The position numbers and the translations under genes were made by a program. DNA of 61,826 nt. Origin: a bacterium (GTDB lineage Bacteria; Patescibacteriota; JABMPQ01; JAUVWW01). The notes under the pieces were generated by a model. The model did not search any database, was not told the DNA's origin, and worked only from the letters and a program-made list of their open reading frames with translations. Of this stretch, positions 1 through 61,826 are shown piece by piece; positions within the stretch are counted from its first letter, which is position 1; every line of letters starts with the position of its first letter. The stretch lies in assembly GCA_030603885.1 (NCBI GenBank), contig JAUVWW010000006.1, positions 1 through 61,826 of the forward strand, written 5' to 3'.

Positions 1-731
1 CCCACCTAAGAGTATTAGAAAAGAATGGAAAGTATACTGGCTGGGATGTCTTTGCTTTTGATCGAAACTTCAGAAAAGGAATTAATGTGGCCACGGGAGA
101 TGTGGATGGGGATGGTATTGACGAAATTGGAGTCTGTCAGGCTCAAGGAGGTCATGCCTGGTGTAAGGTATATAAGTATAATAAACAAAAAACCATTCTT
201 GGAGAATGGAATGCCTTTGGTAATGTTGAGTGCGGAGCTTCCATTGCCATGGGAGATATTAATGGAGACGGGAAGGCAGAGGTTATTGTAGGAGCTGGAC
301 CAGGAAATAAGCCCCAAGTCAAAGTATTTGACGCCCGAGGAAGATATTTAGGTTGGGAATTGATTGCCTTTCATCCTGACTTTAGTAAAGGAATTAATGT
401 GGCGGCCGGAGACGTAGATTTAGACGGTCGGGACGAGATTGGGGTCTGTCAAAAGATTTCTGGCCATGCCTGGTGCAAGGTCTACAAGTATAATAAACAA
501 AAAGCCATTCTTGGAGAATGGAATGCTTATGGTAATGTTGAATGTGGAGCCTCAATTGATTTATCCGATATTAATGGAGATGGAAAAGATGAAGTAATAA
601 CCTTTCCCGGTCCGGGATATAAACCTCAGATAAGAACATTTTCATCTTCAGGCAAAGCTTTAAATTATGGCTTTCTTGCCTTTGGAAGAGCGGAAAGAGT
701 AGGTTTTAATCTGGCTTTAAAAAATAACTAA
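1..731 (+). CDS. FG-GAP repeat surface protein, 5'-truncated by the window edge
   Basis: The reading frame is already open at base 3, so the gene begins upstream of the window. The visible ~240 residues are FG-GAP/VCBS-like repeats. Each has a calcium-binding loop of the DxDxDG type (GDVDGDGIDEIG, GDINGDGKAEVI, SDINGDGKDEVI) and alternates with strand segments such as KVYKYNKQK that recur almost verbatim at DNA level. Such repeats build integrin-like beta-propellers in exported proteins. The same repeat wording appears in the genes at 9393-10889 and 10985-12607, so the three are paralogues. Ligand and any catalytic domain are unknown because the N-terminus is missing. No peptidase domain is present in the visible part. 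Confidence 0.85.
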   Translation, partial: HLRVLEKNGKYTGWDVFAFDRNFRKGINVATGDVDGDGIDEIGVCQAQGGHAWCKVYKYNKQKTILGEWNAFGNVECGASIAMGDINGDGKAEVIVGAGPGNKPQVKVFDARGRYLGWELIAFHPDFSKGINVAAGDVDLDGRDEIGVCQKISGHAWCKVYKYNKQKAILGEWNAYGNVECGASIDLSDINGDGKDEVITFPGPGYKPQIRTFSSSGKALNYGFLAFGRAERVGFNLALKNN

Positions 732-765
732 TAGATAGTACGAAAACTAGGCGGTGGGATTGGTT

Positions 766-1197
766 TTATCTCTGACTGGCGAAACTGATCTTTCTCTTAT
801 TTTTACCCAGGTATTCGAATTTGATATTCAATCTTTTCTTAGGAAGGATTTTTTTTATTCTGTCTGCCCATTCGATAACCACAACTGTATTTTTTAGAGA
901 CAGAATTTCCTCAAAACCCAAATCTAAAATTTCTTGAGGATTTTTTAGTCGATAACAATCTATGTGGTAGAAATAGCTGATGGCTGGTATTTTGTATCTT
1001 TTAATTAAAACAAAAGAAGGACTAGTGATTTTTTCTTTAATTCCTAGTCCTAAAGCTAATCCTTGAACAAAAGTAGTTTTACCTCCTCCTAAATCGCCAG
1101 TCAAACAGATTACTCCATTACCTTTTAGTTCTTTAGCCAAAAGTTTGGCTATTTTTTTAGTTTGGGCAGGAGAGCTGGAGATAATCGAATAATGCAT
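766..1197 (-). CDS. tsaE: TsaE, ATPase for tRNA t6A37 modification
   Basis: TsaE is the P-loop ATPase that works with TsaB and TsaD to put threonylcarbamoyl on A37 of ANN-decoding tRNAs in the cytoplasm. The 143-residue protein has the expected size. It carries a Walker A GDLGGGKTTF near residues 34-43, the SPSFVLIKRY strand, the HIDCYRL motif and a C-terminal VVIEWADR segment, all typical of the family. The partner tsaD lies 7 kb away at 8358-9389; tsaB is not seen in the window. It is convergent with the FG-GAP gene and is followed, in its own direction, by only about 35 bases of spacer. Assignment is secure. Confidence 0.93.
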   Translation of the reverse strand: MHYSIISSSPAQTKKIAKLLAKELKGNGVICLTGDLGGGKTTFVQGLALGLGIKEKITSPSFVLIKRYKIPAISYFYHIDCYRLKNPQEILDLGFEEILSLKNTVVVIEWADRIKKILPKKRLNIKFEYLGKNKRKISFASQR

Positions 1198-1218
1198 GGA
1201 ATATACCCCTACGATTAT

Positions 1219-2013
1219 TTATATAAAGAAACGGACTATCAAGAGTACTATGCCAATCCCAATTAAATAATAAGCAAAAACATTTAGCTTTCCCTGTTTT
1301 AAGTATCTCATCAAATACTTGATGGCAAAATAACCAACCACAGCCGAAAAAATAAATCCTAAAACAAGATCGGGTAATTCACTATTCAATCTATTTTGTT
1401 GGATAAGTTGAGTCATACTCATGATCCCGGCTCCTAAAATAACTAGGGTAGCCATTAAAAAAGAAAATCGAGCCGCTTCTTGACGCTTAATATTTCTAAA
1501 CATTCCACCTGAGATGGTAATGCCTGAACGTGATACGCCAGGGAATAAAGAAACTATCTGAAACAGACCAATAGTCAGAGAGTCTTTCCAGTTTACTTTG
1601 TCTAGATTTTTCTTTTCCACCATTCTATAAGATGTGTATTTTTCTGCGGCTAGAAATATGAAGCCAGTGATGATAAAGAAGGTAGCTACCCAAAGGATCT
1701 CTCTGAATATCTTGCCTATAGTATCTTCTAAAAATAAGCCAGCTACAACTGCAGGTATAGTGGCGATAATGATGTACCAAAACAGTTTACTTTTCTTAGT
1801 AATTGCCTCTTGGATAGTCTTTTTCCAATCCTTGGCAAAATAAACAACTACAGCCAGAAGCGTTCCTAAATGCAAAACTACATCAAAGGCCAATCCTTGA
1901 TCAGGCCAACCAAAAAGTTTGCGGATGACCACTAGATGACCCGATGAAGAAATGGGAATGAATTCGGTTAAGCCCTGGATAATGCCCAGGACAATAGATT
2001 GGATGATAGACAT
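1219..2013 (-). CDS. uppP: Undecaprenyl-diphosphatase UppP/BacA
   Basis: This integral membrane enzyme dephosphorylates undecaprenyl diphosphate, recycling the lipid carrier used for peptidoglycan and surface glycans. The 264-residue protein has the normal length. It shows the two hallmark motifs: GLTEFIPISSSGHLVV near the N-terminus, with the catalytic Glu and the SSSGH stretch, and FPGVSRSGITISGG around residues 155-170 with the catalytic Arg. About eight hydrophobic segments follow the BacA pattern. It sits immediately upstream of tsaE on the same strand with a 21-base gap, so the two are probably co-transcribed. The carrier would serve the glycosyltransferases at 45.2-49.2 kb, which is inference. 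Confidence 0.95.
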   Translation of the reverse strand: MSIIQSIVLGIIQGLTEFIPISSSGHLVVIRKLFGWPDQGLAFDVVLHLGTLLAVVVYFAKDWKKTIQEAITKKSKLFWYIIIATIPAVVAGLFLEDTIGKIFREILWVATFFIITGFIFLAAEKYTSYRMVEKKNLDKVNWKDSLTIGLFQIVSLFPGVSRSGITISGGMFRNIKRQEAARFSFLMATLVILGAGIMSMTQLIQQNRLNSELPDLVLGFIFSAVVGYFAIKYLMRYLKQGKLNVFAYYLIGIGIVLLIVRFFI

Positions 2014-2086
2014 AATTTAATAACTAATAACTAGTTTTATCATAGCAGAAAGTTTAATTTTAAGCTAGAATAGGCTAAATTCTCCC

Positions 2087-2095
2087 TGTGGATAA
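2087..2095 (-). promoter_or_regulatory. DnaA box upstream of the DHH-protein promoter
   Basis: TGTGGATAA is a perfect reverse-orientation DnaA box (TTATCCACA). It ends 5 bp before the -35 hexamer at 2101. The same box, orientation and spacing occur before the last pilin-like gene (44657-44665), and a TGTGTATAA variant lies 4 bp before the -35 of the first pilin-like gene. Confidence 0.55.
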
Positions 2096-2100
2096 ACAAG

Positions 2101-2129
2101 TTGACATGCCTTGAGGGTTAGACTATTAT
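2101..2129 (+). promoter_or_regulatory. Consensus promoter for the DHH-family gene
   Basis: TTGACA at 2101-2106 and TATTAT at 2124-2129 are separated by 17 bp, a near-perfect primary-sigma promoter. Transcription would start near 2136, about 46 bases before the chosen ATG. Confidence 0.75.
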
Positions 2130-2181
2130 GATTTAATATTTGCAATTCTAATCACATTTGCCAAAATTAGCAAGATGTCAC

Positions 2182-3327
2182 ATGGAACTTAACCCCAGAC
2201 AACAAGCCCACCAACTAATCAATAAGGCCCAGAGGATTTTAGTAGCCACTAGAAAAAATCCTGAGATTGATTCCATTGGATCTATCTTGGCTTTATCCTT
2301 AGTCCTTGAAAAAATGGGCAAAGAAATAGATATGGTCACATCAGGTCCTATCAATTCTGTTCTTTCTTTCCTGCCCAAATATGACAAGATTAGTCCCAAG
2401 TTAGATACCAGACGCAATTTTGTAATTTCTTTAGATGCCTCAAAGGCAAAAGTGGCTTCTTTTAGCTATGATTTTTCAAAAGATGGTAAGAGATTGAATA
2501 TTTACATTACTCCTAAGGAAGGTTCTTTTGAGACCAAAGATGTTTCTTCTGAGGCCTGTGGTTTTGGCTATGATTTAATCTGTATCTTAGATAATCCTGA
2601 TCTTGAGACCCTAGGGTCTATATATGAAAGAAATACAGATCTGTTTTATAACACCCCCATTATCAATATAGATCGCAACCCCTCAAATGAGCATTTTGGA
2701 GAAGTCAATTTAGTAGATATAACTGCCTCATCATGCTGCGAAGTTCTATATTCTTTAATTGAATCATTAAGTCCTGATTATATAAGTGATAATGTGGCGA
2801 CCTGTTTGTTAGCTGGTATCATATCCTCAACTTCCAGTTTTCAAAGCTCTTCAACCACTCCCAAATCTTTTACCATTGCAGCCCAACTGATTGCAGTAGG
2901 AGCAGATCAACAAAAAATCATAAAGAATTTTTACAAATCAAAAACCCTTTCCTCTTTAAAACTTTTAGGCAGAGCCTTGGCTCGGATAAAAATGGAGCCA
3001 GAAGCAAAATTAGCTTGGACATTGGTAGGACTTCAGGATTTTAAAAGGACTCAAGCCAAGAGCTCTGATCCTCAAACTCTGGTAGATGAACTTACTACCA
3101 GAGTTCCTGAGGCCCAAATATCCTTGGTTTTGTCTGAACAAAAAGAGGGAGAGATCCATGGGATCATCAAGACAGCTAAAAATGTAGACATAGATAAACT
3201 AGGGGCTATTTTTGAAGCTAGATCAGAAAGCGATGCCCTTCGTTTTACTATCAAAAATAAGGGATTGCTTGAGGCAGAAAAAAGTGTAGTAGAAAAGATA
3301 AAGAAATTTCAGAGAACGAACTTATAA
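2182..3327 (+). CDS. DHH-family phosphoesterase-like protein with degenerate DHH motif
   Basis: The protein (381 residues from the ATG at 2182; a TTG at 2158 is less likely) has the DHH/DHHA1 layout of NrnA-like oligoribonucleases. It has an N-terminal nucleotide-binding fold with ILVATRKNPEIDSIGSIL where active enzymes have HxNPDxDAxGS, a central domain, and a C-terminal DHHA1-like half (residues ~230-380). The signature NIDHHxxNxxFG reads NIDRNPSNEHFG here, so the two catalytic histidines are lost. SSTSSFQ and similar motifs of the linker are kept. Metal-dependent hydrolysis is therefore doubtful; binding of a nucleotide ligand is possible. There is no Shine-Dalgarno before the ATG. A weak terminator follows and then pilB, so a surface-related role is conceivable but unproven. 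Confidence 0.75.
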   Translation: MELNPRQQAHQLINKAQRILVATRKNPEIDSIGSILALSLVLEKMGKEIDMVTSGPINSVLSFLPKYDKISPKLDTRRNFVISLDASKAKVASFSYDFSKDGKRLNIYITPKEGSFETKDVSSEACGFGYDLICILDNPDLETLGSIYERNTDLFYNTPIINIDRNPSNEHFGEVNLVDITASSCCEVLYSLIESLSPDYISDNVATCLLAGIISSTSSFQSSSTTPKSFTIAAQLIAVGADQQKIIKNFYKSKTLSSLKLLGRALARIKMEPEAKLAWTLVGLQDFKRTQAKSSDPQTLVDELTTRVPEAQISLVLSEQKEGEIHGIIKTAKNVDIDKLGAIFEARSESDALRFTIKNKGLLEAEKSVVEKIKKFQRTNL

Positions 3328-3346
3328 CTAGCAACTTACAACCAGC

Positions 3347-3368
3347 ACCCTTTATGGGTCTTTTTATT
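3347..3368 (+). terminator. Weak intrinsic terminator
   Basis: ACCC TTTAT GGGT is a 4-bp stem followed by a T-rich tract (CTTTTTATTTTT), just after the DHH-family gene. The short stem makes it weak. Confidence 0.4.
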
Positions 3369-3418
3369 TTTGCTATAATGTAGTTGCTAAATACATTTTT
3401 ATTTTGAATATCTAGTCT

Positions 3419-5068
3419 ATGCAAAATCGATATCTAGAAGAAGAACGAGAGAAAAAACTTAAAGAAAAGATGGAAGCTCTTAGGCTCAAGGAAGAGGAGG
3501 AGGAGACTAAGAAAAGGGCTAAAACTCTAGGTATTCCCTATATTAACCTGGTTGGCTTTCCTGTCGACAAAGAAGCTTTGGCTATTCTGGAAGAAGGAAA
3601 GGCTAGAGTTTTAGGAATGGTCATTTTTTACAAAGAGGACAAGACCATCCATGTTGGTACTCCCAATCTAGATAGCCTAGAGGTAAAAAGAGTCCTTGAG
3701 AAGATTGAAAAAGATAAAGGACTATCTGCTAAGGTTTTTTTAATCTCTCAAAGCAGTCTTGCCTGGGCCCTCAAGGTATACAAACAAATTGTCATTCCTA
3801 AGAAAATAGAGAAGGAGAAGATAGAAGTAGCCAAAGAAGAATTGCCTCGAGCCATTAGGCAAGTAAAACGGTTCACGGAGCTAGGTGAAAAAATAAAAGA
3901 AATACCCATAACTAAACTGTTGGGTGATATTCTGGCCGGGGCATTGGTATGTGAGGCTTCAGATATCCATCTTGAACCAGAAGAGAAAGACCTAAAGTTA
4001 AGATATAGAATCGATGGAGTACTTCAGGATATTACTACTTTACATCCTGTCGTTTATCCCAAGATTTTGTCTCGAATCAAATTACAAGCAGGGCTAAAGA
4101 TTAATGTCACTAATATTCCTCAAGATGGTCGGTTTACCATTGCCTCGGACAGAAAGAAAATCGATCTAAGAATTTCTACTTTACCTTCTGGTTATGGTGA
4201 GACAATAGTCATGAGGCTTCTGGGAGTAGGAGCTACGTCTCTAAAAATAGAAGATTTAGGTTTAAAGGGCAAGGCCTTGGATATAGTTATGGAAGAGATT
4301 AAACAGCCAAATGGCATGATTTTGACCACTGGACCAACTGGCTCCGGAAAAACCACCACCTTGTATGCTTTTTTAAACACCATCAAAAAACCAGAGATAA
4401 AAATTATTACTCTGGAGAATCCAATAGAGTATAAGCTTCCAGGAATCATTCAGACTCAAATTGATACTGGAGCTGGTCTTACTTTTCCTGTTGGACTTAA
4501 ATCTATTCTAAGACAGGATCCAGACGTGGTTATGATTGGAGAAATAAGGGATCTAGATACAGCAGAAACAGCTTCTCAAGCAGCTTTAACTGGTCATCTT
4601 GTTTTTTCTACTTTGCATACCAATGATGTGGCCGGAGTTATTCCTCGTCTGGGTAATATGGGGGTAAGACCACACATTTTGGCTCCAGCTTTGAGGGTGG
4701 CTATTGCTCAAAGATTGGTACGCAAACTTTGTCAAAAGTGTAAAAAAGGATATAAGCCAAGTAAAGAACTGATTACTAAACTCAAAAAGGAATTAGGCAA
4801 GTATTTTCCAAAGAAAGAAATAAAGAAATTACACAGAGCCAAAGGTTGTTCAGCCTGTCATGGTACAGGCTATAAAGGAAGAATAGGAATCTTTGAAATA
4901 TTTAAAGTAGATCGAAAAGTAGAGGATTTGATTAATAAAAGAGCCTCCTCACTTGAGATTATGGAACACGTCATCAAAGATCAAGATATGCTTACTATGG
5001 GACAGGATGGATTTTTAAAAGCGATTGAAGGAATTACTTCGGTAGAAGAGGTGGAGAGAGTGACCTAA
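3419..5068 (+). CDS. pilB: PilB/GspE-family type IV pilus assembly ATPase
   Basis: This is a hexameric cytoplasmic ATPase that powers type IV pilus extension, or a related DNA-uptake pseudopilus. The 549 residues begin with a charged coiled-coil stretch and an MshEN-like N-terminal domain. The ATPase core then follows: DIHLEPE near residue 182, Walker A GPTGSGKTTTL near 302-312, an Asp box, Walker B-like PDVVMIGEIRD near 365, and the His box LVFSTLHTND. Two zinc-binding CxxC pairs, CQKCKKGY (about 438) and CSACHGTGYKG (about 478), mark it as PilB/GspE rather than PilT. No pilC, pilT, prepilin peptidase or pilin gene is adjacent, so the rest of the machine lies elsewhere. It ends in a strong terminator. 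Confidence 0.95.
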   Translation: MQNRYLEEEREKKLKEKMEALRLKEEEEETKKRAKTLGIPYINLVGFPVDKEALAILEEGKARVLGMVIFYKEDKTIHVGTPNLDSLEVKRVLEKIEKDKGLSAKVFLISQSSLAWALKVYKQIVIPKKIEKEKIEVAKEELPRAIRQVKRFTELGEKIKEIPITKLLGDILAGALVCEASDIHLEPEEKDLKLRYRIDGVLQDITTLHPVVYPKILSRIKLQAGLKINVTNIPQDGRFTIASDRKKIDLRISTLPSGYGETIVMRLLGVGATSLKIEDLGLKGKALDIVMEEIKQPNGMILTTGPTGSGKTTTLYAFLNTIKKPEIKIITLENPIEYKLPGIIQTQIDTGAGLTFPVGLKSILRQDPDVVMIGEIRDLDTAETASQAALTGHLVFSTLHTNDVAGVIPRLGNMGVRPHILAPALRVAIAQRLVRKLCQKCKKGYKPSKELITKLKKELGKYFPKKEIKKLHRAKGCSACHGTGYKGRIGIFEIFKVDRKVEDLINKRASSLEIMEHVIKDQDMLTMGQDGFLKAIEGITSVEEVERVT

Positions 5069-5097
5069 GTTTTAGCATTTTGAGGAAAAGATTAAAA

Positions 5098-5133
5098 AAC
5101 CCGTAAACTTTTTGATAAGCTTACGGGTTATCT
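5098..5133. terminator. Bidirectional intrinsic terminator between convergent genes
   Basis: AACCCGTAA (5098-5106) pairs perfectly with TTACGGGTT (5121-5129). An A-rich tract lies on the left and a T-rich tract on the right, so it can stop pilB and the minus-strand gene at 5139-5621. Confidence 0.8.
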
Positions 5134-5138
5134 TATTC

Positions 5139-5621
5139 TTATACTCCCAGCACCAACAATATACCACCCGCCACTAAACCAACCGTCAAAGTAAAACTAG
5201 CCAAGCGGATTATAGAAGACTTTGGCTTGAGAGAGTACTTAGATAGAGCGTAAATTTCTTTAAGATACTCTTTTGTAATAGCTTTATCGGACTCGAGAGT
5301 CTCTTCTATTCTTTTTGTGTATTCTTCAAAATTCATTTTTTCAAATCCCCACCAACACATCAGCCCAAAAGCTTTCTTTTTTGTTTTTCTAAAAGGGAAA
5401 CTGACCGTCCAAATAGAAAAAAGACAGGCTATAAGGGATGTAATAGCAATGACAAGAAAACCGATCTTTTCCAGATGAACTACAGAGAGAACAAATATTA
5501 TTCCTGAGATGCCTAGCAAAAAGGAAGCCTTGTTATCCAAAGCATCTCTCATTTGATGATGGTGGGCTAAAGTGTCTTTGAGAAAGTGGATTTGAGAAGA
5601 GGTCATATTTATAAAAGACAA
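5139..5621 (-). CDS. Small membrane protein resembling Pycsar effectors (PycTM/DUF5706-like)
   Basis: The protein has 160 residues with an N-terminal helix (QIHFLKDTLAHHHQMRDALDN). Two close transmembrane segments start at the motif DNKASFLLGISGIIFVLSVV (~28-47) and run on to ~72. A charged cytosolic helical region follows (~75-135) and a last transmembrane segment near the C-terminus (~138-158). The D-x-KASxLLG start and the TM-TM-helices-TM plan resemble the membrane-disrupting effectors of cyclic-nucleotide (Pycsar-type) defence. I recognise this by pattern only. No nucleotidyl or adenylate cyclase is encoded next to it. Its start overlaps the 3' end of valS by 13 bases, so it is translated from the valS transcript, which is unusual for a defence effector. 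A plain housekeeping membrane protein is the alternative. Confidence 0.55.
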   Translation of the reverse strand: MSFINMTSSQIHFLKDTLAHHHQMRDALDNKASFLLGISGIIFVLSVVHLEKIGFLVIAITSLIACLFSIWTVSFPFRKTKKKAFGLMCWWGFEKMNFEEYTKRIEETLESDKAITKEYLKEIYALSKYSLKPKSSIIRLASFTLTVGLVAGGILLVLGV

Positions 5622-8035
5622 ATAATATCAATTTTATTAATGTGAAGAGTAATAGCCTTCTTAACTCTTGGCTTTTTACTTTTAATTTCTAACTTGACTC
5701 GGGCCAGTCTTTCAATAATTTCTTTCTGTTCATCCAGTAGTTTTCTCTTGGTTTTAGTCACAGCATAAGTTTCGATGAATTTAGCTGGTTCTATCTTATG
5801 CTTTGCTCGAGCATTTCGAATACCGATGATTATATCTTGAATAGTTTTAAATTCTTTCTCTGCTTTGGCATCAATAAATTTCTTAACCGGTTTTGGCCAA
5901 GGTTGAATCATCAAAGGCTCAACCCCTAAAGCAGGGCAGGTTCGAGCAGCTCCTACCTTACAGATCTTTTGCCAAATCTCTTCAGTAATAAAAGGCATAA
6001 AAGGATGAAGTAATCTTAGTACAGAGCTTAGAATGTAGAAGGCAAAACTCTTTCTTTGTAATTTGGAAATTTCAAGATACCAATCAGCAAACTCATGCCA
6101 GACAAATTCATATAAATCCTCTCCGGCTTTTCCTAGCCTAAATTTTTCTAAATCATTAGTAACGCTGACAACCAATTTGTTTAATCTACTTAAGATCCAT
6201 TTATCAGCTAAGCTAATAGGTTTTTTTCTAAGCAAGGCCAGAGACTTATCTACATGAGTTTCCATAGTTCCAAATATATATCGAGCTATATTCCACAGTT
6301 TATTGCCAAAATTTCGATATCCGGCAATTTTCTCTTCATACAATCTAAAGTCTTGTCCAGCTGTGGTTCCCAAAACTAAAGACATACGCAAAGCGTCAGT
6401 GCCGTACTTATCAATTAATATCAAAGGATCGAGGCCAGTTCCTTTAGTTTTTGACATTTTCTCACCTGTTTTTGGATCTAGTACTAAGCCGTGAAGATAA
6501 ACGGTCTTAAATGGAATCTCGTCTAGCAAGTAAAGACTCATCATGATCATCCGAGCCACCCAAAAGAAAAGAATATCCCAGCCTGTTTCCATGACTGAAG
6601 CGGGATGAAAATGGCTTAAATCAGCCGTTTTCTTAGGCCAGCCAAGAGTAGAAAAAGTCCAGAGACTAGATGAAAACCAGGTATCTAAAGTATCTGTTTC
6701 TTGGATCCAACCTTTGCCCTTTGGCTTTTTTCCTACGGCTAGCTTTTTGTTTTTATACCAGACTGGTAATCGATGGCCCCACCAGATTTGTCTAGATATA
6801 CACCAATCTTTAATATTTTTCATCCAATTGAAATAGACTTTCTCGAATCGCTTAGGAATGATTTTTATTTTACCTTTTTTAACTGCTTCAATAGCCTTCT
6901 TGGCCAGTGGTTTGATTTTGACAAACCATTGTTTAGAAATCAAGGACTCTAAAGTTCTTCCACAACGGTAACAATGACCAACCGAGTGAGTATAATCTTC
7001 TGTTTTTTCTAGAAGTCCTTGTTTTTTTAACTCTTCAATAATTTTTTCTCGGGCCTTGCTAATGGAAAGGTCAGAAAACTCGCCAGCTTCCTTGGTCATC
7101 TTTCCATCTTTGCCAATGACTTGAATTGTTTCTAAGTTGTGCTCTTGTCCAATTTCAAAGTCAGTCGCATCATGGGCCGGAGTGACTTTAACTGCTCCTG
7201 TACCAAATTCTGGATCAACTCGAAAGTCTTGGATGATGGGGATCTCTCTTTTCATCAGGGGTAGAACAATCTTTTTGTTCAATAATTTTTTATATCTCTT
7301 ATCTTTTGGGTTAACTGCCACTGCCGTATCTCCAAGCATTGTCTCTGGCCTAGTGGTGGCCACAATAATAGTTTTGATTTTTGAATTTTGAATTTTGAGT
7401 GGATATTTAATATACCAAAGTTTGCTCTTTTCTTCTTTGTAAGTTACTTCCAAATCAGAAAGTACTGTCTGACATCTTGGACACCAATTAATAATTCTTT
7501 CTCCTTTGTAAATTAATCCATCTTTGTAAAGCCTAACAAAAGCTTGGTTGACTGCCTCAGATAGATCCTCATCCAAAGTAAAATGATATCTTGACCAGTC
7601 ACAAGAAGCTCCCATTTGTTTGATTTGGCTAATAATTTTCTTTTCTGATTTTTCTTTGTATTTCCAGACCCTCTTTAAAAATTTCTCACGTCCTAAATCC
7701 CATTTAGTTTTTCCCTCTTTGGCCAGTTCCTTTTCTACCATCACCTGAGTGGCAATACCTGCATGGTCAGTACCTGGAATCCAAAGGGCCCTATATCCTT
7801 GCATTCTTCTAAAACGGGTAAGCAGATCTTCAATAGTCATAGTCACTGAGTGGCCAAGATGTAACTCACCAGTGACATTAGGCAAAGGCATGGCAATAGA
7901 ATGAGGCTTGACAGTTTTAGGCAAAGGCAAATTATCTGGATTAAAATACCCAGACTTTTCCCAAAGTTTATAGATTTTGTCTTCAGTTTTTTGTGGCAAA
8001 TAAGCCTTTTCTAAAGCTATTTCAAGCTTTTTCAT
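5609..8035 (-). CDS. valS: Valyl-tRNA synthetase
   Basis: ValRS charges tRNA-Val. From the ATG at 8035 the protein has 808 residues. The HIGH motif appears as LHLGH near residue 61. An editing domain carries VATTRPETMLGDTAVAVNP. Two zinc-like pairs are CPRC and CYRC, and KMSK lies in GEKMSKTKGT near residue 530, followed by the anticodon-binding helical domain. It is shorter than E. coli ValRS (951), mainly through loss of the C-terminal coiled-coil arm. Two loops hold insertions that look like genomic repeat sequence: KIQNSKIK in the editing domain (DNA ~7372-7408) and GAARTCPALG near the C-terminus (DNA ~5930-5965). The upstream TTG at 8041 is less likely. No Shine-Dalgarno is visible. Confidence 0.96.
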   Translation of the reverse strand: MKKLEIALEKAYLPQKTEDKIYKLWEKSGYFNPDNLPLPKTVKPHSIAMPLPNVTGELHLGHSVTMTIEDLLTRFRRMQGYRALWIPGTDHAGIATQVMVEKELAKEGKTKWDLGREKFLKRVWKYKEKSEKKIISQIKQMGASCDWSRYHFTLDEDLSEAVNQAFVRLYKDGLIYKGERIINWCPRCQTVLSDLEVTYKEEKSKLWYIKYPLKIQNSKIKTIIVATTRPETMLGDTAVAVNPKDKRYKKLLNKKIVLPLMKREIPIIQDFRVDPEFGTGAVKVTPAHDATDFEIGQEHNLETIQVIGKDGKMTKEAGEFSDLSISKAREKIIEELKKQGLLEKTEDYTHSVGHCYRCGRTLESLISKQWFVKIKPLAKKAIEAVKKGKIKIIPKRFEKVYFNWMKNIKDWCISRQIWWGHRLPVWYKNKKLAVGKKPKGKGWIQETDTLDTWFSSSLWTFSTLGWPKKTADLSHFHPASVMETGWDILFFWVARMIMMSLYLLDEIPFKTVYLHGLVLDPKTGEKMSKTKGTGLDPLILIDKYGTDALRMSLVLGTTAGQDFRLYEEKIAGYRNFGNKLWNIARYIFGTMETHVDKSLALLRKKPISLADKWILSRLNKLVVSVTNDLEKFRLGKAGEDLYEFVWHEFADWYLEISKLQRKSFAFYILSSVLRLLHPFMPFITEEIWQKICKVGAARTCPALGVEPLMIQPWPKPVKKFIDAKAEKEFKTIQDIIIGIRNARAKHKIEPAKFIETYAVTKTKRKLLDEQKEIIERLARVKLEIKSKKPRVKKAITLHINKIDIICLL

Positions 8036-8063
8036 TGACAAAAAATTAAAATTATGCTATGTT
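8035..8063 (+). promoter_or_regulatory. Consensus promoter for the 76-residue protein
   Basis: TTGACA at 8035-8040 and TATGTT at 8058-8063 are 17 bp apart. The -35 touches the valS start codon on the other strand, so the divergent promoters overlap. Confidence 0.7.
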
Positions 8064-8089
8064 TTAATTAGGAAAAGGAGGAAGATAAA

Positions 8090-8320
8090 ATGATTGGAAA
8101 AGTAGATAAAGAAAATGGTTTTTTACCAAAAAGAGATTATTGGTTAAGAAGTAGTAAATACGATGCTCCTGTTCACACTATCGAAAAGAACTCTGAGACC
8201 AGACTGTGGAAAGTTCGGATACTCTGGGGGACTGACAGGGGAAAGGAGATTGAGGTTGAAGAACGATATTTATCTCAAATGGGTTTAAGTGATGAGAGTA
8301 TCCGTACGTACGACGATTAA
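8090..8320 (+). CDS. Small hypothetical protein (76 aa)
   Basis: I do not recognise this protein. It is 76 residues, soluble, charged and aromatic-rich, with no signal peptide, no membrane segment and no cysteines. The middle (RLWKVRILWGTDRGKEIEVEE) suggests a small beta-barrel. The gene looks real: it has its own consensus promoter at 8035-8063, a strong AGGAGG Shine-Dalgarno with correct spacing before the ATG, and a strong terminator straight after the stop. It is therefore a single-gene transcript between valS and tsaD, which both run the other way. Confidence 0.75.
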   Translation: MIGKVDKENGFLPKRDYWLRSSKYDAPVHTIEKNSETRLWKVRILWGTDRGKEIEVEERYLSQMGLSDESIRTYDD

Positions 8321-8331
8321 GGGAACGATTA

Positions 8332-8363
8332 AGGGAAGAGGAATAAGTTTCTCTTCCCTATTT
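8332..8363. terminator. Intrinsic terminator overlapping the tsaD stop
   Basis: AGGGAAGAG (8332-8340) pairs perfectly with CTCTTCCCT (8351-8359), followed by ATTTTAATTT. It ends the 76-residue gene and overlaps the tsaD stop codon on the opposite strand. Confidence 0.75.
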
Positions 8364-9389
8364 TAATTTGGCATTAGCATCAGCTTGTAAAGTTTTCCAA
8401 AAATCAATCTTTTTTCTTTTAAAATGATAATGACCAGCTAGAGCAATCATAGCCGCATTATCAGTACAGTATTTAGGATGGGGTATATAGTATGTTGTGT
8501 GTAGTAGCTCTTTTTTTATTCTTCGCTTTAGAGTTTTTCTTAGAAGCTTATTAGCAGCCACACCCCCACAAAGCAAAACAGCTTTTACTTTGTATTTTCT
8601 GGCAGCTCGAATAGTTTTTTCGATAAGTACATCGACTACTGCCTTTTGGAAAGAAGCACAAAGGTCCCTGATAAATTTTTTACTTTTGATTTTTGACTTC
8701 TGACTTCTGACTACATCTATTACTGCTGTTTTTAATCCTGAAAAACTAAAATCAAAATTTTTTTTGGCTAGCATTGGTCGAGGTAGATCAAAAGCTTTGG
8801 CATTTCCATATCTTGCTAGCTTCTCAATAATCGGTCCTCCAGGGTAGCCGATTTTTAATAACTTGGCCACCTTATCAAAAGCTTCACCAGCTGCATCATC
8901 TCGGGTTGAGCCAAGGACTTTATATTTTCCATGATCTTTCATTAGTACTAGCAAGGTATGACCACCAGAAACAATTAGACAAAGAGCAGGAAACTTAACA
9001 GGTTTGAGGTTTGAGGTTTGAGATTTGAGCCAGTTTGAATAAATATGGGCTTCTATATGGTTGATACCAATAATTGGTTTATTCCAGACATAGGCTAGGC
9101 TTCTTGCTGTATCTACTCCAATCATTAAAGAGGAGATTAGGCCAGGCCCTTTAGTAACGGCTATACAATTAATATCTTTAGGCAAGACTTTAGCCTTTTT
9201 TAAACTTTCATTAATGGCTGGAATAATTGTTTGAACATGAGCCCTGGCCGCCACTTCAGGAACAATTCCTCCATATTTTTTATGAAGATTTACTTGAGAA
9301 GAAACAATATTAGATAAAACTTGCCTATTGTTTTTAACAACCGCAGCTGCCGTTTCATCACAAGAAGTTTCAATACCTAAAATATTCAT
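8358..9389 (-). CDS. tsaD: TsaD, tRNA threonylcarbamoyladenosine transferase
   Basis: TsaD transfers the threonylcarbamoyl group from TC-AMP to tRNA A37, working with TsaB and TsaE. It has 343 residues, the usual length. The N-terminus MNILGIETSCDETAAAVV is diagnostic. The iron/zinc-binding motif appears as NHIEAH (~107-112), and the ATP-binding SGGHT and the C-terminal CTDNAAMIA motif are present. Two loops hold repeat-like insertions: KSQTSNLKPVK just before the SGGHT strand (DNA 9001-9034) and RSQKSKIKSKKF further on (DNA ~8686-8714). The M23/FG-GAP gene is immediately upstream on the same strand with only 3 bases between them, so the two are co-transcribed. Confidence 0.96.
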   Translation of the reverse strand: MNILGIETSCDETAAAVVKNNRQVLSNIVSSQVNLHKKYGGIVPEVAARAHVQTIIPAINESLKKAKVLPKDINCIAVTKGPGLISSLMIGVDTARSLAYVWNKPIIGINHIEAHIYSNWLKSQTSNLKPVKFPALCLIVSGGHTLLVLMKDHGKYKVLGSTRDDAAGEAFDKVAKLLKIGYPGGPIIEKLARYGNAKAFDLPRPMLAKKNFDFSFSGLKTAVIDVVRSQKSKIKSKKFIRDLCASFQKAVVDVLIEKTIRAARKYKVKAVLLCGGVAANKLLRKTLKRRIKKELLHTTYYIPHPKYCTDNAAMIALAGHYHFKRKKIDFWKTLQADANAKLK

Positions 9390-9392
9390 TGT

Positions 9393-10889
9393 TTAATCAA
9401 TTCCTACCACGGAACATCCTCCTTCAAAATTAGGAGCATAAGCCATAAAATTGGCTAGGATAGTTCTTTGCCTATTATATCGATATACTTTTACCCAGGT
9501 CTGGCCAGAAGATGCCTGAGACATGATTATTTCATCAATGCCATCGTGATCAAAGTCATTTGATGCTACATCTATTCCACCATTAAAGTTTTTGCCAAAG
9601 GGCCAGAAATCTAGCTTGGATTTTCCATTGAATTCAAAGACTCTCCCGTGTGGTCCACCACCATATCCCGCTCCGGTAATTATTTCTGCCTGTCCATCTT
9701 TGTCTACATCTCCAGTGGCCACCCTTGCTCCTCCTTCAAAGTTTGGGTGATAGGCCAGAAAGTTGGCTAAGATAGTTCTTGCTTTATTTACTTTATATAC
9801 TTTTATCCAAGCTTGTCCATTTGAAAATTGACTTGTAATTATCTCGTCTTTTCCATTTCTGTCTACATCTCCGGCTGTTACATCTACCCCACCTCTAAAG
9901 TCAGTTCCAAAGGGAAAGACATCCCAACCTAGATACCTTCCTTTATATGAGAAGGCACGAACATGAGCTCCCTCACCTGGTCCTGCGCCAACAATAATTT
10001 CATCTTTTCCGTCTCCATTTATATCTCCAGTGGTAACCCTCACTCCACCTCTAAAATTTTCATTAAAGGCAAAAAAGGAAGAGATTAGCTTTTTAGTAAT
10101 TTTGGAATAGACTTGGACATGCGGTCCTCCTCCCGCCCCAGCTCCCACCACAACTTCTTCCACCCCATCTCCATCAACATCTCCAGCTGTCACATCGGCT
10201 CCTCCGCGAAAGCCATTATTAAAAGCAAAGTTATCTAATCCAGCTGATTTGCCATTACCATAAAATACTTTAATATGGGCTGATCCTCCGAAACCGGCCC
10301 CAGTCAGAATCTGAGAAGGAGGAGCTTGGGGATTGTTCATGCCCAAAATAAATTTTGTGGGATTGTGCCAAGTTTTTAGCTCTTGGCTATCTCCGTATCC
10401 CCAGTAGACCCAGTCATTATTAACATCTACATAGGCTCCTTTTTTAATTCCAAGATGCAAATGAGGAATCCAGCCACCATTTTCATTCCTATCAGCCAGA
10501 TAGCCAACAACTTGTCCTTTTTTAACAAAACTATTTTCCTTGACTGGAGCATTTGATTTTAAATGACCATAAACAGAGCAAATTCTTTTTCCAGAAAGCA
10601 AAAAATGTTCCACAATGGCTACATAACCATACCTAGTATGTAGGCCAAAGTGTCTAAGATATCCTCGAGCGGCAGCTACCACTTTTGTTGCCACGGGCTT
10701 TACCACATCGTCTCCTAGATGATATCTATTTTCTGAAGCTTTAGCTCCAAAAAGATAAGTTATATTGCCCAGCCAATTGGTCAAAGGAAAGATAAAACTT
10801 GAAGCTTCATCATAAGCTAAGGCTTGGCTTGAGAAGCAAAGGGCAAAAATAGTGATTAAAAATGAGATAACAAGGGCTCTTTTAAACAT
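9393..10889 (-). CDS. Secreted M23 metallopeptidase with FG-GAP propeller
   Basis: The 498 residues start with a signal peptide (cleavage after SSQALA). An M23/LytM peptidase domain occupies about residues 45-175, with zinc ligands YHLGDD and PHLHLG, and the GYVAIVEH and YGHL motifs. About five FG-GAP units then carry DxDxDG calcium loops (GDVDGDGVEEVV, GDINGDGKDEII, GDVDRNGKDEII, GDVDKDGQAEII, NDFDHDGIDEII). The zinc residues are intact, so it probably cuts peptidoglycan peptides, of its own cell or of a host or prey cell; the propeller would give binding. It is divergent from the C39/FG-GAP gene with a 95-base shared upstream region, and its 3' end abuts tsaD. Confidence 0.9.
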   Translation of the reverse strand: MFKRALVISFLITIFALCFSSQALAYDEASSFIFPLTNWLGNITYLFGAKASENRYHLGDDVVKPVATKVVAAARGYLRHFGLHTRYGYVAIVEHFLLSGKRICSVYGHLKSNAPVKENSFVKKGQVVGYLADRNENGGWIPHLHLGIKKGAYVDVNNDWVYWGYGDSQELKTWHNPTKFILGMNNPQAPPSQILTGAGFGGSAHIKVFYGNGKSAGLDNFAFNNGFRGGADVTAGDVDGDGVEEVVVGAGAGGGPHVQVYSKITKKLISSFFAFNENFRGGVRVTTGDINGDGKDEIIVGAGPGEGAHVRAFSYKGRYLGWDVFPFGTDFRGGVDVTAGDVDRNGKDEIITSQFSNGQAWIKVYKVNKARTILANFLAYHPNFEGGARVATGDVDKDGQAEIITGAGYGGGPHGRVFEFNGKSKLDFWPFGKNFNGGIDVASNDFDHDGIDEIIMSQASSGQTWVKVYRYNRQRTILANFMAYAPNFEGGCSVVGID

Positions 10890-10984
10890 AATTGAAGATT
10901 AGTTCTATTTTGTTATATTATAGCACATTATTTGATTTTTGGGCTAGATTTTGCTAGATTTTTAATATAACTAACTCTTTTAGA

Positions 10985-12607
10985 ATGAAGACAAAAATCC
11001 TAATAGTAACAATTATTTTAGTAGGTTGTTTTTTTGTTTGGAATAAAACCCAAGCTTCTAATCTAGATAGTCTTCCTCCAGAAGTTCGCATTTTCAATTC
11101 TCAAAATTTTTTAAAGATTGATTCTTTTTTGGCTTTCTCAAGAGATTTTAAAGGAGGAGTTAATCTTGCCGTAGGCGATGTAAATGGCGATGGTAAAAAT
11201 GAGATTGTCACAGGAGCTGGCCCAGGTGGCAGTTCACATATTAGAGTTTTTAAATCAAATGGAAGATATACTGGTTGGAATGTCTTTGCTTTTGGTCTTG
11301 ATTTTAAAGGAGGGGTAACTGTGGCTTGTGGTGATGTTGATGGTGATGGCATTGACGAGATCATTGCTGGTCAGGAAAGCCTGGGCGAGGCTTGGGTTAA
11401 GGTTTATAAAGTTAATCGTAGCAAAACTATTGTGGCTAACTTTAGAGCTTATGAAGAGAAAATGGAATGCGGCGTAAGTGTAGCCGCCGGTGACATTGAT
11501 GGTGATGGCAAGGACGAGATTATCACCGGGGCAGGCAGAAGTGGTACTCCCGAAGTTCGGGTCTTCAAAGATGGCAAAAAAATCTGGGATGTCTGGCCCT
11601 TTCATCCGACTTTTTCTGGAGGACTTGACGTGGCCTCAGGCGATGTAGATGGAAATGGCATTGACGAAATTATTGTTAGTCAAAAAAGAGATGGCGAGGC
11701 TTGGCTGAAGGTTTATAAAGCTAATGCCAAAAAAACAATCCTAGCTTATCAGAGAGTCTTTCCTCAGGGATGGGAAGTGGGAGCCAGGGTAGCAGCTGGT
11801 GATATCAACAAAGATGGCAAGGATGAAGTTATTATTGGAGCTGGCAAATATGGCCCTCATGTCAGAATTTTTGGATTTAAAAATAGAGAGTTTCGACTAC
11901 TTAAAACTGGATTTTTTGCCTATGACAGGAATTATAAAAATGGGGTTAATGTGGCAGCAGGTGATATTAATAATGATGGAAGAAGTGAGATTATCACTGG
12001 AGTTGGAACTCCAAAGGTGATTAAAGATCACGATGTCTATTTAGCTGTACCCTATTTTAGGCAAGAGCATAGACTTTCTTGTGAGGCAGCAGCTTTGCGT
12101 ATGGGTTTGGCTTACAAAGGAAAAAATGTTTCTGAGACTGAGATAATGAAATATGTTGGCTTTGATCCTACACCACACACAGACAATATTTGGGGAAATC
12201 CTCATCAAGCCTACGTAGGAAATATTGATGGTAGGCAGCTAATCTCTGGCTATGGGGTTTATTGGAAGCCCATTGCTAAAGCAGCCAGGCACTTTAGGCC
12301 AGCTATCTATTTTGCTGGCCAAAGTCTAGGAAACATTCTACAAGAAGTGGCTGATGGGAATCCAGTTATTTTTTGGGGATCTATTTTAGATTACCTATCT
12401 CCACTTTGGTGGCAAACTCCAGATGGCCAGACTATTTATGCCATTCGAGGTGAGCACACCTATGTAGTCAAAGGATTTGTTGGTTCAATATATAATCCTA
12501 GTCAGATTATTCTCAACGACTCTCTTTCTGGCGAGAAGCGAGTGTCAACTTCCTGGTTTTTGAAAAATTGGGGATTTTTAGGGAATAGTGGAGTGGTGGT
12601 AAGGTAA
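10985..12607 (+). CDS. Secreted FG-GAP propeller with C-terminal C39-type peptidase domain
   Basis: The 540 residues have a signal peptide (~1-25, ending KTQAS), then about six FG-GAP units (residues ~45-340) with calcium loops such as GDVNGDGKNEIV and GDINNDGRSEII. A C39-family papain-fold domain follows (~345-540). Its catalytic residues are visible: Cys in RLSCEAAALRMGL, His in GEHTYVVKGF and Asp/Asn in ILNDSLSGE. The order is the reverse of its divergent neighbour, where the peptidase is N-terminal. The two make a pair of secreted hydrolases with the same binding module. Substrate is unknown; peptidoglycan or host surface protein is plausible. Confidence 0.88.
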   Translation: MKTKILIVTIILVGCFFVWNKTQASNLDSLPPEVRIFNSQNFLKIDSFLAFSRDFKGGVNLAVGDVNGDGKNEIVTGAGPGGSSHIRVFKSNGRYTGWNVFAFGLDFKGGVTVACGDVDGDGIDEIIAGQESLGEAWVKVYKVNRSKTIVANFRAYEEKMECGVSVAAGDIDGDGKDEIITGAGRSGTPEVRVFKDGKKIWDVWPFHPTFSGGLDVASGDVDGNGIDEIIVSQKRDGEAWLKVYKANAKKTILAYQRVFPQGWEVGARVAAGDINKDGKDEVIIGAGKYGPHVRIFGFKNREFRLLKTGFFAYDRNYKNGVNVAAGDINNDGRSEIITGVGTPKVIKDHDVYLAVPYFRQEHRLSCEAAALRMGLAYKGKNVSETEIMKYVGFDPTPHTDNIWGNPHQAYVGNIDGRQLISGYGVYWKPIAKAARHFRPAIYFAGQSLGNILQEVADGNPVIFWGSILDYLSPLWWQTPDGQTIYAIRGEHTYVVKGFVGSIYNPSQIILNDSLSGEKRVSTSWFLKNWGFLGNSGVVVR

Positions 12608-12612
12608 AGGAA

Positions 12613-12641
12613 TTGACAAGGAGAAATTTGTATACTAAGTT
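12613..12641 (+). promoter_or_regulatory. Promoter for purM
   Basis: TTGACA at 12613-12618 and TAAGTT at 12636-12641 are 17 bp apart. A TATACT at 12631 is only 12 bp away and is not the likely -10. Confidence 0.55.
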
Positions 12642-12689
12642 TAGATATTCTGTAAATAGCTTTAAAAACTTAATAGGAAGGAGGTATAA

Positions 12690-14129
12690 ATGCCTAAGAA
12701 GAAAGGGTTAACTTATAAGGATGCCGGAGTTGATATTGATGCAGCAGAGGAGGCTTTAAAGAGAAGCAAAGTTGCTATTGAATCCACCTATCAACCCCAT
12801 GTTTTGAAAGGTGTTGGTCTTTTTGGGGGTATGGTAGATTTTAGAATGGCTACCCGGAATATTAAAGATCTTGCTTTGTTTCATACCATGCAAGGTGAAA
12901 GCTTTGAAGCTGGAGAGAAAGACACCCATCTGTCTGTAACTAAAAACGTAATTCACCAATGTCTGAATCATATGTTTTTTCCAATAATGGACGTTGATAG
13001 CCATGGAATAAGTTTCTTAGACTATATAGCAAGCAGCAAACTCAAGCCTCTTACTGTTTCAGAAACAATAGCAGAAATGGCTAAGATATGTTCTACTAAG
13101 GAAATTCCTATTATTGGGGGAGAGACTGCTGAAATGCCTGGTATTTATCGGGAAGGTGGCATGGAGATAATTGGGGCTACGACAGCTATTGCTCCTTATC
13201 ACCATGAAGTAGGATTTGACGAAGACAAAAGAGCATCTATTATTACTTACTACCTCCGTGATATATTCGAGTCCTATCAGAATCCTGTTTTGGTTCAATC
13301 CATTGACGGAGTAGGAACAAAGACTATGCTGGCTGTGCATTATGGCACCAATGTGGAAGATCTGGTTAGCCATTGTGTTAATGATATTGCAGTCCAGGGA
13401 GCTAAACCTCTATTTATGATGATCTATGCTGATACTGATGTTTGGAGAAAAGATGTAAAAAAGCAACTTCAGGAAGGCACAGAGAAAGCCGAGGCTCAAG
13501 CAGAGCTAAAAATTGTCTTCTCTAAACCCAATCCAGATGTTTATCAACCTAATCAGATTGATTTGGTTGGCTGTATCACTGGAGTAGTAGAAAGAGAAAA
13601 GATAATCGATGGCTCAAGGATTGAACCGGGTGATAGGCTGATAGGTCTGGCATCAAGCGGTCCACACACCAACGGCTACAGTCTTATCCGGAAGATTATC
13701 AAACTTAAAAAGCTAAGATTAGATCGGCATTTTGATGAGCTGGGCTGTACCTTGGGTGAGGCTGTAAGGGAACCGCATCGTTCCTATCTGAAACAAATCC
13801 AGGAATTGATAAAAGGATGTGATGTTAAGGGGTTTGCTCACATTACGGGTGGTGGGCTGGTCGATAATGTTCCCAGGATTATTCCAGACGGTTATACAAC
13901 TCTAATTGATCGTTCCACTTGGCAAGTACCCAAGTTGTTCCAGCTTCTTCAGGAATGGGGCAATGTTCATGACATGTGGCGGACATTCAACATGGGAATC
14001 GGCTTGGTGGCAGTTGTTCCAGAGAAAGAACAGAAAAAGGCTCTAAATCTATTGGAGTGTATGGACCAAACCGCTTACATCATTGGGACAGTACAAGAAA
14101 GAGAAAAGAAAATAGTCTTCACAGATTAG
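12690..14129 (+). CDS. purM: PurM, AIR synthase, enlarged with a partly duplicated and reordered N-terminal half
   Basis: PurM closes FGAM to AIR in purine synthesis. The protein has 479 residues against about 345 in the usual family. The start LTYKDAGVDIDA and the C-terminal half (SSGPHTNGYSL, HITGGGLVDNVPR, MWRTFNMGIG) are normal. In between, the family motifs are out of order: GGETAEMPGIY stands at ~143, before IDGVGTK (~205) and CVNDIAVQGAKPLF (~229), whereas the usual order is DGVGTK, VND-QGA, GGETAEMPG. Residues ~75-125 (CLNHMF...ISFLDYIASSKL) look like a decayed first copy of the VND-QGA-LDYYATGKL stretch. This points to a partial tandem duplication whose copies have lost complementary parts. 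The Shine-Dalgarno AGGAGG is strong, and promoter and terminator make it a single-gene unit. Confidence 0.9.
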   Translation: MPKKKGLTYKDAGVDIDAAEEALKRSKVAIESTYQPHVLKGVGLFGGMVDFRMATRNIKDLALFHTMQGESFEAGEKDTHLSVTKNVIHQCLNHMFFPIMDVDSHGISFLDYIASSKLKPLTVSETIAEMAKICSTKEIPIIGGETAEMPGIYREGGMEIIGATTAIAPYHHEVGFDEDKRASIITYYLRDIFESYQNPVLVQSIDGVGTKTMLAVHYGTNVEDLVSHCVNDIAVQGAKPLFMMIYADTDVWRKDVKKQLQEGTEKAEAQAELKIVFSKPNPDVYQPNQIDLVGCITGVVEREKIIDGSRIEPGDRLIGLASSGPHTNGYSLIRKIIKLKKLRLDRHFDELGCTLGEAVREPHRSYLKQIQELIKGCDVKGFAHITGGGLVDNVPRIIPDGYTTLIDRSTWQVPKLFQLLQEWGNVHDMWRTFNMGIGLVAVVPEKEQKKALNLLECMDQTAYIIGTVQEREKKIVFTD

Positions 14130-14143
14130 TCCTATTAATATTC

Positions 14144-14176
14144 AGTCCAGGGTCATTTTGGCTCTGGGCTATTTTT
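14144..14176 (+). terminator. Intrinsic terminator after purM
   Basis: CCAGGGTC ... GCTCTGG forms a stem with one G-T pair, followed by a TATTTTTAT tract. Confidence 0.65.
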
Positions 14177-14189
14177 ATATAAGCCAGAT

Positions 14190-14218
14190 TTGACACGACT
14201 ATTAGCCCATGATAGCAT
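14190..14218 (+). promoter_or_regulatory. Promoter for purN-purD
   Basis: TTGACA at 14190-14195 and TAGCAT at 14213-14218 are 17 bp apart, the same design as the other pur promoters. Confidence 0.65.
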
Positions 14219-14273
14219 ATACCAACTTGTATTAGAGATAAGTTTTTAAAACTGAATAATGAAAGGAGGAAGC

Positions 14274-14996
14274 ATGGGAAAGATAAAGATTGCTGTTGGA
14301 GCTGATGGTTCTGGTAGTACTTTGCAGGCCATTATTGATGCTTGTAAGCTTGGCAGGCTATTGCATAAGAAAGCCGAGGTAGTCCTGGTTTTCTCTAACA
14401 ACAAGGATGCCTTTGCTTTAAAGAGAGCAGAGAAAAGAAAAATACTGACTGTAGTGAGACAAAGAGAGAAAGGCGAGAAGATATCTGCCTTCTTTGAAAG
14501 AGTCGATGAATGGGGTGTATATATGGAAGTCGATCTTTATTGTTTAGCAGGGATGATGGTAAAAGTACCTGAGGGGTTTGTGAAAAAGCACTATGGCCAT
14601 ATTATAAATTCCCATCCCGCTCCTTTATATGAGTTTGGAGGTAAATGGATGTATGGTATTATTCCCCATGCTGTTCGGCTGGGATTTGTTCGGAGAGCTG
14701 GCAAGGCTTTGACTACCTGTGCTACTATTCACATAGTTAATGAAGAATACGACAAAGGGCCTGTTATAGGAGAGCTGTGGATTGGAATCAAAGAAGATGA
14801 TACTCCGGAGTCACTTCAGAAAAGATTACTTCCTTATGAACATGCACTCTATGTAAGAACAATCAATGCTTGGATTGATAATGAAGGTCAGTTGCCACCA
14901 GTGACCAGAGATCACCCTTTGGTTCTACCAGGACAAATGGAAATACTGGAGAAGATTAAACAAGAAGTTTGGGATAAATATCTTAAAAAACATTGA
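14274..14996 (+). CDS. purN: PurN-like GAR formyltransferase
   Basis: PurN formylates GAR with 10-formyl-THF. The ATG at 14274 is preferred over the one at 14259 because AAAGGAGGA lies directly between them; this gives 240 residues, slightly longer than usual (about 190-215). The phosphate loop reads GADGSGSTLQAIIDAC, and VVLVFSNNKDAFAL follows it. The catalytic triad can be seen: Asn and His in INSHPAPL, and Asp in NEEYDKGPVIG. The segment after the His (YEFGGKWMYGIIPHAVRLG) replaces the usual PGLHTHRQAL and is longer, which accounts for the extra length. A 13-base gap separates it from purD, so the two form an operon. Confidence 0.85.
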   Translation: MGKIKIAVGADGSGSTLQAIIDACKLGRLLHKKAEVVLVFSNNKDAFALKRAEKRKILTVVRQREKGEKISAFFERVDEWGVYMEVDLYCLAGMMVKVPEGFVKKHYGHIINSHPAPLYEFGGKWMYGIIPHAVRLGFVRRAGKALTTCATIHIVNEEYDKGPVIGELWIGIKEDDTPESLQKRLLPYEHALYVRTINAWIDNEGQLPPVTRDHPLVLPGQMEILEKIKQEVWDKYLKKH

Positions 14997-15009
14997 GAGG
15001 AGGTATGTA

Positions 15010-16305
15010 ATGAAAGTGTTAGTGATTGGCGGAGGAGGCAGAGAACATGCTCTGGTTTGGAAGATTAAACAGAGTTCTATGGTTAATGAAATCTTCTGTG
15101 CTCCTGGAAATGCTGGTATTGCTGAAATAGCCCAGTGCTTTCCAGTTAAGGCTGAAGATATTCCAGGCCAGGTTGAATTAGCCAAAAGAGTAGGCGCTAA
15201 CTTGGTGGTGGTTGGTCCAGAGGTACCTTTAGCAGAAGGGATTGTTGATATATGTCAGGCTGAAGGTATCAAAGCTTTTGGTCCTACCAAGAAAGCAGCT
15301 CTTATCGAGTCTGATAAAGCCTTTGCTAAAGGATTAATGGATAAGGCAAGAATTCCTACTGCTAAGTTTAGTACATTTGAAAATCCGGATAAGGCTAAAA
15401 TTGTTTTAAAATGTTTAGAGAAAGAAGATTTTCCCCGAGTGATTAAAGCTTCTGGCTTATGTGCGGGAAAAGGTTCGATCATGGTCAAAGACAAAGAAGA
15501 AGCATTAGCTACTGTAGATAAGATAATGAGAGACCGGATCTTTGGAGAGGCAGGAGATACTATTGTCCTTGAGGAATACCTTGAAGGAGATGAAGTCTCA
15601 CTTCTTGTTTTTACAGATGGAAAAGACTTTGTTTTCCTTCTTCCCTCTCAGGATCACAAGCCAGTCTTTAATGACGATGAAGGTCCAAACACCGGTGGAA
15701 TGGGTGCCTATGCTCCGGTTCCCTTTCTTTCTGATAAGGACATTGGAAAGATAATTGACAAAGTCCATGCACCTGCTATCCACTATTTACGAAAGATGGG
15801 CATTGAATACAAGGGTGTTTTGTATGCTGGCCTGATTATTACAGAGAAGGATCCCAAGGTTTTGGAATTCAACTGCAGGTTTGGTGATCCAGAAACACAA
15901 CCGATCTTTATGTTGCTCGAGACTGATTTGATGGAGCCTTTGCTTGCCTCTATCGAAGGAAACCTGAAAAATATCTCTTTGAAATGGAAGCCAGGCTACG
16001 CCACTTGTGTTATCCTTGCTTCTGGAGGATATCCAGGCAAGTATGAAAAAGGAAAAGAGATCACGGGTCTTGATAAAGTAACTGATGCTGTTGTCTTTCA
16101 TGCTGGTATTAGGAAGGAAGGTGATAAGTGGCTGACCAATGGGGGTCGAGTACTGGGAGTAACAGGGGTAGGTAAAGATCTTGAAACCTCAGTAGACTCG
16201 ACCTATCGAGAAGTGGACAAAATAAAGTTCGAAGGTGTACATAATAGACTCGATATCGGTGTTCATGGGCTTACTTATCTGATGTTCCATCAAAGCCTCA
16301 TTTAA
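15010..16305 (+). CDS. purD: PurD, phosphoribosylamine-glycine ligase
   Basis: PurD joins glycine to phosphoribosylamine using ATP (ATP-grasp fold). The 431 residues match the family length. Motifs in order: MKVLVIGGGGREHALVWKI at the N-terminus, CAPGNAGIA, VVVGPEVPLAEG, FGPTKKAALIESDKAFAK, the ATP-grasp core LEEYLEGDEVSLLVFTDG, SQDHK and GPNTGGMGAYAP, and EFNCRFGDPETQ. All catalytic signatures are intact. The Shine-Dalgarno GAGAGGAGGT lies in the 13-base gap after purN. A long terminator follows. Confidence 0.96.
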   Translation: MKVLVIGGGGREHALVWKIKQSSMVNEIFCAPGNAGIAEIAQCFPVKAEDIPGQVELAKRVGANLVVVGPEVPLAEGIVDICQAEGIKAFGPTKKAALIESDKAFAKGLMDKARIPTAKFSTFENPDKAKIVLKCLEKEDFPRVIKASGLCAGKGSIMVKDKEEALATVDKIMRDRIFGEAGDTIVLEEYLEGDEVSLLVFTDGKDFVFLLPSQDHKPVFNDDEGPNTGGMGAYAPVPFLSDKDIGKIIDKVHAPAIHYLRKMGIEYKGVLYAGLIITEKDPKVLEFNCRFGDPETQPIFMLLETDLMEPLLASIEGNLKNISLKWKPGYATCVILASGGYPGKYEKGKEITGLDKVTDAVVFHAGIRKEGDKWLTNGGRVLGVTGVGKDLETSVDSTYREVDKIKFEGVHNRLDIGVHGLTYLMFHQSLI

Positions 16306-16314
16306 TTTTCATTT

Positions 16315-16356
16315 CCCTCTGTTTGTGCAAATTTTTGCGCAACAGAGGGTTTTTAT
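16315..16356 (+). terminator. Strong intrinsic terminator after purD
   Basis: CCCTCTGTT (16315-16323) pairs with AACAGAGGG (16341-16349), with an inner GTGCAAA/TTTGCGC extension and a GTTTTTATT tail. Confidence 0.85.
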
Positions 16357-16363
16357 TTGCCAT

Positions 16364-16391
16364 TTGACAAAGAAATAAACCATGATAATAT
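16364..16391 (+). promoter_or_regulatory. Promoter for purL
   Basis: TTGACA at 16364-16369 and TAATAT at 16386-16391 are 16 bp apart. Confidence 0.6.
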
Positions 16392-16443
16392 AAACCAATT
16401 ATGGTTTGTAAAAGTTGATAATCTAAAGAAAAAAGGAGGAATC

Positions 16444-19400
16444 ATGATAACATCGTTTTTCCGTATGTCGGCTTTCTCTGAAATGAAAGAGAGTTTATTG
16501 CTTAGGCAACTGCAGAAAAAAGTGTCTTATGATATTGAGTCAGTTAAGATCGAGTGGAAGTTTTATGTAGAATCTAAGAAGCCTCTTACGAAAGATGAAC
16601 TAAAGAAGTTGGAATGGTTACTTTCAGAAACTTTTGAGCCTGAGAAATTCGGACCTGATTTAAATCCACCACAGAATGTTAAGATTTTTGAAGTTGGTCC
16701 ACGAAAAGTTATTGTCTCGCCTTGGTCTACTAAGATGGTCTCCATCTGTCATTCCTGTGGCCTGGACTCAATCACAAGAGTTGAGAGGACAAGACGTTAT
16801 TGTTTAGAGTTCCGACCTGGTATGAAGCTTTCTGATCAAGTACGACAAAGGATCTTTGATGAACTCCACGATCGGATGACTGAAGAGCCATATCTTGAGC
16901 CGCTTACTACATTTGATTTAGGGATCAGCGCTCCGCCAGCTAAGATTATTCTCTTGCTTGAAGAAGGAGAAACTGCCTTTGACCAATTCTGCGTCAAGTG
17001 GAATCTCTCATTTACCAAGACCCAGACCGATTACATTATCAACCACTATGTCAACGTGCTCCGACGTAACCCAACTGATGTTGAAATCTTCACTTTTGCT
17101 CAGCTCAACTCAGAACATTGCCGACACGGCAAATTCAATGGCCGATGGATAATTGATGGTCAGCCTGGTCAATTTTCGCTCATGGAGATGATCAGGCAGA
17201 CTGCGGTAACTAATCCTGAAGGCGTTATTGTAGCCTTTAAAGATAATGCTGCAATAATCCAAGGCGGAGAAATTCCAGTGTTTGCACCAGAAGACCCAAC
17301 TCTTCCCAGTCCTTATAGCTATTCTTCACGGCGCTATCATTATGTATTCAAAGTTGAAACTCATAACCATCCTTGTGCTATTGCAGCCGGACCAGGTTCT
17401 GATACTGGTATTGGTGGTGTGGTGCGTGACATCTTGGGTGTAGGTAGAGGAGGACAGCCAACTTTTAGTTTTGCTGGCTACTTTGTCTCTCACCTTTTAA
17501 TTTCAAACTATCCTCTACCCTGGGAAGAAAGATTAGTGCCTGTTCCTGAAAACTTCCAGCATCCAGTTAATATTCTAATTGGTGCCTCAAATGGAGCAAG
17601 TAATTATTCTAATCAGCTGGGCATCCCAGTGATTTTGGGAACCACTACTTCTTGTGAGCTTAAGGTTGATAAACGCTTCTTTGGCTATCACAAGCCAATT
17701 GTGGTGGTTGGCACTGGTGGTCTAATTGATGATCCCCATGCCCAGAAGCTAGAGCCGGTTTGTGATTTAGTTCTTTTCCGGCTTGGTGGAGATGCCTATG
17801 CTATTGGTCTTGGTGGTGGAAGTGGTTCAAGTCAAGATGGTGGTGAGTCGCAGAAGGATAAAGAAAGGAAAAAAGCTGAGCTAGACTTTAATTCAGTTCA
17901 GCGAGGCAATGCCATTATGGAAAAGGTAGGGATTAACGTGATTAAGAGGTGTAGTCTTCTTGGTCCAGATAATCCCATCTGGACTGTCACAGATTCAGGT
18001 GCTGGTGGTGCTTGTGTGGCTACTCCAGAAATCGTTTTCCCAAAAGGAGCTGATGTTTATTTACGCAAGATTCCTTGTGGAGACAAAACCATGGCTCCTC
18101 TTGTCTACTTTTGTAATGAATCGCAAGAGATTATGTTTGTTCTGGTGTCTGGTGAAAAACTTCCTGTGATTGAGAAAATCTGTCAGCGAGAGAAATGTCC
18201 TTATGCAGTGGTTGGTAAGGTACGGGATGATGGCAGATTTATTCTCTTTGATGAGGAGAAAAACGAGCAGCTTATTGACCTGACCATGGACTTTTTGCTG
18301 GCCGATTTGCCCCAAGAGGAGATTGTTGCAGAACATGTTCCCTTGGAGCTTACTCCTCTCAAACTACCTACAGGGCTCACTATTGAGCAAGCACTCAAGC
18401 GAACCTCACGACTTCCAAAGGTCTGCTCAAAAGAGTTTTTAACTCGTAAAGCAGATCGTTCGGTTTCTGGCCGAGTCGCCCAACAGCAATGTGTTGGTCC
18501 ACTTCAGTTACCTTTAGCAGACTGTGCTGTTTTTGCAGCCAGTTTTAAAGAAAAAACAGGACTGGCAGCGGCTATTGGTGATCAGCCAATCAAAGGAATT
18601 GTCAATCGCCAAGCTTCAGTGAGAATGGCTGTTGGTGAGGCTCTTACCAATCTTATCTGGGCCTCTCTTGACAAGTATGAGCTGATAAATATCTCTGGAA
18701 ATTGGATGTGGCCCTGCAGGCAACCCGGGGAAGATGCTTTGCTCTATGATGCGGTGGAAGCAGTTACTCATCTGATCGAGAAAGAACTTGGTTTAAGAAT
18801 CTCAGTGGGCAAAGATAGTCTCTCTATGACTGCCAAGACTTTGGTTGAAAAAGCCCAAGAAATTGTGGAGATGACAATTTCTGCTCCTGGTACTTTAGTG
18901 GCTACTGCTTTTGCTCCTTGTGATGATATTACAAAAACCATTACCCCTGATCTTAAGAAACCAGGTGAGAGCAATTTGCTTTTCATTGATCTGGCTTGTG
19001 GCAAACAACGGCTGGGTGGATCTGCTCTGGCTCAAGTTTACAAACAGGCTGGAGATGAAGTGCCGGATGTTGAAGATGCAAAGCTTCTGGTCAATGCTTT
19101 CAAAGCAATCCAGAAGCTGATTGCCAAAGACCTGATTCTTTCTGGACACGATCGCTCAGAGGGCGGGCTCATCCAGACTCTGCTCGAGATGTCTTTTGCT
19201 GGCAATTGCGGCCTAGGCATTTCTACGCCTTCCGAAACTGATCCAATTACCTTCTTATTTAATGAAGAGTTAGGCCTGGTAATCGAGTATTTGCCCGAGC
19301 ACAAAGAAGAAATCTTTGAGACTTTAGCAGAATATGGTCTGGAGAATTCTTACTTCGTAATCGGCGCCCCTACTTTGGAAAAGCAAATTATCATCCGTGA

Positions 19401-20397
19401 TCACCAAGGCAAGATCATTCACGAAGATTCAATGCTTAATCTTCGTGATGCTTGGCGAGAGACCAGTTTTAAACTGGATGAACTCCAAGCTAATCCTGAA
19501 TCTAGCCGTGCGGAACGTAAAAATACCTTTGACCGAGAGGGACCTCGCAGTTATCTGCGCTTTATTCCAGTTTCAACGCCACAAAGCTGGTTTGGCATTC
19601 CTAATAAACCCAAGGTGGCCATTCTTCGTGAAGAAGGCACCAATGGAGAAGAGGAAATGGCAGCTTCATTTGAAGCAGCAGGCTTTGAAGCCAGGGGAGT
19701 GATCATGACCGATATTTTAGAAGGTCAGACCACACTTAGAGATTTCAGGGGTATTGCTTTTCCAGGTGGATTTAGTTTTGGTGATGTAGGTGATGCTGGC
19801 AAAGGCTGGGCCGGAGTAATTAAATTCAATGATCGGGCTCGAGAAGAAGTTGAGAAATTCTATGCCCGAGAGGATACTTTTTCACTTGGCGTTTGTAATG
19901 GCTGCCAAGTAATGGCTCTTCTTGGGATAGTGCCCTGGTCTGGGATTGGGACCGTCAAACAGCCACGCTTTATCCGAAATGAATCAGAGATCTTTGAATC
20001 CCGATTTGTTTCAGTGAAGATATTGCCCTCAAATTCAATCTTTCTTCAAGGCATGGAAGATTCCATCTTAGGTATTTGGGTAGCTCATGCTGAAGGTAAA
20101 CTCCACTGTCCGGACAAGAAAATCTTTGATCAGATCATCGAAGAGAATCTGGCTCCAATTCGATTTGTCAATGACAACAGTAGAATAACCACTGATTACC
20201 CTTTTAATCCCAATGGTTCTCCCGATGGCATTGCTGCTCTCGCATCACCAGATGGCAGACACCTGGCCATGATGCCTCATCCTGAACGTCTTTTTCGTGC
20301 CGGAAAAGCTCAATGGCCTTACTGGCCCCCAGAATGGTCAAAGCTTAAGGCTTCACCTTGGCTAAGATTATTCCAGAATGTCAGAAGATGGTGCTAA
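16444..20397 (+). CDS. purL: PurL, long single-chain FGAM synthase with fused glutaminase
   Basis: This is the large one-polypeptide type of FGAR amidotransferase, which makes FGAM from FGAR, ATP and glutamine. The start at 16444 follows AAAGGAGGA and gives 1317 residues. In order: an N-terminal PurS-like domain, a linker with NSEHCRHGKFNG, first AIRS-like half (VETHNHPCAIAAGPGSDTG and VRDILGVGRGG), second half (VGEALTNL, VGKDSLSM), and a C-terminal class I glutamine amidotransferase. The latter has the nucleophile in LGVCNGCQVMALLG and the His-Glu pair in MMPHPER. The glutaminase is therefore intact, unlike that of the PurF-like protein at 33727. Three-subunit PurS/Q/L genes are not seen. 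The ATG at 16357 is too far upstream. Confidence 0.95.
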   Translation: MITSFFRMSAFSEMKESLLLRQLQKKVSYDIESVKIEWKFYVESKKPLTKDELKKLEWLLSETFEPEKFGPDLNPPQNVKIFEVGPRKVIVSPWSTKMVSICHSCGLDSITRVERTRRYCLEFRPGMKLSDQVRQRIFDELHDRMTEEPYLEPLTTFDLGISAPPAKIILLLEEGETAFDQFCVKWNLSFTKTQTDYIINHYVNVLRRNPTDVEIFTFAQLNSEHCRHGKFNGRWIIDGQPGQFSLMEMIRQTAVTNPEGVIVAFKDNAAIIQGGEIPVFAPEDPTLPSPYSYSSRRYHYVFKVETHNHPCAIAAGPGSDTGIGGVVRDILGVGRGGQPTFSFAGYFVSHLLISNYPLPWEERLVPVPENFQHPVNILIGASNGASNYSNQLGIPVILGTTTSCELKVDKRFFGYHKPIVVVGTGGLIDDPHAQKLEPVCDLVLFRLGGDAYAIGLGGGSGSSQDGGESQKDKERKKAELDFNSVQRGNAIMEKVGINVIKRCSLLGPDNPIWTVTDSGAGGACVATPEIVFPKGADVYLRKIPCGDKTMAPLVYFCNESQEIMFVLVSGEKLPVIEKICQREKCPYAVVGKVRDDGRFILFDEEKNEQLIDLTMDFLLADLPQEEIVAEHVPLELTPLKLPTGLTIEQALKRTSRLPKVCSKEFLTRKADRSVSGRVAQQQCVGPLQLPLADCAVFAASFKEKTGLAAAIGDQPIKGIVNRQASVRMAVGEALTNLIWASLDKYELINISGNWMWPCRQPGEDALLYDAVEAVTHLIEKELGLRISVGKDSLSMTAKTLVEKAQEIVEMTISAPGTLVATAFAPCDDITKTITPDLKKPGESNLLFIDLACGKQRLGGSALAQVYKQAGDEVPDVEDAKLLVNAFKAIQKLIAKDLILSGHDRSEGGLIQTLLEMSFAGNCGLGISTPSETDPITFLFNEELGLVIEYLPEHKEEIFETLAEYGLENSYFVIGAPTLEKQIIIRDHQGKIIHEDSMLNLRDAWRETSFKLDELQANPESSRAERKNTFDREGPRSYLRFIPVSTPQSWFGIPNKPKVAILREEGTNGEEEMAASFEAAGFEARGVIMTDILEGQTTLRDFRGIAFPGGFSFGDVGDAGKGWAGVIKFNDRAREEVEKFYAREDTFSLGVCNGCQVMALLGIVPWSGIGTVKQPRFIRNESEIFESRFVSVKILPSNSIFLQGMEDSILGIWVAHAEGKLHCPDKKIFDQIIEENLAPIRFVNDNSRITTDYPFNPNGSPDGIAALASPDGRHLAMMPHPERLFRAGKAQWPYWPPEWSKLKASPWLRLFQNVRRWC

Positions 20398-20412
20398 AAG
20401 TAAAATAGTATT

Positions 20413-20452
20413 GACCCGTCCTCTCTAGCAATAGAGTAGACGGGTCTTTTTC
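20413..20452 (+). terminator. Strong intrinsic terminator after purL
   Basis: GACCCGTC (20413-20420) pairs with GACGGGTC (20439-20446), followed by TTTTTCTTT. Confidence 0.85.
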
Positions 20453-20458
20453 TTTAGA

Positions 20459-20487
20459 TTGACATTTAAGCCTCAATAGATTATGAT
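20459..20487 (+). promoter_or_regulatory. Near-consensus promoter giving an almost leaderless mRNA
   Basis: TTGACA at 20459-20464 and TATGAT at 20482-20487 are 17 bp apart. The next ATG is at 20499, so the predicted 5' leader is about 5 bases or less and has no room for a Shine-Dalgarno. Confidence 0.75.
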
Positions 20488-20498
20488 AAGCAGTTGAT

Positions 20499-21308
20499 AT
20501 GGCTAAAAATATTCGAAAATCTGTTTATCTTATTTTACTTATCCTAATTGTCTTGGGTCTGATTTTTTATTTTAACCGAGTTAAGATCAAAGATTATTTT
20601 CAAGAACTTCGAAAAGAGCCAACACCTGAGGCTATTACTTTAGAAGAGCTAAAAGAGGTAGAAGAAATAAAGGAAGAAGAGGTACCAGAAGAAGTAAAAG
20701 AGGAGCTTTTAATTCCAGATGAAATCAATATTGATGTTCCTTTTACTTCCCAGGCACCAGAAGCAAACTGGGATGAACCTTGGCAAAATGCCTGTGAAGA
20801 AGCGGCTTTAATGATGGTTCACCATTTTTGGCAAGGGAAGAAATCTTTTACTAAAGAGGAGGCTAATCAAGAAATTTTAGATATGATTGACTGGCAAATA
20901 AAAAATTATGGCTCACATAGAGATCTTTTTGTTGAGGAGGTAGCTCAGCTAGCTAAGAATTACTATGGATATAAAAGAGTTGAAGTTGTTTATGATATAA
21001 CTATTGAAGATATAAAAAAAGAAGTTGCCCAAGGGAATCCAGTCATAGTTCCTGCTTACGGCAGAATGCTAGATAATCCAAACTATACCCAGCCAGGGCC
21101 TATTTATCATATGCTGGTAGTGGTGGGCTATACTCCAAAAATTATTATTACTAATGATCCAGGTACAAGAAAAGGAGATGAATTTCAATTTTCCTATGGA
21201 AATTTTTATGATTCTATCCATGATTGGGTCCAGGGCGCCAAAGAGGATCCAGATTTGATGAAAAAAGGGCGAAAAGCCATGATTGTGATAAGAGTTGACA
21301 AGAAATAA
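20499..21308 (+). CDS. Membrane-anchored C39-like peptidase
   Basis: The 269 residues have an N-terminal transmembrane anchor (~8-27), an acidic low-complexity linker rich in E, K and V (~38-75), then a papain-like C39 domain. That domain has INIDVPFTSQAPEANWDEPW, the nucleophile in NACEEAALMM, the His in YHMLVVVGY and an Asp in ITNDPGTRKG. A TQPGPIY loop precedes the His. It would sit on the outer face of the membrane. It lacks the FG-GAP module of the paralogous peptidase at 10985. Promoter position suggests a leaderless transcript. The role could be processing of secreted peptides or envelope proteins; the substrate is unknown. Confidence 0.85.
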   Translation: MAKNIRKSVYLILLILIVLGLIFYFNRVKIKDYFQELRKEPTPEAITLEELKEVEEIKEEEVPEEVKEELLIPDEINIDVPFTSQAPEANWDEPWQNACEEAALMMVHHFWQGKKSFTKEEANQEILDMIDWQIKNYGSHRDLFVEEVAQLAKNYYGYKRVEVVYDITIEDIKKEVAQGNPVIVPAYGRMLDNPNYTQPGPIYHMLVVVGYTPKIIITNDPGTRKGDEFQFSYGNFYDSIHDWVQGAKEDPDLMKKGRKAMIVIRVDKK

Positions 21309-21364
21309 AAAAGAGATTAAATTTGTATAATATCTTTTTAAACCAAAAATAAAGGAGGTGAAAA

Positions 21365-21940
21365 ATGAAGAAGTATAATGCTAGTTATGTAAGGGGTGTT
21401 TTGGATACTCTGGCAGCAGAAAATATTCCTTTAGATTCCCAGGAAGATCTACAGGCTTTAGGAACTCTCACACCAGATCTGCTAGACTTTATCAAAGAGG
21501 GTATGAAAAAACAAGGCTGGGACCTTAAATCTATAGCTTCTTTTGTCTCTCAAAATGGACAGGCAGATCCAGTAGCTCTTATCAAAGGACTTAGGCTTCT
21601 AAGTAGATCCTTAGACGTGAAGATAATTACTGATGTGCCCTCTAAAGAAATGACTCCAAAAAAGAAAGAGAAGAAAGCTAAGAAAAAGAAAGGAAAAAAG
21701 AAGAAGACCAGGAAAAAATTTGAAAGGGTGTCCCCAGAAGAATGGGAGAGAAGAAGAAAACTGATTAATAAACACTATTGGGAAGAGGAGCTTACTCACA
21801 TAGAGACGGCTGAAAAAATGGGGGTCAGCAAGGATACTTTGTATTGTTGGATGGTGCAACTTGGGATTCGCAGACGTTCACGTAAAGAAGCAATAGCTTT
21901 AAAGAAAAAGAAAGAAAAAGGTGATGCAGGGGAGGGGTAA
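21365..21940 (+). CDS. HTH protein with lysine-rich linker, upstream of the sigma factor
   Basis: The 191 residues divide into an all-alpha N-terminal domain (~1-80), a long Lys-rich linker (~95-120, KKKEKKAKKKKGKKKK) and a helix-turn-helix (~128-175; HIETAEKMGVSKDTLYCWM then QLGIRRRSRKEA). DNA binding is likely. I do not recognise a named family. The Shine-Dalgarno AAAGGAGGTGA is a full match to the 16S 3' end, so it is probably well translated. It ends just before two hairpins and lies in the -1 frame relation to the open, start-less stretch that leads into the sigma gene. A transcription regulator that acts with the sigma factor is one reading. Confidence 0.75.
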   Translation: MKKYNASYVRGVLDTLAAENIPLDSQEDLQALGTLTPDLLDFIKEGMKKQGWDLKSIASFVSQNGQADPVALIKGLRLLSRSLDVKIITDVPSKEMTPKKKEKKAKKKKGKKKKTRKKFERVSPEEWERRRKLINKHYWEEELTHIETAEKMGVSKDTLYCWMVQLGIRRRSRKEAIALKKKKEKGDAGEG

Positions 21941-21974
21941 AAAGCCCTCCTCCTCAAACTGAAATACAGAAAAA

Positions 21975-22011
21975 GGGAGGAGAAACTCTTGTTTCTCCTC
22001 CTTCAGTTTTA
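21975..22011 (+). terminator. Strong hairpin between the HTH and sigma genes
   Basis: GGAGGAGAAAC (21976-21986) pairs perfectly over 11 bp with GTTTCTCCTCC (21991-22001) around a TCTT loop, then TTCAGTTTT. A smaller hairpin GGAGGG/CCCTCC lies just before it (21931-21951). Together they would stop or attenuate transcription and also bury GGAGG sequences. Confidence 0.6.
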
Positions 22012-22047
22012 AAAAAGACAACGACCAAGAAAAAAGGAGGAGGGCAG

Positions 22048-23502
22048 ATAAGATCCCATCTTCCAGAGGAACAGCCAGGTCAATTAGCCACTCATGAGGA
22101 GCCTCATGTTCTTGAAAGACGCTTTTTAGAAGATCCAGTTACGATGTTTATACAAGAAATAGAAAAGAGAGCAAAACCTCTCCTTTCTAAAGAAGAAGAA
22201 GCAGAGATTGGAAAATCTATGGAGCAGGCATATGCTGAGATCACCAAGATGATATTTGATACTCCTCTAGCCATGTTGAAGTTTATAGACTATAGAGAAA
22301 GGATCCAAAAAAATAAGATCCTAATGGCACAGTTTATCAGACTAGTCGAGTCTAAGCTTCTCCAAACCAAAGCGCTTCTGGAGCAGAAAAGAAAACAAGT
22401 ACTGAGAGTGATGGAAATGGTTGAAATAGAGATGAATAAGGTGATTAAGCAAAGAAGAAAAAGACAGTTGGTCAGGACTCTCAAAAAGAAAAAGCACTCT
22501 TTTAAACAAAAATTGTTAGAGATTAATCTTCAATATAAGTATATTGATGAGATTATAGAGTCTCTTAAGGCTGAGTATCGAGTGATGGCGGATCTTGAAG
22601 AAAGGTTAAAAGAGGTCAATGAAGAAGAACAAGAATCCTTGAGGGAGAAAATTGAGCAGATTGAGGATAGAGTAGGAATAGGGAGATGGAGACTAAAAGC
22701 AATGCTGGACGATGTGAAAAAATGGCAAGATGAGATTTCGAGTGCAGTAGAACTAATGACCGAGGCTAATATAAGGTTGGTGATTCATATAGCTAGGAAA
22801 TATATAGGCAGAGGTCTAGAGTTTTTAGATCTGATTCAGGAGGGCAGTAGAGGATTAAGGAAAGCTATATTTAAGTTCGACTATAGAAAGGGTCATAGGT
22901 TCTCATCTTGCGCCTACTACTGGATCAGACAAACGATTCAAAGAGCCATTGCTAATCAGTCACGCACCGTAAGATTACCTGTTCATATACAAGAGGGGCT
23001 AGGAAAAATTGCCAGAGCAGAGAAAACTCTAAAAAGCGAAGGTCAAGAGATAACTCTTGAAGCAATTGCGGATATTACTGAGATGTCTGTTGAGAAGGTA
23101 AAGCGGCTCTTGAAAGCCAGACGAAGTATTATCTCTATGGATGGGAAATTTGGAGATGACCATGATAGTGATGCTGGCAGGATTGGTGATTTTGTCTTAG
23201 ATCGGGATTCAGGCACTGAGCTTTGGCGTTCTGTGGAAGCTGAGCAGTTCTGGGAAATAGTCAAAAAGATAGTTACCCCTAAAGAGCTAAGAATACTTGA
23301 GCTTAGATTTGGACGATACGATCTCCCAATGACTCTCGAAGAAGTAGGAAGTATCTACAATGTAACCCGAGAGAGGATACGACAGATTGAAGAAAAGATT
23401 ATCAAGAGACTTAGACATCCTAAACATCGAAAGAAATTTGAGCACTTTTTAGAAGTCTTCCAGTATATTCCCGAGGGAAGATTTACAGTGGAAAAGGACT
23501 AG
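22048..23502 (+). CDS. rpoD: Primary sigma factor (RpoD/SigA family) with a non-standard start
   Basis: This is a sigma-70 factor. It has region 1.2 (LEDPVTMFIQEI), an unusually long charged helical region (~residues 45-230), region 2 (LVIHIARKYIGRGLEFLDLIQEG and the -10-binding YYWIRQTIQRAI), region 3 with RLPVHIQE, and region 4 HTH (TLEEVGSIYNVTRERIRQIEEK). The first ATG, at 22144, falls inside region 1.2 and has no Shine-Dalgarno. The frame is open back to 21925 without ATG, GTG or TTG. An AUA at 22048 lies 6 bases after AGGAGG (22036-22041), so I place the start there. Alternatives are a -1 frameshift from the upstream HTH gene or a sequence error. The family call is secure; the start is not. 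Confidence 0.9.
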   Translation: MRSHLPEEQPGQLATHEEPHVLERRFLEDPVTMFIQEIEKRAKPLLSKEEEAEIGKSMEQAYAEITKMIFDTPLAMLKFIDYRERIQKNKILMAQFIRLVESKLLQTKALLEQKRKQVLRVMEMVEIEMNKVIKQRRKRQLVRTLKKKKHSFKQKLLEINLQYKYIDEIIESLKAEYRVMADLEERLKEVNEEEQESLREKIEQIEDRVGIGRWRLKAMLDDVKKWQDEISSAVELMTEANIRLVIHIARKYIGRGLEFLDLIQEGSRGLRKAIFKFDYRKGHRFSSCAYYWIRQTIQRAIANQSRTVRLPVHIQEGLGKIARAEKTLKSEGQEITLEAIADITEMSVEKVKRLLKARRSIISMDGKFGDDHDSDAGRIGDFVLDRDSGTELWRSVEAEQFWEIVKKIVTPKELRILELRFGRYDLPMTLEEVGSIYNVTRERIRQIEEKIIKRLRHPKHRKKFEHFLEVFQYIPEGRFTVEKD

Positions 23503-23545
23503 TTTTACTTCTGTTTTATGGAGTAGAACTGGTCCTTTGTTTTAT
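23493..23545 (+). terminator. Terminator overlapping the sigma gene stop
   Basis: AAAGGACTAGTTTTACT pairs with AGTAGAACTGGTCCTTT around TCTGTTTTATGG, followed by GTTTTATTT. Confidence 0.8.
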
Positions 23546-23551
23546 TTGGAT

Positions 23552-23580
23552 TTGAAAAAATAAAGAAAAAGCAGTATAAT
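23552..23580 (+). promoter_or_regulatory. Promoter for tRNA-Glu
   Basis: TTGAAA at 23552-23557 and TATAAT at 23575-23580 are 17 bp apart, 9 bases before the tRNA. Confidence 0.75.
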
Positions 23581-23589
23581 TAAATAGAT

Positions 23590-23664
23590 GGCCCTATCGT
23601 CTAGTGGTTAGGACGCCAGGTTTTCATCCTGGTAACTGGGGTTCGACTCCCCATAGGGCCGCCA
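23590..23664 (+). tRNA. tRNA-Glu (anticodon UUC), CCA encoded
   Basis: The cloverleaf is complete: acceptor GGCCCTA/TAGGGCC, D-arm with GTCTAGTGGTTAGGAC, anticodon stem CCAGG/CCTGG with loop TTTTCAT (anticodon TTC), T-arm with GTTCGACTC, discriminator G and encoded CCA. It has its own promoter and lies 18 bases before the DUF2207 gene. Confidence 0.95.
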
Positions 23665-23682
23665 AATTTAACTCAAAAAATT

Positions 23683-25608
23683 ATGAAAAAGATAATTTAT
23701 CTAATTTTAGGCCTTGTAGTAGGTCTTTTTATTTTTTCTCCTGTCCAGGCTCAAGAAAAATCTTGGTATTTTATCTCTTGGGATATAGATATTCAGATTA
23801 ATCAAGATTCTACTTTTGTAATCAAAGAAACCCAGACTTTTGATTTTACTGGAAATTTTCATTGGGTGAAACGAGATATTGCCAAGAGGAAACTAAAAAG
23901 AATTACTGATGTTAAGGTATTTGATGAGCAAGGTAAAGAGCTGAGATTTCCTGATATAGAAATAACAGAAGATTCAAGTCAAGTTAGCATTAAGGTTAAC
24001 TTTGATCTTACTGACCGTCAGGCTGCTTGGACTTTTCAGTATACTGTCCATGGAGGAATTGGATATTTCGAGGATCATGATGAGCTTTACTGGAATGCAG
24101 TGTCGCAAGATCGAGATGTGAAAATTAATTCCGTAAAAGTTATTGTTCATCTGCCAGAAGAAGTGGAAAAATCTGAGCTAAAACAGAGACTTTTTGTTGG
24201 TCCTTACGGTGCTACCACAGAATCTCAAAATTTTTCTATTGTAGATAAAAAAACATTAGAATACCGAGGCCAAAACATTGCTCCTTATGAAAACTTTACT
24301 ATTGTGGCTGGTTGGCCAAAAGGAATAGTTTATCAGCCAGGCATGGTTAAAATTTACTCTGAGCCAGAAGGAGCTAGTATTGTCATTGATGGCAAAAAGA
24401 CCATTTATAGAACTCCAGCTATTTTGGAAGAAAAAGAAGAAATAGAAACAGGAAAGCACGAAATTACTCTAACCATGAGAGGCCACAAAGAGACTGAAAC
24501 TAAAGAAGTAGAAATAGTTGAAGGTAAACTATATGAATTGAATTTTACTCTAGAAAAAACTTTACTTTATCAAATCTTACCTTTTATATATCTTCTAATT
24601 CCTATCCTGGCCTTTATTTTACTTCTTAGGCGTTGGCTAAGATATGGCAAAGATCCCAAATGGAAAGGAACTATTATTGCTCAATATGAGCCACCCCGCA
24701 CTAAGACCCGTTTAGTACAAGGCAGGCCAGATTATATTGCTCCAGCCGAGATGGGAACCTTGATTCGCGAAGGGGTGAGGAATAAAGATATTACTTCTAC
24801 TTTGATAGATTTAGCTTATCGAGGTTATCTAAAAATTTTTGAAGAAGAGAAAAAGAGACTATTTACTCGACGAACGACATATAAGATTAGAAAATTAAAA
24901 GACTATAGCCAAGAGACCACTCTTAGAGCGCACGAAAAACTATTTTTGGATGGGCTTTTTGGCACCAGTCAAGAAGTGACTCTGGATGATCTGAAAAATA
25001 AATTTTATAGAGAAATCCCTGGGATAAAAAGGAGTCTACTTCAGCAAGTACTTAATTTAGGATATTTTAAAGAAAGCCCAGACAAGATAAGGATAAAATA
25101 CATAGGATTGGGCATTGGTATGGCCGTAGCTGGTGGAGCCTTGTTTATTTTCCTACCTCTTTTAGCTTTTATGGTTTTACTCTCTGGAATACTTTGTCTT
25201 GCTTTTGCCAAAGCCATGCCAGCCAAAACTAAAAAAGGATCAAGCGCTGCTTGGCAGACTTGGGGGTTCAAAGAGTATCTGCATACTGCAGAAAGATTTA
25301 GGCTGGACGTTTGTACTCCTGAAACATTTGAAAAACATCTTTCCTATGCCATGGTCTTTGGAGTAGAAAAACAATGGGCAGCTAGGTTTGTCGACATTTA
25401 TAAGGAACAGCCAGATTGGTATGTCTCGGCTAGACCAGTAGCTGCCTTTTCGGTGATTAGTTTTACAGATAATCTTTCTTCCATGACTCAAACTGCCAGC
25501 GCTGCTCTAACAACTTCACCAGCCAGAAGTGCTTCAGGAGTCTCTGGCTTTGGTGGTGGAGGCTTTGCTGGCGGCGGAGGCGGCGGAGGAGGATCAAGTG
25601 CTGGATAA
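23683..25608 (+). CDS. DUF2207 membrane protein with an inserted PEGA domain
   Basis: The 641 residues contain a signal peptide (ends PVQA), an extracytoplasmic DUF2207 domain (~27-215), a PEGA-type beta domain (~228-290; KIYSEPEGASIVIDGKK) and a transmembrane segment (~300-320). A cytosolic part follows with the DUF2207 motif PAEMGTLIREGVRNKDITSTLIDLAYRGYL, then a hydrophobic pair (~470-510) and a long Gly-rich tail (FGGGGFAGGGGGGGGSSAG). The DUF2207 family is widespread and of unknown function; the Gly-rich tail is typical. The PEGA domain between the two DUF2207 parts is the unusual part. It heads a run with an anchored protein, lemA and htpX, which suggests envelope stress or quality control. 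Confidence 0.85.
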   Translation: MKKIIYLILGLVVGLFIFSPVQAQEKSWYFISWDIDIQINQDSTFVIKETQTFDFTGNFHWVKRDIAKRKLKRITDVKVFDEQGKELRFPDIEITEDSSQVSIKVNFDLTDRQAAWTFQYTVHGGIGYFEDHDELYWNAVSQDRDVKINSVKVIVHLPEEVEKSELKQRLFVGPYGATTESQNFSIVDKKTLEYRGQNIAPYENFTIVAGWPKGIVYQPGMVKIYSEPEGASIVIDGKKTIYRTPAILEEKEEIETGKHEITLTMRGHKETETKEVEIVEGKLYELNFTLEKTLLYQILPFIYLLIPILAFILLLRRWLRYGKDPKWKGTIIAQYEPPRTKTRLVQGRPDYIAPAEMGTLIREGVRNKDITSTLIDLAYRGYLKIFEEEKKRLFTRRTTYKIRKLKDYSQETTLRAHEKLFLDGLFGTSQEVTLDDLKNKFYREIPGIKRSLLQQVLNLGYFKESPDKIRIKYIGLGIGMAVAGGALFIFLPLLAFMVLLSGILCLAFAKAMPAKTKKGSSAAWQTWGFKEYLHTAERFRLDVCTPETFEKHLSYAMVFGVEKQWAARFVDIYKEQPDWYVSARPVAAFSVISFTDNLSSMTQTASAALTTSPARSASGVSGFGGGGFAGGGGGGGGSSAG

Positions 25609-25645
25609 TTATCCACTTAAAAGATTTTATTCTTTAAGATATAAT
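25609..25645 (+). promoter_or_regulatory. Promoter with one-mismatch DnaA box before the anchored protein
   Basis: TTAAAA at 25617-25622 and TATAAT at 25640-25645 are 17 bp apart. TTATCCACT (25609-25617), one base off the DnaA consensus, overlaps the -35 region. Confidence 0.45.
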
Positions 25646-25684
25646 AAGAGGTAGATACGATAAAAATAAAGCTAATTTTTAGCC

Positions 25685-26314
25685 ATGAGAAGAGTAATTT
25701 CGCGAACCAGAAGAGTTGTTCGTGGCCCAGAGCATGAATACCCTGAACAATATCCTAGATATAGGTATAGAAGGCCATCCACAGGAAGAAGCTTTAGACC
25801 CACAAGAAGAGCGTCTGGGATTGGTATTTTAGTCGTTATTTTAGTGATTGGAGGAATAGCGGCTTGGAGTTTTTGGGCTTCTCGCAAATCTGCTGAAGAA
25901 GCTCGAAAGACTGGCCCAGAGGCAGTGGTAGAGCAGGTAATAATGGCTTTAGAAAAAGGAAGCGAAAGTAGAGCCAAGACCTTTGTCAAAGAAGAAGATA
26001 CAGCTACCTCGGCTCAACTTTCAAGTCTCTTTACCAATTACCGAGAGTATACTAGTGGAGAAGATTATATTGATTGGAGTAATATGAAATACGAGGTAAA
26101 GACTATCAGCGATACAGAAGCTCAAGTCGAAGTTTCTGGTACAGCTGAGATTATAGAAGTAGAGACTACTACTTGGATTGATGAGTATGGTCAAGAGATT
26201 GAAGAGACAACTGAAATTTCTGGAGGAACATATAATTTTTCCGGAATAATTTTTGGATTAAAAAAGATAGAGGAAGAATGGTTTTTAAGCGAAGTACCAA
26301 GTAAGATTTTCTGA
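25685..26314 (+). CDS. Membrane-anchored hypothetical protein (NTF2-like ectodomain?)
   Basis: The 209 residues start with an Arg-rich cytosolic tail (~1-40; RRVISRTRRVVRG, RYRYRRPSTGRS), then a transmembrane segment (~44-62; GILVVILVIGGIAAWSFW) and an extracytoplasmic domain of ~140 residues. That domain begins with a helix (AVVEQVIMALEKGSESRAKTF) followed by beta strands, a plan like DUF4878/NTF2-like small domains. I cannot name a function. It lies between the DUF2207 gene and lemA on the same strand. A short palindrome (TCCCGCTCAGCGGGA, 26349-26363) separates it from lemA. Confidence 0.7.
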   Translation: MRRVISRTRRVVRGPEHEYPEQYPRYRYRRPSTGRSFRPTRRASGIGILVVILVIGGIAAWSFWASRKSAEEARKTGPEAVVEQVIMALEKGSESRAKTFVKEEDTATSAQLSSLFTNYREYTSGEDYIDWSNMKYEVKTISDTEAQVEVSGTAEIIEVETTTWIDEYGQEIEETTEISGGTYNFSGIIFGLKKIEEEWFLSEVPSKIF

Positions 26315-26379
26315 TTATAATTATTTAATAAATTAATTCCACTTGCTATCCCGCTCAGCGGGAAGGTGAGTAAAAACCT

Positions 26380-26934
26380 ATGATCATTGGATTGATCGTT
26401 CTAGCTGTCGTAGTTATCCTTGTTATCTGGATCATTGTTGCCTACAATGGACTGATTAGACTGCGAAACAGAACCAAGGAAGCCTGGTCTGATATTGATG
26501 TACAACTGAAAAGAAGGTACAATCTGATTCCTAATTTGGTAGAAACTGTCAAAGGCTATGCTGCTCATGAGAAGAAAGTGTTTACTGATGTTACAGAAGC
26601 AAGAACACGAGCCATGACTGCTGGAGCGCCTCAAAAGAAAGCAGTAGCAGAAAACATGTTAGCTGGAGCTTTGAAGACTCTGTTTGCTGTAGCAGAAAAC
26701 TATCCTGATCTAAAAGCCAATGAGAATTTCCTGTCTTTGCAGAGAGATCTGACCGACACAGAAGACAAAATCCAGGCATCCAGAAGATTCTACAATGGCA
26801 ATGTCAGAGACTTCAACATCAAACAGGAAGTCTTTCCCATCAACATCATTGCCAAAACCTTTGGCTTCAAGAAGGCAGAGTTCTTTGAGGTGGAAGCTCC
26901 AGAAGAAAGAAAGCCAATCAAGGTAAAGTTCTAA
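26380..26934 (+). CDS. lemA: LemA family protein
   Basis: The 184 residues have one N-terminal transmembrane helix (~1-23) and a long helical LemA domain with the signature motifs YNGLIRLRNRTKEAWSDIDV, LKRRYNLIPNLVETVKGYA and FNGNVRDFN-like YNGNVRDFNIK. LemA proteins are widespread envelope proteins often found beside HtpX-type peptidases, as here: htpX starts 1 base after the lemA stop. Codon use is noticeably more C-ending than in neighbouring genes, as in the genes at 38103 and 56347, which may reflect high expression. Confidence 0.93.
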   Translation: MIIGLIVLAVVVILVIWIIVAYNGLIRLRNRTKEAWSDIDVQLKRRYNLIPNLVETVKGYAAHEKKVFTDVTEARTRAMTAGAPQKKAVAENMLAGALKTLFAVAENYPDLKANENFLSLQRDLTDTEDKIQASRRFYNGNVRDFNIKQEVFPINIIAKTFGFKKAEFFEVEAPEERKPIKVKF

Positions 26935-26935
26935 C

Positions 26936-27835
26936 ATGTACAAACAAATTGCTTCTAATAAAAGGAAGGCGACTTTGTTTATTTTTTTATTTGTAATTCT
27001 AATTTTAGCTTTAGGTTTTATCTTTGGTTATGTTACTGATCTTGGCTACTTTGGAGTTGGTCTAGCTGGAATTATTGCCATTGGCTATGGTTTAATTGGT
27101 TATTACTCGGGAGATAAATTTATTCTTTTTATCTCTGGAGCCAGACAAGTGACTAGAGGAAATGCTAGACCTATTTATAATTTAGTAGAAAATCTCTGTA
27201 TTGCCTCAGGTCTGCCAGTTCCCAAAATTTATGTTATTCCTGATCTCTCCCCCAATGCCTTTGCTACTGGGAGAGATCCAAAGCATGCTTCTCTAGCTCT
27301 AACTTCTGGCATTATTGAAAAACTGGAAAAAGCAGAATTAGAAGGAGTAGTAGCTCATGAGCTTTCCCATATTAAAAACTTTGATATTAGACTAGCTTCT
27401 ATGGTAGTTATTTTTGTTGGCATAGTAGCTTTGCTTTCCAATTGGCTCCTCAGGATGAGCTTTTTTGGCAGGGGAAGACGAAGAAGAGGAGGTGGAGGGC
27501 AGATAGGTCTGATTTTGCTTCTGATTGGTTTGGCATTAGCCATCTTTTCTCCTTTGATTGCCAGGCTCATCCAGTTTGCCATCTCCCGAAAAAGAGAATT
27601 TCTAGCTGATGCCTCAGGAGCCATGATTACCCGATATCCTGAGGGCCTGGCTCGAGCCTTAGAAAAAATCTCTTCTGATCCTACTCCTTTACAAAGAGTA
27701 AATAATACCACAGCTCATCTTTATATTTCTAATCCTTTAAGAAGACAAAAAGGCTGGCTGACCAAACTTTATTCCACTCACCCACCAATAAAAGAAAGAA
27801 TAAAAGTCTTGCGTAAGATATCAGAAAATGTATAA
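26936..27835 (+). CDS. htpX: HtpX, membrane zinc protease
   Basis: HtpX is an integral-membrane M48 protease for quality control of membrane proteins, with its active site on the cytosolic side. The 299 residues contain two N-terminal transmembrane segments (~15-60), the zinc motif AHELSHIKNFD (~139-149), a Gly/Arg-rich loop (GRGRRRRGGGG), a second pair of hydrophobic segments, and the third zinc ligand Glu in KREFLADA. All catalytic residues are present. It is translationally coupled to lemA. Confidence 0.95.
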   Translation: MYKQIASNKRKATLFIFLFVILILALGFIFGYVTDLGYFGVGLAGIIAIGYGLIGYYSGDKFILFISGARQVTRGNARPIYNLVENLCIASGLPVPKIYVIPDLSPNAFATGRDPKHASLALTSGIIEKLEKAELEGVVAHELSHIKNFDIRLASMVVIFVGIVALLSNWLLRMSFFGRGRRRRGGGGQIGLILLLIGLALAIFSPLIARLIQFAISRKREFLADASGAMITRYPEGLARALEKISSDPTPLQRVNNTTAHLYISNPLRRQKGWLTKLYSTHPPIKERIKVLRKISENV

Positions 27836-27878
27836 TAGAATAGTGAATTAGCAGCTAAGTAACTAGTTAACTAAATTC

Positions 27879-28163
27879 ATGCCCATCAAAAAAGCTGCCA
27901 AAAAATGGCTAAGACAATCTAAAAAGAGACAGGCTCGTAATGTCAAAGTCAAAGAAGAGCTAAAAGAGATTATAACCAAAACTCGAGGATTGATTGAGAA
28001 AAAGAAATTTGAAGAAGCCAAAAAAGCCCTGGTTAAGGCTTATTCAAAATTAGATAAAGCAGTAAAGTATGGAATGATTAAAAAGAATACTGCTTCCAGA
28101 AAAAAGTCGAGGCTAGCCCAGGCTTTAAATAAAGCCATGGGTAAGAAGAAGACTGCCGAATAA
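27879..28163 (+). CDS. rpsT: 30S ribosomal protein bS20
   Basis: The 94-residue, very basic, all-helical protein has the bS20 pattern: MPIKKAAKKWLRQSKKRQARN at the start, then LKEIITKTRGLIEKKKFEEA and a Lys-rich end with KNTASRKKSRLAQALNKA. bS20 binds 16S rRNA helices 9, 11 and 44 early in 30S assembly. Length is normal. It ends in a perfect hairpin terminator. Confidence 0.93.
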   Translation: MPIKKAAKKWLRQSKKRQARNVKVKEELKEIITKTRGLIEKKKFEEAKKALVKAYSKLDKAVKYGMIKKNTASRKKSRLAQALNKAMGKKKTAE

Positions 28164-28189
28164 GATATATAAGATTACAAGATAAAATA

Positions 28190-28220
28190 CAACCCTACAG
28201 AATTTGTAGGGTTGATTTGT
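28190..28220 (+). terminator. Intrinsic terminator after rpsT
   Basis: CAACCCTACA (28190-28199) pairs perfectly with TGTAGGGTTG (28205-28214), followed by a short T-rich tract. Confidence 0.75.
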
Positions 28221-28234
28221 AAAATAGTGTCTAT

Positions 28235-28552
28235 TTACAACAAGATCTCCTTTTCTCTTATTATCCTGACTCCCTTTGCCACTGTCACCCTTCTCAGATG
28301 TCTTGGATTAGATTTTTTGCGGTAATAAATGTGTGCCCCGGACCGAAGAAGTCGTATAGCTACAGGTTGATAGCCGGGGAGATAATTATAGAGATCTTCT
28401 CCTATAAAAGTTCGCTGGACAGGACGCCGATTAATAAATGATTCAAGTTCTTTTTTAGATATTTTATATAGGTTCTTAAGACTCTTAATATACCTCCGAG
28501 TATCTTTCGACGGCTTATTTAAGAGGTCTTTCAGCGACTTACCCTTAGCCAT
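28235..28552 (-). CDS. Small basic hypothetical protein (105 aa)
   Basis: I do not recognise this protein. It is 105 residues, strongly basic, with no signal peptide and no membrane segment. An N-terminal helical part (SLKDLLNKPSKDTRRYIKSLK) is followed by a KISKKELESFINRR helix and then by probable strands (VAIRLLRSGAHIYYRKKS, RRVTVAKGVRIIREKEI). The Shine-Dalgarno AAGGGGGG is good. It is the last gene of the minus-strand run after holA, with 40 bases between them. A nucleic-acid-binding role fits the charge but is inference. Confidence 0.65.
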   Translation of the reverse strand: MAKGKSLKDLLNKPSKDTRRYIKSLKNLYKISKKELESFINRRPVQRTFIGEDLYNYLPGYQPVAIRLLRSGAHIYYRKKSNPRHLRRVTVAKGVRIIREKEILL

Positions 28553-28592
28553 TTTTACCCCCCTTTTCTAAAGGACAAATTTAAAATATTTT

Positions 28593-29552
28593 TTAACTAC
28601 TACATAACTTGGTTACCAGCAAGTCCAAAGCTAGATTAGGTTCGATTTTACTTGTTTTTAAAGCTACATCTGTATCGAGAAGTTTTTGATAGATTTTTTT
28701 AAGTTCGTTTAAAGAAAAATTTCTAGCCTGAGAAAAAGTTTTTTGGACAACAAAGGGATGCATTTTTGTTTCTCTTTGGATTTGGTATTGATTTTTACCT
28801 TGATCAATTAAATCTTTAATGATTAATAGATTTCTAAACTGATAAGTAATCATGGTTAAAAGATAAAGTTCGTGAGCTCCTGATTCTATCTGATCATGGA
28901 GAAGCTTTAAGGCTCTTTTTTTATTTTTTTGACCAATAGCATCAATCATATTAAAGATATTAGTATCTAACTTTGCTTTAACTAAAAGTTCTACATCATC
29001 AGTTGCGATAGGTTCATTTTTAGCACCTTTGTAGCTAATTAACTTATCAACTTCGTTAGACATTTGCCAAAGATCATTGCCAACATAAGCAGCCAGCTTT
29101 TCTTGAGCACTTCTTTCCATTTTTCCTCCTCTTTTTTTTACTTCTTGTTCAATCCATTTTGATAAAGAATAACCAGAAAGTAATTTAAACTCTTGAGCCT
29201 TTTGGGGTTTTTTAAAAAGTTTGAATAGTTTTGTTCTTTCATCTGGACTGTCTTCTTCCCAAAAGACGATCACCGTAGTTTCAGGTATTTTTTTCTTTAT
29301 ATAGTTTATCAATTCATCTGGCAAAGTTTTACTTTTATTTTTGGTTAGTAAATTTTCCACAATGACTAATCTTTTCTTAGCTAAAAAAGGAACAGCCTGG
29401 ACTGCTTTTTTAATATCTTCCGAACCTGCTTTTTCTCCATCTAGAACAGTCAGATTAATATTAGAGGGATCTGACTTTTTAAATTTTTCTTTGATCTGAT
29501 TTAATTTTTGGCGCGATCGATAACTATCTTCGCCATAAAGAAAGATGATCAT
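28593..29552 (-). CDS. holA: DNA polymerase III delta subunit
   Basis: HolA opens the beta clamp within the clamp loader. The 319 residues match the family. It has IIFLYGEDSYRSRQKLNQI at the start, VPFLAKKRLVIVENLL as the clamp-interacting part, a middle domain with YVGNDLWQMSNEVDKLISY, and a helical C-terminal collar domain (LALDLLVTKLC). It is poorly conserved in general but the pattern is clear. It is divergent from the FabZ-like gene. Nothing is unusual. Confidence 0.9.
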   Translation of the reverse strand: MIIFLYGEDSYRSRQKLNQIKEKFKKSDPSNINLTVLDGEKAGSEDIKKAVQAVPFLAKKRLVIVENLLTKNKSKTLPDELINYIKKKIPETTVIVFWEEDSPDERTKLFKLFKKPQKAQEFKLLSGYSLSKWIEQEVKKRGGKMERSAQEKLAAYVGNDLWQMSNEVDKLISYKGAKNEPIATDDVELLVKAKLDTNIFNMIDAIGQKNKKRALKLLHDQIESGAHELYLLTMITYQFRNLLIIKDLIDQGKNQYQIQRETKMHPFVVQKTFSQARNFSLNELKKIYQKLLDTDVALKTSKIEPNLALDLLVTKLCSS

Positions 29553-29562
29553 ATCAATAGGC

Positions 29563-29591
29563 TTGACAAGTTTATTTTATTAGATTAGAGT
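29563..29591 (+). promoter_or_regulatory. Promoter for the FabZ-like gene
   Basis: TTGACA at 29563-29568 and TAGAGT at 29586-29591 are 17 bp apart. Confidence 0.6.
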
Positions 29592-29649
29592 ATTATGTTT
29601 ATGTTATATAAATTTTGAAGCTAAAAATTAAAGATAAAAAGGAGGTAAA

Positions 29650-30135
29650 ATGAAAAATAGGATTTCTGTTGAGGAGATCCGCAAGCTTTTGCCCCATGGT
29701 AAGGATTGTTTTCTTTATCTGCCTGATCATTTAAAGCACGTAGTATTATTATCTACCGAAGGGGATTATCCGGTAATCCATGCTTTATTTTATCCCCCTA
29801 AAGAGCATTTTAAAGGGCATTTTCCAGGAAAACCTGTCTATCCAGGGGTAATTCAGTTGGAAGCACTAATGCAGCTAGGGGCTATTCTGGTTCTGGCTAG
29901 TGCAGATGAACCAAAGATAATCTATCCTGTTGAGATTAAAAAAGCCAGATTTCGAGAAGCTATTACACCAGATACTCTGTTTGCCATTCTCCATGTAGAA
30001 TTAACAAAATTGAGTAAGCGGGGCGGTGAAGGTTTTGGAGCTGTCTATAAATGTGAAAAGGGCGAGAGTAACTACGATAAAGACAAGAAACCAGCTACTG
30101 AGGCAACTTTTACTTTTCTTTTTGGATCTACCTAA
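29650..30135 (+). CDS. FabZ-like hotdog-fold dehydratase homologue
   Basis: The 161-residue hotdog protein has the FabZ/FabA active-site region: HFKGHFPGKPVYPGVIQLEA (~53-72), with the catalytic His in HFPG and Glu in QLEA where FabZ has its acidic residue, then KKARFREAITP. FabZ dehydrates 3-hydroxyacyl-ACP in fatty acid synthesis. No other fab gene or acyl carrier protein is in the window, and most CPR bacteria lack the pathway, so the real substrate is uncertain. Strong Shine-Dalgarno AAAAGGAGG; single-gene unit with its own promoter and terminator. Confidence 0.85.
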   Translation: MKNRISVEEIRKLLPHGKDCFLYLPDHLKHVVLLSTEGDYPVIHALFYPPKEHFKGHFPGKPVYPGVIQLEALMQLGAILVLASADEPKIIYPVEIKKARFREAITPDTLFAILHVELTKLSKRGGEGFGAVYKCEKGESNYDKDKKPATEATFTFLFGST

Positions 30136-30151
30136 TAAATATTGCTTTATT

Positions 30152-30184
30152 GGCCGGTCGTTTGAACAACGATCGGTCTTTTTA
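30152..30184. terminator. Intrinsic terminator overlapping the polA stop
   Basis: GGCCGGTCGTT (30152-30162) pairs, with one G-T and one mismatch, with AACGATCGGTC (30168-30178), followed by TTTTTAT. The polA stop codon lies in the tail. Confidence 0.8.
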
Positions 30185-32773
30185 TATTTCCTTCATCTCC
30201 TCCCAATTATCTCCTACTTTAATATCCACTTTCAAAGGAACTTTTAATTTATAGATATTTTCCATAATATCTTTGATTTTTTTAGCATATCCTGCTATTT
30301 TATCCTTTTTTACTTCAAAAAGCAGTTCGTCATGGACCTGCAAAAGCATTTTCAATTGTTGGCTGTTGGCTATTGGCTGTTGGTTGATTTTGTTCATGGC
30401 CATTTTAATAATATCAGCTGTTGTTCCCTGAATAGGCATATTAATAGCCATTCGTTGGGCCGAAGCAACTAGTTGAGGTTGTCTAGATTTTAATTCGGGA
30501 AGATATCGGCGACGACCCAAAAGAGTTTCTACATAACCATTTTCTCTAGCGAATTCAATAATCTCTTTAATGTATAAAGCTAGACTAATATGTTTTTCAA
30601 AGTACTTGTCAATATAAGCTTTAGCTTTGTCATGATTAATTCCCAAAGTCTTGGCCAAACCAAAAGGACTCATGCCATAAGAAACACCAAAATTAACAAT
30701 TTTAGCTATTCTTCTTTCTTCCGGAGTAACATTTTTAATATCCTTGTCAAAAATTGTAGCTGCGGTTTGGCCATGAATATCCTCACCTCTTTTAAAAGCC
30801 TCGATCATAGCTTGATCCTCTGTTTTGTGAGCCAGAACTCTTAGATCAATTTGGGAATAATCAGCAGATAGTAATTTGTAACCTCTCTCGGCAATAAATG
30901 CCTTTCTAATTTTTCTGCCTGTCTCGGTTCGAATAGGAATGTTCTGTAAATTTGGATCAGAGGAAGAGAGCCTTCCAGTGACGGTTCCTGTTTGATGGAA
31001 AGTAGTATGTACTCTATCTTTTGAGTTAACAAGTTTTGGCAGAGTATCGAGGTAGGTTGTCTTTAATTTTGTAAGCTCGCGATATTGTTCTATAAGTACA
31101 ATAATAGGATGTTTTTCTCTTAGCTTAGCTAGCTCTGAAGCGCCAGTAGAATAACCAGTGGTTGTCTTTTTAATATCCTCGGTTGGTAATTTAAGCTTGG
31201 TAAATAATATTTCTGAAAGTTGTTTAGGAGATGAAATATTAAATTTTGTGCCAGCCAGCCTATGAATTTCTTTTTCTAAAATATCGATACTTTTTTTGAA
31301 ATCCTTGCTTAATTTTTTAAGATAGGGTAGATCAATTTTTATCCCGGCTATTTCCATTTGAGCCAGAACTTTTATCAAGGGCATCTCTGTTTCTTGAAAC
31401 AACTGATACATTTTTTCATTTAATTTTAATTTTTCTTCTAATTTCTCTTTTAGCTGAAAGATTAAACTAGTCTTAAAACAGACTAACTTTTCTCTTTTTA
31501 ATTCTGGCATCTCCATACCCAATTCTTTAAAAGCAATATCTTCTAGCTCAAAATTCCCGGTTGGATTGAGCAGATAGGAAGCAATTATGATATCAAACTT
31601 AACATTAGCTAAGTTCATTTTTTTCTTAGCCAGATCAATAAAAGATTTTTTTAGATGATAGCCATATTTTTCAATCTTTTCATTTTTAAAAACAGACCTA
31701 ATTTGATCTAAATAAGAAATGGGCAGATAATAGATTTCCTTTTTTGATAAAGCAAAAGCCAGGCCATCTTTTTCTAAATAAAAAACAAAGCTCTTTGATT
31801 TATTTAATTTATCTTTTAGTCTACTACATTCTGTTTTTGTTTTAATAAACTTATATTCTTGTTCTTTCTTTTCAGAAAAAGCAGTTTGTTTTGGAACTTG
31901 GGTTTCTGGTAGCCTTTTAATAAGGCTTCTAAATTCTAATTCTTGAAATAGTTTTACTACTTTATCTCGATCATAGGTTTTTAATTTTGCCTTTTTCCAA
32001 TCGATCTCAAATGGTATATCACAGACAATCCGAGCTAATTTTTTAGAAAGAAAAGCCTCGTCTTTATGTTCTTTGAGTAGCTTTCTATACCGATCTTTGA
32101 TTTTTGGAGAGCCAATATTTTTATAAAGCTTTTCTAAAGTTTGAAATTCCTTAATTAAATCAGTGGCTGTTTTTTCTCCAATGCCTAGAACTCCAGGAAT
32201 ATTGTCCGAAGGATCACCCCTTAAAGCCTTAAAATCAACTAATTGCTCTGGTTTGAAACCATATCTTACTTGCACTGCTTTTTCATCATAGATAATAGTA
32301 TCTTGAACTCCTTTTCGAAGGGTATAAACTTTAGTATCTTGGTCGACCAATTGGAGAGCATCTAGATCTCCAGTAACAATAATATTATCAATGCCCACCT
32401 TTTTAGATAGAGCACCAATAATATCATCTGCTTCATAGCCGGCCATTTCATAAGTAGGAATGCTAAAAGCCTCCAGCACTTGTTTAATTCGGGGAATTTG
32501 TTTGTACAGTTCCTCAGGGGCCTTTTGTCTGGTGGCTTTATATTCTTTGAAAATTTTGTGTCTAAAAGTGGGAGCTTTTTTGTCCCAAGCACAGAGAACA
32601 AAATCTGGCTTTAACTCATCAAGTACTTTAAGCAGAACAGAGACAAAACCATAGACAGCATTAACTAGTTCTCCTTTGACAGTGGTAAGAGGTGGCAAGG
32701 CATAAAAAGCCCTGTGTAGCAGAGCATTGGCATCAATGAGGATAAGGAGTTTGGATTTAGATTTCTCTGGCAT
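30182..32773 (-). CDS. polA: DNA polymerase I with inactive proofreading domain
   Basis: The 863 residues show three domains. A 5'-3' exonuclease (~1-290) has LIDANALLHRAFYALPP, AGYEADDIIG and TGDLDALQL. A 3'-5' exonuclease-like domain (~310-480) has a first motif that reads FYLEKDGL where active enzymes have FDTETDGL, so the metal-binding Asp is lost. The polymerase domain (~490-863) has motif A SADYSQIDLRVLAH, the finger helix RRIAKIVNFGVSYG and motif C LLQVHDELLFEV. It can therefore do primer removal and gap filling but not proofread. A repeat-like insertion (INQQPIANSQQL, DNA 30352-30400) sits just before motif C. truB starts 5 bases upstream, on the same strand. Confidence 0.96.
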   Translation of the reverse strand: MPEKSKSKLLILIDANALLHRAFYALPPLTTVKGELVNAVYGFVSVLLKVLDELKPDFVLCAWDKKAPTFRHKIFKEYKATRQKAPEELYKQIPRIKQVLEAFSIPTYEMAGYEADDIIGALSKKVGIDNIIVTGDLDALQLVDQDTKVYTLRKGVQDTIIYDEKAVQVRYGFKPEQLVDFKALRGDPSDNIPGVLGIGEKTATDLIKEFQTLEKLYKNIGSPKIKDRYRKLLKEHKDEAFLSKKLARIVCDIPFEIDWKKAKLKTYDRDKVVKLFQELEFRSLIKRLPETQVPKQTAFSEKKEQEYKFIKTKTECSRLKDKLNKSKSFVFYLEKDGLAFALSKKEIYYLPISYLDQIRSVFKNEKIEKYGYHLKKSFIDLAKKKMNLANVKFDIIIASYLLNPTGNFELEDIAFKELGMEMPELKREKLVCFKTSLIFQLKEKLEEKLKLNEKMYQLFQETEMPLIKVLAQMEIAGIKIDLPYLKKLSKDFKKSIDILEKEIHRLAGTKFNISSPKQLSEILFTKLKLPTEDIKKTTTGYSTGASELAKLREKHPIIVLIEQYRELTKLKTTYLDTLPKLVNSKDRVHTTFHQTGTVTGRLSSSDPNLQNIPIRTETGRKIRKAFIAERGYKLLSADYSQIDLRVLAHKTEDQAMIEAFKRGEDIHGQTAATIFDKDIKNVTPEERRIAKIVNFGVSYGMSPFGLAKTLGINHDKAKAYIDKYFEKHISLALYIKEIIEFARENGYVETLLGRRRYLPELKSRQPQLVASAQRMAINMPIQGTTADIIKMAMNKINQQPIANSQQLKMLLQVHDELLFEVKKDKIAGYAKKIKDIMENIYKLKVPLKVDIKVGDNWEEMKEI

Positions 32774-32778
32774 TGTTT

Positions 32779-33666
32779 TTAAACTAATACTTTCTTTGGC
32801 ATCAACTCTTCTGTATCCGGGTCATATTTGGCAATGGCCACCACTTCTTTTTCCTCAGAAAGACAAGCAATATCTTTTTTCTGTTCTTCTTTGGAAAATG
32901 ATTGTTTCCAAGTCACAGCCAAACCTCTTTTTAATTGATCTATTTGTACACTATCCAAAGTTACCTGGAGTAAATTTTCAACTGCAAGATAAGAAGGCAA
33001 AAGTAATTTAGTCCAATTTTCTTTGTTTATTTCCCGCAGAGGAATGGAATCTTTAATGACAAAATTTCCTACTCGAGTTCGTACCAAACTAGCTACATAA
33101 GCTCCTGTTTTTAGTTCCATCCCTATATCATATCCCAGGGATCGAATATAAGTGCCAGTTGAACAAGCTACCTTCAATCTAAGATAAGGATATTTATATT
33201 CTAATAATTTAATATCAAAGATGATGATCTTGGCTGGTTTACGTTCTGCATCTTCACCTAGGCGAGCATACTCATAAAGTTTTTTGCCTTTTACTTTTCT
33301 AGCAGAATAGATGGGAGGCAATTGTTTTTGTGGGCCGATAAAGCCTCGGAGAACCTTTTTTAGTTCTTCCAAAGTTGGTTTTCTTTTAACTTTAATTAAT
33401 TTTTTGATGCCAGTTCGATCATAAGTATTGGTTACTGCTCCCAGCCTGATTTTAGCATTGTATGTTTTTCTTTCATTTTTGATATATTCTGCCAAACGGG
33501 TAGCTCGATTAAGGCAAATAATCAAAACCCCCACAGCAAAAGGATCTAGGGTACCTGTATGACCAACTCTTTTTAGACCAGTTTCCTGACGTATAACTTC
33601 AACTACAGCATGAGAGGTCATGTCTGGTGGCTTGTTAATGTTAAGCAGTCCTGATTGATTTGACAT
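32779..33666 (-). CDS. truB: tRNA pseudouridine(55) synthase TruB
   Basis: TruB makes pseudouridine 55 in the T-loop of tRNAs. The 295 residues contain GLLNINKPPDMTSHAVVEVIR, the catalytic Asp in HTGTLDPFAVGVLIICL, YDRTG and the CSTGTYIRSLGYDIG motif, plus a C-terminal PUA-like extension. Length is normal. Its start codon region overlaps the -35 of the purF-like promoter on the other strand. It is followed by polA, probably in one transcript. Confidence 0.95.
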   Translation of the reverse strand: MSNQSGLLNINKPPDMTSHAVVEVIRQETGLKRVGHTGTLDPFAVGVLIICLNRATRLAEYIKNERKTYNAKIRLGAVTNTYDRTGIKKLIKVKRKPTLEELKKVLRGFIGPQKQLPPIYSARKVKGKKLYEYARLGEDAERKPAKIIIFDIKLLEYKYPYLRLKVACSTGTYIRSLGYDIGMELKTGAYVASLVRTRVGNFVIKDSIPLREINKENWTKLLLPSYLAVENLLQVTLDSVQIDQLKRGLAVTWKQSFSKEEQKKDIACLSEEKEVVAIAKYDPDTEELMPKKVLV

Positions 33667-33687
33667 AGTTTATAGTGGTGCTATGAT
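33660..33687 (+). promoter_or_regulatory. Promoter for the PurF-like gene
   Basis: TTGACA at 33660-33665 and TATGAT at 33682-33687 are 16 bp apart, overlapping the 5' end of truB. Confidence 0.7.
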
Positions 33688-33726
33688 TAAATATTCTTTT
33701 TATAAAATTTGAGAAAGGAGGTTCAA

Positions 33727-35121
33727 ATGAGTGGCATGTTTGGTGCTATTTGTAAAAGAGAATGCTCAGAGACTTTGTTTCTTGGAACAGATTATCATTC
33801 TCACTTAGCTACAGGGTTTGGAGGATTAGTAACTTGGAATAAGAGAGGAATGGCAAGAAAGATACATGAATTGGGTGGAACCCAGTTTAGGGCTAAGTTC
33901 TTCGAGGACTATAAGAAGATGAGAGGAAATCGAGGTATTGGTGTTATTAGCGGTGAAGAACAGCCTATCTTTCTTAATTCAAACCTTGGTCCTTTTAGTG
34001 TTTGTGTAAATGGTCGCATTTCAAACCACAAGACTCTGGTCAAAGAGCTTTATCTCGAGGGAGTTTCTTTTTCTGAAATGGGCAAGCATAAAGAATCAGT
34101 AAATAGTGCAGAGTTAATAGCCAGACTGATCACAAGAGGGAGCAATTTTGTAGATGGTATCGAGAAAATGTTCAATAAGATAGAAGGATCCTGTTCACTT
34201 TTGTTATTGTCCGATAAAGGTATTTATGCTGCTAGAGATAAGCTGGGCCATACTCCCTTAGTTATTGGTGAGAGAGATGGAGAATGGGCAGTGACTTCGG
34301 AGACATCTGCTTTTCCCAACTTAGGATTTAAGGTGCGCAAGTTCCTTGGGCCAGGCGAGATCGTTCTTATCGACGAGAAGGGAATGAAAGAAAAAAGTGA
34401 GGCTGGATCCGAACTACAAATTTGTGCTTTTCTTTGGATCTATACTGGTTTTCCTGCTTCGGATTATGAAGGGATAAATGTAGAGACAGTCAGAGAGAGA
34501 TGCGGACAGGCTTTAGCAAGAAAGGACAATGTAGAAATAGATCTAGTTGCTGGAGTACCTGATTCGGGTACTACCCATGCTATTGGATATGCCATGAAGT
34601 CGAGAATTTCTTTCCGGAGGCCTTTGGTAAAATATACTCCTAGTTATGGAAGAAGCTATACCCCGCCCTCTCAGAGAATCAGAGACCGAATTGCTCGGAT
34701 GAAACTGATTCCAATAGAAGAACTTACTCGGAATAAAAGAATACTTCTTTGTGAAGATTCCATTGTGCGTGGGACACAGCTAAAGAACTATACACTGGAG
34801 AAACTCTGGCGCAGCGGTGCAAAAGAAATTCATGTCAGGATAGCTTGTCCTCCTCTAATGTTTCCTTGTATATTCAATATTTCCACGAGGAGTATTAAGG
34901 AACTCGCTGCTCGTCGGGCCATAAAAGTGCTTGAGGGTAAGGCAATAGAGGATGTCAGCGACTATCTTGATCCGTTTACACGAAAGTATCAAAAGATGGT
35001 GGATCGGATTGCCAAGGAGATAAAGGTAACCTCTTTAAAGTACCAGACTCTAAATGATATGGTAGAGGCAATTGGATTACCAGAAAAGAAGCTTTGTCTT
35101 CATTGTTGGACGGGGAGTTGA
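33727..35121 (+). CDS. purF: PurF-like phosphoribosyltransferase with degenerate glutaminase domain
   Basis: The ATG at 33727 follows AAAGGAGG, giving 464 residues. The N-terminal Ntn glutaminase fold is recognisable (GTDYHSHLA, VNGRISNHKTL, SCSLLLLSDKG). But the nucleophile position, Cys in MCGI-type starts, is Ser here (MSGMFGAI), and the Asp of the TDSE motif is replaced (VNSAEL). The C-terminal PRTase half is intact, with the PRPP loop LLCEDSIVRGTQL, and ends in CLHCWTGS. This matches a PurF-like subfamily that I recall from Bacteroidota and Firmicutes annotations. It may use ammonia, or it may not be the first step of purine synthesis at all. No other purF is visible. Single-gene unit. 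Confidence 0.85.
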   Translation: MSGMFGAICKRECSETLFLGTDYHSHLATGFGGLVTWNKRGMARKIHELGGTQFRAKFFEDYKKMRGNRGIGVISGEEQPIFLNSNLGPFSVCVNGRISNHKTLVKELYLEGVSFSEMGKHKESVNSAELIARLITRGSNFVDGIEKMFNKIEGSCSLLLLSDKGIYAARDKLGHTPLVIGERDGEWAVTSETSAFPNLGFKVRKFLGPGEIVLIDEKGMKEKSEAGSELQICAFLWIYTGFPASDYEGINVETVRERCGQALARKDNVEIDLVAGVPDSGTTHAIGYAMKSRISFRRPLVKYTPSYGRSYTPPSQRIRDRIARMKLIPIEELTRNKRILLCEDSIVRGTQLKNYTLEKLWRSGAKEIHVRIACPPLMFPCIFNISTRSIKELAARRAIKVLEGKAIEDVSDYLDPFTRKYQKMVDRIAKEIKVTSLKYQTLNDMVEAIGLPEKKLCLHCWTGS

Positions 35122-35142
35122 ATGTTGAACACCTAAAGTTTA

Positions 35143-35178
35143 GGGCTGTCCTTAGTTTAAAGGTCAGTCCTTTTTTAT
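35143..35178. terminator. Intrinsic terminator between purF-like and uvrB
   Basis: GGGCTGTCCTT (35143-35153) pairs with AAGGTCAGTCC (35160-35170) with a mismatch, followed by TTTTTTATTTT. The uvrB stop lies within it. Confidence 0.8.
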
Positions 35179-37140
35179 TTTCTTAAGTTCAGCTATCTGA
35201 TCTCTTATCTCTGCTGCCTTTTCAAATTCTAGATTTCTGGCAAAAAGGTCCATTTGAAATTGTAAATGTTTAATCAGTTGAGGCAGACTTTGTTTGGCAA
35301 TATCTTTCAGTTCTAATTTCGGAGGTTTGGGAGCAGCTTGAACCCCAGCTAATCTGCCCTCTCTTATTTCTTTTTTAATAGAACGAGGAACAATGCCATG
35401 CTTTTTGTTATATTCTTCTTGAACCCTTCTTCTTCTGTTTGTTTCTTCAATGGCTCTTTTCATGGAGCCAGTCATTTGATCGGCATACATAATGGCCTGG
35501 CCATCTTTGTGTCGAGCTGCTCGGCCCATGACTTGAATTAAAGCAGTCTCTGATCTTAGATATCCTTCCTTATCTGCATCTAGAATAACAACTAAAGAGA
35601 CTTCTGGCAAATCCAAACCTTCTCTAAGAAGATTGATTCCTACTACTACATCATATTTTCCTAGTCTTAAATCTCTTAAAATGGGAGGACGTTCTAGAGT
35701 AGGAATTTCAGAGTGTAAGTAACGCACCTTTATTCCTGTTTCGGCTAAATAATCAGCTAGTTCCTCGGCCATTCTTTTGGTTAAGGTAGTCACCAAGACT
35801 CTTTGTTTCTTTTTAACTCTTTTTCTTATCTGATCTATTAGATCATCGATTTGGTTTTTAGTAGGTTTAACTTTGATACTCGGATCTAAGAGTCCGGTAG
35901 GTCTTAGCAGTTGTTCGACAATTTGTTTGGACTTTTTTCTTTCGTACTCAGCTGGGGTAGCTGAGACAAATGTTGTCTGACTCATTCTTTTTTCAAATTC
36001 AGAAAAAGTTAAAGGTCGGTTATCATAAGCCGAGGGAAGTCTAAAGCCATGTTCAACTAAAACATCTTTTCTCGCTTTGTCTCCCAGAAACATGCCTTCG
36101 ATTTGGGGAACAGTCATATGACTCTCGTCAATAAATAGAAGATAGTCTTTAGGGAAGTAGTTGAGTAAGGTAAAAGGAGGTTGTCCTGGACTCCGGCCAT
36201 CAAAATATCGAGAATAATTTTCAATACCATGACAAAAACCAGTCTCTTTGATCATTTCTAAATCAAAATTAGTTCTTTGTTCTAATCTCTGAGCCTCTAA
36301 AAGTTTGCCATGTTCTTTGAAAAATCTTACTCTTTGTTTGAGCTCTTCTTTGATTTGATCTAGGATATTAGGAATATTTTTCTTAACAGTGATGTAATGA
36401 GAGGCAGGGAAGACGTTTATCGCTAATTGCTTATTGTTTATTGTTTTACCAGTGAGAAAATTTACTTCCGAAATTCTTTCTATTTCGTCACCAAAGAACT
36501 CGACCCGAATAATTTTATCTTCTGAATAAGAAGGAAAGATTTCTACTATATCTCCTCTTACTCTAAAAGTTCCTCGGTGAAAATCTAGATCATTCCGAGT
36601 ATAGTAAAGATCAGTTAACTTTCTTAGTAGGTCATCTCTTTTTACTTTTTGACTTTGTTTGATGGTCAACTTCACCTCTTCATAATTTTGAGGAGAGCCA
36701 AGACCATAAATGCAGGAGACAGAAGCAACAATAATAACATCATTCCTAGTTAGCAAAGATTGAGTGGCAGTGTGTCTTAGTCGATCAATCTCTTCATTTA
36801 TAGAAGCATCCTTGGCAATATAGGTATCGGTTTGAGGAATATAGGCTTCAGGCTGGTAGTAATCATAATAAGAAACAAAATAGCAAACTGCATTTTCTGG
36901 AAAAAATTGTCCTAATTCAGAAGCAAGTTGAGCAGCTAAGGTTTTGTTATGACTGATGATTAAGGTTGGTTTTTGAATCTGTTCTATAACACAAGCCACA
37001 GTAAAGGTTTTACCCGAACCAGTCACCCCCAAGAGACCTTGACATTTTAGATTGTTCTTGATACCCTTAACTAACTTTTCAATGGCTTGTGGTTGATCTC
37101 CAGTTGGCTCGTAAGGAGATCTAAGTTTAAATCTTTTCAT
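35164..37140 (-). CDS. uvrB: UvrABC excinuclease subunit B
   Basis: UvrB verifies DNA damage and recruits UvrC. The 658 residues have Walker [13 protein letters not shown] (~36-47), the beta-hairpin region [27 protein letters not shown] as the DExx box, helicase motif [11 protein letters not shown] and the C-terminal UVR domain ([17 protein letters not shown]) that binds UvrC. Length is normal. A repeat-like insertion ([13 protein letters not shown] 36420-36449) lies in a loop before FPASHYIT. Confidence 0.97.
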
Positions 37141-37226
37141 ATTTTAATTAGTTTTGTTTCGCTTTGAAAAATTTTTATATCTTATTATACAGCTAATTGA
37201 TCAAAGAGACAATTAGAGGAGGAAAG

Positions 37227-37865
37227 ATGAAAGAAATTTTGCAAAAGGCTGATGAGTGGCTCAGGAAAGGTGGGGATATTGGAATTCCTCGTCACTCTGA
37301 TGCTGTAGCCTGGTTAGCTGAAAGATTTGCTCCTTTTGTAGGAGCGGATCGAGAATTAGCCTATCTCGTCGGTAAGCTTCACGATGTGGGAAAAGTAGTT
37401 AAAGAAGTACTTAAAGTTTTACGAAGAAATCGGGGGAAATCTTTGACTGAGGAGGATTGGATAATAGTTAAGAAACATCCTTCTTTGGGTATAACTATTT
37501 TGGAAAGGTGGGAAAGAGAGTTAGGATATAAAGTAGATCCTTTAGTAAAACCTGGTGTCTTATACCATCATGCCTGGTGGAATGAAAAGGGTGGTTATCC
37601 CTTAGAGGAAGGATTTTTTTGCCTCGGTCAGGAAGAAAAGGATTTTATTTCCCTGATTAAATTTGCCGACACTATTGCCTCTATGTATGGACCTCTTTTT
37701 AGTCCAGAAGGAGAAAGAACTTATAAGAAAAAAAGAGGATTAATTGAGATTGTTGACGAACTCCACCGAATTTCAGGAACAGAGTTAAACGATACTTTGG
37801 TGACGGAATTTTCTCTACTTTGGTTTAGCATCGAGGAATCCTTCTTTAAAAGATTTAAAAAATAG
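37227..37865 (+). CDS. HD-GYP-type phosphodiesterase domain protein
   Basis: From the ATG at 37227 (after GAGGAGGA; a TTG at 37197 is less likely) the protein has 212 residues, a stand-alone HD-GYP-like domain. Seen in order: His in PRHSDAVAWLA, LVGKLHDVGKVV, LTEEDWIIVKKHPSLG, LYHHAWWNEKGGYPLEEG (the HH...GYP signature with one extra residue), FISLIKFADTIASMYG. Classic family members hydrolyse cyclic di-GMP or related dinucleotides. No GGDEF or response-regulator gene is near. It has no sensory domain, so it may be constitutive or act on another nucleotide. Confidence 0.82.
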   Translation: MKEILQKADEWLRKGGDIGIPRHSDAVAWLAERFAPFVGADRELAYLVGKLHDVGKVVKEVLKVLRRNRGKSLTEEDWIIVKKHPSLGITILERWERELGYKVDPLVKPGVLYHHAWWNEKGGYPLEEGFFCLGQEEKDFISLIKFADTIASMYGPLFSPEGERTYKKKRGLIEIVDELHRISGTELNDTLVTEFSLLWFSIEESFFKRFKK

Positions 37866-37908
37866 GCCAGGACTTGATCTCTGGAAAAAGAAAAAGTCTT
37901 GGTCTTTT
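37865..37908 (+). terminator. Intrinsic terminator after the HD-GYP gene
   Basis: GGCCAGGACTT (37865-37875) pairs with AAGTCTTGGTC (37894-37904), followed by TTTTGATAA. Confidence 0.6.
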
Positions 37909-38022
37909 GATAATAAAAATGCCTGCCCCGGAGAACGGACATTTAATCTAGTTTATGTCTACCATCTTACATTCGAGGGTCAGAGTAGCCTCTAAATACT
38001 TAAATGCTTAAATGGATAAGAG

Positions 38023-38031
38023 TTATCCACA
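38023..38031 (+). promoter_or_regulatory. DnaA box upstream of the 38103 gene
   Basis: TTATCCACA is a perfect DnaA box in the intergenic region, about 70 bases before the start codon. The promoter itself is not clear here (possible -10 TATTCT at 38063). Confidence 0.45.
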
Positions 38032-38102
38032 ACCCTTACATTCACGGATTTTATAAATGTGCTATTCTAAATAGAAAGATATAGCAATTAATTTAAAAAA
38101 TC

Positions 38103-38570
38103 ATGCAAGAAGTAACAAGGACTACGGTTCCTACAAGACCAAGACCATCCAAGGTAGTCATGTTCTGCGTTATCCTGGTTTGTATTGCTGCTCTGCTCAT
38201 GGCAGTGTTGCTGGTGACTCTAACCCTGACTAGAGAAAGTCTACCTAAAGTAACCTTTGATTTAGAAAAGTACTATGCCGTATTTCTGACTAACGGCCAA
38301 GTCTATTTTGGGCACCTAATCAAAGTACGATCTGGCTATCTGGCTCTGTCTAGTATCTACTATCTTCAGATGAAGCAGCCATTGCAGCAGCCTAAAGAAG
38401 GGGAAACCAAAGAAGAGCCTAAGCCTGAACTTTCCCTGGTTAAGCTAGGCGAAGAACTTCATGGCCCAGAAGATTCCATGGTTATTAACCGAGATCAGGT
38501 ACTATTCTTTGAACCTCTGAAGGATGATGGACAAGTGGTCAAGGCGATAGAGGAACATAAAGCGAAATAA
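38103..38570 (+). CDS. Membrane-anchored hypothetical protein (155 aa)
   Basis: The 155 residues have a short basic N-terminus (RTTVPTRPRPSK), one transmembrane helix (~18-42), then an extracytoplasmic domain: AVFLTNGQVYFGHLIKVRSGYLALSSIYYLQ (given here in parts: AVFLTNGQVYFGHL, SGYLALSSIYYLQ), a Glu/Lys/Pro-rich loop (~95-115) and VINRDQVLFFEPL. The strand pattern suggests a small beta-barrel facing outward. I do not know its function; similar short anchored proteins are common in CPR genomes. Codon use is more C/G-ending than in the surroundings, as for lemA, suggesting high expression. A DnaA box lies upstream and a terminator follows. Confidence 0.75.
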   Translation: MQEVTRTTVPTRPRPSKVVMFCVILVCIAALLMAVLLVTLTLTRESLPKVTFDLEKYYAVFLTNGQVYFGHLIKVRSGYLALSSIYYLQMKQPLQQPKEGETKEEPKPELSLVKLGEELHGPEDSMVINRDQVLFFEPLKDDGQVVKAIEEHKAK

Positions 38571-38602
38571 TTTAGTAATCTAATAACTTAGTAATTTAGT
38601 AA

Positions 38603-38632
38603 AGCCCTCGCTTAAGGTGAGGGTTTTATATT
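38603..38632 (+). terminator. Intrinsic terminator
   Basis: CCCTC ... GAGGG forms the stem around GCTTAAGGT, followed by TTTTATATTT. Confidence 0.65.
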
Positions 38633-38645
38633 TGATTTAGACACA

Positions 38646-38691
38646 GTAACATGGTAACATAATAACAAGATAACAAATGTTACCGTGTTAA
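38646..38691 (+). repeat. Inverted repeat in the ruvA leader
   Basis: TAACATGGTAACAT and ATGTTACCGTGTTA form a 14-bp inverted repeat with one mismatch around a loop of repeated AATAACAAG-like units. It ends just before the ruvA ATG (38693), leaving no Shine-Dalgarno. It could be a repressor operator or a hairpin controlling initiation. Confidence 0.6.
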
Positions 38692-38692
38692 A

Positions 38693-39268
38693 ATGATCAG
38701 CTTTCTTAGGGGTAAAATTAAGTCAAAGACAGAAGAATACATTATTTTAGAGGTCCAAAATGTTGGTTATAAAGTCTTTCTTTCCTTACCTACTCTTAAT
38801 AAAGTTGGTAAAGAAAGTGATTCAGTTGAACTTTATACTTATTTATATCTTGGTGAAAATATTGTGGAGCTTTATGGATTTTTAACTTTGGAGGAGGAAG
38901 AATTTTTTCAATCTCTGATAGACGTGGTTGGAATAGGACCCAAGGCTGCCATAAAGATTTTAGGTCTGGCCTCTCTAGATAAGATAAAACAGGCTATAGC
39001 TCAAGAAGATGTGGCCTTTTTAGCTTCTGTGCCAGGCATAGGCAAGAAGAAAGCAGAGAGAGTGGTTTTAGATTTGAAAAGTAAGATAGAAGTTAAAGAA
39101 ATGCCTAAAGAAAAGCTTTCTTTAGTCCAAAGAGAAGCTTTAGATGCTTTGGTTAAACTAGGTTACTCTACTCAGAAAGCAAGAGAAGCTTTAGCTGAAG
39201 TGCCAGAAGATATTAAAGAGACAAAGGAAATAGTAAAAGCAGCCCTAAAAATCTTAGCTAACCGATAG
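38693..39268 (+). CDS. ruvA: Holliday junction DNA helicase subunit RuvA
   Basis: RuvA binds Holliday junctions as a tetramer and loads RuvB. The 191 residues have the OB-fold N-terminal domain (MISFLRGKIKSKTEEYIIL, VGYKVFLSLPT), two helix-hairpin-helix motifs (VVGIGPKAAIKILG and VPGIGKKKAERVVLDL) and the C-terminal RuvB-binding domain (EALDALVKLGYSTQKAREAL). Normal length. ruvB and ruvC are not adjacent. The start codon sits right after a long inverted repeat. femAB follows after 5 bases. Confidence 0.95.
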   Translation: MISFLRGKIKSKTEEYIILEVQNVGYKVFLSLPTLNKVGKESDSVELYTYLYLGENIVELYGFLTLEEEEFFQSLIDVVGIGPKAAIKILGLASLDKIKQAIAQEDVAFLASVPGIGKKKAERVVLDLKSKIEVKEMPKEKLSLVQREALDALVKLGYSTQKAREALAEVPEDIKETKEIVKAALKILANR

Positions 39269-39273
39269 TTAAT

Positions 39274-40293
39274 ATGGAAGTTATTGAGGTAAAAGAGAAC
39301 CAGAAAGAAAAATGGAATAATTTTGTCAAAGCCAGTCCGAATGGTTCTTTATTACAGTCATGGCAATGGAGCCAGTTTCAGGAAGCTTTAGGCAGAAGAA
39401 TCTGGAGATTAGCCATACAAAGTGAAAAAGAATGGTCAATGCTAGCTTTAGTGGTGAAACATAATCTACCCCTTGGCAAGTGTTATCTTTATTGTCCAAG
39501 AGGACCAATATTATTAAATTCCAAATTCCAAATTGCAAATTCCAAATTACTTTTTGATAAAATGCAGGGAATTGCCGAGAAAGAGAATTCTATCTTTCTG
39601 CGAATTGATCCAGCTATTCAGCCAACAGCCAACAGCCAACAGCCATTAGCCATCAAGGACTTAGGTCTAATTAAAACTTCTAAAGAAGTTCAACCCCAAG
39701 ATACTTTAATTCTAGATATTACAAGATCGGAAGACGAGCTTCTAGCTGGGATGCATCATAAGACGAGGTATAATATTAGGCTGGCTAAGCGTAAAGGAGT
39801 AAAGATTAGACAAAGTATAGATCTTAAAGATTTAGACATATTTTGGGATTTGCTGAGTGAGACTACCAAAAGAGAGAAATTTAAACCTCATTCAAGGGAG
39901 TATTATAGAAAGCAGTTAGAAGTTTTAGGCAAGGAGGGTCTGATCAAGCTTTTTCTAGCTCGATATAAAGGCAAAGTTATAGCAGCTAACATAGTTTCCT
40001 TTTTTGGAGATACGGCTACTTATTTACACGGGGCTTCTCTTTATGAATATAGGAAGGTCATGGCTCCTCATCTTCTTCAGTGGGAGGCTATTTTGGAGGC
40101 AAAGAAAAAAGGATGTAAATACTATGACTTTTGGGGTATAGCGCCAAAAGATTCCTCTAGTCATCCCTGGCTAGGCATTACCAGATTTAAGAAAGGATTT
40201 GGAGGACAAGAAGTACATTATATAGGAGCCTGGGATAAAATTTATCAGCCTTTTTGGTATAAAGTTTACAACTTAGTAAAGCAGATTATTTAA
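39274..40293 (+). CDS. FemAB-family aminoacyltransferase
   Basis: FemAB/FemX proteins use aminoacyl-tRNA to add amino acids to the peptidoglycan stem peptide; related GNAT-fold enzymes modify other acceptors. The 339 residues contain NGSLLQSWQWSQFQEALG at the start, HHKTRYNIRLAKRKGV at the centre, the LLSETTKREKFKPHS helix, and YLHGASLYEYRKVMAPHLLQW and KYYDFWGIA in the C-terminal GNAT half. Two repeat-like insertions lie between the halves: NSKFQIANSKL (39517-39552) and QPTANSQQPLAI (39617-39652). It is tightly linked to ruvA. The substrate is inferred from the family only. Confidence 0.88.
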   Translation: MEVIEVKENQKEKWNNFVKASPNGSLLQSWQWSQFQEALGRRIWRLAIQSEKEWSMLALVVKHNLPLGKCYLYCPRGPILLNSKFQIANSKLLFDKMQGIAEKENSIFLRIDPAIQPTANSQQPLAIKDLGLIKTSKEVQPQDTLILDITRSEDELLAGMHHKTRYNIRLAKRKGVKIRQSIDLKDLDIFWDLLSETTKREKFKPHSREYYRKQLEVLGKEGLIKLFLARYKGKVIAANIVSFFGDTATYLHGASLYEYRKVMAPHLLQWEAILEAKKKGCKYYDFWGIAPKDSSSHPWLGITRFKKGFGGQEVHYIGAWDKIYQPFWYKVYNLVKQII

Positions 40294-40305
40294 GCTTGTT
40301 AATTT

Positions 40306-40632
40306 ATGAAACAAGAACGTTGGGAACAAATAAAAGAGCTAATTAAAAAGAAATTCAAGGTTTTATCCGAAGATAAGGTTAAGGAAGAGGAAAAAGAGAT
40401 TGAGACTATTGAATTTCAAGGACCTTTGGGTAAAATGAAACTAGAATGGGTTCAAAAACCTAAAGTTTTAGATATCAGAGCTTCTCATGCTGCCAAAAGA
40501 GCAGGAGCAGCAGCGGGAAAAGTAGAACAAGTGCTGTCTGAGACAGAAAAGGTAAGCTACATAAAAGCCTATGTCTTTAAAGATGAAAATTGGGTAGAGA
40601 TTGAACCTGACAAAATGTTAGGCTCTACCTAG
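40306..40632 (+). CDS. Small hypothetical protein (108 aa)
   Basis: I do not recognise it. The 108 residues are charged and soluble: an N-terminal helix (QIKELIKKKFKVLSEDKVKEEEKEI), a strand pair (ETIEFQGPLGKMKLEWVQKP), a helix (ASHAAKRAGAAAGKVEQVL) and two strands (VSYIKAYVFKDENWVEIEP). No signal peptide is present. It follows femAB by 12 bases on the same strand and is probably in the ruvA-femAB transcript. Confidence 0.7.
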   Translation: MKQERWEQIKELIKKKFKVLSEDKVKEEEKEIETIEFQGPLGKMKLEWVQKPKVLDIRASHAAKRAGAAAGKVEQVLSETEKVSYIKAYVFKDENWVEIEPDKMLGST

Positions 40633-40716
40633 ATGCCAAGCTCTAGCAAGCCTTAGAGATGGAATTGAATATTTTGATTTTTCTCGCTACGCTATAATAT
40701 ATAAGGCGATACTAAT

Positions 40717-40950
40717 ATGCAAGATATAGCTCCACAATCTGATAAAGATATCATTGATGAGATTCAACAAGCCTTTCTTTTGGAAGAGGTAACATATACT
40801 GAGAATGTAGTGGTGGTTTGTAAAAATGGAAAAGTTACTTTGACCGGTGCTGTAGACAGTCTAGAAGATAAACAAAGAATTGAGGATATTGTAGAAAATA
40901 CTCCTGGAGTAGCGCTGGTAAAAAATAATTTAAGAGTTACCAAGATCTAG
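40717..40950 (+). CDS. BON-domain protein (77 aa)
   Basis: The protein is essentially one BON domain: IIDEIQQAFLLEEVTYTENV, then VVCKNGKVTLTGAVDSLEDKQ, RIEDIVENTPGVALVKNNL. BON domains bind phospholipid or other membrane components; here there is no signal peptide, so it appears cytoplasmic. A possible -10 (TATAAT at 40694-40699) lies about 18 bases before the ATG, leaving a short leader. Confidence 0.85.
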   Translation: MQDIAPQSDKDIIDEIQQAFLLEEVTYTENVVVVCKNGKVTLTGAVDSLEDKQRIEDIVENTPGVALVKNNLRVTKI

Positions 40951-40998
40951 TATTTAAAAAGGCAGAAGAACTAGCTAAGATTTCTGGGTATGTTCAGC

Positions 40999-41040
40999 TG
41001 TGTATAACTTTTTGCCAAATTAAGCCAAATATAGTAAAAT
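40999..41040 (+). promoter_or_regulatory. DnaA box and leaderless promoter of the first pilin-like gene
   Basis: TGTGTATAA (reverse TTATACACA) at 40999-41007 is followed 4 bp later by TTGCCA (41012-41017), then 17 bp and TAAAAT (41035-41040). The ATG is at 41047, where transcription should begin, so the mRNA would be leaderless. Confidence 0.5.
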
Positions 41041-41046
41041 AAAGAC

Positions 41047-41625
41047 ATGAGACTTATTCCTTTAAATAGACTTTTAGTTGTTGTTCTTTTGGTTTTTTTA
41101 GGGGTATTCGCTTTCCATTTACCGGTTCAAGCTAATGATAAATGTCAATGCAAGGTTCATGGTGATACAGGCTGCACAGAAGATGGTGCAACGCTAGATG
41201 AGATTTGCAAGCCGGGCAGTACCTATTGTTGTCAGGGAACTATCTGTAAGAATGGAACTTGCGTTGGTGGTCTTTTTACCAAAGGACAATCAGCAGAATG
41301 CCTAGCTAAAGGAAATTGCTCAAGATGTGATCTGTTGATAGTTTTAAAAAATACCTTTCAGTTTTTGGTTCAGATTGCCGGAGCTTTGGCAGTTCTTTCT
41401 ATTATTATAGCTGGAATTATGTTTATGTTAGGTGGAGGAGCCCTAGGCGTGATGACTACCCGAGCTGCTGCTGTCGGGGTAGAAAAAGCCAGGCAGGCTC
41501 TAACTGCTGCCATTGTTGGTCTAATAATTGTTATTTTTGCCTGGAGTATGATTACTTGGATGATGCATTTTCTAGGATATGAGCAAGCGGTAGGCCATGC
41601 TTGGTGGAGTATTCAGTGTGAATAG
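41047..41625 (+). CDS. T4SS-pilin-like membrane protein 1, Cys-rich ectodomain
   Basis: First of eight tandem paralogues. The 192 residues have a signal peptide (~1-29, ends PVQA), a segment with 11 cysteines (~32-95), then the shared two-helix domain (~100-175): a first transmembrane helix (FLVQIAGALAVLSIIIAGIMF), a Gly-rich turn (LGGGALGVMTTRAA), a Lys-containing stretch (EKARQALTAAIVG) and a second helix. This is the plan of TrbC/VirB2-like and CPR T4SS-pilin family proteins. Here the Cys-rich part is N-terminal, whereas it is C-terminal in members 4-6. Function is inferred only. Confidence 0.78.
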   Translation: MRLIPLNRLLVVVLLVFLGVFAFHLPVQANDKCQCKVHGDTGCTEDGATLDEICKPGSTYCCQGTICKNGTCVGGLFTKGQSAECLAKGNCSRCDLLIVLKNTFQFLVQIAGALAVLSIIIAGIMFMLGGGALGVMTTRAAAVGVEKARQALTAAIVGLIIVIFAWSMITWMMHFLGYEQAVGHAWWSIQCE

Positions 41626-41681
41626 GCCCTCTAACTTGTAATAACATTAATTTAAGAATAACCTCTAATTTCCAATTATCT

Positions 41682-42038
41682 ATGCCTTGTTTTTCTAAAA
41701 AAATTCTAGTTTTGACTTGTTTGACTTTGATTTTATTTCCTCTCTTATCCTTAGCCCAGGCTACTGTAGAGATAGAGCCTCCAATAAGTCGAGAGATAGC
41801 CGAGGCTCCTATTCCAGTCATTATCGGCCGAGTGATTCAGTGGATTATGGGAGTTGTAGGTGCTTTAGCTGTGCTTATGATTGTTTACGCAGGGTTACAG
41901 TATATGTTTTCTGTAGGAGATGAAAGGCAAATAAAACAAGCTAAAAGTATTTTAGTGTGGGCTATAGTAGGATTGTTAATTTGTATCTCTGCTTATGTTA
42001 TTGTCTGGGCAGCTCTCCGGGTTGTAGAATTTGGATAA
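41682..42038 (+). CDS. T4SS-pilin-like membrane protein 2
   Basis: The 118-residue core form has a signal peptide (~1-27, ends LAQA) and a short acidic linker (IEPPISREIAEAPIPVIIG). Two transmembrane helices, VIQWIMGVVGALAVLMIVYA and AIVGLLICISAYVIVWAAL, are joined by YMFSVGDERQIKQAKSIL. This matches the family motif W-x-x-G-x-V...Y-x-x-S-x-G-x-E-x-x-x-x-A/G-K-x-x-L. It has no cysteines after the signal region. The next gene overlaps or directly follows its stop, so the genes are co-translated. Confidence 0.8.
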   Translation: MPCFSKKILVLTCLTLILFPLLSLAQATVEIEPPISREIAEAPIPVIIGRVIQWIMGVVGALAVLMIVYAGLQYMFSVGDERQIKQAKSILVWAIVGLLICISAYVIVWAALRVVEFG

Positions 42039-42051
42039 ATTAAAACGTTTC

Positions 42052-42567
42052 ATGAAGAAAAACAGTCTAAGCTTATTGAAAAAAATATCGATTTCAGCTA
42101 TAATATTAGTAGGTATTGCTTTTATTCTAAGTTTGCCTAATACTGTTTTAGCCTCTACTGTTAAAGATTTTGGATTTACAGATATAAATCAGGTTTCACA
42201 GGAGGTAAAGGATAACTGTAGTAAATACATTAAGGATGGGAATCTTGATAGTATTGACGATGAAGTCACAAATGATGTTGAATTTTCTACCTGTCTAGCT
42301 TCAGCAGAGACAGGGCTAGCTAGACCTCCGGAAGAAGGGGGTCCGGAGATTATCATTGCCCGAATCATTGAAGGTCTGATGGGTATAATCGGAGCTATAT
42401 GTGTATTTTTCGTTGTTCAAGGAGGTTTGAAATATATCATGGCTGGAGGAAATGAAAAGACAATTGAGGAGGCTAAAAAAATGGTTTTATATTCTGTTTT
42501 AGGACTGATTATAGCTATTGTGGCGGTAATGGTTGTGGAGGTAATTATTACAATAGCAAGAGGATAA
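42052..42567 (+). CDS. T4SS-pilin-like membrane protein 3
   Basis: About 171 residues from the ATG at 42052 (a TTG at 42031 overlaps the upstream stop and is an alternative). Signal sequence (~1-35, ends TVLAS), an acidic ectodomain of ~65 residues with two cysteines (DNCSKYIKDGN, FSTCLASAETG), then the shared two-helix domain with YIMAGGNEKTIEEAKKMVL between the helices. The stop and the next start overlap (ATAATGA), so translation is coupled. Confidence 0.78.
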   Translation: MKKNSLSLLKKISISAIILVGIAFILSLPNTVLASTVKDFGFTDINQVSQEVKDNCSKYIKDGNLDSIDDEVTNDVEFSTCLASAETGLARPPEEGGPEIIIARIIEGLMGIIGAICVFFVVQGGLKYIMAGGNEKTIEEAKKMVLYSVLGLIIAIVAVMVVEVIITIARG

Positions 42568-43094
42568 TGAAAAAATTTTTAAAAACATTCATCATTTCTG
42601 GTCCTTTGTTAGCCCAAGAAGACAGCAGAGAATATGGGCTAGTTCCTTTTAGGAATATGGTAAGCCGGGGAATATTCAGAGGAGGAGAGCCAGGGCAGTT
42701 TATAGTGGATATGGTCACTTGGATGATGTCCATTATTGGAGCTGTTGCTATTGCCTTTATTGTCTGGGGAGCTGTCATGTATGTTACCTCGGCTGGAAGA
42801 GAAAAGCAGATAGAAACCGCCAAGAGAATTTTACTTTATGCTATTATAGGCTTTATTATTGCCATTTTAGCAGTAGTCATTTTGCAGGTTGTGGGAAGAG
42901 TGGTGATAGGAGAAGAGGGAGCAGCCTATCCGTGTGATGAGTTGCAAGGATATAGTTGCATATCTGGGAGGTGGGATCCAGAATGTCCACCTGGACAGCC
43001 AGTTGGCCATGATTGTTGCACTGGAGACTGTATCACAAACTGTGCTGGCGACTTCTGTTGTAGTACTGGAGAGCTGTGTTGTTGTAAAGATTAG
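42567..43094 (+). CDS. T4SS-pilin-like membrane protein 4, Cys-rich tail
   Basis: The 175 residues have a short hydrophobic start (MKKFLKTFIISGPLLAQ) that is a poor signal peptide, the shared two-helix domain (MVTWMMSIIGAVAIAFIVWG, YVTSAGREKQIETAKRILL) and a C-terminal tail of about 55 residues with 12 cysteines (for example HDCCTGDCITNCAGDFCC). Such a tail would be disulfide-bonded outside the cell. The start overlaps the end of the previous gene by one base. Confidence 0.78.
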   Translation: MKKFLKTFIISGPLLAQEDSREYGLVPFRNMVSRGIFRGGEPGQFIVDMVTWMMSIIGAVAIAFIVWGAVMYVTSAGREKQIETAKRILLYAIIGFIIAILAVVILQVVGRVVIGEEGAAYPCDELQGYSCISGRWDPECPPGQPVGHDCCTGDCITNCAGDFCCSTGELCCCKD

Positions 43095-43159
43095 AAAAGG
43101 AACTATCTTTTCAGTCTCATTCAAACATCTAAGCATCTAAACATTTAATCTAGAGTTAT

Positions 43160-43666
43160 ATGTTACAAGTTACACGAAAATTAGCTCTATTTCTTCTAAT
43201 AATTTTTGCTTTATTTTTAATCGCCCAGCCTGCTTTTGCCCAGGATAGATGGGGAATCGAGCTTTTTAGAGGCAGACCTGAGTTCGTTGAGGCTCCAGGA
43301 GGAGTAGCCAGCGTCATTGTCAATATAGTAATGTGGCTGATGTCCATGGTTGCTCTTCTATCTCTGGGTTTTATTGTCTGGGCAGCTATTCGCTATGTCA
43401 CCTCAGCAGGGCATGAACAAATGATAACCCAAGCTAAGAGAACTTTATTTTGGGCCATCATTGGTCTATTGATTGCCATTTTAGCCATAGTCATTGTTCA
43501 AGTAGTGGCCAGGGTAGCGGAGAGAGGAGAGATGGAATGTCAAACTGATGCTGATTGTGGTGCTGGTTATTGTTGCTGTGTTAATGATGGGACTGGAAGA
43601 TGTGCTGGATTATGCTGGTGTCAATCAGTTGATTGTGTAGGACCTGGTGATATATCTTGTCATTAG
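43160..43666 (+). CDS. T4SS-pilin-like membrane protein 5, Cys-rich tail
   Basis: The 168 residues have a signal peptide (~1-28, ends PAFAQ), a short linker, the two-helix domain (IVMWLMSMVALLSLGFIVWA, YVTSAGHEQMITQAKRTLF) and a tail with 10 cysteines (GAGYCCCVNDGTGRC, AGLCWCQSVDC). The tail differs in sequence from that of member 4 although the cores are close, so tails evolve faster than the core. Confidence 0.78.
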   Translation: MLQVTRKLALFLLIIFALFLIAQPAFAQDRWGIELFRGRPEFVEAPGGVASVIVNIVMWLMSMVALLSLGFIVWAAIRYVTSAGHEQMITQAKRTLFWAIIGLLIAILAIVIVQVVARVAERGEMECQTDADCGAGYCCCVNDGTGRCAGLCWCQSVDCVGPGDISCH

Positions 43667-43712
43667 TCTAAGAGAGGAGAGAAAGAATATCCCATTTTCA
43701 TGAAAATAGAAT

Positions 43713-44276
43713 ATGAATCTATCTAACTATAAAACAATTAAAAAATTTCTTGTCATTTTATTGTTTCTCTGTTTCTTTATTTCTCTGTTTTTTAGTTGTT
43801 CTAATCCTGCCCAAGCTCAGCAAGGATTAATAGATAGACTTACAGAGCAACTTGGAGGGAGACAAGAAGGCGTCTTTGTTGAAACTCCAGCAGAGACAGT
43901 ATTCGTCAACATTATCATGTGGATCATGTCCATTATTGGCATTATCTGTGTTGCTTTTATTATCTGGGGAGCAGTGATGTATGCTATCTCCGGAGGAAAT
44001 GAGGAACAGATTACTCGGGCGAAAAAGATTTTATTTTATGCTATAATAGGATTAGTAATTGCTATCTTGGCTTTGACTATTGCTCAGTTTGTCACTAGAG
44101 TAGTAAGAGGAGGAGAATGGTGTGTGGTTTGTTGGGAGATTGATCCTGAGACAGAGACATGGTATAAGACAGGTACTCCTTTTGAAACCCAAGATGCTTG
44201 TCAGGAGGCAGCTCGCTATGCTCAGGAACAAGGACATAGCTGCTCCTGTCAGCAAGGGTCTTGTCCTAGTCCATAA
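43713..44276 (+). CDS. T4SS-pilin-like membrane protein 6, Cys-containing tail
   Basis: The 187 residues have a signal peptide (~1-36, ends PAQAQ), a linker with Gln/Glu, the two-helix core (IIMWIMSIIGIICVAFIIWG, YAISGGNEEQITRAKKILF) and a tail of ~55 residues with 6 cysteines and a helical part (TQDACQEAARYAQEQG), like small extracellular modules such as SPOR/CAP-type appendages. Ten bases separate it from the next gene. Confidence 0.78.
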   Translation: MNLSNYKTIKKFLVILLFLCFFISLFFSCSNPAQAQQGLIDRLTEQLGGRQEGVFVETPAETVFVNIIMWIMSIIGIICVAFIIWGAVMYAISGGNEEQITRAKKILFYAIIGLVIAILALTIAQFVTRVVRGGEWCVVCWEIDPETETWYKTGTPFETQDACQEAARYAQEQGHSCSCQQGSCPSP

Positions 44277-44285
44277 TTAAAATAT

Positions 44286-44654
44286 ATGTCAACTCTAAAA
44301 AAAATCATTATTACTCTTTTAGTTCTGACTGTTTTGTTTGTTTTGTTTAAAGTTACTGCACCCGCTTATGCTCAATATGGTTTTTGGAGACTTAGAGGAG
44401 TAAGTGGCCTAGAGCAAGCCTCTGCAGCTGTAATAATTGTCCGAGTCATTCAATGGATTATAGGTATTGTTGGTCTTATTTGTGTTGTCTTTATTATCTA
44501 TGGAGGAGCAGTCTATGCTACCTCAGGAGGATCCGAGGAAAGGATAACTACTGGAAAGAAAGTTCTACTTTGGTCTATAGTAGGTCTAGTTATCTGTATT
44601 CTAGCCTTTGCCATTGCTGCTACGATAGTGGGCGTCTTGATCAGTCCAGGGTAG
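44286..44654 (+). CDS. T4SS-pilin-like membrane protein 7
   Basis: The 122-residue core form lacks a tail: signal peptide (~1-30, ends PAYAQ), short linker, then the two-helix domain (VIQWIIGIVGLICVVFIIYG, YATSGGSEERITTGKKVLL, SIVGLVICILAFAIAATIVG). It is closest in sequence to member 8. No cysteine tail is present. A DnaA box and promoter for member 8 follow directly after its stop. Confidence 0.8.
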   Translation: MSTLKKIIITLLVLTVLFVLFKVTAPAYAQYGFWRLRGVSGLEQASAAVIIVRVIQWIIGIVGLICVVFIIYGGAVYATSGGSEERITTGKKVLLWSIVGLVICILAFAIAATIVGVLISPG

Positions 44655-44656
44655 CT

Positions 44657-44698
44657 TGTGGATAAAAGATTAGACAAATTAATCAAAATAATTATAAT
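44657..44698 (+). promoter_or_regulatory. DnaA box plus promoter of pilin-like gene 8
   Basis: TGTGGATAA (44657-44665) ends 5 bp before TAGACA (44671-44676), followed after 16 bp by TATAAT (44693-44698). Box, orientation and 5-bp gap are the same as at 2087-2129. Confidence 0.6.
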
Positions 44699-44744
44699 AA
44701 AAATATCTAAATTCTAAATTCCATTTGAAAGGGGGTGAAGACAA

Positions 44745-45098
44745 ATGCGAAAAATAAAGAAGATACTTCCAGTAGCGTTAACTGCTTTAGTACTAGCCGT
44801 GCCTTTGGTAGCTTTGGCTCAGTTTGGTGAGGTTAATCTTGCAGCACAAAATATAGCCATGGCAGGAGAAACTGATATCGCGTTAGTAATTGTCAATATC
44901 ATCCGATGGATTATGGGAATTGTAGGTCTGATTTGTGTCATCATGATTATCTATGGTGGTGTAACTTATGCCACAGCAGCTGGAGTTGAGGAAAGAATTG
45001 AAACGGGAAAGAAAATCTTACTTTGGGCCATTGTTGGTCTGGTTATTGCTATTTTAGCCTTTACTCTAGCCAGGACCATTGTAGATTTGTTTATATAA
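44745..45098 (+). CDS. T4SS-pilin-like membrane protein 8, individually expressed core form
   Basis: The 117 residues have a signal peptide (~1-26, ends VALAQ), a 30-residue linker (FGEVNLAAQNIAMAGETD) and the two-helix core (IIRWIMGIVGLICVIMIIYG, YATAAGVEERIETGKKILL, AIVGLVIAILAFTLARTIVD). Unlike the others it has its own near-consensus promoter and a very strong Shine-Dalgarno (AAAGGGGGTGA), so it is the best candidate for the major, abundant subunit. A terminator follows. Confidence 0.82.
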   Translation: MRKIKKILPVALTALVLAVPLVALAQFGEVNLAAQNIAMAGETDIALVIVNIIRWIMGIVGLICVIMIIYGGVTYATAAGVEERIETGKKILLWAIVGLVIAILAFTLARTIVDLFI

Positions 45099-45173
45099 GT
45101 AGCTGTCTGCCAAAGGTTTAAAAACAAAATTAACTGTTTTAATATAAACAGCTATTTATATACTTTTAATAAG

Positions 45174-45204
45174 AAGCCAAGGTAATAAGTATCCTTGGCT
45201 TTTG
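45174..45204. terminator. Bidirectional terminator between the pilin array and the glycosyltransferases
   Basis: AAGCCAAGG (45174-45182) pairs perfectly with CCTTGGCTT (45193-45201), with TTTT on the right. Confidence 0.65.
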
Positions 45205-45211
45205 AAGTTTA

Positions 45212-46987
45212 TTAGTCGCTAATATGGTATAGAAATATAGAATGGCCTATTCTTTGTATGGGTTTTATATCTTCTAAATAACTATAGAATGGCTGTTTTT
45301 TATTTTTGCTAAAAAATTTACTCCATTGAAGATGATTAATACTTACAGCTAGCCATCCCTGGTAATTGTATGAATTTGACAGGGCAAGTTTTTCGCCAAG
45401 ATAGTACTTTGCTATATCTTCATTAGGAATGCCTCCCCCAAAACAATCAACTCCTATTTTTTTGATATCATTTTTCTCGACCCACATAGCTAACCTCTTT
45501 ATATCTTGTCCCCAATCAAGATTAGAATCTCCCAGATATTTATAGCCATTTTTAACTCCTCCTACATATTCATTGATATAGGCTAGATAATGAGGGTAGA
45601 TCTGGATATTAGCAGCTGCATACCAAACTAATAGAAGACAAAGAGCAACAAGACAGATTCTTTTTTTGCTCTTGACCTGCTTTAGCCAAGCTACTGTCTG
45701 ATTGCTGACCAAGATAAAGATAAAGGGAAAAATAGGCAAAAGATGTCTAATCCCAATGTTAAGTTTACTTTGAATGCTAACTAAGAGATAAATAATAACA
45801 AAGGCTAACATTCCCAGCTCAAAGAAATGTTTCCATAATTTTTTAAAAAACCAGTTTCGATCAGATATAATCTTTTTCAAATGAATGATTAATTTTTGAA
45901 TTGAAAAAGCAAGAGCTAAAATCATTAAAATTTGGACAGCTATAGGAGTTTTTAGTAGAAAAACTATGGGAAAATAATACCAAAAGCCTTCTTTTGAGAA
46001 GTTTCCTAACAAGAAAGTAGGGATTGGTCTAGAATTTGAAATTTGACTTATAGTAGAAAAAAGCCCTACACCATAGTGAGCAAAGGGCTTTAAGAATGGA
46101 TGATTGGTCCAAGTATGAAATAAAGAATTAATTTCTCCTTTGGCAAGGTAAGTATCTATAACTTGATGCTGAATATCTAAAGGAGTCTTTAGAGTATGGA
46201 ACCAATAGATGGTGCCAACTAGAAAAAGACTGATTATAATAATAAGAAAGAAACTTACCCAATAACTAAAAGCTCTCCGAAAAGGATAGGGGCTGTGGCT
46301 ATCTCTAGCCAAAGATAGGATAAAAACTAAAAAGACCGCAAGACAAAAACAAGGAATTAAAAGTAGGGCAGAAAATTTAGAGAGAAGAGCTAAAGTTAAT
46401 GTAATGCTAGAAAGAAGCAAAGATTTCCAATGTGGCGTCTTTAGAAATTTTAGAAAGCAAATAATGGCTAAAAATATAAAAAGCGTGACTCCTAAATCAG
46501 TGGTGACATAACGGCCATGAGCTAAAACAGTAGGAGAGAAGACATAGAGAAAAAGAGCAAGAAGAGCTGTTTTTTTATTAAAAAGTTTATAAGAAAATCT
46601 GTAAATAAAAAATCCTAGAAGAATCATTAAAAGAATTATAGGCAGACGAGTAAAGAATAAAATCCTGTCAAGATTATTTCCTAAATGATATAGAAATTGA
46701 GTACCTATAATTCTCTGGCTGTAGATTTCTAGATTATCCCAGGCTGGATGGTCTTGAGGAAAATTCAATTTCATGAATAGCAACGGAAGACCAGCGAGAT
46801 ATTTAATCAGGGGAGGATGTTCGGGATTAAGACGGGAATCGCCTAATTTAATATAAGAATAAGCAGCTGCTATATGAGGTATCTCGTCAGCTGTAGCTGA
46901 ATCGTCTTTAACACTAGTTACGGCTAAAATAAGCATCAAGGCTAGTAAGGCTACAGCTATCCAATTGGCATGTTTATTAATCCACAT
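45212..46987 (-). CDS. PMT/ArnT-like GT-C glycosyltransferase
   Basis: The 591-residue membrane protein has about 11-12 hydrophobic segments and the marks of the PMT (GT39-like) fold: an acidic first loop with DSATADEIPHIAAAYSYIKLG (in parts: ATADEIPHIAAAY), NPEHPPLIKYLAGLP, and a second loop GRYVTTDLGVTLFIF. The Asp-Glu pair in the first loop is the catalytic site in the family. It uses a polyprenyl-phosphate-linked sugar on the outer face of the membrane and transfers it to protein or lipid. It is last in a three-gene run with a second GT-C protein and a GT2 enzyme (gaps of 2-3 bases). Confidence 0.85.
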   Translation of the reverse strand: MWINKHANWIAVALLALMLILAVTSVKDDSATADEIPHIAAAYSYIKLGDSRLNPEHPPLIKYLAGLPLLFMKLNFPQDHPAWDNLEIYSQRIIGTQFLYHLGNNLDRILFFTRLPIILLMILLGFFIYRFSYKLFNKKTALLALFLYVFSPTVLAHGRYVTTDLGVTLFIFLAIICFLKFLKTPHWKSLLLSSITLTLALLSKFSALLLIPCFCLAVFLVFILSLARDSHSPYPFRRAFSYWVSFFLIIIISLFLVGTIYWFHTLKTPLDIQHQVIDTYLAKGEINSLFHTWTNHPFLKPFAHYGVGLFSTISQISNSRPIPTFLLGNFSKEGFWYYFPIVFLLKTPIAVQILMILALAFSIQKLIIHLKKIISDRNWFFKKLWKHFFELGMLAFVIIYLLVSIQSKLNIGIRHLLPIFPFIFILVSNQTVAWLKQVKSKKRICLVALCLLLVWYAAANIQIYPHYLAYINEYVGGVKNGYKYLGDSNLDWGQDIKRLAMWVEKNDIKKIGVDCFGGGIPNEDIAKYYLGEKLALSNSYNYQGWLAVSINHLQWSKFFSKNKKQPFYSYLEDIKPIQRIGHSIFLYHISD

Positions 46988-46989
46988 GT

Positions 46990-48513
46990 TTATTTTACTT
47001 TGTATATTATTGCTTTTTCGTCAGCATATACTTTTTCAAAATCTTCTCTTTTTTCCAAATCTTCATCTAATTCTTTATTTCTTCCATCTAAAAATACATA
47101 GCTTGATTTAAAATCTTCTTTAATTATTCTGGAAGCCTCATCTAGATTTTCCCTTTCTCCAATACGCCTCCATTTTTCATATAAATCTTTATTATAATAG
47201 TACATGAAAGCAGGATCCATGCCTACTATGTAATAATTGTGATGATTCCAAAAGAAAAGTTGAGGAAAATTGTCCCAGGAAACATTAAAGACAATTGAGC
47301 CCTTTTTAGTATTTTGAATAAGCCATTCCGAGACTTTTTTATATTTATCGTAAGGAGGAGAGGATTTCAGCAAACGAATAGTACCTATAACATTGTGACT
47401 GGCAAAATAAAGGAAGAGACCAGCCAAGCAAGTAACTATTACTATAAAAAAAGTTCTTTTTCTTTTCCAAAATCTTTTGATTTTATCAAAATCAAAAAAT
47501 GAATCAAAGATAAAAGCAGCCCAGATAATAACAAAAGGAACCCAGTATTCAATAAAGCGTTGAGAGAAAATGACAAGACAAAGAAACAGTCCTGATATGG
47601 AAGCAAGATACAATATTAATTTAGTTTTTTGATCTTGAAAAGATTTTTTTCTTTCTATAAAAATAAAAATCAAAGCTAAACTCAAGCAGAAAATAAATAA
47701 AAGAAAGACTAAAGCATTGTCTTTTAGAAAATTAAAAAAATTAGTAGAGTACATCTCGGCCCCTAAAGGCAAATTTAACCTCAGTCTAGCTAAGGGAACA
47801 TAAAAATTTTGTGCAAAAATAACATAAAGATTTTGAGGAAAATCTGGACGGATAGCTAGCCCGATAGTATTGCCCAAGATCGCAGAGGCTAAGATTTTCC
47901 AATCAAATTTTTTTGAGGTTAAAAATTCTATGGCAATAAAGAGAAGAGCAAGTACAATTATCATCTGAGAAGCAGTGTAAGTAAGGGCATAAACTAAAGA
48001 GAGAATAAAAAGCCAGGCATATCTTTTTTTAGAAATAAGATAAAAGCCCAATATACAGAATAATATAGATAAAACAAAAGCCCTCGAAAGACATAATCTT
48101 AGGACGAAAGTAGCTGAGATAAAGAATAATAAAAGAGTCCACAAAAAGCTATATTTTATCTTATTTTTATAGAGAACCCAAAATACAGCACAAAAGACCA
48201 ACGAAGCAAACAGACTAGCTGCTAATTTACTAGCAGTTATGAGATTTCCAAGAAAAGTAAAAGGAACCAAGAGAATATGATAGAAAAAAGATAGATCAGT
48301 GGGATGGCTATGCCAAATAGTGAAATAAAGCCACTTAAAACCATCTTCAAATATCTCCCACCCTCTAGTTCTTAAGAGTTGAGCAACTTTTATATGGTAA
48401 TAAGGATCATTACCAAAAATATTAGGAGAGGAGAATTGAAGTAAAGCAAAAAGACTAAAAAAGACTAAAAAAATTCCAAAAATAAAGAAAGCATCTTTTC
48501 TAAGTTTGGCCAT
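46990..48513 (-). CDS. GT-C superfamily membrane glycosyltransferase, possibly STT3-like
   Basis: The 507 residues have about 11 transmembrane helices and a soluble C-terminal part (~400-507). The first outer loop carries NDPYYHIKVAQLLRTRGW, resembling the D-P-Y/W-x-H site of STT3/AglB oligosaccharyltransferases. The C-terminal part has VFNVSWDNFPQLFFW and GMDPAFMYYY but not a clear WWDYG motif. It therefore belongs to the GT-C group, and oligosaccharyl transfer is a possibility only. It is in one transcript with its two neighbours. Confidence 0.7.
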   Translation of the reverse strand: MAKLRKDAFFIFGIFLVFFSLFALLQFSSPNIFGNDPYYHIKVAQLLRTRGWEIFEDGFKWLYFTIWHSHPTDLSFFYHILLVPFTFLGNLITASKLAASLFASLVFCAVFWVLYKNKIKYSFLWTLLLFFISATFVLRLCLSRAFVLSILFCILGFYLISKKRYAWLFILSLVYALTYTASQMIIVLALLFIAIEFLTSKKFDWKILASAILGNTIGLAIRPDFPQNLYVIFAQNFYVPLARLRLNLPLGAEMYSTNFFNFLKDNALVFLLFIFCLSLALIFIFIERKKSFQDQKTKLILYLASISGLFLCLVIFSQRFIEYWVPFVIIWAAFIFDSFFDFDKIKRFWKRKRTFFIVIVTCLAGLFLYFASHNVIGTIRLLKSSPPYDKYKKVSEWLIQNTKKGSIVFNVSWDNFPQLFFWNHHNYYIVGMDPAFMYYYNKDLYEKWRRIGERENLDEASRIIKEDFKSSYVFLDGRNKELDEDLEKREDFEKVYADEKAIIYKVK

Positions 48514-48516
48514 AAA

Positions 48517-49218
48517 TTAGTCAATAAATCTATATTTAATGAGAAGAAAAATAGCCAAAAGCCCATCTTTCCAAGAAATCTTTTTTCCTTCTCTAAATGA
48601 TCTAGGCTGATAGCTAATAGAGACCTCAAGAATTTTATAGCCCTTTTTTAGAATTTTGGCAGTAACCTCGGGACAAAAGCCAAATCCTTGTTCTTTAAGG
48701 GATAGATTCTTTAAAATCTCTGTTTTGAAAACCTTATATCCTGTAGATTCGTCAGTAATATGAGAACCATATAAAAGATTAGTAAGCCAAGAAAGTAATT
48801 TTCCTCCCCAGTAATATCTAGAGTAGCTTCTTGGATTTTTCCCAAGATTACGAGAACCATAGACTACCCGAGCTTTGTTTTCCAAAATTGGTTTTATAAG
48901 CTTTTGATATTGTTTGGGATCATATTCTAAATCTGCATCTTGGGTAATAACAATATCCCCAGTTACATACTTAAGTCCGCTCTGAATAGCTGCTCCTTTT
49001 CCTTTGTTCTCTTTGTGATGTAATATTTTAATATTTTTATGTCTGCCAAATTTTGAATCAAGAATATTTTTAGTTTTGTCCCTTGATCCGTCGTCAATCA
49101 CGATTATTTCTTTTTCAAGATTAGCTTGTAGGACTCGGTTAATAATCTCTTTGATACTTCTCTCTTCATTATAAGCCGGGATAATAACAGAAAGTTTCAT
49201 TGTTTTTAATTTAGGCAT
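48517..49218 (-). CDS. GT2 family polyprenyl-phosphate sugar synthase (DPM1-like)
   Basis: The 233 residues (227 if the start is the Met before KLSVIIPAYNEE) form a soluble GT-A domain: SVIIPAYNEERSIKEII, IIVIDDGSRDKT, the DxD motif in TQDADLEYDP, GSRNLG and a DESTGYKVFK segment. The lack of C-terminal membrane helices and the overall pattern fit dolichyl/polyprenyl-phosphate mannose or glucose synthases. It would charge the lipid carrier used by the two GT-C enzymes downstream, which makes a compact lipid-linked glycosylation unit. Confidence 0.85.
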   Translation of the reverse strand: MPKLKTMKLSVIIPAYNEERSIKEIINRVLQANLEKEIIVIDDGSRDKTKNILDSKFGRHKNIKILHHKENKGKGAAIQSGLKYVTGDIVITQDADLEYDPKQYQKLIKPILENKARVVYGSRNLGKNPRSYSRYYWGGKLLSWLTNLLYGSHITDESTGYKVFKTEILKNLSLKEQGFGFCPEVTAKILKKGYKILEVSISYQPRSFREGKKISWKDGLLAIFLLIKYRFID

Positions 49219-49275
49219 AAACTTCTCTTAAGTATAGCAAAAATTAGCTTATTGTGCTAAAATAGAAAAAGGTTT

Positions 49276-49362
49276 GCCGAGGTGGCGAAATTGGTAGACG
49301 CGCTAGGTTTAGGACCTAGTGGGGTAAAACCCATGGAGGTTCGACTCCTCTCCTCGGCACCA
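49276..49362 (+). tRNA. tRNA-Leu (anticodon UAG), CCA encoded
   Basis: Acceptor GCCGAGG/CCTCGGC, D-arm with TGGCGAAATTGGTAGACGC, anticodon stem CTAGG/CCTAG with loop TTTAGGA (anticodon TAG), a long class II variable arm (TGGGGTAAAACCCA), T-arm GGTTCGACTCC, discriminator A and encoded CCA. Confidence 0.95.
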
Positions 49363-49441
49363 AATAAAATTAAAAATGAAAAGATAGACAAATCTAAAGT
49401 AAAGATAGTAAGAGATTTTAAGAAAAAAATGGCAGAACAGG

Positions 49442-49450
49442 TTATCCACA
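49442..49450 (+). promoter_or_regulatory. DnaA box upstream of the lamin-tail gene
   Basis: TTATCCACA, perfect, followed at 49470-49475 by TTGCAA and after 16 bp by TATAAT (49492-49497). The box is about 19 bp from the -35, further than in the 2087, 40999 and 44657 examples. Confidence 0.45.
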
Positions 49451-49535
49451 GGCTATCCTCTTTTAAGATTTGCAATAAAAATAAAAGAGTCTATAATTGA
49501 GTTAACATAAATATTAACCAAGAGGAGGTAAGGTT

Positions 49536-51662
49536 ATGTCAAAAACTATTTTTAGTCTCTTTAAGAGACTGGCCAAAGTTATTTTGGTCTGCGTCATCAT
49601 AATAGGAGGTTTTTTATTTGGGGAAATTTTTCAGACCAGGGCAGCTAGCTCAGATATTGTTATTAATGAAATCATGGCCAATGCCTTGGATGAAGATACA
49701 GGAGAATTTGTTGAGCTTTATAATAAAAGCTCTCAAAGCATAGATGTTTTGGGTTGGGGTCTTTTTGATGCCATAGATACTAATGACCACCTCATTGATT
49801 ACACTGGAGCTAATAATTGGGGCAAAGCTGGGACAACCATTCCTGCTTATGGTTATGCTTTAATTGTTGATCCAGAATACGCTGGCGAGTATAATGCTTA
49901 TCTTTCTTCCCATGCTGATTCAAACAAGGTAGTCATGCTTACTATTGACCAAGATACTACTATTGGAAATGGCCTAACTAATAGTGGAGATACCATCACT
50001 ATTGATGATGGAGCTGGATACACAGCTAGTTACACTTGGAGCTCGGATGCTGGAAATGGTATCTCTTGGGAAAAGATTGATCCTCAAGGAGGAGATCAGC
50101 AGTCTAACTGGAAAATATGCACCGATTCTTTTGGCTCAACTCCAGGTAGCCAAAATAGTCCTCCTAATCAACCACCAGTTATAGAGATCACAAGTGCCAA
50201 TCCTTCTTCCATTCCGGCTGATGGCAGAAGCACCACTTTACTTTCGGCTAAAGTTTCCGACCCTGATGGTCTAGGTGATATTGATTCAGTAACCATTGAT
50301 CTTTCAGCTTTAGGCGGAAGTGAGACTCAAGCTATGTATGATGATGCAACTAATGGAGATACAACAGCCTCAGATGGCACTTTTAGCTATTCTACCTTTG
50401 TCTCTGTTGCCACTAAGGCAGGTAGTTATAGCTTGAGTATTACGGTCATAGATTCCATTGGTAGTGAAGCTTCTAAAACTCTGGCCTTAGCTGTTACTCA
50501 GCCTGTTTATTCAGATAAAATCATTGTCAATGAATTCCTTGCCAATCCAGAAGGCACAGATTCAGAAGGAGAGTGGATTGAACTCTATAATAAAGGTAAT
50601 TCCACAGTTGATCTTTCTGGCTGGCAGCTAGATGATGCTGATGGAGGATCAAGTCCTTATACTCTTCCAGATGAGACTTCGATAGAAGCTGGACAATATT
50701 TGGTTTTTTATCGAACAGACACGGGTATTGCTTTGAATAATGATGGGGATCAAGTCCGATTACTTCAGCCAGATGAAAATGTTACTTCTTCAGCAAATTA
50801 TGCTGATTATGCTGAGGAAGGGGTAGCTTATGCTCTTACTTCCGAAGGAGAATGGACTTGGACAACTACTCCTACCCCAGGAGAGCAGAATTTAATTACT
50901 AGCCCAGGAGATGAAGAAGAGGAAAAAGAAGGCGAAGAAAAAGGAGAGGCAGGGGAATCAGGGGATAATCCCAAAGAGCTTTCTATTTCTGATGTAAGGG
51001 AAGAGGAAAAAGGAGTCTGGGTAAAAACAAAAGGCATTATCACTTGTCCACCTGGGATTTTTTCTGGCTCAACTATTTTCTATATTCAAGATGAGAAAGC
51101 AGGAATTAGGATCTATTCTTCTTCTGAAGATGTTGGAGAACTAAAATTGGGAGATGAAGCAGAAGTTATAGGTAAGGTTTCAGAGAGAAGTGGGGAGAAG
51201 AAGATAAATATAAAAGGTGAGGAGGATATCACAGTTGCATCTCATAAGGATCCTCTTCAAGCCAAGCATGTCAAAACAGGAGAGATTGGAGAAGATTATG
51301 AGGGGTTATTGGTTATTATATCTGGAAAGATAGTTGAAACCCATGGTTCTGTATTTTATGTTGATGATGGCTCAGGAAAAATCAAAATCTATATTAAGAA
51401 ATCAACCGGCATTGATAAACCAGAGATGCACAAGGGAGATGTGGTAACCATCACGGGCATTGTTTCTGAAGCCTATGATGCATATAGAATTTTGCCTAGA
51501 TTTCAAGATGACGTTAAGTTAGGGAAAGTTTTAGGAGCAGCCTCTGAAGATAAATTAGCCAAGACAGGAACCAGTTTTTGGTTAGTTATAGTTATAACTT
51601 GTTTAATAATGGGCCTTGGTTGTTTATTAAGGTTTGGAATCCGTCTCAAAAAGATAGCTTGA
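49536..51662 (+). CDS. Lamin-tail-domain surface protein with OB-fold repeats and LPxTG-like tail
   Basis: The 708 residues have a signal peptide (~1-36, ends TRAAS) and a first lamin-tail domain (~38-200; IVINEIMANALDEDTGEFVEL). A cadherin/Ig-like domain follows (~208-325; ITSANPSSIPADGRSTTL, DPDGLGDI), then a second lamin-tail domain (~330-455; IIVNEFLANPEGTDSEGEW) and an acidic linker (EEEEKEGEEKGEAGE). Two OB-like segments (~488-660; GIITCPPGIF, VVTITGIVSEAYDAYRI) precede the tail LAKTG, a hydrophobic helix and RLKKIA. The tail resembles a sortase sorting signal with Ala for Pro. The Shine-Dalgarno AGGAGGTAAGG is strong. Adhesion or DNA-related surface function is possible. Confidence 0.85.
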   Translation: MSKTIFSLFKRLAKVILVCVIIIGGFLFGEIFQTRAASSDIVINEIMANALDEDTGEFVELYNKSSQSIDVLGWGLFDAIDTNDHLIDYTGANNWGKAGTTIPAYGYALIVDPEYAGEYNAYLSSHADSNKVVMLTIDQDTTIGNGLTNSGDTITIDDGAGYTASYTWSSDAGNGISWEKIDPQGGDQQSNWKICTDSFGSTPGSQNSPPNQPPVIEITSANPSSIPADGRSTTLLSAKVSDPDGLGDIDSVTIDLSALGGSETQAMYDDATNGDTTASDGTFSYSTFVSVATKAGSYSLSITVIDSIGSEASKTLALAVTQPVYSDKIIVNEFLANPEGTDSEGEWIELYNKGNSTVDLSGWQLDDADGGSSPYTLPDETSIEAGQYLVFYRTDTGIALNNDGDQVRLLQPDENVTSSANYADYAEEGVAYALTSEGEWTWTTTPTPGEQNLITSPGDEEEEKEGEEKGEAGESGDNPKELSISDVREEEKGVWVKTKGIITCPPGIFSGSTIFYIQDEKAGIRIYSSSEDVGELKLGDEAEVIGKVSERSGEKKINIKGEEDITVASHKDPLQAKHVKTGEIGEDYEGLLVIISGKIVETHGSVFYVDDGSGKIKIYIKKSTGIDKPEMHKGDVVTITGIVSEAYDAYRILPRFQDDVKLGKVLGAASEDKLAKTGTSFWLVIVITCLIMGLGCLLRFGIRLKKIA

Positions 51663-51722
51663 AATTTGGTTTTACGTATAAATTAAAGCCTGATATTTGG
51701 GTAAATAAAGAGCATAAACAAA

Positions 51723-51748
51723 AACCCACTTTATAGTGGGCTTTTTTA
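51723..51748 (+). terminator. Intrinsic terminator after the lamin-tail gene
   Basis: CCCACT/AGTGGG stem with a TTAT loop, A-rich left side and a CTTTTTT tail. Confidence 0.8.
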
Positions 51749-51826
51749 ATACGGTCTTTAGGAGATGGTGGTTAGAATACAACCTCTATTACCTAGATGA
51801 ATTCTTATGACCCTTTTAACAAACAA

Positions 51827-52456
51827 TTATTTTTTTTCAAAAAGGTCATCTATTTCTTCTTTTGCCTTGCTTATTTCATTTTTATCACTAGTCGATAGAA
51901 TAAAATCATATTTTTCATATAACGTTTTTACTTTTTTGCCAGCTTCCAAGATATATTCTAAACTTATCTTTCCTAAGGCACCCGCCTGATCAAGTTTTTC
52001 ATTATTACTGATAAACCTGTTTTCACCAACGTAACGAAATGACTTAACATATATAATATAAGAATCAACACATTCGATTTGTTTCTCCATGGATTTAATA
52101 AGTAACAACTTAATCTCCTTGGTATATTGGGATATGTCTCTTTGCTGTTCAATTTGTGTTTTATTTTTTTCAGCTATCTCCTTTGACAGATAGAAATGTT
52201 TTAAAGATTCACTCTCTATCTTACGTGGGACATCTTCAGACTTTATTTCTTTATTTGTTAAGACTTCAAGTATAGCGTTGTGACCCTCTATACACTCATT
52301 TTCTGCTTTTGCAGAATTGACTGCTAAGGTCGTATAAAAATCTACAATAAATTGGCGAATATCAGATAGATACAGATGGTAATATAGAAACGCAGATACA
52401 ACACCTAGAAGTATTAAGGCTACTATAATAATCAATATTTTACTTCTAACCCTCAT
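51827..52456 (-). CDS. Membrane-anchored hypothetical helical protein
   Basis: The 209 residues have one N-terminal transmembrane helix (~7-28; ILIIIVALILLGVVSAFLYY) and then an almost all-helical ectodomain. That includes FIVDFYTTLAVNSAKAENEC, a second cysteine at ECVDSY and Lys/Glu-rich helices up to the end (EISKAKEEIDDLFEKK). Two cysteines could form one disulfide. I do not recognise a family. No Shine-Dalgarno is evident. It forms a minus-strand pair with the Cys-rich protein at 52579, separated by a terminator. Confidence 0.65.
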   Translation of the reverse strand: MRVRSKILIIIVALILLGVVSAFLYYHLYLSDIRQFIVDFYTTLAVNSAKAENECIEGHNAILEVLTNKEIKSEDVPRKIESESLKHFYLSKEIAEKNKTQIEQQRDISQYTKEIKLLLIKSMEKQIECVDSYIIYVKSFRYVGENRFISNNEKLDQAGALGKISLEYILEAGKKVKTLYEKYDFILSTSDKNEISKAKEEIDDLFEKK

Positions 52457-52533
52457 AAAATTTTATATCCTGTGTTTATTCAATAACCCTCTTAACAATC
52501 TTCTGTTATCCATTCTATCATTTTTGAAATAAA

Positions 52534-52572
52534 ATACCAGAAAGACCATCTTCTTCTCTGGTATTTTTTAAT
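52534..52572. terminator. Bidirectional terminator after the MopE-like gene
   Basis: ATACCAG (52534-52540) pairs with CTGGTAT (52558-52564). A TTTTTTA tract lies on the right and an AAATAAAAT tract on the left, so it works best for the minus-strand gene at 52579-53310. Confidence 0.65.
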
Positions 52573-52578
52573 CTTGAC

Positions 52579-53310
52579 CTATTTTGTCTTAGGAGATTTT
52601 TTTCTTGATTTTGTTGCAATAAAGATTAAAGCTCCTAATCCCACAATAACAGCGAGGGCATACCAGCCTCCGCTTATACCCTTACGTGCCTCTGCGGTCA
52701 CTCCCTTCACTTCACCCTCTTCATCTAGAGTGGTATCTATAGGTTTACTTTCAGGTTCAGTGTTGGCAGGAGGGCAGACTTTATCTCCATCCTTACAATC
52801 ATTATCAATCCCATCATCACAGACTTCCTCTGCTTTTGGGTTTATATCAGCATTTGAATCATTACAATCACCTTCATTTTCAGTATAGCCATCTTTATCA
52901 TCGTCTCTATTTTCTGGACAAAGCTCATCCCCATTCTTACAATCATTATCCAGACCGTCTTCACACATTTCTATTGCCTTAGGATTTACATTAGCATTAG
53001 TATCGTCACAATCCCCCTGATTTTCTGTATAGCCGTCTTTATCATTGTCTACATCTCTTGGGTCAGGTGGTGGAGGCGTGGGCGGAGGTGTAGGTGGAGG
53101 CACATACTTACACTGAGAGTAATATGGAGCACACTTTGCAGAAAGAGGAGTTCCGTCACAACAAAGATGACCAATATTGCCATCAGAACATTTTTCGGTA
53201 CAAACTCCTCCATGCCAAGAACAACAGCCACTTCTTGCATAAACAGGCAAGCTATACCCAATCGCGAAGATAAGCAGAGCAAGAATTGTTATGAATATAC
53301 CTTTTTTCAT
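52579..53310 (-). CDS. MopE-like metal-binding repeat protein, secreted and anchored
   Basis: The 243 residues have a signal peptide (~1-25, ends PVYAR), a Cys-rich segment (~26-70; SGCCSWHGGVCTEKC, GHLCCDG), a Pro-rich spacer (PPPTPPPTPPPPDP), and two copies of the MopE-type motif (DxDxDGYTENxGDCxDxNAxxNPKAxExCxDGxDNDCKxGD, ~80-160). A linker and a C-terminal transmembrane helix (~215-233; GWYALAVIVGLGALIFIA) with a basic tail end it. The Asp-rich loops should bind Ca2+ or other metals. Such repeats occur in surface and secreted proteins; no enzyme activity is suggested. Confidence 0.83.
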   Translation of the reverse strand: MKKGIFITILALLIFAIGYSLPVYARSGCCSWHGGVCTEKCSDGNIGHLCCDGTPLSAKCAPYYSQCKYVPPPTPPPTPPPPDPRDVDNDKDGYTENQGDCDDTNANVNPKAIEMCEDGLDNDCKNGDELCPENRDDDKDGYTENEGDCNDSNADINPKAEEVCDDGIDNDCKDGDKVCPPANTEPESKPIDTTLDEEGEVKGVTAEARKGISGGWYALAVIVGLGALIFIATKSRKKSPKTK

Positions 53311-53396
53311 ATTAAATTTATCTTAATCTTTATCGTTACTAGTTTAATATCTGTTTTTCCAAAAGTCAAATTTTTAGCCTAAACTAAAAAAGAGGC

Positions 53397-53508
53397 TAAA
53401 TAAAAAACCACCAAATCTTGCGAGATAGTGGTTATTTGTTATTTTAAATAAAAATGCTAGGTGGATATGCACTTGACAAGGAGGGATGCCAAGGCTCACC
53501 ACCTAGCA
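53397..53508 (-). ncRNA. Candidate small RNA with a CCUCCU apical loop
   Basis: Read on the minus strand, a promoter (TTGACA, 17 bp, TAAACT) is followed about 6 bases later by a stable hairpin. The outer stem UGCUAGGUGG/CCACCUAGCA (10 bp) encloses an inner stem CUUGGCA/UGUCAAG (7 bp, one G-U) and the loop UCCCUCCU. It ends in UUUUUAUUU (53446-53454). A second hairpin AACCAC...GTGGTT with TTTTTT follows (53397-53434) and would be a back-up terminator. The RNA would be about 62 or 112 nt. No ORF fits. It does not match tmRNA, 6S or SRP motifs that I know. Confidence 0.55.
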
Positions 53509-53513
53509 TGTAT

Positions 53514-53542
53514 AGTTTAGCATAAATAAAATTAAATGTCAA
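53514..53542 (-). promoter_or_regulatory. Minus-strand promoter of the candidate small RNA
   Basis: On the minus strand TTGACA (53537-53542) and TAAACT (53514-53519) are exactly 17 bp apart, pointing away from smc into the hairpin region. Confidence 0.6.
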
Positions 53543-53544
53543 GC

Positions 53545-53573
53545 TTGCTTAATTTTTCAAAAAGTGCTAAGCT
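53545..53573 (+). promoter_or_regulatory. Promoter for smc
   Basis: TTGCTT at 53545-53550 and TAAGCT at 53568-53573 are 17 bp apart; the ATG at 53591 leaves a leader of about 10 bases without a Shine-Dalgarno. It runs divergent to the small-RNA promoter. Confidence 0.5.
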
Positions 53574-53590
53574 AAAGCAATCTTACTATT

Positions 53591-55867
53591 ATGTATCTAG
53601 AAAAATTAGAGCTTTTAGGATTTAAATCCTTTGCTCAAAAAACAACTTTAAAGTTTTCTCCAGGCATAACCGCTGTTGTTGGACCAAATGGCTCAGGAAA
53701 GTCAAACATTGCTGATGCTATCAGATGGGTTTTAGGCGAGCAAAGCATGAAGACCTTAAGAGGCAAGAAATCAGAAGATGTTATCTTTTCTGGCTCTAAA
53801 AAGAAATCCAGGCTAGGCTTGGCTGAAGTTGCTTTATATTTAAACAATGAGGATTCACAAATGCCTATTGATTACTCCAATGTTGTTATTGCCAGAAAGC
53901 TAACTAGATCCGGAGAAACAGATTATCTAACCAACAACAATAGGGTTAGACTTTTAGATGTTCAAGATCTTCTCTCTGAAGCTGGTTTTGGACAAAAGAC
54001 CTATTCTGTTATTGGCCAGGGAATGATCGATACTCTTATTTATGCTGGTCCACACGAGAGACTAGAAATGTTTGAGGAAGCAGCTGGCATTAAATCCTAC
54101 CAAATAAAACGTCATCAAGCCTTTTTGAAGCTTAAAGCCACCAAGCAGAATTTAATACGCATCAAGGATATTCTAAAGGAGCTAGCTCCGCGCCTTGGTT
54201 CTCTAAAACGACAAGCCTCTCGGGCTCAAAAAAAAGAAGAGACTCAAAGAAAACTTAAAGAACTTCAGATAAAGTTCTTTAACCATCAATGGAATCAGTT
54301 AGAAAATAAACTTTCAGGTTTTGATAAAAGATGTTCTACTATTTTGCAGGAAAAAGAGAAGCTCCAAAAAATTATACAGGAGACGAGAGATGAAATTGCA
54401 AGACGCGAGAAAGAAATACACGAGTCAAAAACCCAAGAATTAGTCAGGGCCCAGCAAGAAGAATTATATAATCAGAGAAATAAACTTAAAGAAAGTTTAG
54501 CTGTCATGCGGGGTCGGATCCAGATTGAAGAGGAGAGAGAAGCAGCCTCTAGCTCAAGCCCCAGGACCAATCTTTTACCTTTGCTAAAAAAGGTCCAATC
54601 TAGCCTTAAGGAGATTTATCAGGTTCAAGAAGACTTTCAAGAAAGGTTGCATAAATGCAAAGATCTAACATCGTTAGAATATCTTAAAAGTGAAGCCAAA
54701 AATCTCACCACAAGAATTCAGGATTTAATGACCGAGATAGACAAGAATACTCAAAAAGAAAAAAGTAAGAGCCATCAAAAGCTAGATTTAGTTAATGAAA
54801 AAAATAAAATAGAAAAAAAGATTGAAAATTTAGATAAAGAGGTAGATCAATTAAAAGAAAAACTTAGCCAAGAAAATAAAAAGCAAGGAAAAGCCAAACA
54901 AACCATTTTTGATCTAGAGCGAAACTTAAGGCAGACTCAAGATAAACTTGAGGATTTAAAGGATAAGCTAAGAGAAGAAGAAGTAGAAAAAGCACGTTTT
55001 GTAGTTCAAAGAGACAACTTGCAGTCCCAAATTCAAAGCGATCTAGAACTTGAAAGTCTTGATAATCTCTTTTCTGATTTTAAAAAGAAACCTCAAAAGC
55101 TTTCTCTTGAGGAGGAAGAGGAAGCCAGAGATCAAATAGAGAGAATGAAGCGAAGACTGATCCAAATTGGAGAGATAGATCCTCAAGTAACCAAAGAATT
55201 TGAAGAATGTCAAAAAAGACACTCTTTTCTTTCAGGCCAATATGAGGATCTAAAGAAAGCATCCCTTAGTTTGAAAAAAATTATTTCAGAGTTAGATCAA
55301 ACTGCAAGAGAGCAATTCAATGAGGCTTTTTTGAATATCAATAAAAAATTCCAAGAATATTTTAAAATCTTGTTTGGAGGAGGGCGAGCAAAATTGATTA
55401 AACAAATAGTCAACAGTCAACAAGAAAGCGATTCGACAATTTTTTCTTCTGAAGGATTTGCCGAAGGTGAACAGCAACTTGACAATCCGGCAGTTTCCCC
55501 CTACGGAGAATCCGCCGAAGGTAGACAAATATACATTGACATTAAAGCGACCCCTCCTGGAAAAAAGTTAAAGTCGCTAGCTATGCTCTCGGGCGGAGAA
55601 AAAGCTTTAACTTCCATAGCTTTACTTTTTGCTATTATTGCCAATAATCCTTCTCCGTTTATAGTTTTAGATGAAGTTGACGCTGCTTTAGACGAGGCTA
55701 ATTCTCAGCGTTATGCCAAGATTCTAGAGTCCTTATCATCCAAAACTCAGTTTATTGTTATTACCCACAACAGAGAAACTATGAAAAAAGCCAAAGTTTT
55801 ATACGGAGTAACCATGGGAGAAGATGGAGTCTCAAAGCTTTTATCGGTAAAGTTGGACAAGCATTGA
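53591..55867 (+). CDS. smc: Short SMC-family chromosome protein apparently lacking a hinge
   Basis: SMC proteins organise chromosomes as dimers with ATPase heads, long coiled coils and a globular hinge. Here the head is complete: Walker A GPNGSGKSN (31-39), the N-head VLGEQSMKTLRGKKSEDVIFSG, SVIGQGMID, the ABC signature LSGGEKALTSIALLF (~666) and Walker B FIVLDEVDAALDEANS. Total length is 758 against ~1150-1200 usual. Between the heads there are only ~430 residues, coiled coil broken near the middle by SSSSPRTNLLP, with no hinge Gly motifs. In the C-head a ~30-residue insertion (55440-55525, flanked by GCCGAAGGT repeats) and NSQQES precede PPGKKLKSLAMLSGG. No scpA or scpB is near. Confidence 0.9.
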   Translation: MYLEKLELLGFKSFAQKTTLKFSPGITAVVGPNGSGKSNIADAIRWVLGEQSMKTLRGKKSEDVIFSGSKKKSRLGLAEVALYLNNEDSQMPIDYSNVVIARKLTRSGETDYLTNNNRVRLLDVQDLLSEAGFGQKTYSVIGQGMIDTLIYAGPHERLEMFEEAAGIKSYQIKRHQAFLKLKATKQNLIRIKDILKELAPRLGSLKRQASRAQKKEETQRKLKELQIKFFNHQWNQLENKLSGFDKRCSTILQEKEKLQKIIQETRDEIARREKEIHESKTQELVRAQQEELYNQRNKLKESLAVMRGRIQIEEEREAASSSSPRTNLLPLLKKVQSSLKEIYQVQEDFQERLHKCKDLTSLEYLKSEAKNLTTRIQDLMTEIDKNTQKEKSKSHQKLDLVNEKNKIEKKIENLDKEVDQLKEKLSQENKKQGKAKQTIFDLERNLRQTQDKLEDLKDKLREEEVEKARFVVQRDNLQSQIQSDLELESLDNLFSDFKKKPQKLSLEEEEEARDQIERMKRRLIQIGEIDPQVTKEFEECQKRHSFLSGQYEDLKKASLSLKKIISELDQTAREQFNEAFLNINKKFQEYFKILFGGGRAKLIKQIVNSQQESDSTIFSSEGFAEGEQQLDNPAVSPYGESAEGRQIYIDIKATPPGKKLKSLAMLSGGEKALTSIALLFAIIANNPSPFIVLDEVDAALDEANSQRYAKILESLSSKTQFIVITHNRETMKKAKVLYGVTMGEDGVSKLLSVKLDKH

Positions 55868-55873
55868 ATATTA

Positions 55874-55934
55874 TCTTATAATGAACGAAGTGAATAACAA
55901 GGTCCTTGAGCAAAGCGAAAGGTTCTTATAATGA
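55874..55934. repeat. Short inserted element flanked by 11-bp direct repeats before rpsP
   Basis: TCTTATAATGA occurs at 55874-55884 and again at 55924-55934, flanking a 39-bp segment with GAACGAAGTGAA-like and GAGCAAAGCGAAAGG-like wording. It looks like a small repeat insertion with target duplication and also supplies TATAAT-like sequence ahead of rpsP. Confidence 0.5.
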
Positions 55935-55938
55935 GAAT

Positions 55939-56190
55939 ATGCTAAAAATACGTTTAACCCGCATAGGAAAAAGAAAAGAGCCACACTATAGGGTTGTAGT
56001 TATAGAGCACACTAAAGCTGCTAAAGGTAAGTTTATTGAGATACTTGGTTTTTATAATCCTCTGGCAGATCCTTCTGTCTTTAAAATTAAAGAAGATAGA
56101 CTCAAATACTGGTTAGATCAAGGAGCACATTTGACAGCCACGGTGAAAAATTTATTAAAGAAAGAAAAAATTTCAGTATCTAAAAAGTGA
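55939..56190 (+). CDS. rpsP: 30S ribosomal protein bS16
   Basis: From the ATG at 55939 the product is 83 residues: MLKIRLTRIGKRKEPHYRVVV, then FIEILGFYNPLADPSVFKI, KEDRLKYWLDQGAHLTATV, the full bS16 pattern. The longer reading from 55906 covers the inserted repeat and is not real. rpsP, the KH gene and trmD follow in the order common in bacteria (rpsP-khpA-rimM-trmD), but rimM is absent between them. Confidence 0.95.
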   Translation: MLKIRLTRIGKRKEPHYRVVVIEHTKAAKGKFIEILGFYNPLADPSVFKIKEDRLKYWLDQGAHLTATVKNLLKKEKISVSKK

Positions 56191-56194
56191 ATAT

Positions 56195-56223
56195 TTGCAT
56201 TAATGTAGAATATCTGCTATGTT
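56195..56223 (+). promoter_or_regulatory. Promoter for the KH gene leader
   Basis: TTGCAT at 56195-56200 and TATGTT at 56218-56223 are 17 bp apart; the transcript would begin at about 56230, where the structured leader starts. Confidence 0.55.
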
Positions 56224-56230
56224 GATATTA

Positions 56231-56316
56231 GCAAATAGCCAGTCTGGGATAGAAGTTCTATAATTAAGGCTAAAGAGGTCGACAATCCCGCAAGTGAATC
56301 AAGACAGACTATTTGC
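56231..56316 (+). ncRNA. Structured 5' leader of the KH gene
   Basis: The ends pair: GCAAATA (56231-56237) with TATTTGC (56310-56316) and GTCTG (56242-56246) with CAGAC (56305-56309). Inside, GGGAT (56247-56250 region) can pair with ATCCC (56284-56288), and ATAGAA/TTCTAT forms a small hairpin. The ~86-nt closed domain begins at the predicted transcription start and ends 30 bases before the KH start codon. It does not match riboswitch classes I can recall, so it may be an autoregulatory binding site. Confidence 0.45.
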
Positions 56317-56346
56317 AACTCTTTACTAACTAATCAAAGAAAGAAA

Positions 56347-56673
56347 ATGCCAGCCAAACCAGCATACCAAGAGTTCGTTGAGTACGTAGTCAAATCTATG
56401 GTAGACAATCCTGATAAGGTTAAGGTAGAAAAGACAGTTGATGAGATGGGAGTACTACTTACTCTATTAGTAGATCCAACTGATATGGGTCAGGTCATTG
56501 GAAAAGCCGGTCAGACAGCCAAGTCAATCCGTACTCTTCTGAAAGTAGTCGGAGCCAAGCACGATGCCAGAGTTAATCTAAAGATTCTGGAACCTGAGGG
56601 AGGCAAGAAACCCACCAAGACCAAAGCCAAAGAGTCTTCCGAAACTCAAGGTCTGGAAGACCTCAAGCTTTAA
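56347..56673 (+). CDS. khpA: KH-domain RNA-binding protein (KhpA-like)
   Basis: The 108 residues have a single KH domain: FVEYVVKSMVDNPDKVKVEK, then LLTLLVDPTDMGQVIGKAGQTAKSIRTLL with the GKAG loop (in parts: MGQVIGKAGQTAKSIRTLL), VVGAKHDARVNLKILEP, followed by a Lys-rich, disordered tail with KKPTKTKAKESSETQG. KhpA proteins bind RNA, often together with KhpB/EloR. Its position between rpsP and trmD is the usual one. It has its own promoter and a structured leader. Codon use is more biased than in neighbours. Confidence 0.93.
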   Translation: MPAKPAYQEFVEYVVKSMVDNPDKVKVEKTVDEMGVLLTLLVDPTDMGQVIGKAGQTAKSIRTLLKVVGAKHDARVNLKILEPEGGKKPTKTKAKESSETQGLEDLKL

Positions 56674-56697
56674 ACTCGATGTAAGTTCATTCGCAAA

Positions 56698-56742
56698 GGC
56701 CGTTTTCTAGACTGAAAGAGTATGTCTAGGCGGTTTTTGTTT
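56698..56742 (+). terminator. Intrinsic terminator after the KH gene
   Basis: CCG-TTTT-CTAGAC pairs with GTCTAG-G-CGG, followed by TTTTTGTTTG. Confidence 0.7.
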
Positions 56743-56753
56743 GTCTATCGCCT

Positions 56754-57395
56754 ATGTTGCAGTTTGATATCCTAACTATATTTCCCGCTATATTTGATTC
56801 CTATTTTAAAGAAAGTATAATTAAGCGCGCTTTAGAAAAGAAGTTAATAAAGATTAATATTCATAATTTTAGAGATTTTGCCAAAGATAAACATAAGACT
56901 GTAGATGATCGACCCTATGGAGGAGGACCAGGAATGATTCTTAAAGTAGAACCAATTTATAGATGCCTAGCGAATATTAAAAGAAAGAAGAAATCAAAAA
57001 TAGTTTTGCTAACTCCCAAAGGAAAAACTTTTAATCAAAAGATAGCTAGCACGCTTTCAAAACTAAATCAGTTAATTTTGATCTGTGGACGATACGAAGG
57101 ATTTGATGAAAGAGTAAGAAAATTAGTTGATCAAGAAATATCCATTGGTGATTATGTCTTAACGGGAGGAGAGCTGCCCGCTATGGTCATTGTAGATGCA
57201 GTGGCAAGATTAGTTCCTGGTATTATAGAGGCAGAATCTTTGGCTGAGGAAACTTTTTATAAAAAAGGATACATAGAATATCCTCAATATACTCGACCAG
57301 AAGTATTTAAAAACTTAAGAGTACCTAAGGTTTTGCTTTCAGGAGATCACAAAAAGATCAGAGAATGGCGGAAAAGATATGAAAGGAAAAAATAA
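56754..57395 (+). CDS. trmD: tRNA (guanine37-N1)-methyltransferase TrmD
   Basis: TrmD methylates G37 of tRNAs with SAM, preventing frameshifts. The 213 residues contain the trefoil-knot motifs: DILTIFPAIFDSYF, DDRPYGGGPGMILKVEP, LLTPKGKTFNQKIA, LICGRYEGFDERV and EISIGDYVLTGGELPAMVIVD, then a shortened C-terminal domain (YPQYTRPEVFKN, LLSGDHKKIREWR). It is about 30 residues shorter than E. coli TrmD, lost at the C-terminus. A TTATACACA-type DnaA box (57396-57404) starts right after the stop. Confidence 0.95.
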   Translation: MLQFDILTIFPAIFDSYFKESIIKRALEKKLIKINIHNFRDFAKDKHKTVDDRPYGGGPGMILKVEPIYRCLANIKRKKKSKIVLLTPKGKTFNQKIASTLSKLNQLILICGRYEGFDERVRKLVDQEISIGDYVLTGGELPAMVIVDAVARLVPGIIEAESLAEETFYKKGYIEYPQYTRPEVFKNLRVPKVLLSGDHKKIREWRKRYERKK

Positions 57396-57506
57396 TGTGT
57401 ATAAAATGTGTACTTTTAAGCCTTTACAACTCTTTAAAAATTGTTTATTTTATAAACATGATACAGCTCTAGTTATAGCTTGTACCAGCCAATATCCTGA
57501 TTATAC

Positions 57507-57535
57507 TTGACAAATAATAGGTTTTAAATTATAAT
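57507..57535 (+). promoter_or_regulatory. Perfect consensus promoter of the 16S rRNA operon
   Basis: TTGACA at 57507-57512 and TATAAT at 57530-57535 are exactly 17 bp apart. A small leader hairpin GGTTC...GAACC (57543-57559) follows. Confidence 0.9.
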
Positions 57536-57569
57536 ATGTTGTGGTTCTTTTTAGGAACCCCTATGATCT

Positions 57570-57603
57570 TTGGCAATTGAAAGGTGATAAGAAAACGTCA
57601 ATT
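57570..57603 (+). other. 5' arm of the 16S precursor processing stem
   Basis: The block with GGCAATTGAAAGGTGATAAG and ACGTCAATT is complementary to 59214-59252 (which has GACGTT, CTTATCACCTTTT and GTTGTC). Together they form a ~30-bp interrupted helix around 16S, the expected RNase III processing stem. Confidence 0.8.
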
Positions 57604-57684
57604 CCTTTTGGTTTAGCATCTTATAGGTGCTTTGTGACTACCAATTCAAAAAGTCACACTGAGCTTAAGTTCTAAACTTAAGTT

Positions 57685-59167
<1,483 letters not shown>

Positions 59168-59213
59168 CTAAGGAGACTAATCGGTCGATGTCAAATTATG
59201 ACTAAATTATATA

Positions 59214-59252
59214 AATTGACGTTTAAATTCTTATCACCTTTTAGTTGTCAAA
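59214..59252 (+). other. 3' arm of the 16S precursor processing stem
   Basis: Complementary to 57570-57603 with a few bulges: AATTGACGT, CTTATCACCTTTT and GTTGTCAA pair with the 5' arm. Confidence 0.8.
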
Positions 59253-59259
59253 ATTTACA

Positions 59260-59337
59260 AAGTTAAGAGAATAAGAGTTGGTTGCTCTTGAGCAATCGTG
59301 TGCAAAACTCTCTCACACGAGAACTCTTAACTTTTTT
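59260..59337 (+). terminator. Branched hairpin with T-tract between 16S and tRNA-Ile
   Basis: AAGTTAAGAG (59260-59269) pairs with CTCTTAACTT (59324-59333) and encloses two smaller hairpins, GGTTGCTC/GAGCAATC and CGTGTG/CACACG. The closing stem runs into TTTTTT. It looks like a terminator or attenuator of the rRNA transcript, though a processing stem is also possible. Confidence 0.55.
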
Positions 59338-59344
59338 GATTTTT

Positions 59345-59421
59345 GGGCGCATAGCTCAGTTGGTTAGAGCGTTACACTGATAATGTAAAGGTCCCTGGTT
59401 CAAATCCAGGTGCGCCCACCA
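59345..59421 (+). tRNA. tRNA-Ile (anticodon GAU), CCA encoded
   Basis: Acceptor GGGCGCA/TGCGCCC, D-arm with AGCTCAGTTGGTTAGAGC, anticodon stem TTACA/TGTAA with loop CTGATAA (anticodon GAT), T-arm TGGTTCAAATCCA, discriminator A, encoded CCA. Typical partner of 16S in rRNA operons. Confidence 0.95.
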
Positions 59422-59463
59422 TGTTTAGCGTGGTTAAGGCACGCTTAACGTGCCATATTAATT

Positions 59464-59715
59464 ATGTTCGGACAAATATTTTTAGGATTAATTGGTATAG
59501 GAATTGGTATTTTGCTGGTTCTTAAGACCGAGACTCTTCTAGAGTTTACGGGTCGCATCAGTTGGGTAGAAGAGCATTTTCGTGGTTTTGGAGGAACGCG
59601 CATGTTCTACAAGCTTTTAGGAGTACTTATTGTTTTTATTTCTTTGATGTATATGACGGGCATGCTTCAGAACGTGATCGTGGCTATGTTTGGAAGATTT
59701 TTTGGAGCAAGGTAA
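59464..59715 (+). CDS. Small two-helix membrane protein between tRNA-Ile and tRNA-Ala
   Basis: The 83 residues have two hydrophobic helices (~4-21, FLGLIGIGIGILLVLKTE, and ~49-68, LLGVLIVFISLMYMTGMLQ) joined by a charged loop (ISWVEEHFRGFGGTRMFYK), ending in FGRFFGAR. No cysteines and no Shine-Dalgarno. I do not recognise a named family. Its place between the two rRNA-operon tRNAs is unusual. A hairpin GGCACG/CGTGCC lies between tRNA-Ile and its start. The gene has clean coding character and ends 8 bases before tRNA-Ala. Confidence 0.7.
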   Translation: MFGQIFLGLIGIGIGILLVLKTETLLEFTGRISWVEEHFRGFGGTRMFYKLLGVLIVFISLMYMTGMLQNVIVAMFGRFFGAR

Positions 59716-59723
59716 ATAATCTT

Positions 59724-59799
59724 GGGCCGTTAGCTCAGTTGGTAGAGTGCCTCGTTTGCACCGAGGAGGTCACCAGTTCGAATCTGGTACGGTCCACCA
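59724..59799 (+). tRNA. tRNA-Ala (anticodon UGC), CCA encoded
   Basis: Acceptor GGGCCGT/ACGGTCC (one G-T), D-arm AGCTCAGTTGGTAGAGT, anticodon stem CCTCG/CGAGG with loop TTTGCAC (anticodon TGC), T-arm CAGTTCGAATCTG, discriminator A, encoded CCA. No 23S rRNA follows in the next 2 kb. Confidence 0.95.
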
Positions 59800-59889
59800 C
59801 CAAGGACTTGACAGATTTTTTTAAAAAAGGAGTAGTTATTAAATTGAAGCTGGAAGCGAAAATTAATCGGCCAGGAGTTGCTTTCTTTA

Positions 59890-61826
59890 ATGCATATGAA
59901 AAGACAATTTATAAAATTTTTCGCCATCCTCCTGCTATTAACCATATGCTATATACCATATGCGAGTCATTCTGCGCCGTTGCAGAATAACACTAGTGGT
60001 ACCTACACTGATACTTTTTCTGATGCAACTGGTCTTTCTATAAATGAAGCCACTTTATCTAGTGGCTCTCTTTTTGTTCCTTTTACTTCAGCAGATTTTA
60101 CTGAAGCTTTCTCGGTTACTACTTATAAAGATGCTGTCAATACCACGGCTAATTGGGATGTAACTAATCAGCAGTTAAAATTACCCCAAGTAGATGTCGA
60201 ATCCCAGATTACTACTGACTCCAATGACCAGTCATCTCCAGCTATTTATGACGACAAAATAGTCTGGCAGGATTATCGTGATCCAGCTAACTGCAGTCAA
60301 TATGGAACCCAGGGAGAGTGTGAAGCTCATAGTGGGGATGGGTGTCGTTGGGATTCAAAGACGGGAACTTGTTCTAGGGATACTCCATATGATATTTACA
60401 TGTACGACCTTTCTACTTCTCAAGAGTCTCAGATTACCACTGACTCTAATAACCAGCAATATCCAGCTATTTACGACGACAAAATAGTCTGGATGGATTA
60501 TCGGAATGGCAATTATGATATCTACATGTACGACCTTTCTACTTCAACTGAATCCCAGATTACCACTGACTCTAATCAGCAGCAATATCCGGCTATTTAT
60601 GATGACAAAATAGTCTGGCATGATGATCGAAATTCAGTTGACTGTAGTAGTTTTGAAACCCAGGAAGAGTGTGAAGCTCATAGTGGGGATGGGTGTCGTT
60701 GGAATTTCGGGTTTTGTTCTGATGGTACTCAATATGACATCTACATGTACGACCTTTCTACTTCTCAAGAATCCCAGATTACCACTGACTCTAATATCCA
60801 GCAATATCCAGCTATTTATGACGACAAAATAGTCTGGACGGATTATCGTAATGGTATAAAACCTGATATCTACATGTACGACCTTTCTACTTCAACCGAA
60901 TCCCAGATTACCACTGACTCCAATTACCAGGCATATCCAGCTATTTATGACGACAAAATAGTCTGGACGGATGCTCGGAATGGCAATCCGGATATCTACA
61001 TGTACGACCTTTCTACTTCAACCGAATCCCAGATTACCACTAATATTAGTCAGCAGCAATCTCCAGCTATTTATGACGACAAAATAGTCTGGATGGATTA
61101 TCGTGATCCAGCTAACTGCGGTCAATACGGAACCCAGGGAGAGTGTGAAGCTCATAGTGGGGATGGGTGTCATTGGGATTCAAAGATGGGAACTTGTTCT
61201 GGTATTAGCCAATCTGATATCTACATGTATAACCTTTCTACTTCAACCGAATCCCAGATTACCACCGACTCTAATTACCAGCAATATCCAGCTATTTATG
61301 ACGACAAAATAGTCTGGATGGATGGTCGGAATGGTAATAATGATATCTACATGTTTGCGTCAGTTTATGATACATCTAATAATCTAGCCCAATCCACTAA
61401 AGTTAATTTAGTCGGAACCAGCGCGGTCAAAGTTACACTGACCACTACGGCCACTTTAAATAGTCAAACAATTACTTATCAAATGAGTGCCGACGGAGGA
61501 AGTAGTTGGGAAACAGTTACTTCTAGCACAGAACATATATTTACTAATAAAGGTTCAGATGTTAGATGGAAAGCAGTCCTTTCTACCAGTGATAGCTCAG
61601 TTACCCCGGAACTTGGGTCAGTAGCCATTAGATATAGCTACTATCCTACCAACACTCAAAAGAAGGTCATTTCTTCCACTATCACCCCTTCTGAAGTAGG
61701 AGATTTTGAAAAAGTAGATATTTCTAACACCTTGAATGGCCAATCAATAAAGTATTACCTTTTAGATTCAAGTGGCGATTTAATCCCAGATTCAGAGCTT
61801 CCAGGCAATTCTTCAGGATTTTCAGC
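59890..61826 (+). CDS. Secreted seven-repeat beta-propeller protein, 3'-truncated by the window
   Basis: The ATG at 59890 or 59896 opens a frame that runs off the window (at least 640 residues). A signal peptide (~1-27; FIKFFAILLLLTICYIPYAS) is followed by a linker, then seven units of the wording ESQITTDSN..QYPAIYDDKIVW.D.R......DIYMYDLSTS (TolB/WD-like PD40 blades, ~103-488). Units 1, 3 and 6 hold a ~30-residue four-Cys insert (for example YGTQGECEAHSGDGCRW) like a PSI/plexin module. An Ig/fibronectin-like part follows (VKVTLTTTATLNSQ, YQMSADGGSSWETV). A calcium- or glycan-binding surface adhesin is plausible. No Shine-Dalgarno sits at normal distance. Confidence 0.88.
   Translation, partial: MHMKRQFIKFFAILLLLTICYIPYASHSAPLQNNTSGTYTDTFSDATGLSINEATLSSGSLFVPFTSADFTEAFSVTTYKDAVNTTANWDVTNQQLKLPQVDVESQITTDSNDQSSPAIYDDKIVWQDYRDPANCSQYGTQGECEAHSGDGCRWDSKTGTCSRDTPYDIYMYDLSTSQESQITTDSNNQQYPAIYDDKIVWMDYRNGNYDIYMYDLSTSTESQITTDSNQQQYPAIYDDKIVWHDDRNSVDCSSFETQEECEAHSGDGCRWNFGFCSDGTQYDIYMYDLSTSQESQITTDSNIQQYPAIYDDKIVWTDYRNGIKPDIYMYDLSTSTESQITTDSNYQAYPAIYDDKIVWTDARNGNPDIYMYDLSTSTESQITTNISQQQSPAIYDDKIVWMDYRDPANCGQYGTQGECEAHSGDGCHWDSKMGTCSGISQSDIYMYNLSTSTESQITTDSNYQQYPAIYDDKIVWMDGRNGNNDIYMFASVYDTSNNLAQSTKVNLVGTSAVKVTLTTTATLNSQTITYQMSADGGSSWETVTSSTEHIFTNKGSDVRWKAVLSTSDSSVTPELGSVAIRYSYYPTNTQKKVISSTITPSEVGDFEKVDISNTLNGQSIKYYLLDSSGDLIPDSELPGNSSGFS
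60199..61353 (+). repeat. Seven near-identical propeller repeats, three with Cys-rich inserts
   Basis: Units start at GAATCCCAGATTAC-like wording and recur every ~126 bp, or ~220 bp when the insert is present. The stretches CCAGCTATTTATGACGACAA and ATCTACATGTACGACCTTTC are repeated almost without synonymous changes, which indicates recent duplication or ongoing gene conversion. Confidence 0.9.

Follow-up and report, generated by a model that had tools for sequence, protein, structure and literature searches.

Introduction

In the Rhizobiales and Rhodobacter, the small RNAs CcsR / RSs0680a and SmelA075-SmelA099 carry CCUCCUCCC hairpin loops that are constant while their stems vary, and action at the ribosome-binding site has been proposed for them (PMC3927594). 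Alphaproteobacterial small RNAs (sRNAs) with this loop often arise by processing of a longer transcript that includes a DUF1127 gene, CcaF1 (PMC10253847), and are Hfq-dependent (PMC7866481). In Staphylococcus, RNAIII and the Rsa RNAs pair with Shine-Dalgarno (SD) sites through accessible UCCC motifs (PMC3861533). For the Patescibacteria, a huge and mostly uncultured group, our literature search found no description of a small regulatory RNA.

Here we analyse a locus in a stretch of 61,826 nucleotides (the window) from a patescibacterial genome of 825 kb in 12 contigs, labelled G000. From sequence comparison, the locus is very probably a conserved, independently transcribed sRNA gene whose product probably acts in trans. 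An sRNA that holds its anti-SD loop constant while its stem covaries suggests that translation control by base pairing may operate even in reduced genomes. The sRNA is also built from very few parts (promoter, hairpin and U-tract) and offers targets that are directly testable.

The closest parallel is the CcsR/SmelA family, with which the locus shares a C-rich anti-SD hairpin loop that stays constant amid varying stems. Those RNAs have several hairpins, whereas the patescibacterial RNA consists of one hairpin, has a promoter and terminator to itself, and displays the loop YCCCUCCU. The CCUCCUCCC motif is not present in any copy, the loops being YCCCUCCU in the members of the order and ACCCUCCU in a more distant genome, G012. 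A search of the window and its own genome with our final covariance model (R3) found one anti-SD hairpin per transcript or locus, rather than two or more. With the UCCC-loop RNAs of Firmicutes (RNAIII and Rsa) the likeness lies in an unpaired C-rich loop motif. The motif there is UCCC, in contrast to the invariant heptamer CCCUCCU here; RNAIII is also longer and has multiple hairpins, and there is no Rfam relationship. No family of Rfam release 15 reached its gathering cut-off with the window copy or with three homologues. The Bacillus sRNA ncr1175 gave a sub-threshold match to the window (27.6 bits against a gathering cut-off of 60, E 0.004), with a similar two-hairpin layout and a different loop. 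Since none of the three homologues tested matched it, ncr1175 was rejected as a chance resemblance of shape.

Results

The minus-strand RNA unit is flanked by smc, a plus-strand gene with its ATG at 53591, and by a MopE-type gene (minus strand, 52579-53310). It had been labelled an antisense-strand RNA, a term that does not apply: the unit is intergenic, divergent from smc and antisense to no gene. Its sigma-70-type promoter (53542-53514, minus strand) reads TTGACA-17-TGcTAAACT, with the -35 box TTGACA at 53542-53537 and the -10 box TAAACT at 53519-53514, and the hairpin starts about 5 nt further on. The consensus boxes and 17-bp spacing given in the preliminary description are thus present, with the addition of the TG of an extended -10 element. 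The pattern TTGACN-(10-14 nt)-TGnTAnnnT occurs 74 times in G000, compared with 11 times for a reversed-pattern control, implying that it is the genuine promoter type of this genome. A putative smc promoter read from the sequence, TTGCTT-17-TGcTAAGCT (53545-53573, plus strand), stands back-to-back with that of the sRNA, about 17 nt from the smc ATG, and bears out the divergent arrangement described earlier.

The over-represented extended -10 motif also provides a usable promoter model for the lineage. Gene starts in the window are mixed, with about 12 genes preceded by strong AGGAGG-type SDs and many without an SD; for some genes the promoter lies just 10-20 nt upstream of the ATG.

The sRNA body, modelled from folds and from covariance-model matches in relatives, occupies 53512-53446 (minus strand) and comprises a single hairpin followed by a 3' U-tract. 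The predicted transcript is about 60-66 nt long (about 80 nt in G012), with nearly all of its residues paired except for the loop. The hairpin is near-continuous (53509-53454), with a stem of 11 bp + 2 + 2 + 7 bp closing the loop UCCCUCCU; it had been described as 10 bp plus 7 bp, so the hairpin stands and the stem is slightly longer. The outer stem pairs a 5' arm AUGCUAGGUGG (53509-53499), whose GCUAGG does not vary among the order's four members, with a 3' arm CCACCUAGCAU (53464-53454) that leads into UUUUAUUU. The arms of the inner stem, CUUGGCA (53493-53487) and UGUCAAG (53478-53472), show compensatory changes in relatives.

The apical loop, 8 nt at 53486-53479, contains CCUCCU. Because the 3' end of the 16S RNA within the window is GGATCACCTCCTTTCT (also written ATCACCTCCTTTCT), this hexamer is the anti-SD of the same genome, and the identity that was first noticed is real. 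In the computed ensembles the loop is fully unpaired for all four members of the order. The 114-nt minus-strand sequence folds at -44 kcal/mol (z = -7.7), a value equalled in none of 200 shuffles; of the two strands, the minus has the more stable fold (-31.7 vs -25.9). Hairpins whose loop contains CCUCC and whose stem has 7 bp or more are not rare in themselves (six in a 322-kb sample of the genome), and it is through its length, promoter and conservation that this one rises above chance.

The main stem runs into a U-tract, AUUUUUAUUU, at about 53455-53446, so that the stem is its own terminator. The terminator previously reported to follow the hairpin is also found, as a second intrinsic terminator, AACCAC...GTGGTTTTTTT (53433-53402, minus strand), outside the conserved RNA. 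The segment that carries it (53397-53446; AACCACC...TCTTGCGAGAT...GGTGGTT) has near-identical, terminator-like counterparts scattered through G000, at C1:92187, C1:88104, C2:14748 and C2:15792; in C2, an extra flanking stretch (CCTAAACTAAAAAAGAG.CTAAATAAAAAA) recurs nearby.

Homologues were sought with a covariance model made from the window sequence alone (R1), then with a three-sequence model, and then with R3, which includes G012; the final alignment has five rows. With the R1 model, G001 and G003, both of the same order as G000, each gave a single full-length match (E 2.9e-7 for one and 1.3e-4 for the other), and the 51 genomes searched from other orders of the phylum gave none. The three-sequence model added G005, also of the order (E 1.3e-12), and a full-length match in the more distant G012. 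The E of this match, 5e-4 in one genome, makes its score alone near what chance could give over the 380 genomes searched, and R3 includes it by construction. The G012 copy has the heptamer in its loop, an upstream promoter TTGACT-16-TATCCT and UUUU at the end of its stem, and we regard this genome as carrying a probable relative of the sRNA. The known distribution is thus four of the seven genomes of the order and one probable case elsewhere.

In the five-row alignment 95.6% of the stem cells are paired and 10 of the 18 stem pairs show two-sided changes; six of the 18 do so already among three members of the order. The covariation score for the five sequences, 0.567, compares with 0.296 in shuffles (0 of 500 as high) and with at most 0.15 for slid structures, almost a fourfold excess over any slid control. 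The loop heptamer CCCUCCU is invariant in all five genomes. Compensation in the stems around a constant loop had been set beforehand as the test of the RNA, and together with the structure and the promoter it supports, at the level of sequence, the proposal of an independent RNA gene that displays an anti-SD loop.

The model search of the remaining genomes of the phylum, about 370 of the 380, found no further copy, and none was found in the order members G002 (96% complete), G004 (76%) and G006 (79%). Incomplete assembly may account for the absence from G004 and G006. G002 lacks the sRNA yet is almost complete, suggesting that the sRNA is probably dispensable. The R3 model found no second copy in the window or its genome, and no homologue was found on viral contigs or plasmids. 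When GTDB contigs were scanned genome-wide for the pattern, the copies in G001 and G003 were the sole matches, and a promoter-plus-CCCTCCT scan of the 380 genomes, with a spacer limit that missed the window copy itself, gave 41 matches, of which about 30 loci were checked for a hairpin and yielded only known members. At the DNA level, BLAST against 58 relatives recovered nothing but pieces of promoters and terminators. Sequence upstream of smc was not conserved among relatives, and synteny with smc was therefore dropped. Three model matches were rejected: L062 and L063, simple GCUAGG terminators, have neither inner stem nor loop, and L060 is short and truncated, with no loop.

Discussion

What might such an RNA do? 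The mechanism that we think fairly probable is that of a stand-alone trans-acting sRNA of about 65 nt, whose loop would pair with SD sites, preferring AGGAGGG, and so bar the 30S subunit. The end of the -10 box is 6-8 nt from the constant GCUAGG in the members of the order, and farther in G012, where the stem is longer; transcription should thus begin at or beside the first paired base. The RNA would then fold at once into one long hairpin whose stem doubles as an intrinsic terminator, giving a product akin to a stable handle that presents an exposed YCCCUCCU loop. Pairing of this loop with SD sites, AGGAGGG foremost, would keep the 30S subunit off those messages. We infer expression, SD pairing, repression and the target set alike. 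Among mechanisms we favour SD-blocking, for which alphaproteobacterial RNAs with CCUCCUCCC loops and staphylococcal RNAs with UCCC loops provide the analogy.

Computed duplexes bear on which sites would be chosen. Against ordinary SDs the loop forms only 6 bp, at -10 to -11 kcal/mol, compared with -15 to -18 for the 16S tail, so that success at such sites would depend on kinetic competition or on pairing before the ribosome loads. Against AGGAGGG sites it reaches -13 to -16 kcal/mol, approaching or equalling the 16S tail (-13 to -17). The first C of the invariant CCCUCCU is absent from the matching 16S position (ACCUCCU), implying that AGGAGGG sites are the preferred partners. This preference fits a selective regulon better than the silencing of every SD-led gene, and on these models a subset of targets is more likely than the whole SD-led class. 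In the 322-kb sample, sites ahead of a start with 60 open codons number 6 for AGGAGGG, 18 for AGGAGGA and 21 for AGGAGGT, and one of the six AGGAGGG sites falls inside smc. Candidate targets include a gene for a DksA/TraR zinc-finger protein (L221), preceded by an AGGAGGG site, and one for an unnamed membrane-like protein (L224) with a perfect 8-nt match to the loop, AGGAGGGA.

The same scarcity of AGGAGGG at SD positions, with six motif-plus-open-frame cases in 322 kb and one of them within smc, would also suit a loop that serves as the seed for one specific AGGAGGG-containing transcript or sponge RNA, rather than for a regulon; we consider this rather unlikely, though the likeliest of the alternatives. 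Somewhat less probable is a conserved sRNA whose loop imitates the 16S 3' end as a decoy for a protein and tunes ribosome maturation, not mRNA translation. Its partner could be an Era-type ribosome-assembly GTPase, for example, or some other CCUCC-binding protein. Repetition of the 16S sequence CCUCCU in the loop is consistent with this, as is the presence of AUCACC in the 5' strand of three of the five copies, as in the 16S sequence GAUCACCUCC. The AUCACC stretch is mostly base-paired, however, and neither the window copy, which has GUGAGCC, nor G012 contains it; moreover, the leading C of the invariant element does not occur at the corresponding 16S position. We are more doubtful again that an anti-SD-copying RNA of a single hairpin could be a class-level switch that moves translation from SD-led to leaderless messages or back. 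If true, such a switch would act in a minimal-genome lineage in which many genes have a very short leader or none, with strong SDs on a minority.

Could the RNA instead act in cis, as a 5' leader or attenuator for the same-strand gene downstream (52579-53310 or its counterpart)? A same-strand gene does follow in the window, in G003 and in G012, but the downstream genes are unrelated between genomes, and the window gene has a promoter-like site of its own (TTGACT-17-TAAACT, 53369-53341, minus strand). The RNA of G001 is followed by a convergent gene and hence is not a leader. The flanking genes vary throughout: smc with the gene for the MopE-type metal-binding-motif protein; pheS; queH with ftsJ; and sua5 with a SIMPL-family gene. 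None is a linked DUF1127 (ccaF1-like) gene, and shared neighbours (queH, ftsJ) occur only in G001 and G005, two genomes of one family. The differing neighbours and the convergent gene in G001 point to a free-standing gene, and we regard a leader as very improbable.

A sigma-70-like promoter, TTGAC(A/T)-16/17-TANNNT, lies directly upstream of all five copies, and a U-tract follows the stem immediately in four of them, G005 being the exception. The locus thus has a promoter and terminator that do not depend on its neighbours, together with an exposed SD-complementary loop that is constant amid covarying stems. The least credible alternative, an ordinary terminator or chance hairpin between divergent genes with a coincidentally C-rich loop, could draw on the frequency of CCUCC-loop hairpins, which is similar to that of other C-rich 5-mers, and on the 22-25 bits that simple GCUAGG terminators elsewhere reach with the model, but no same-strand gene ends upstream, the hairpin begins right after the promoter, the order's true homologues reach 56-84 bits, and the compensatory changes around a constant loop, the conserved promoters and the differing neighbours all argue for a conserved sRNA.

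Finally, both genes beside the locus have features of their own. The product of the MopE-type gene is signal-peptide-like and has two MopE-type metal-binding motifs. The smc gene (53591-55867) encodes only 758 aa, with an SMC_N match that spans its full length, compared with open frames of about 875-1090 aa in relatives of the order, so that the coiled coil looks unusually short in G000.
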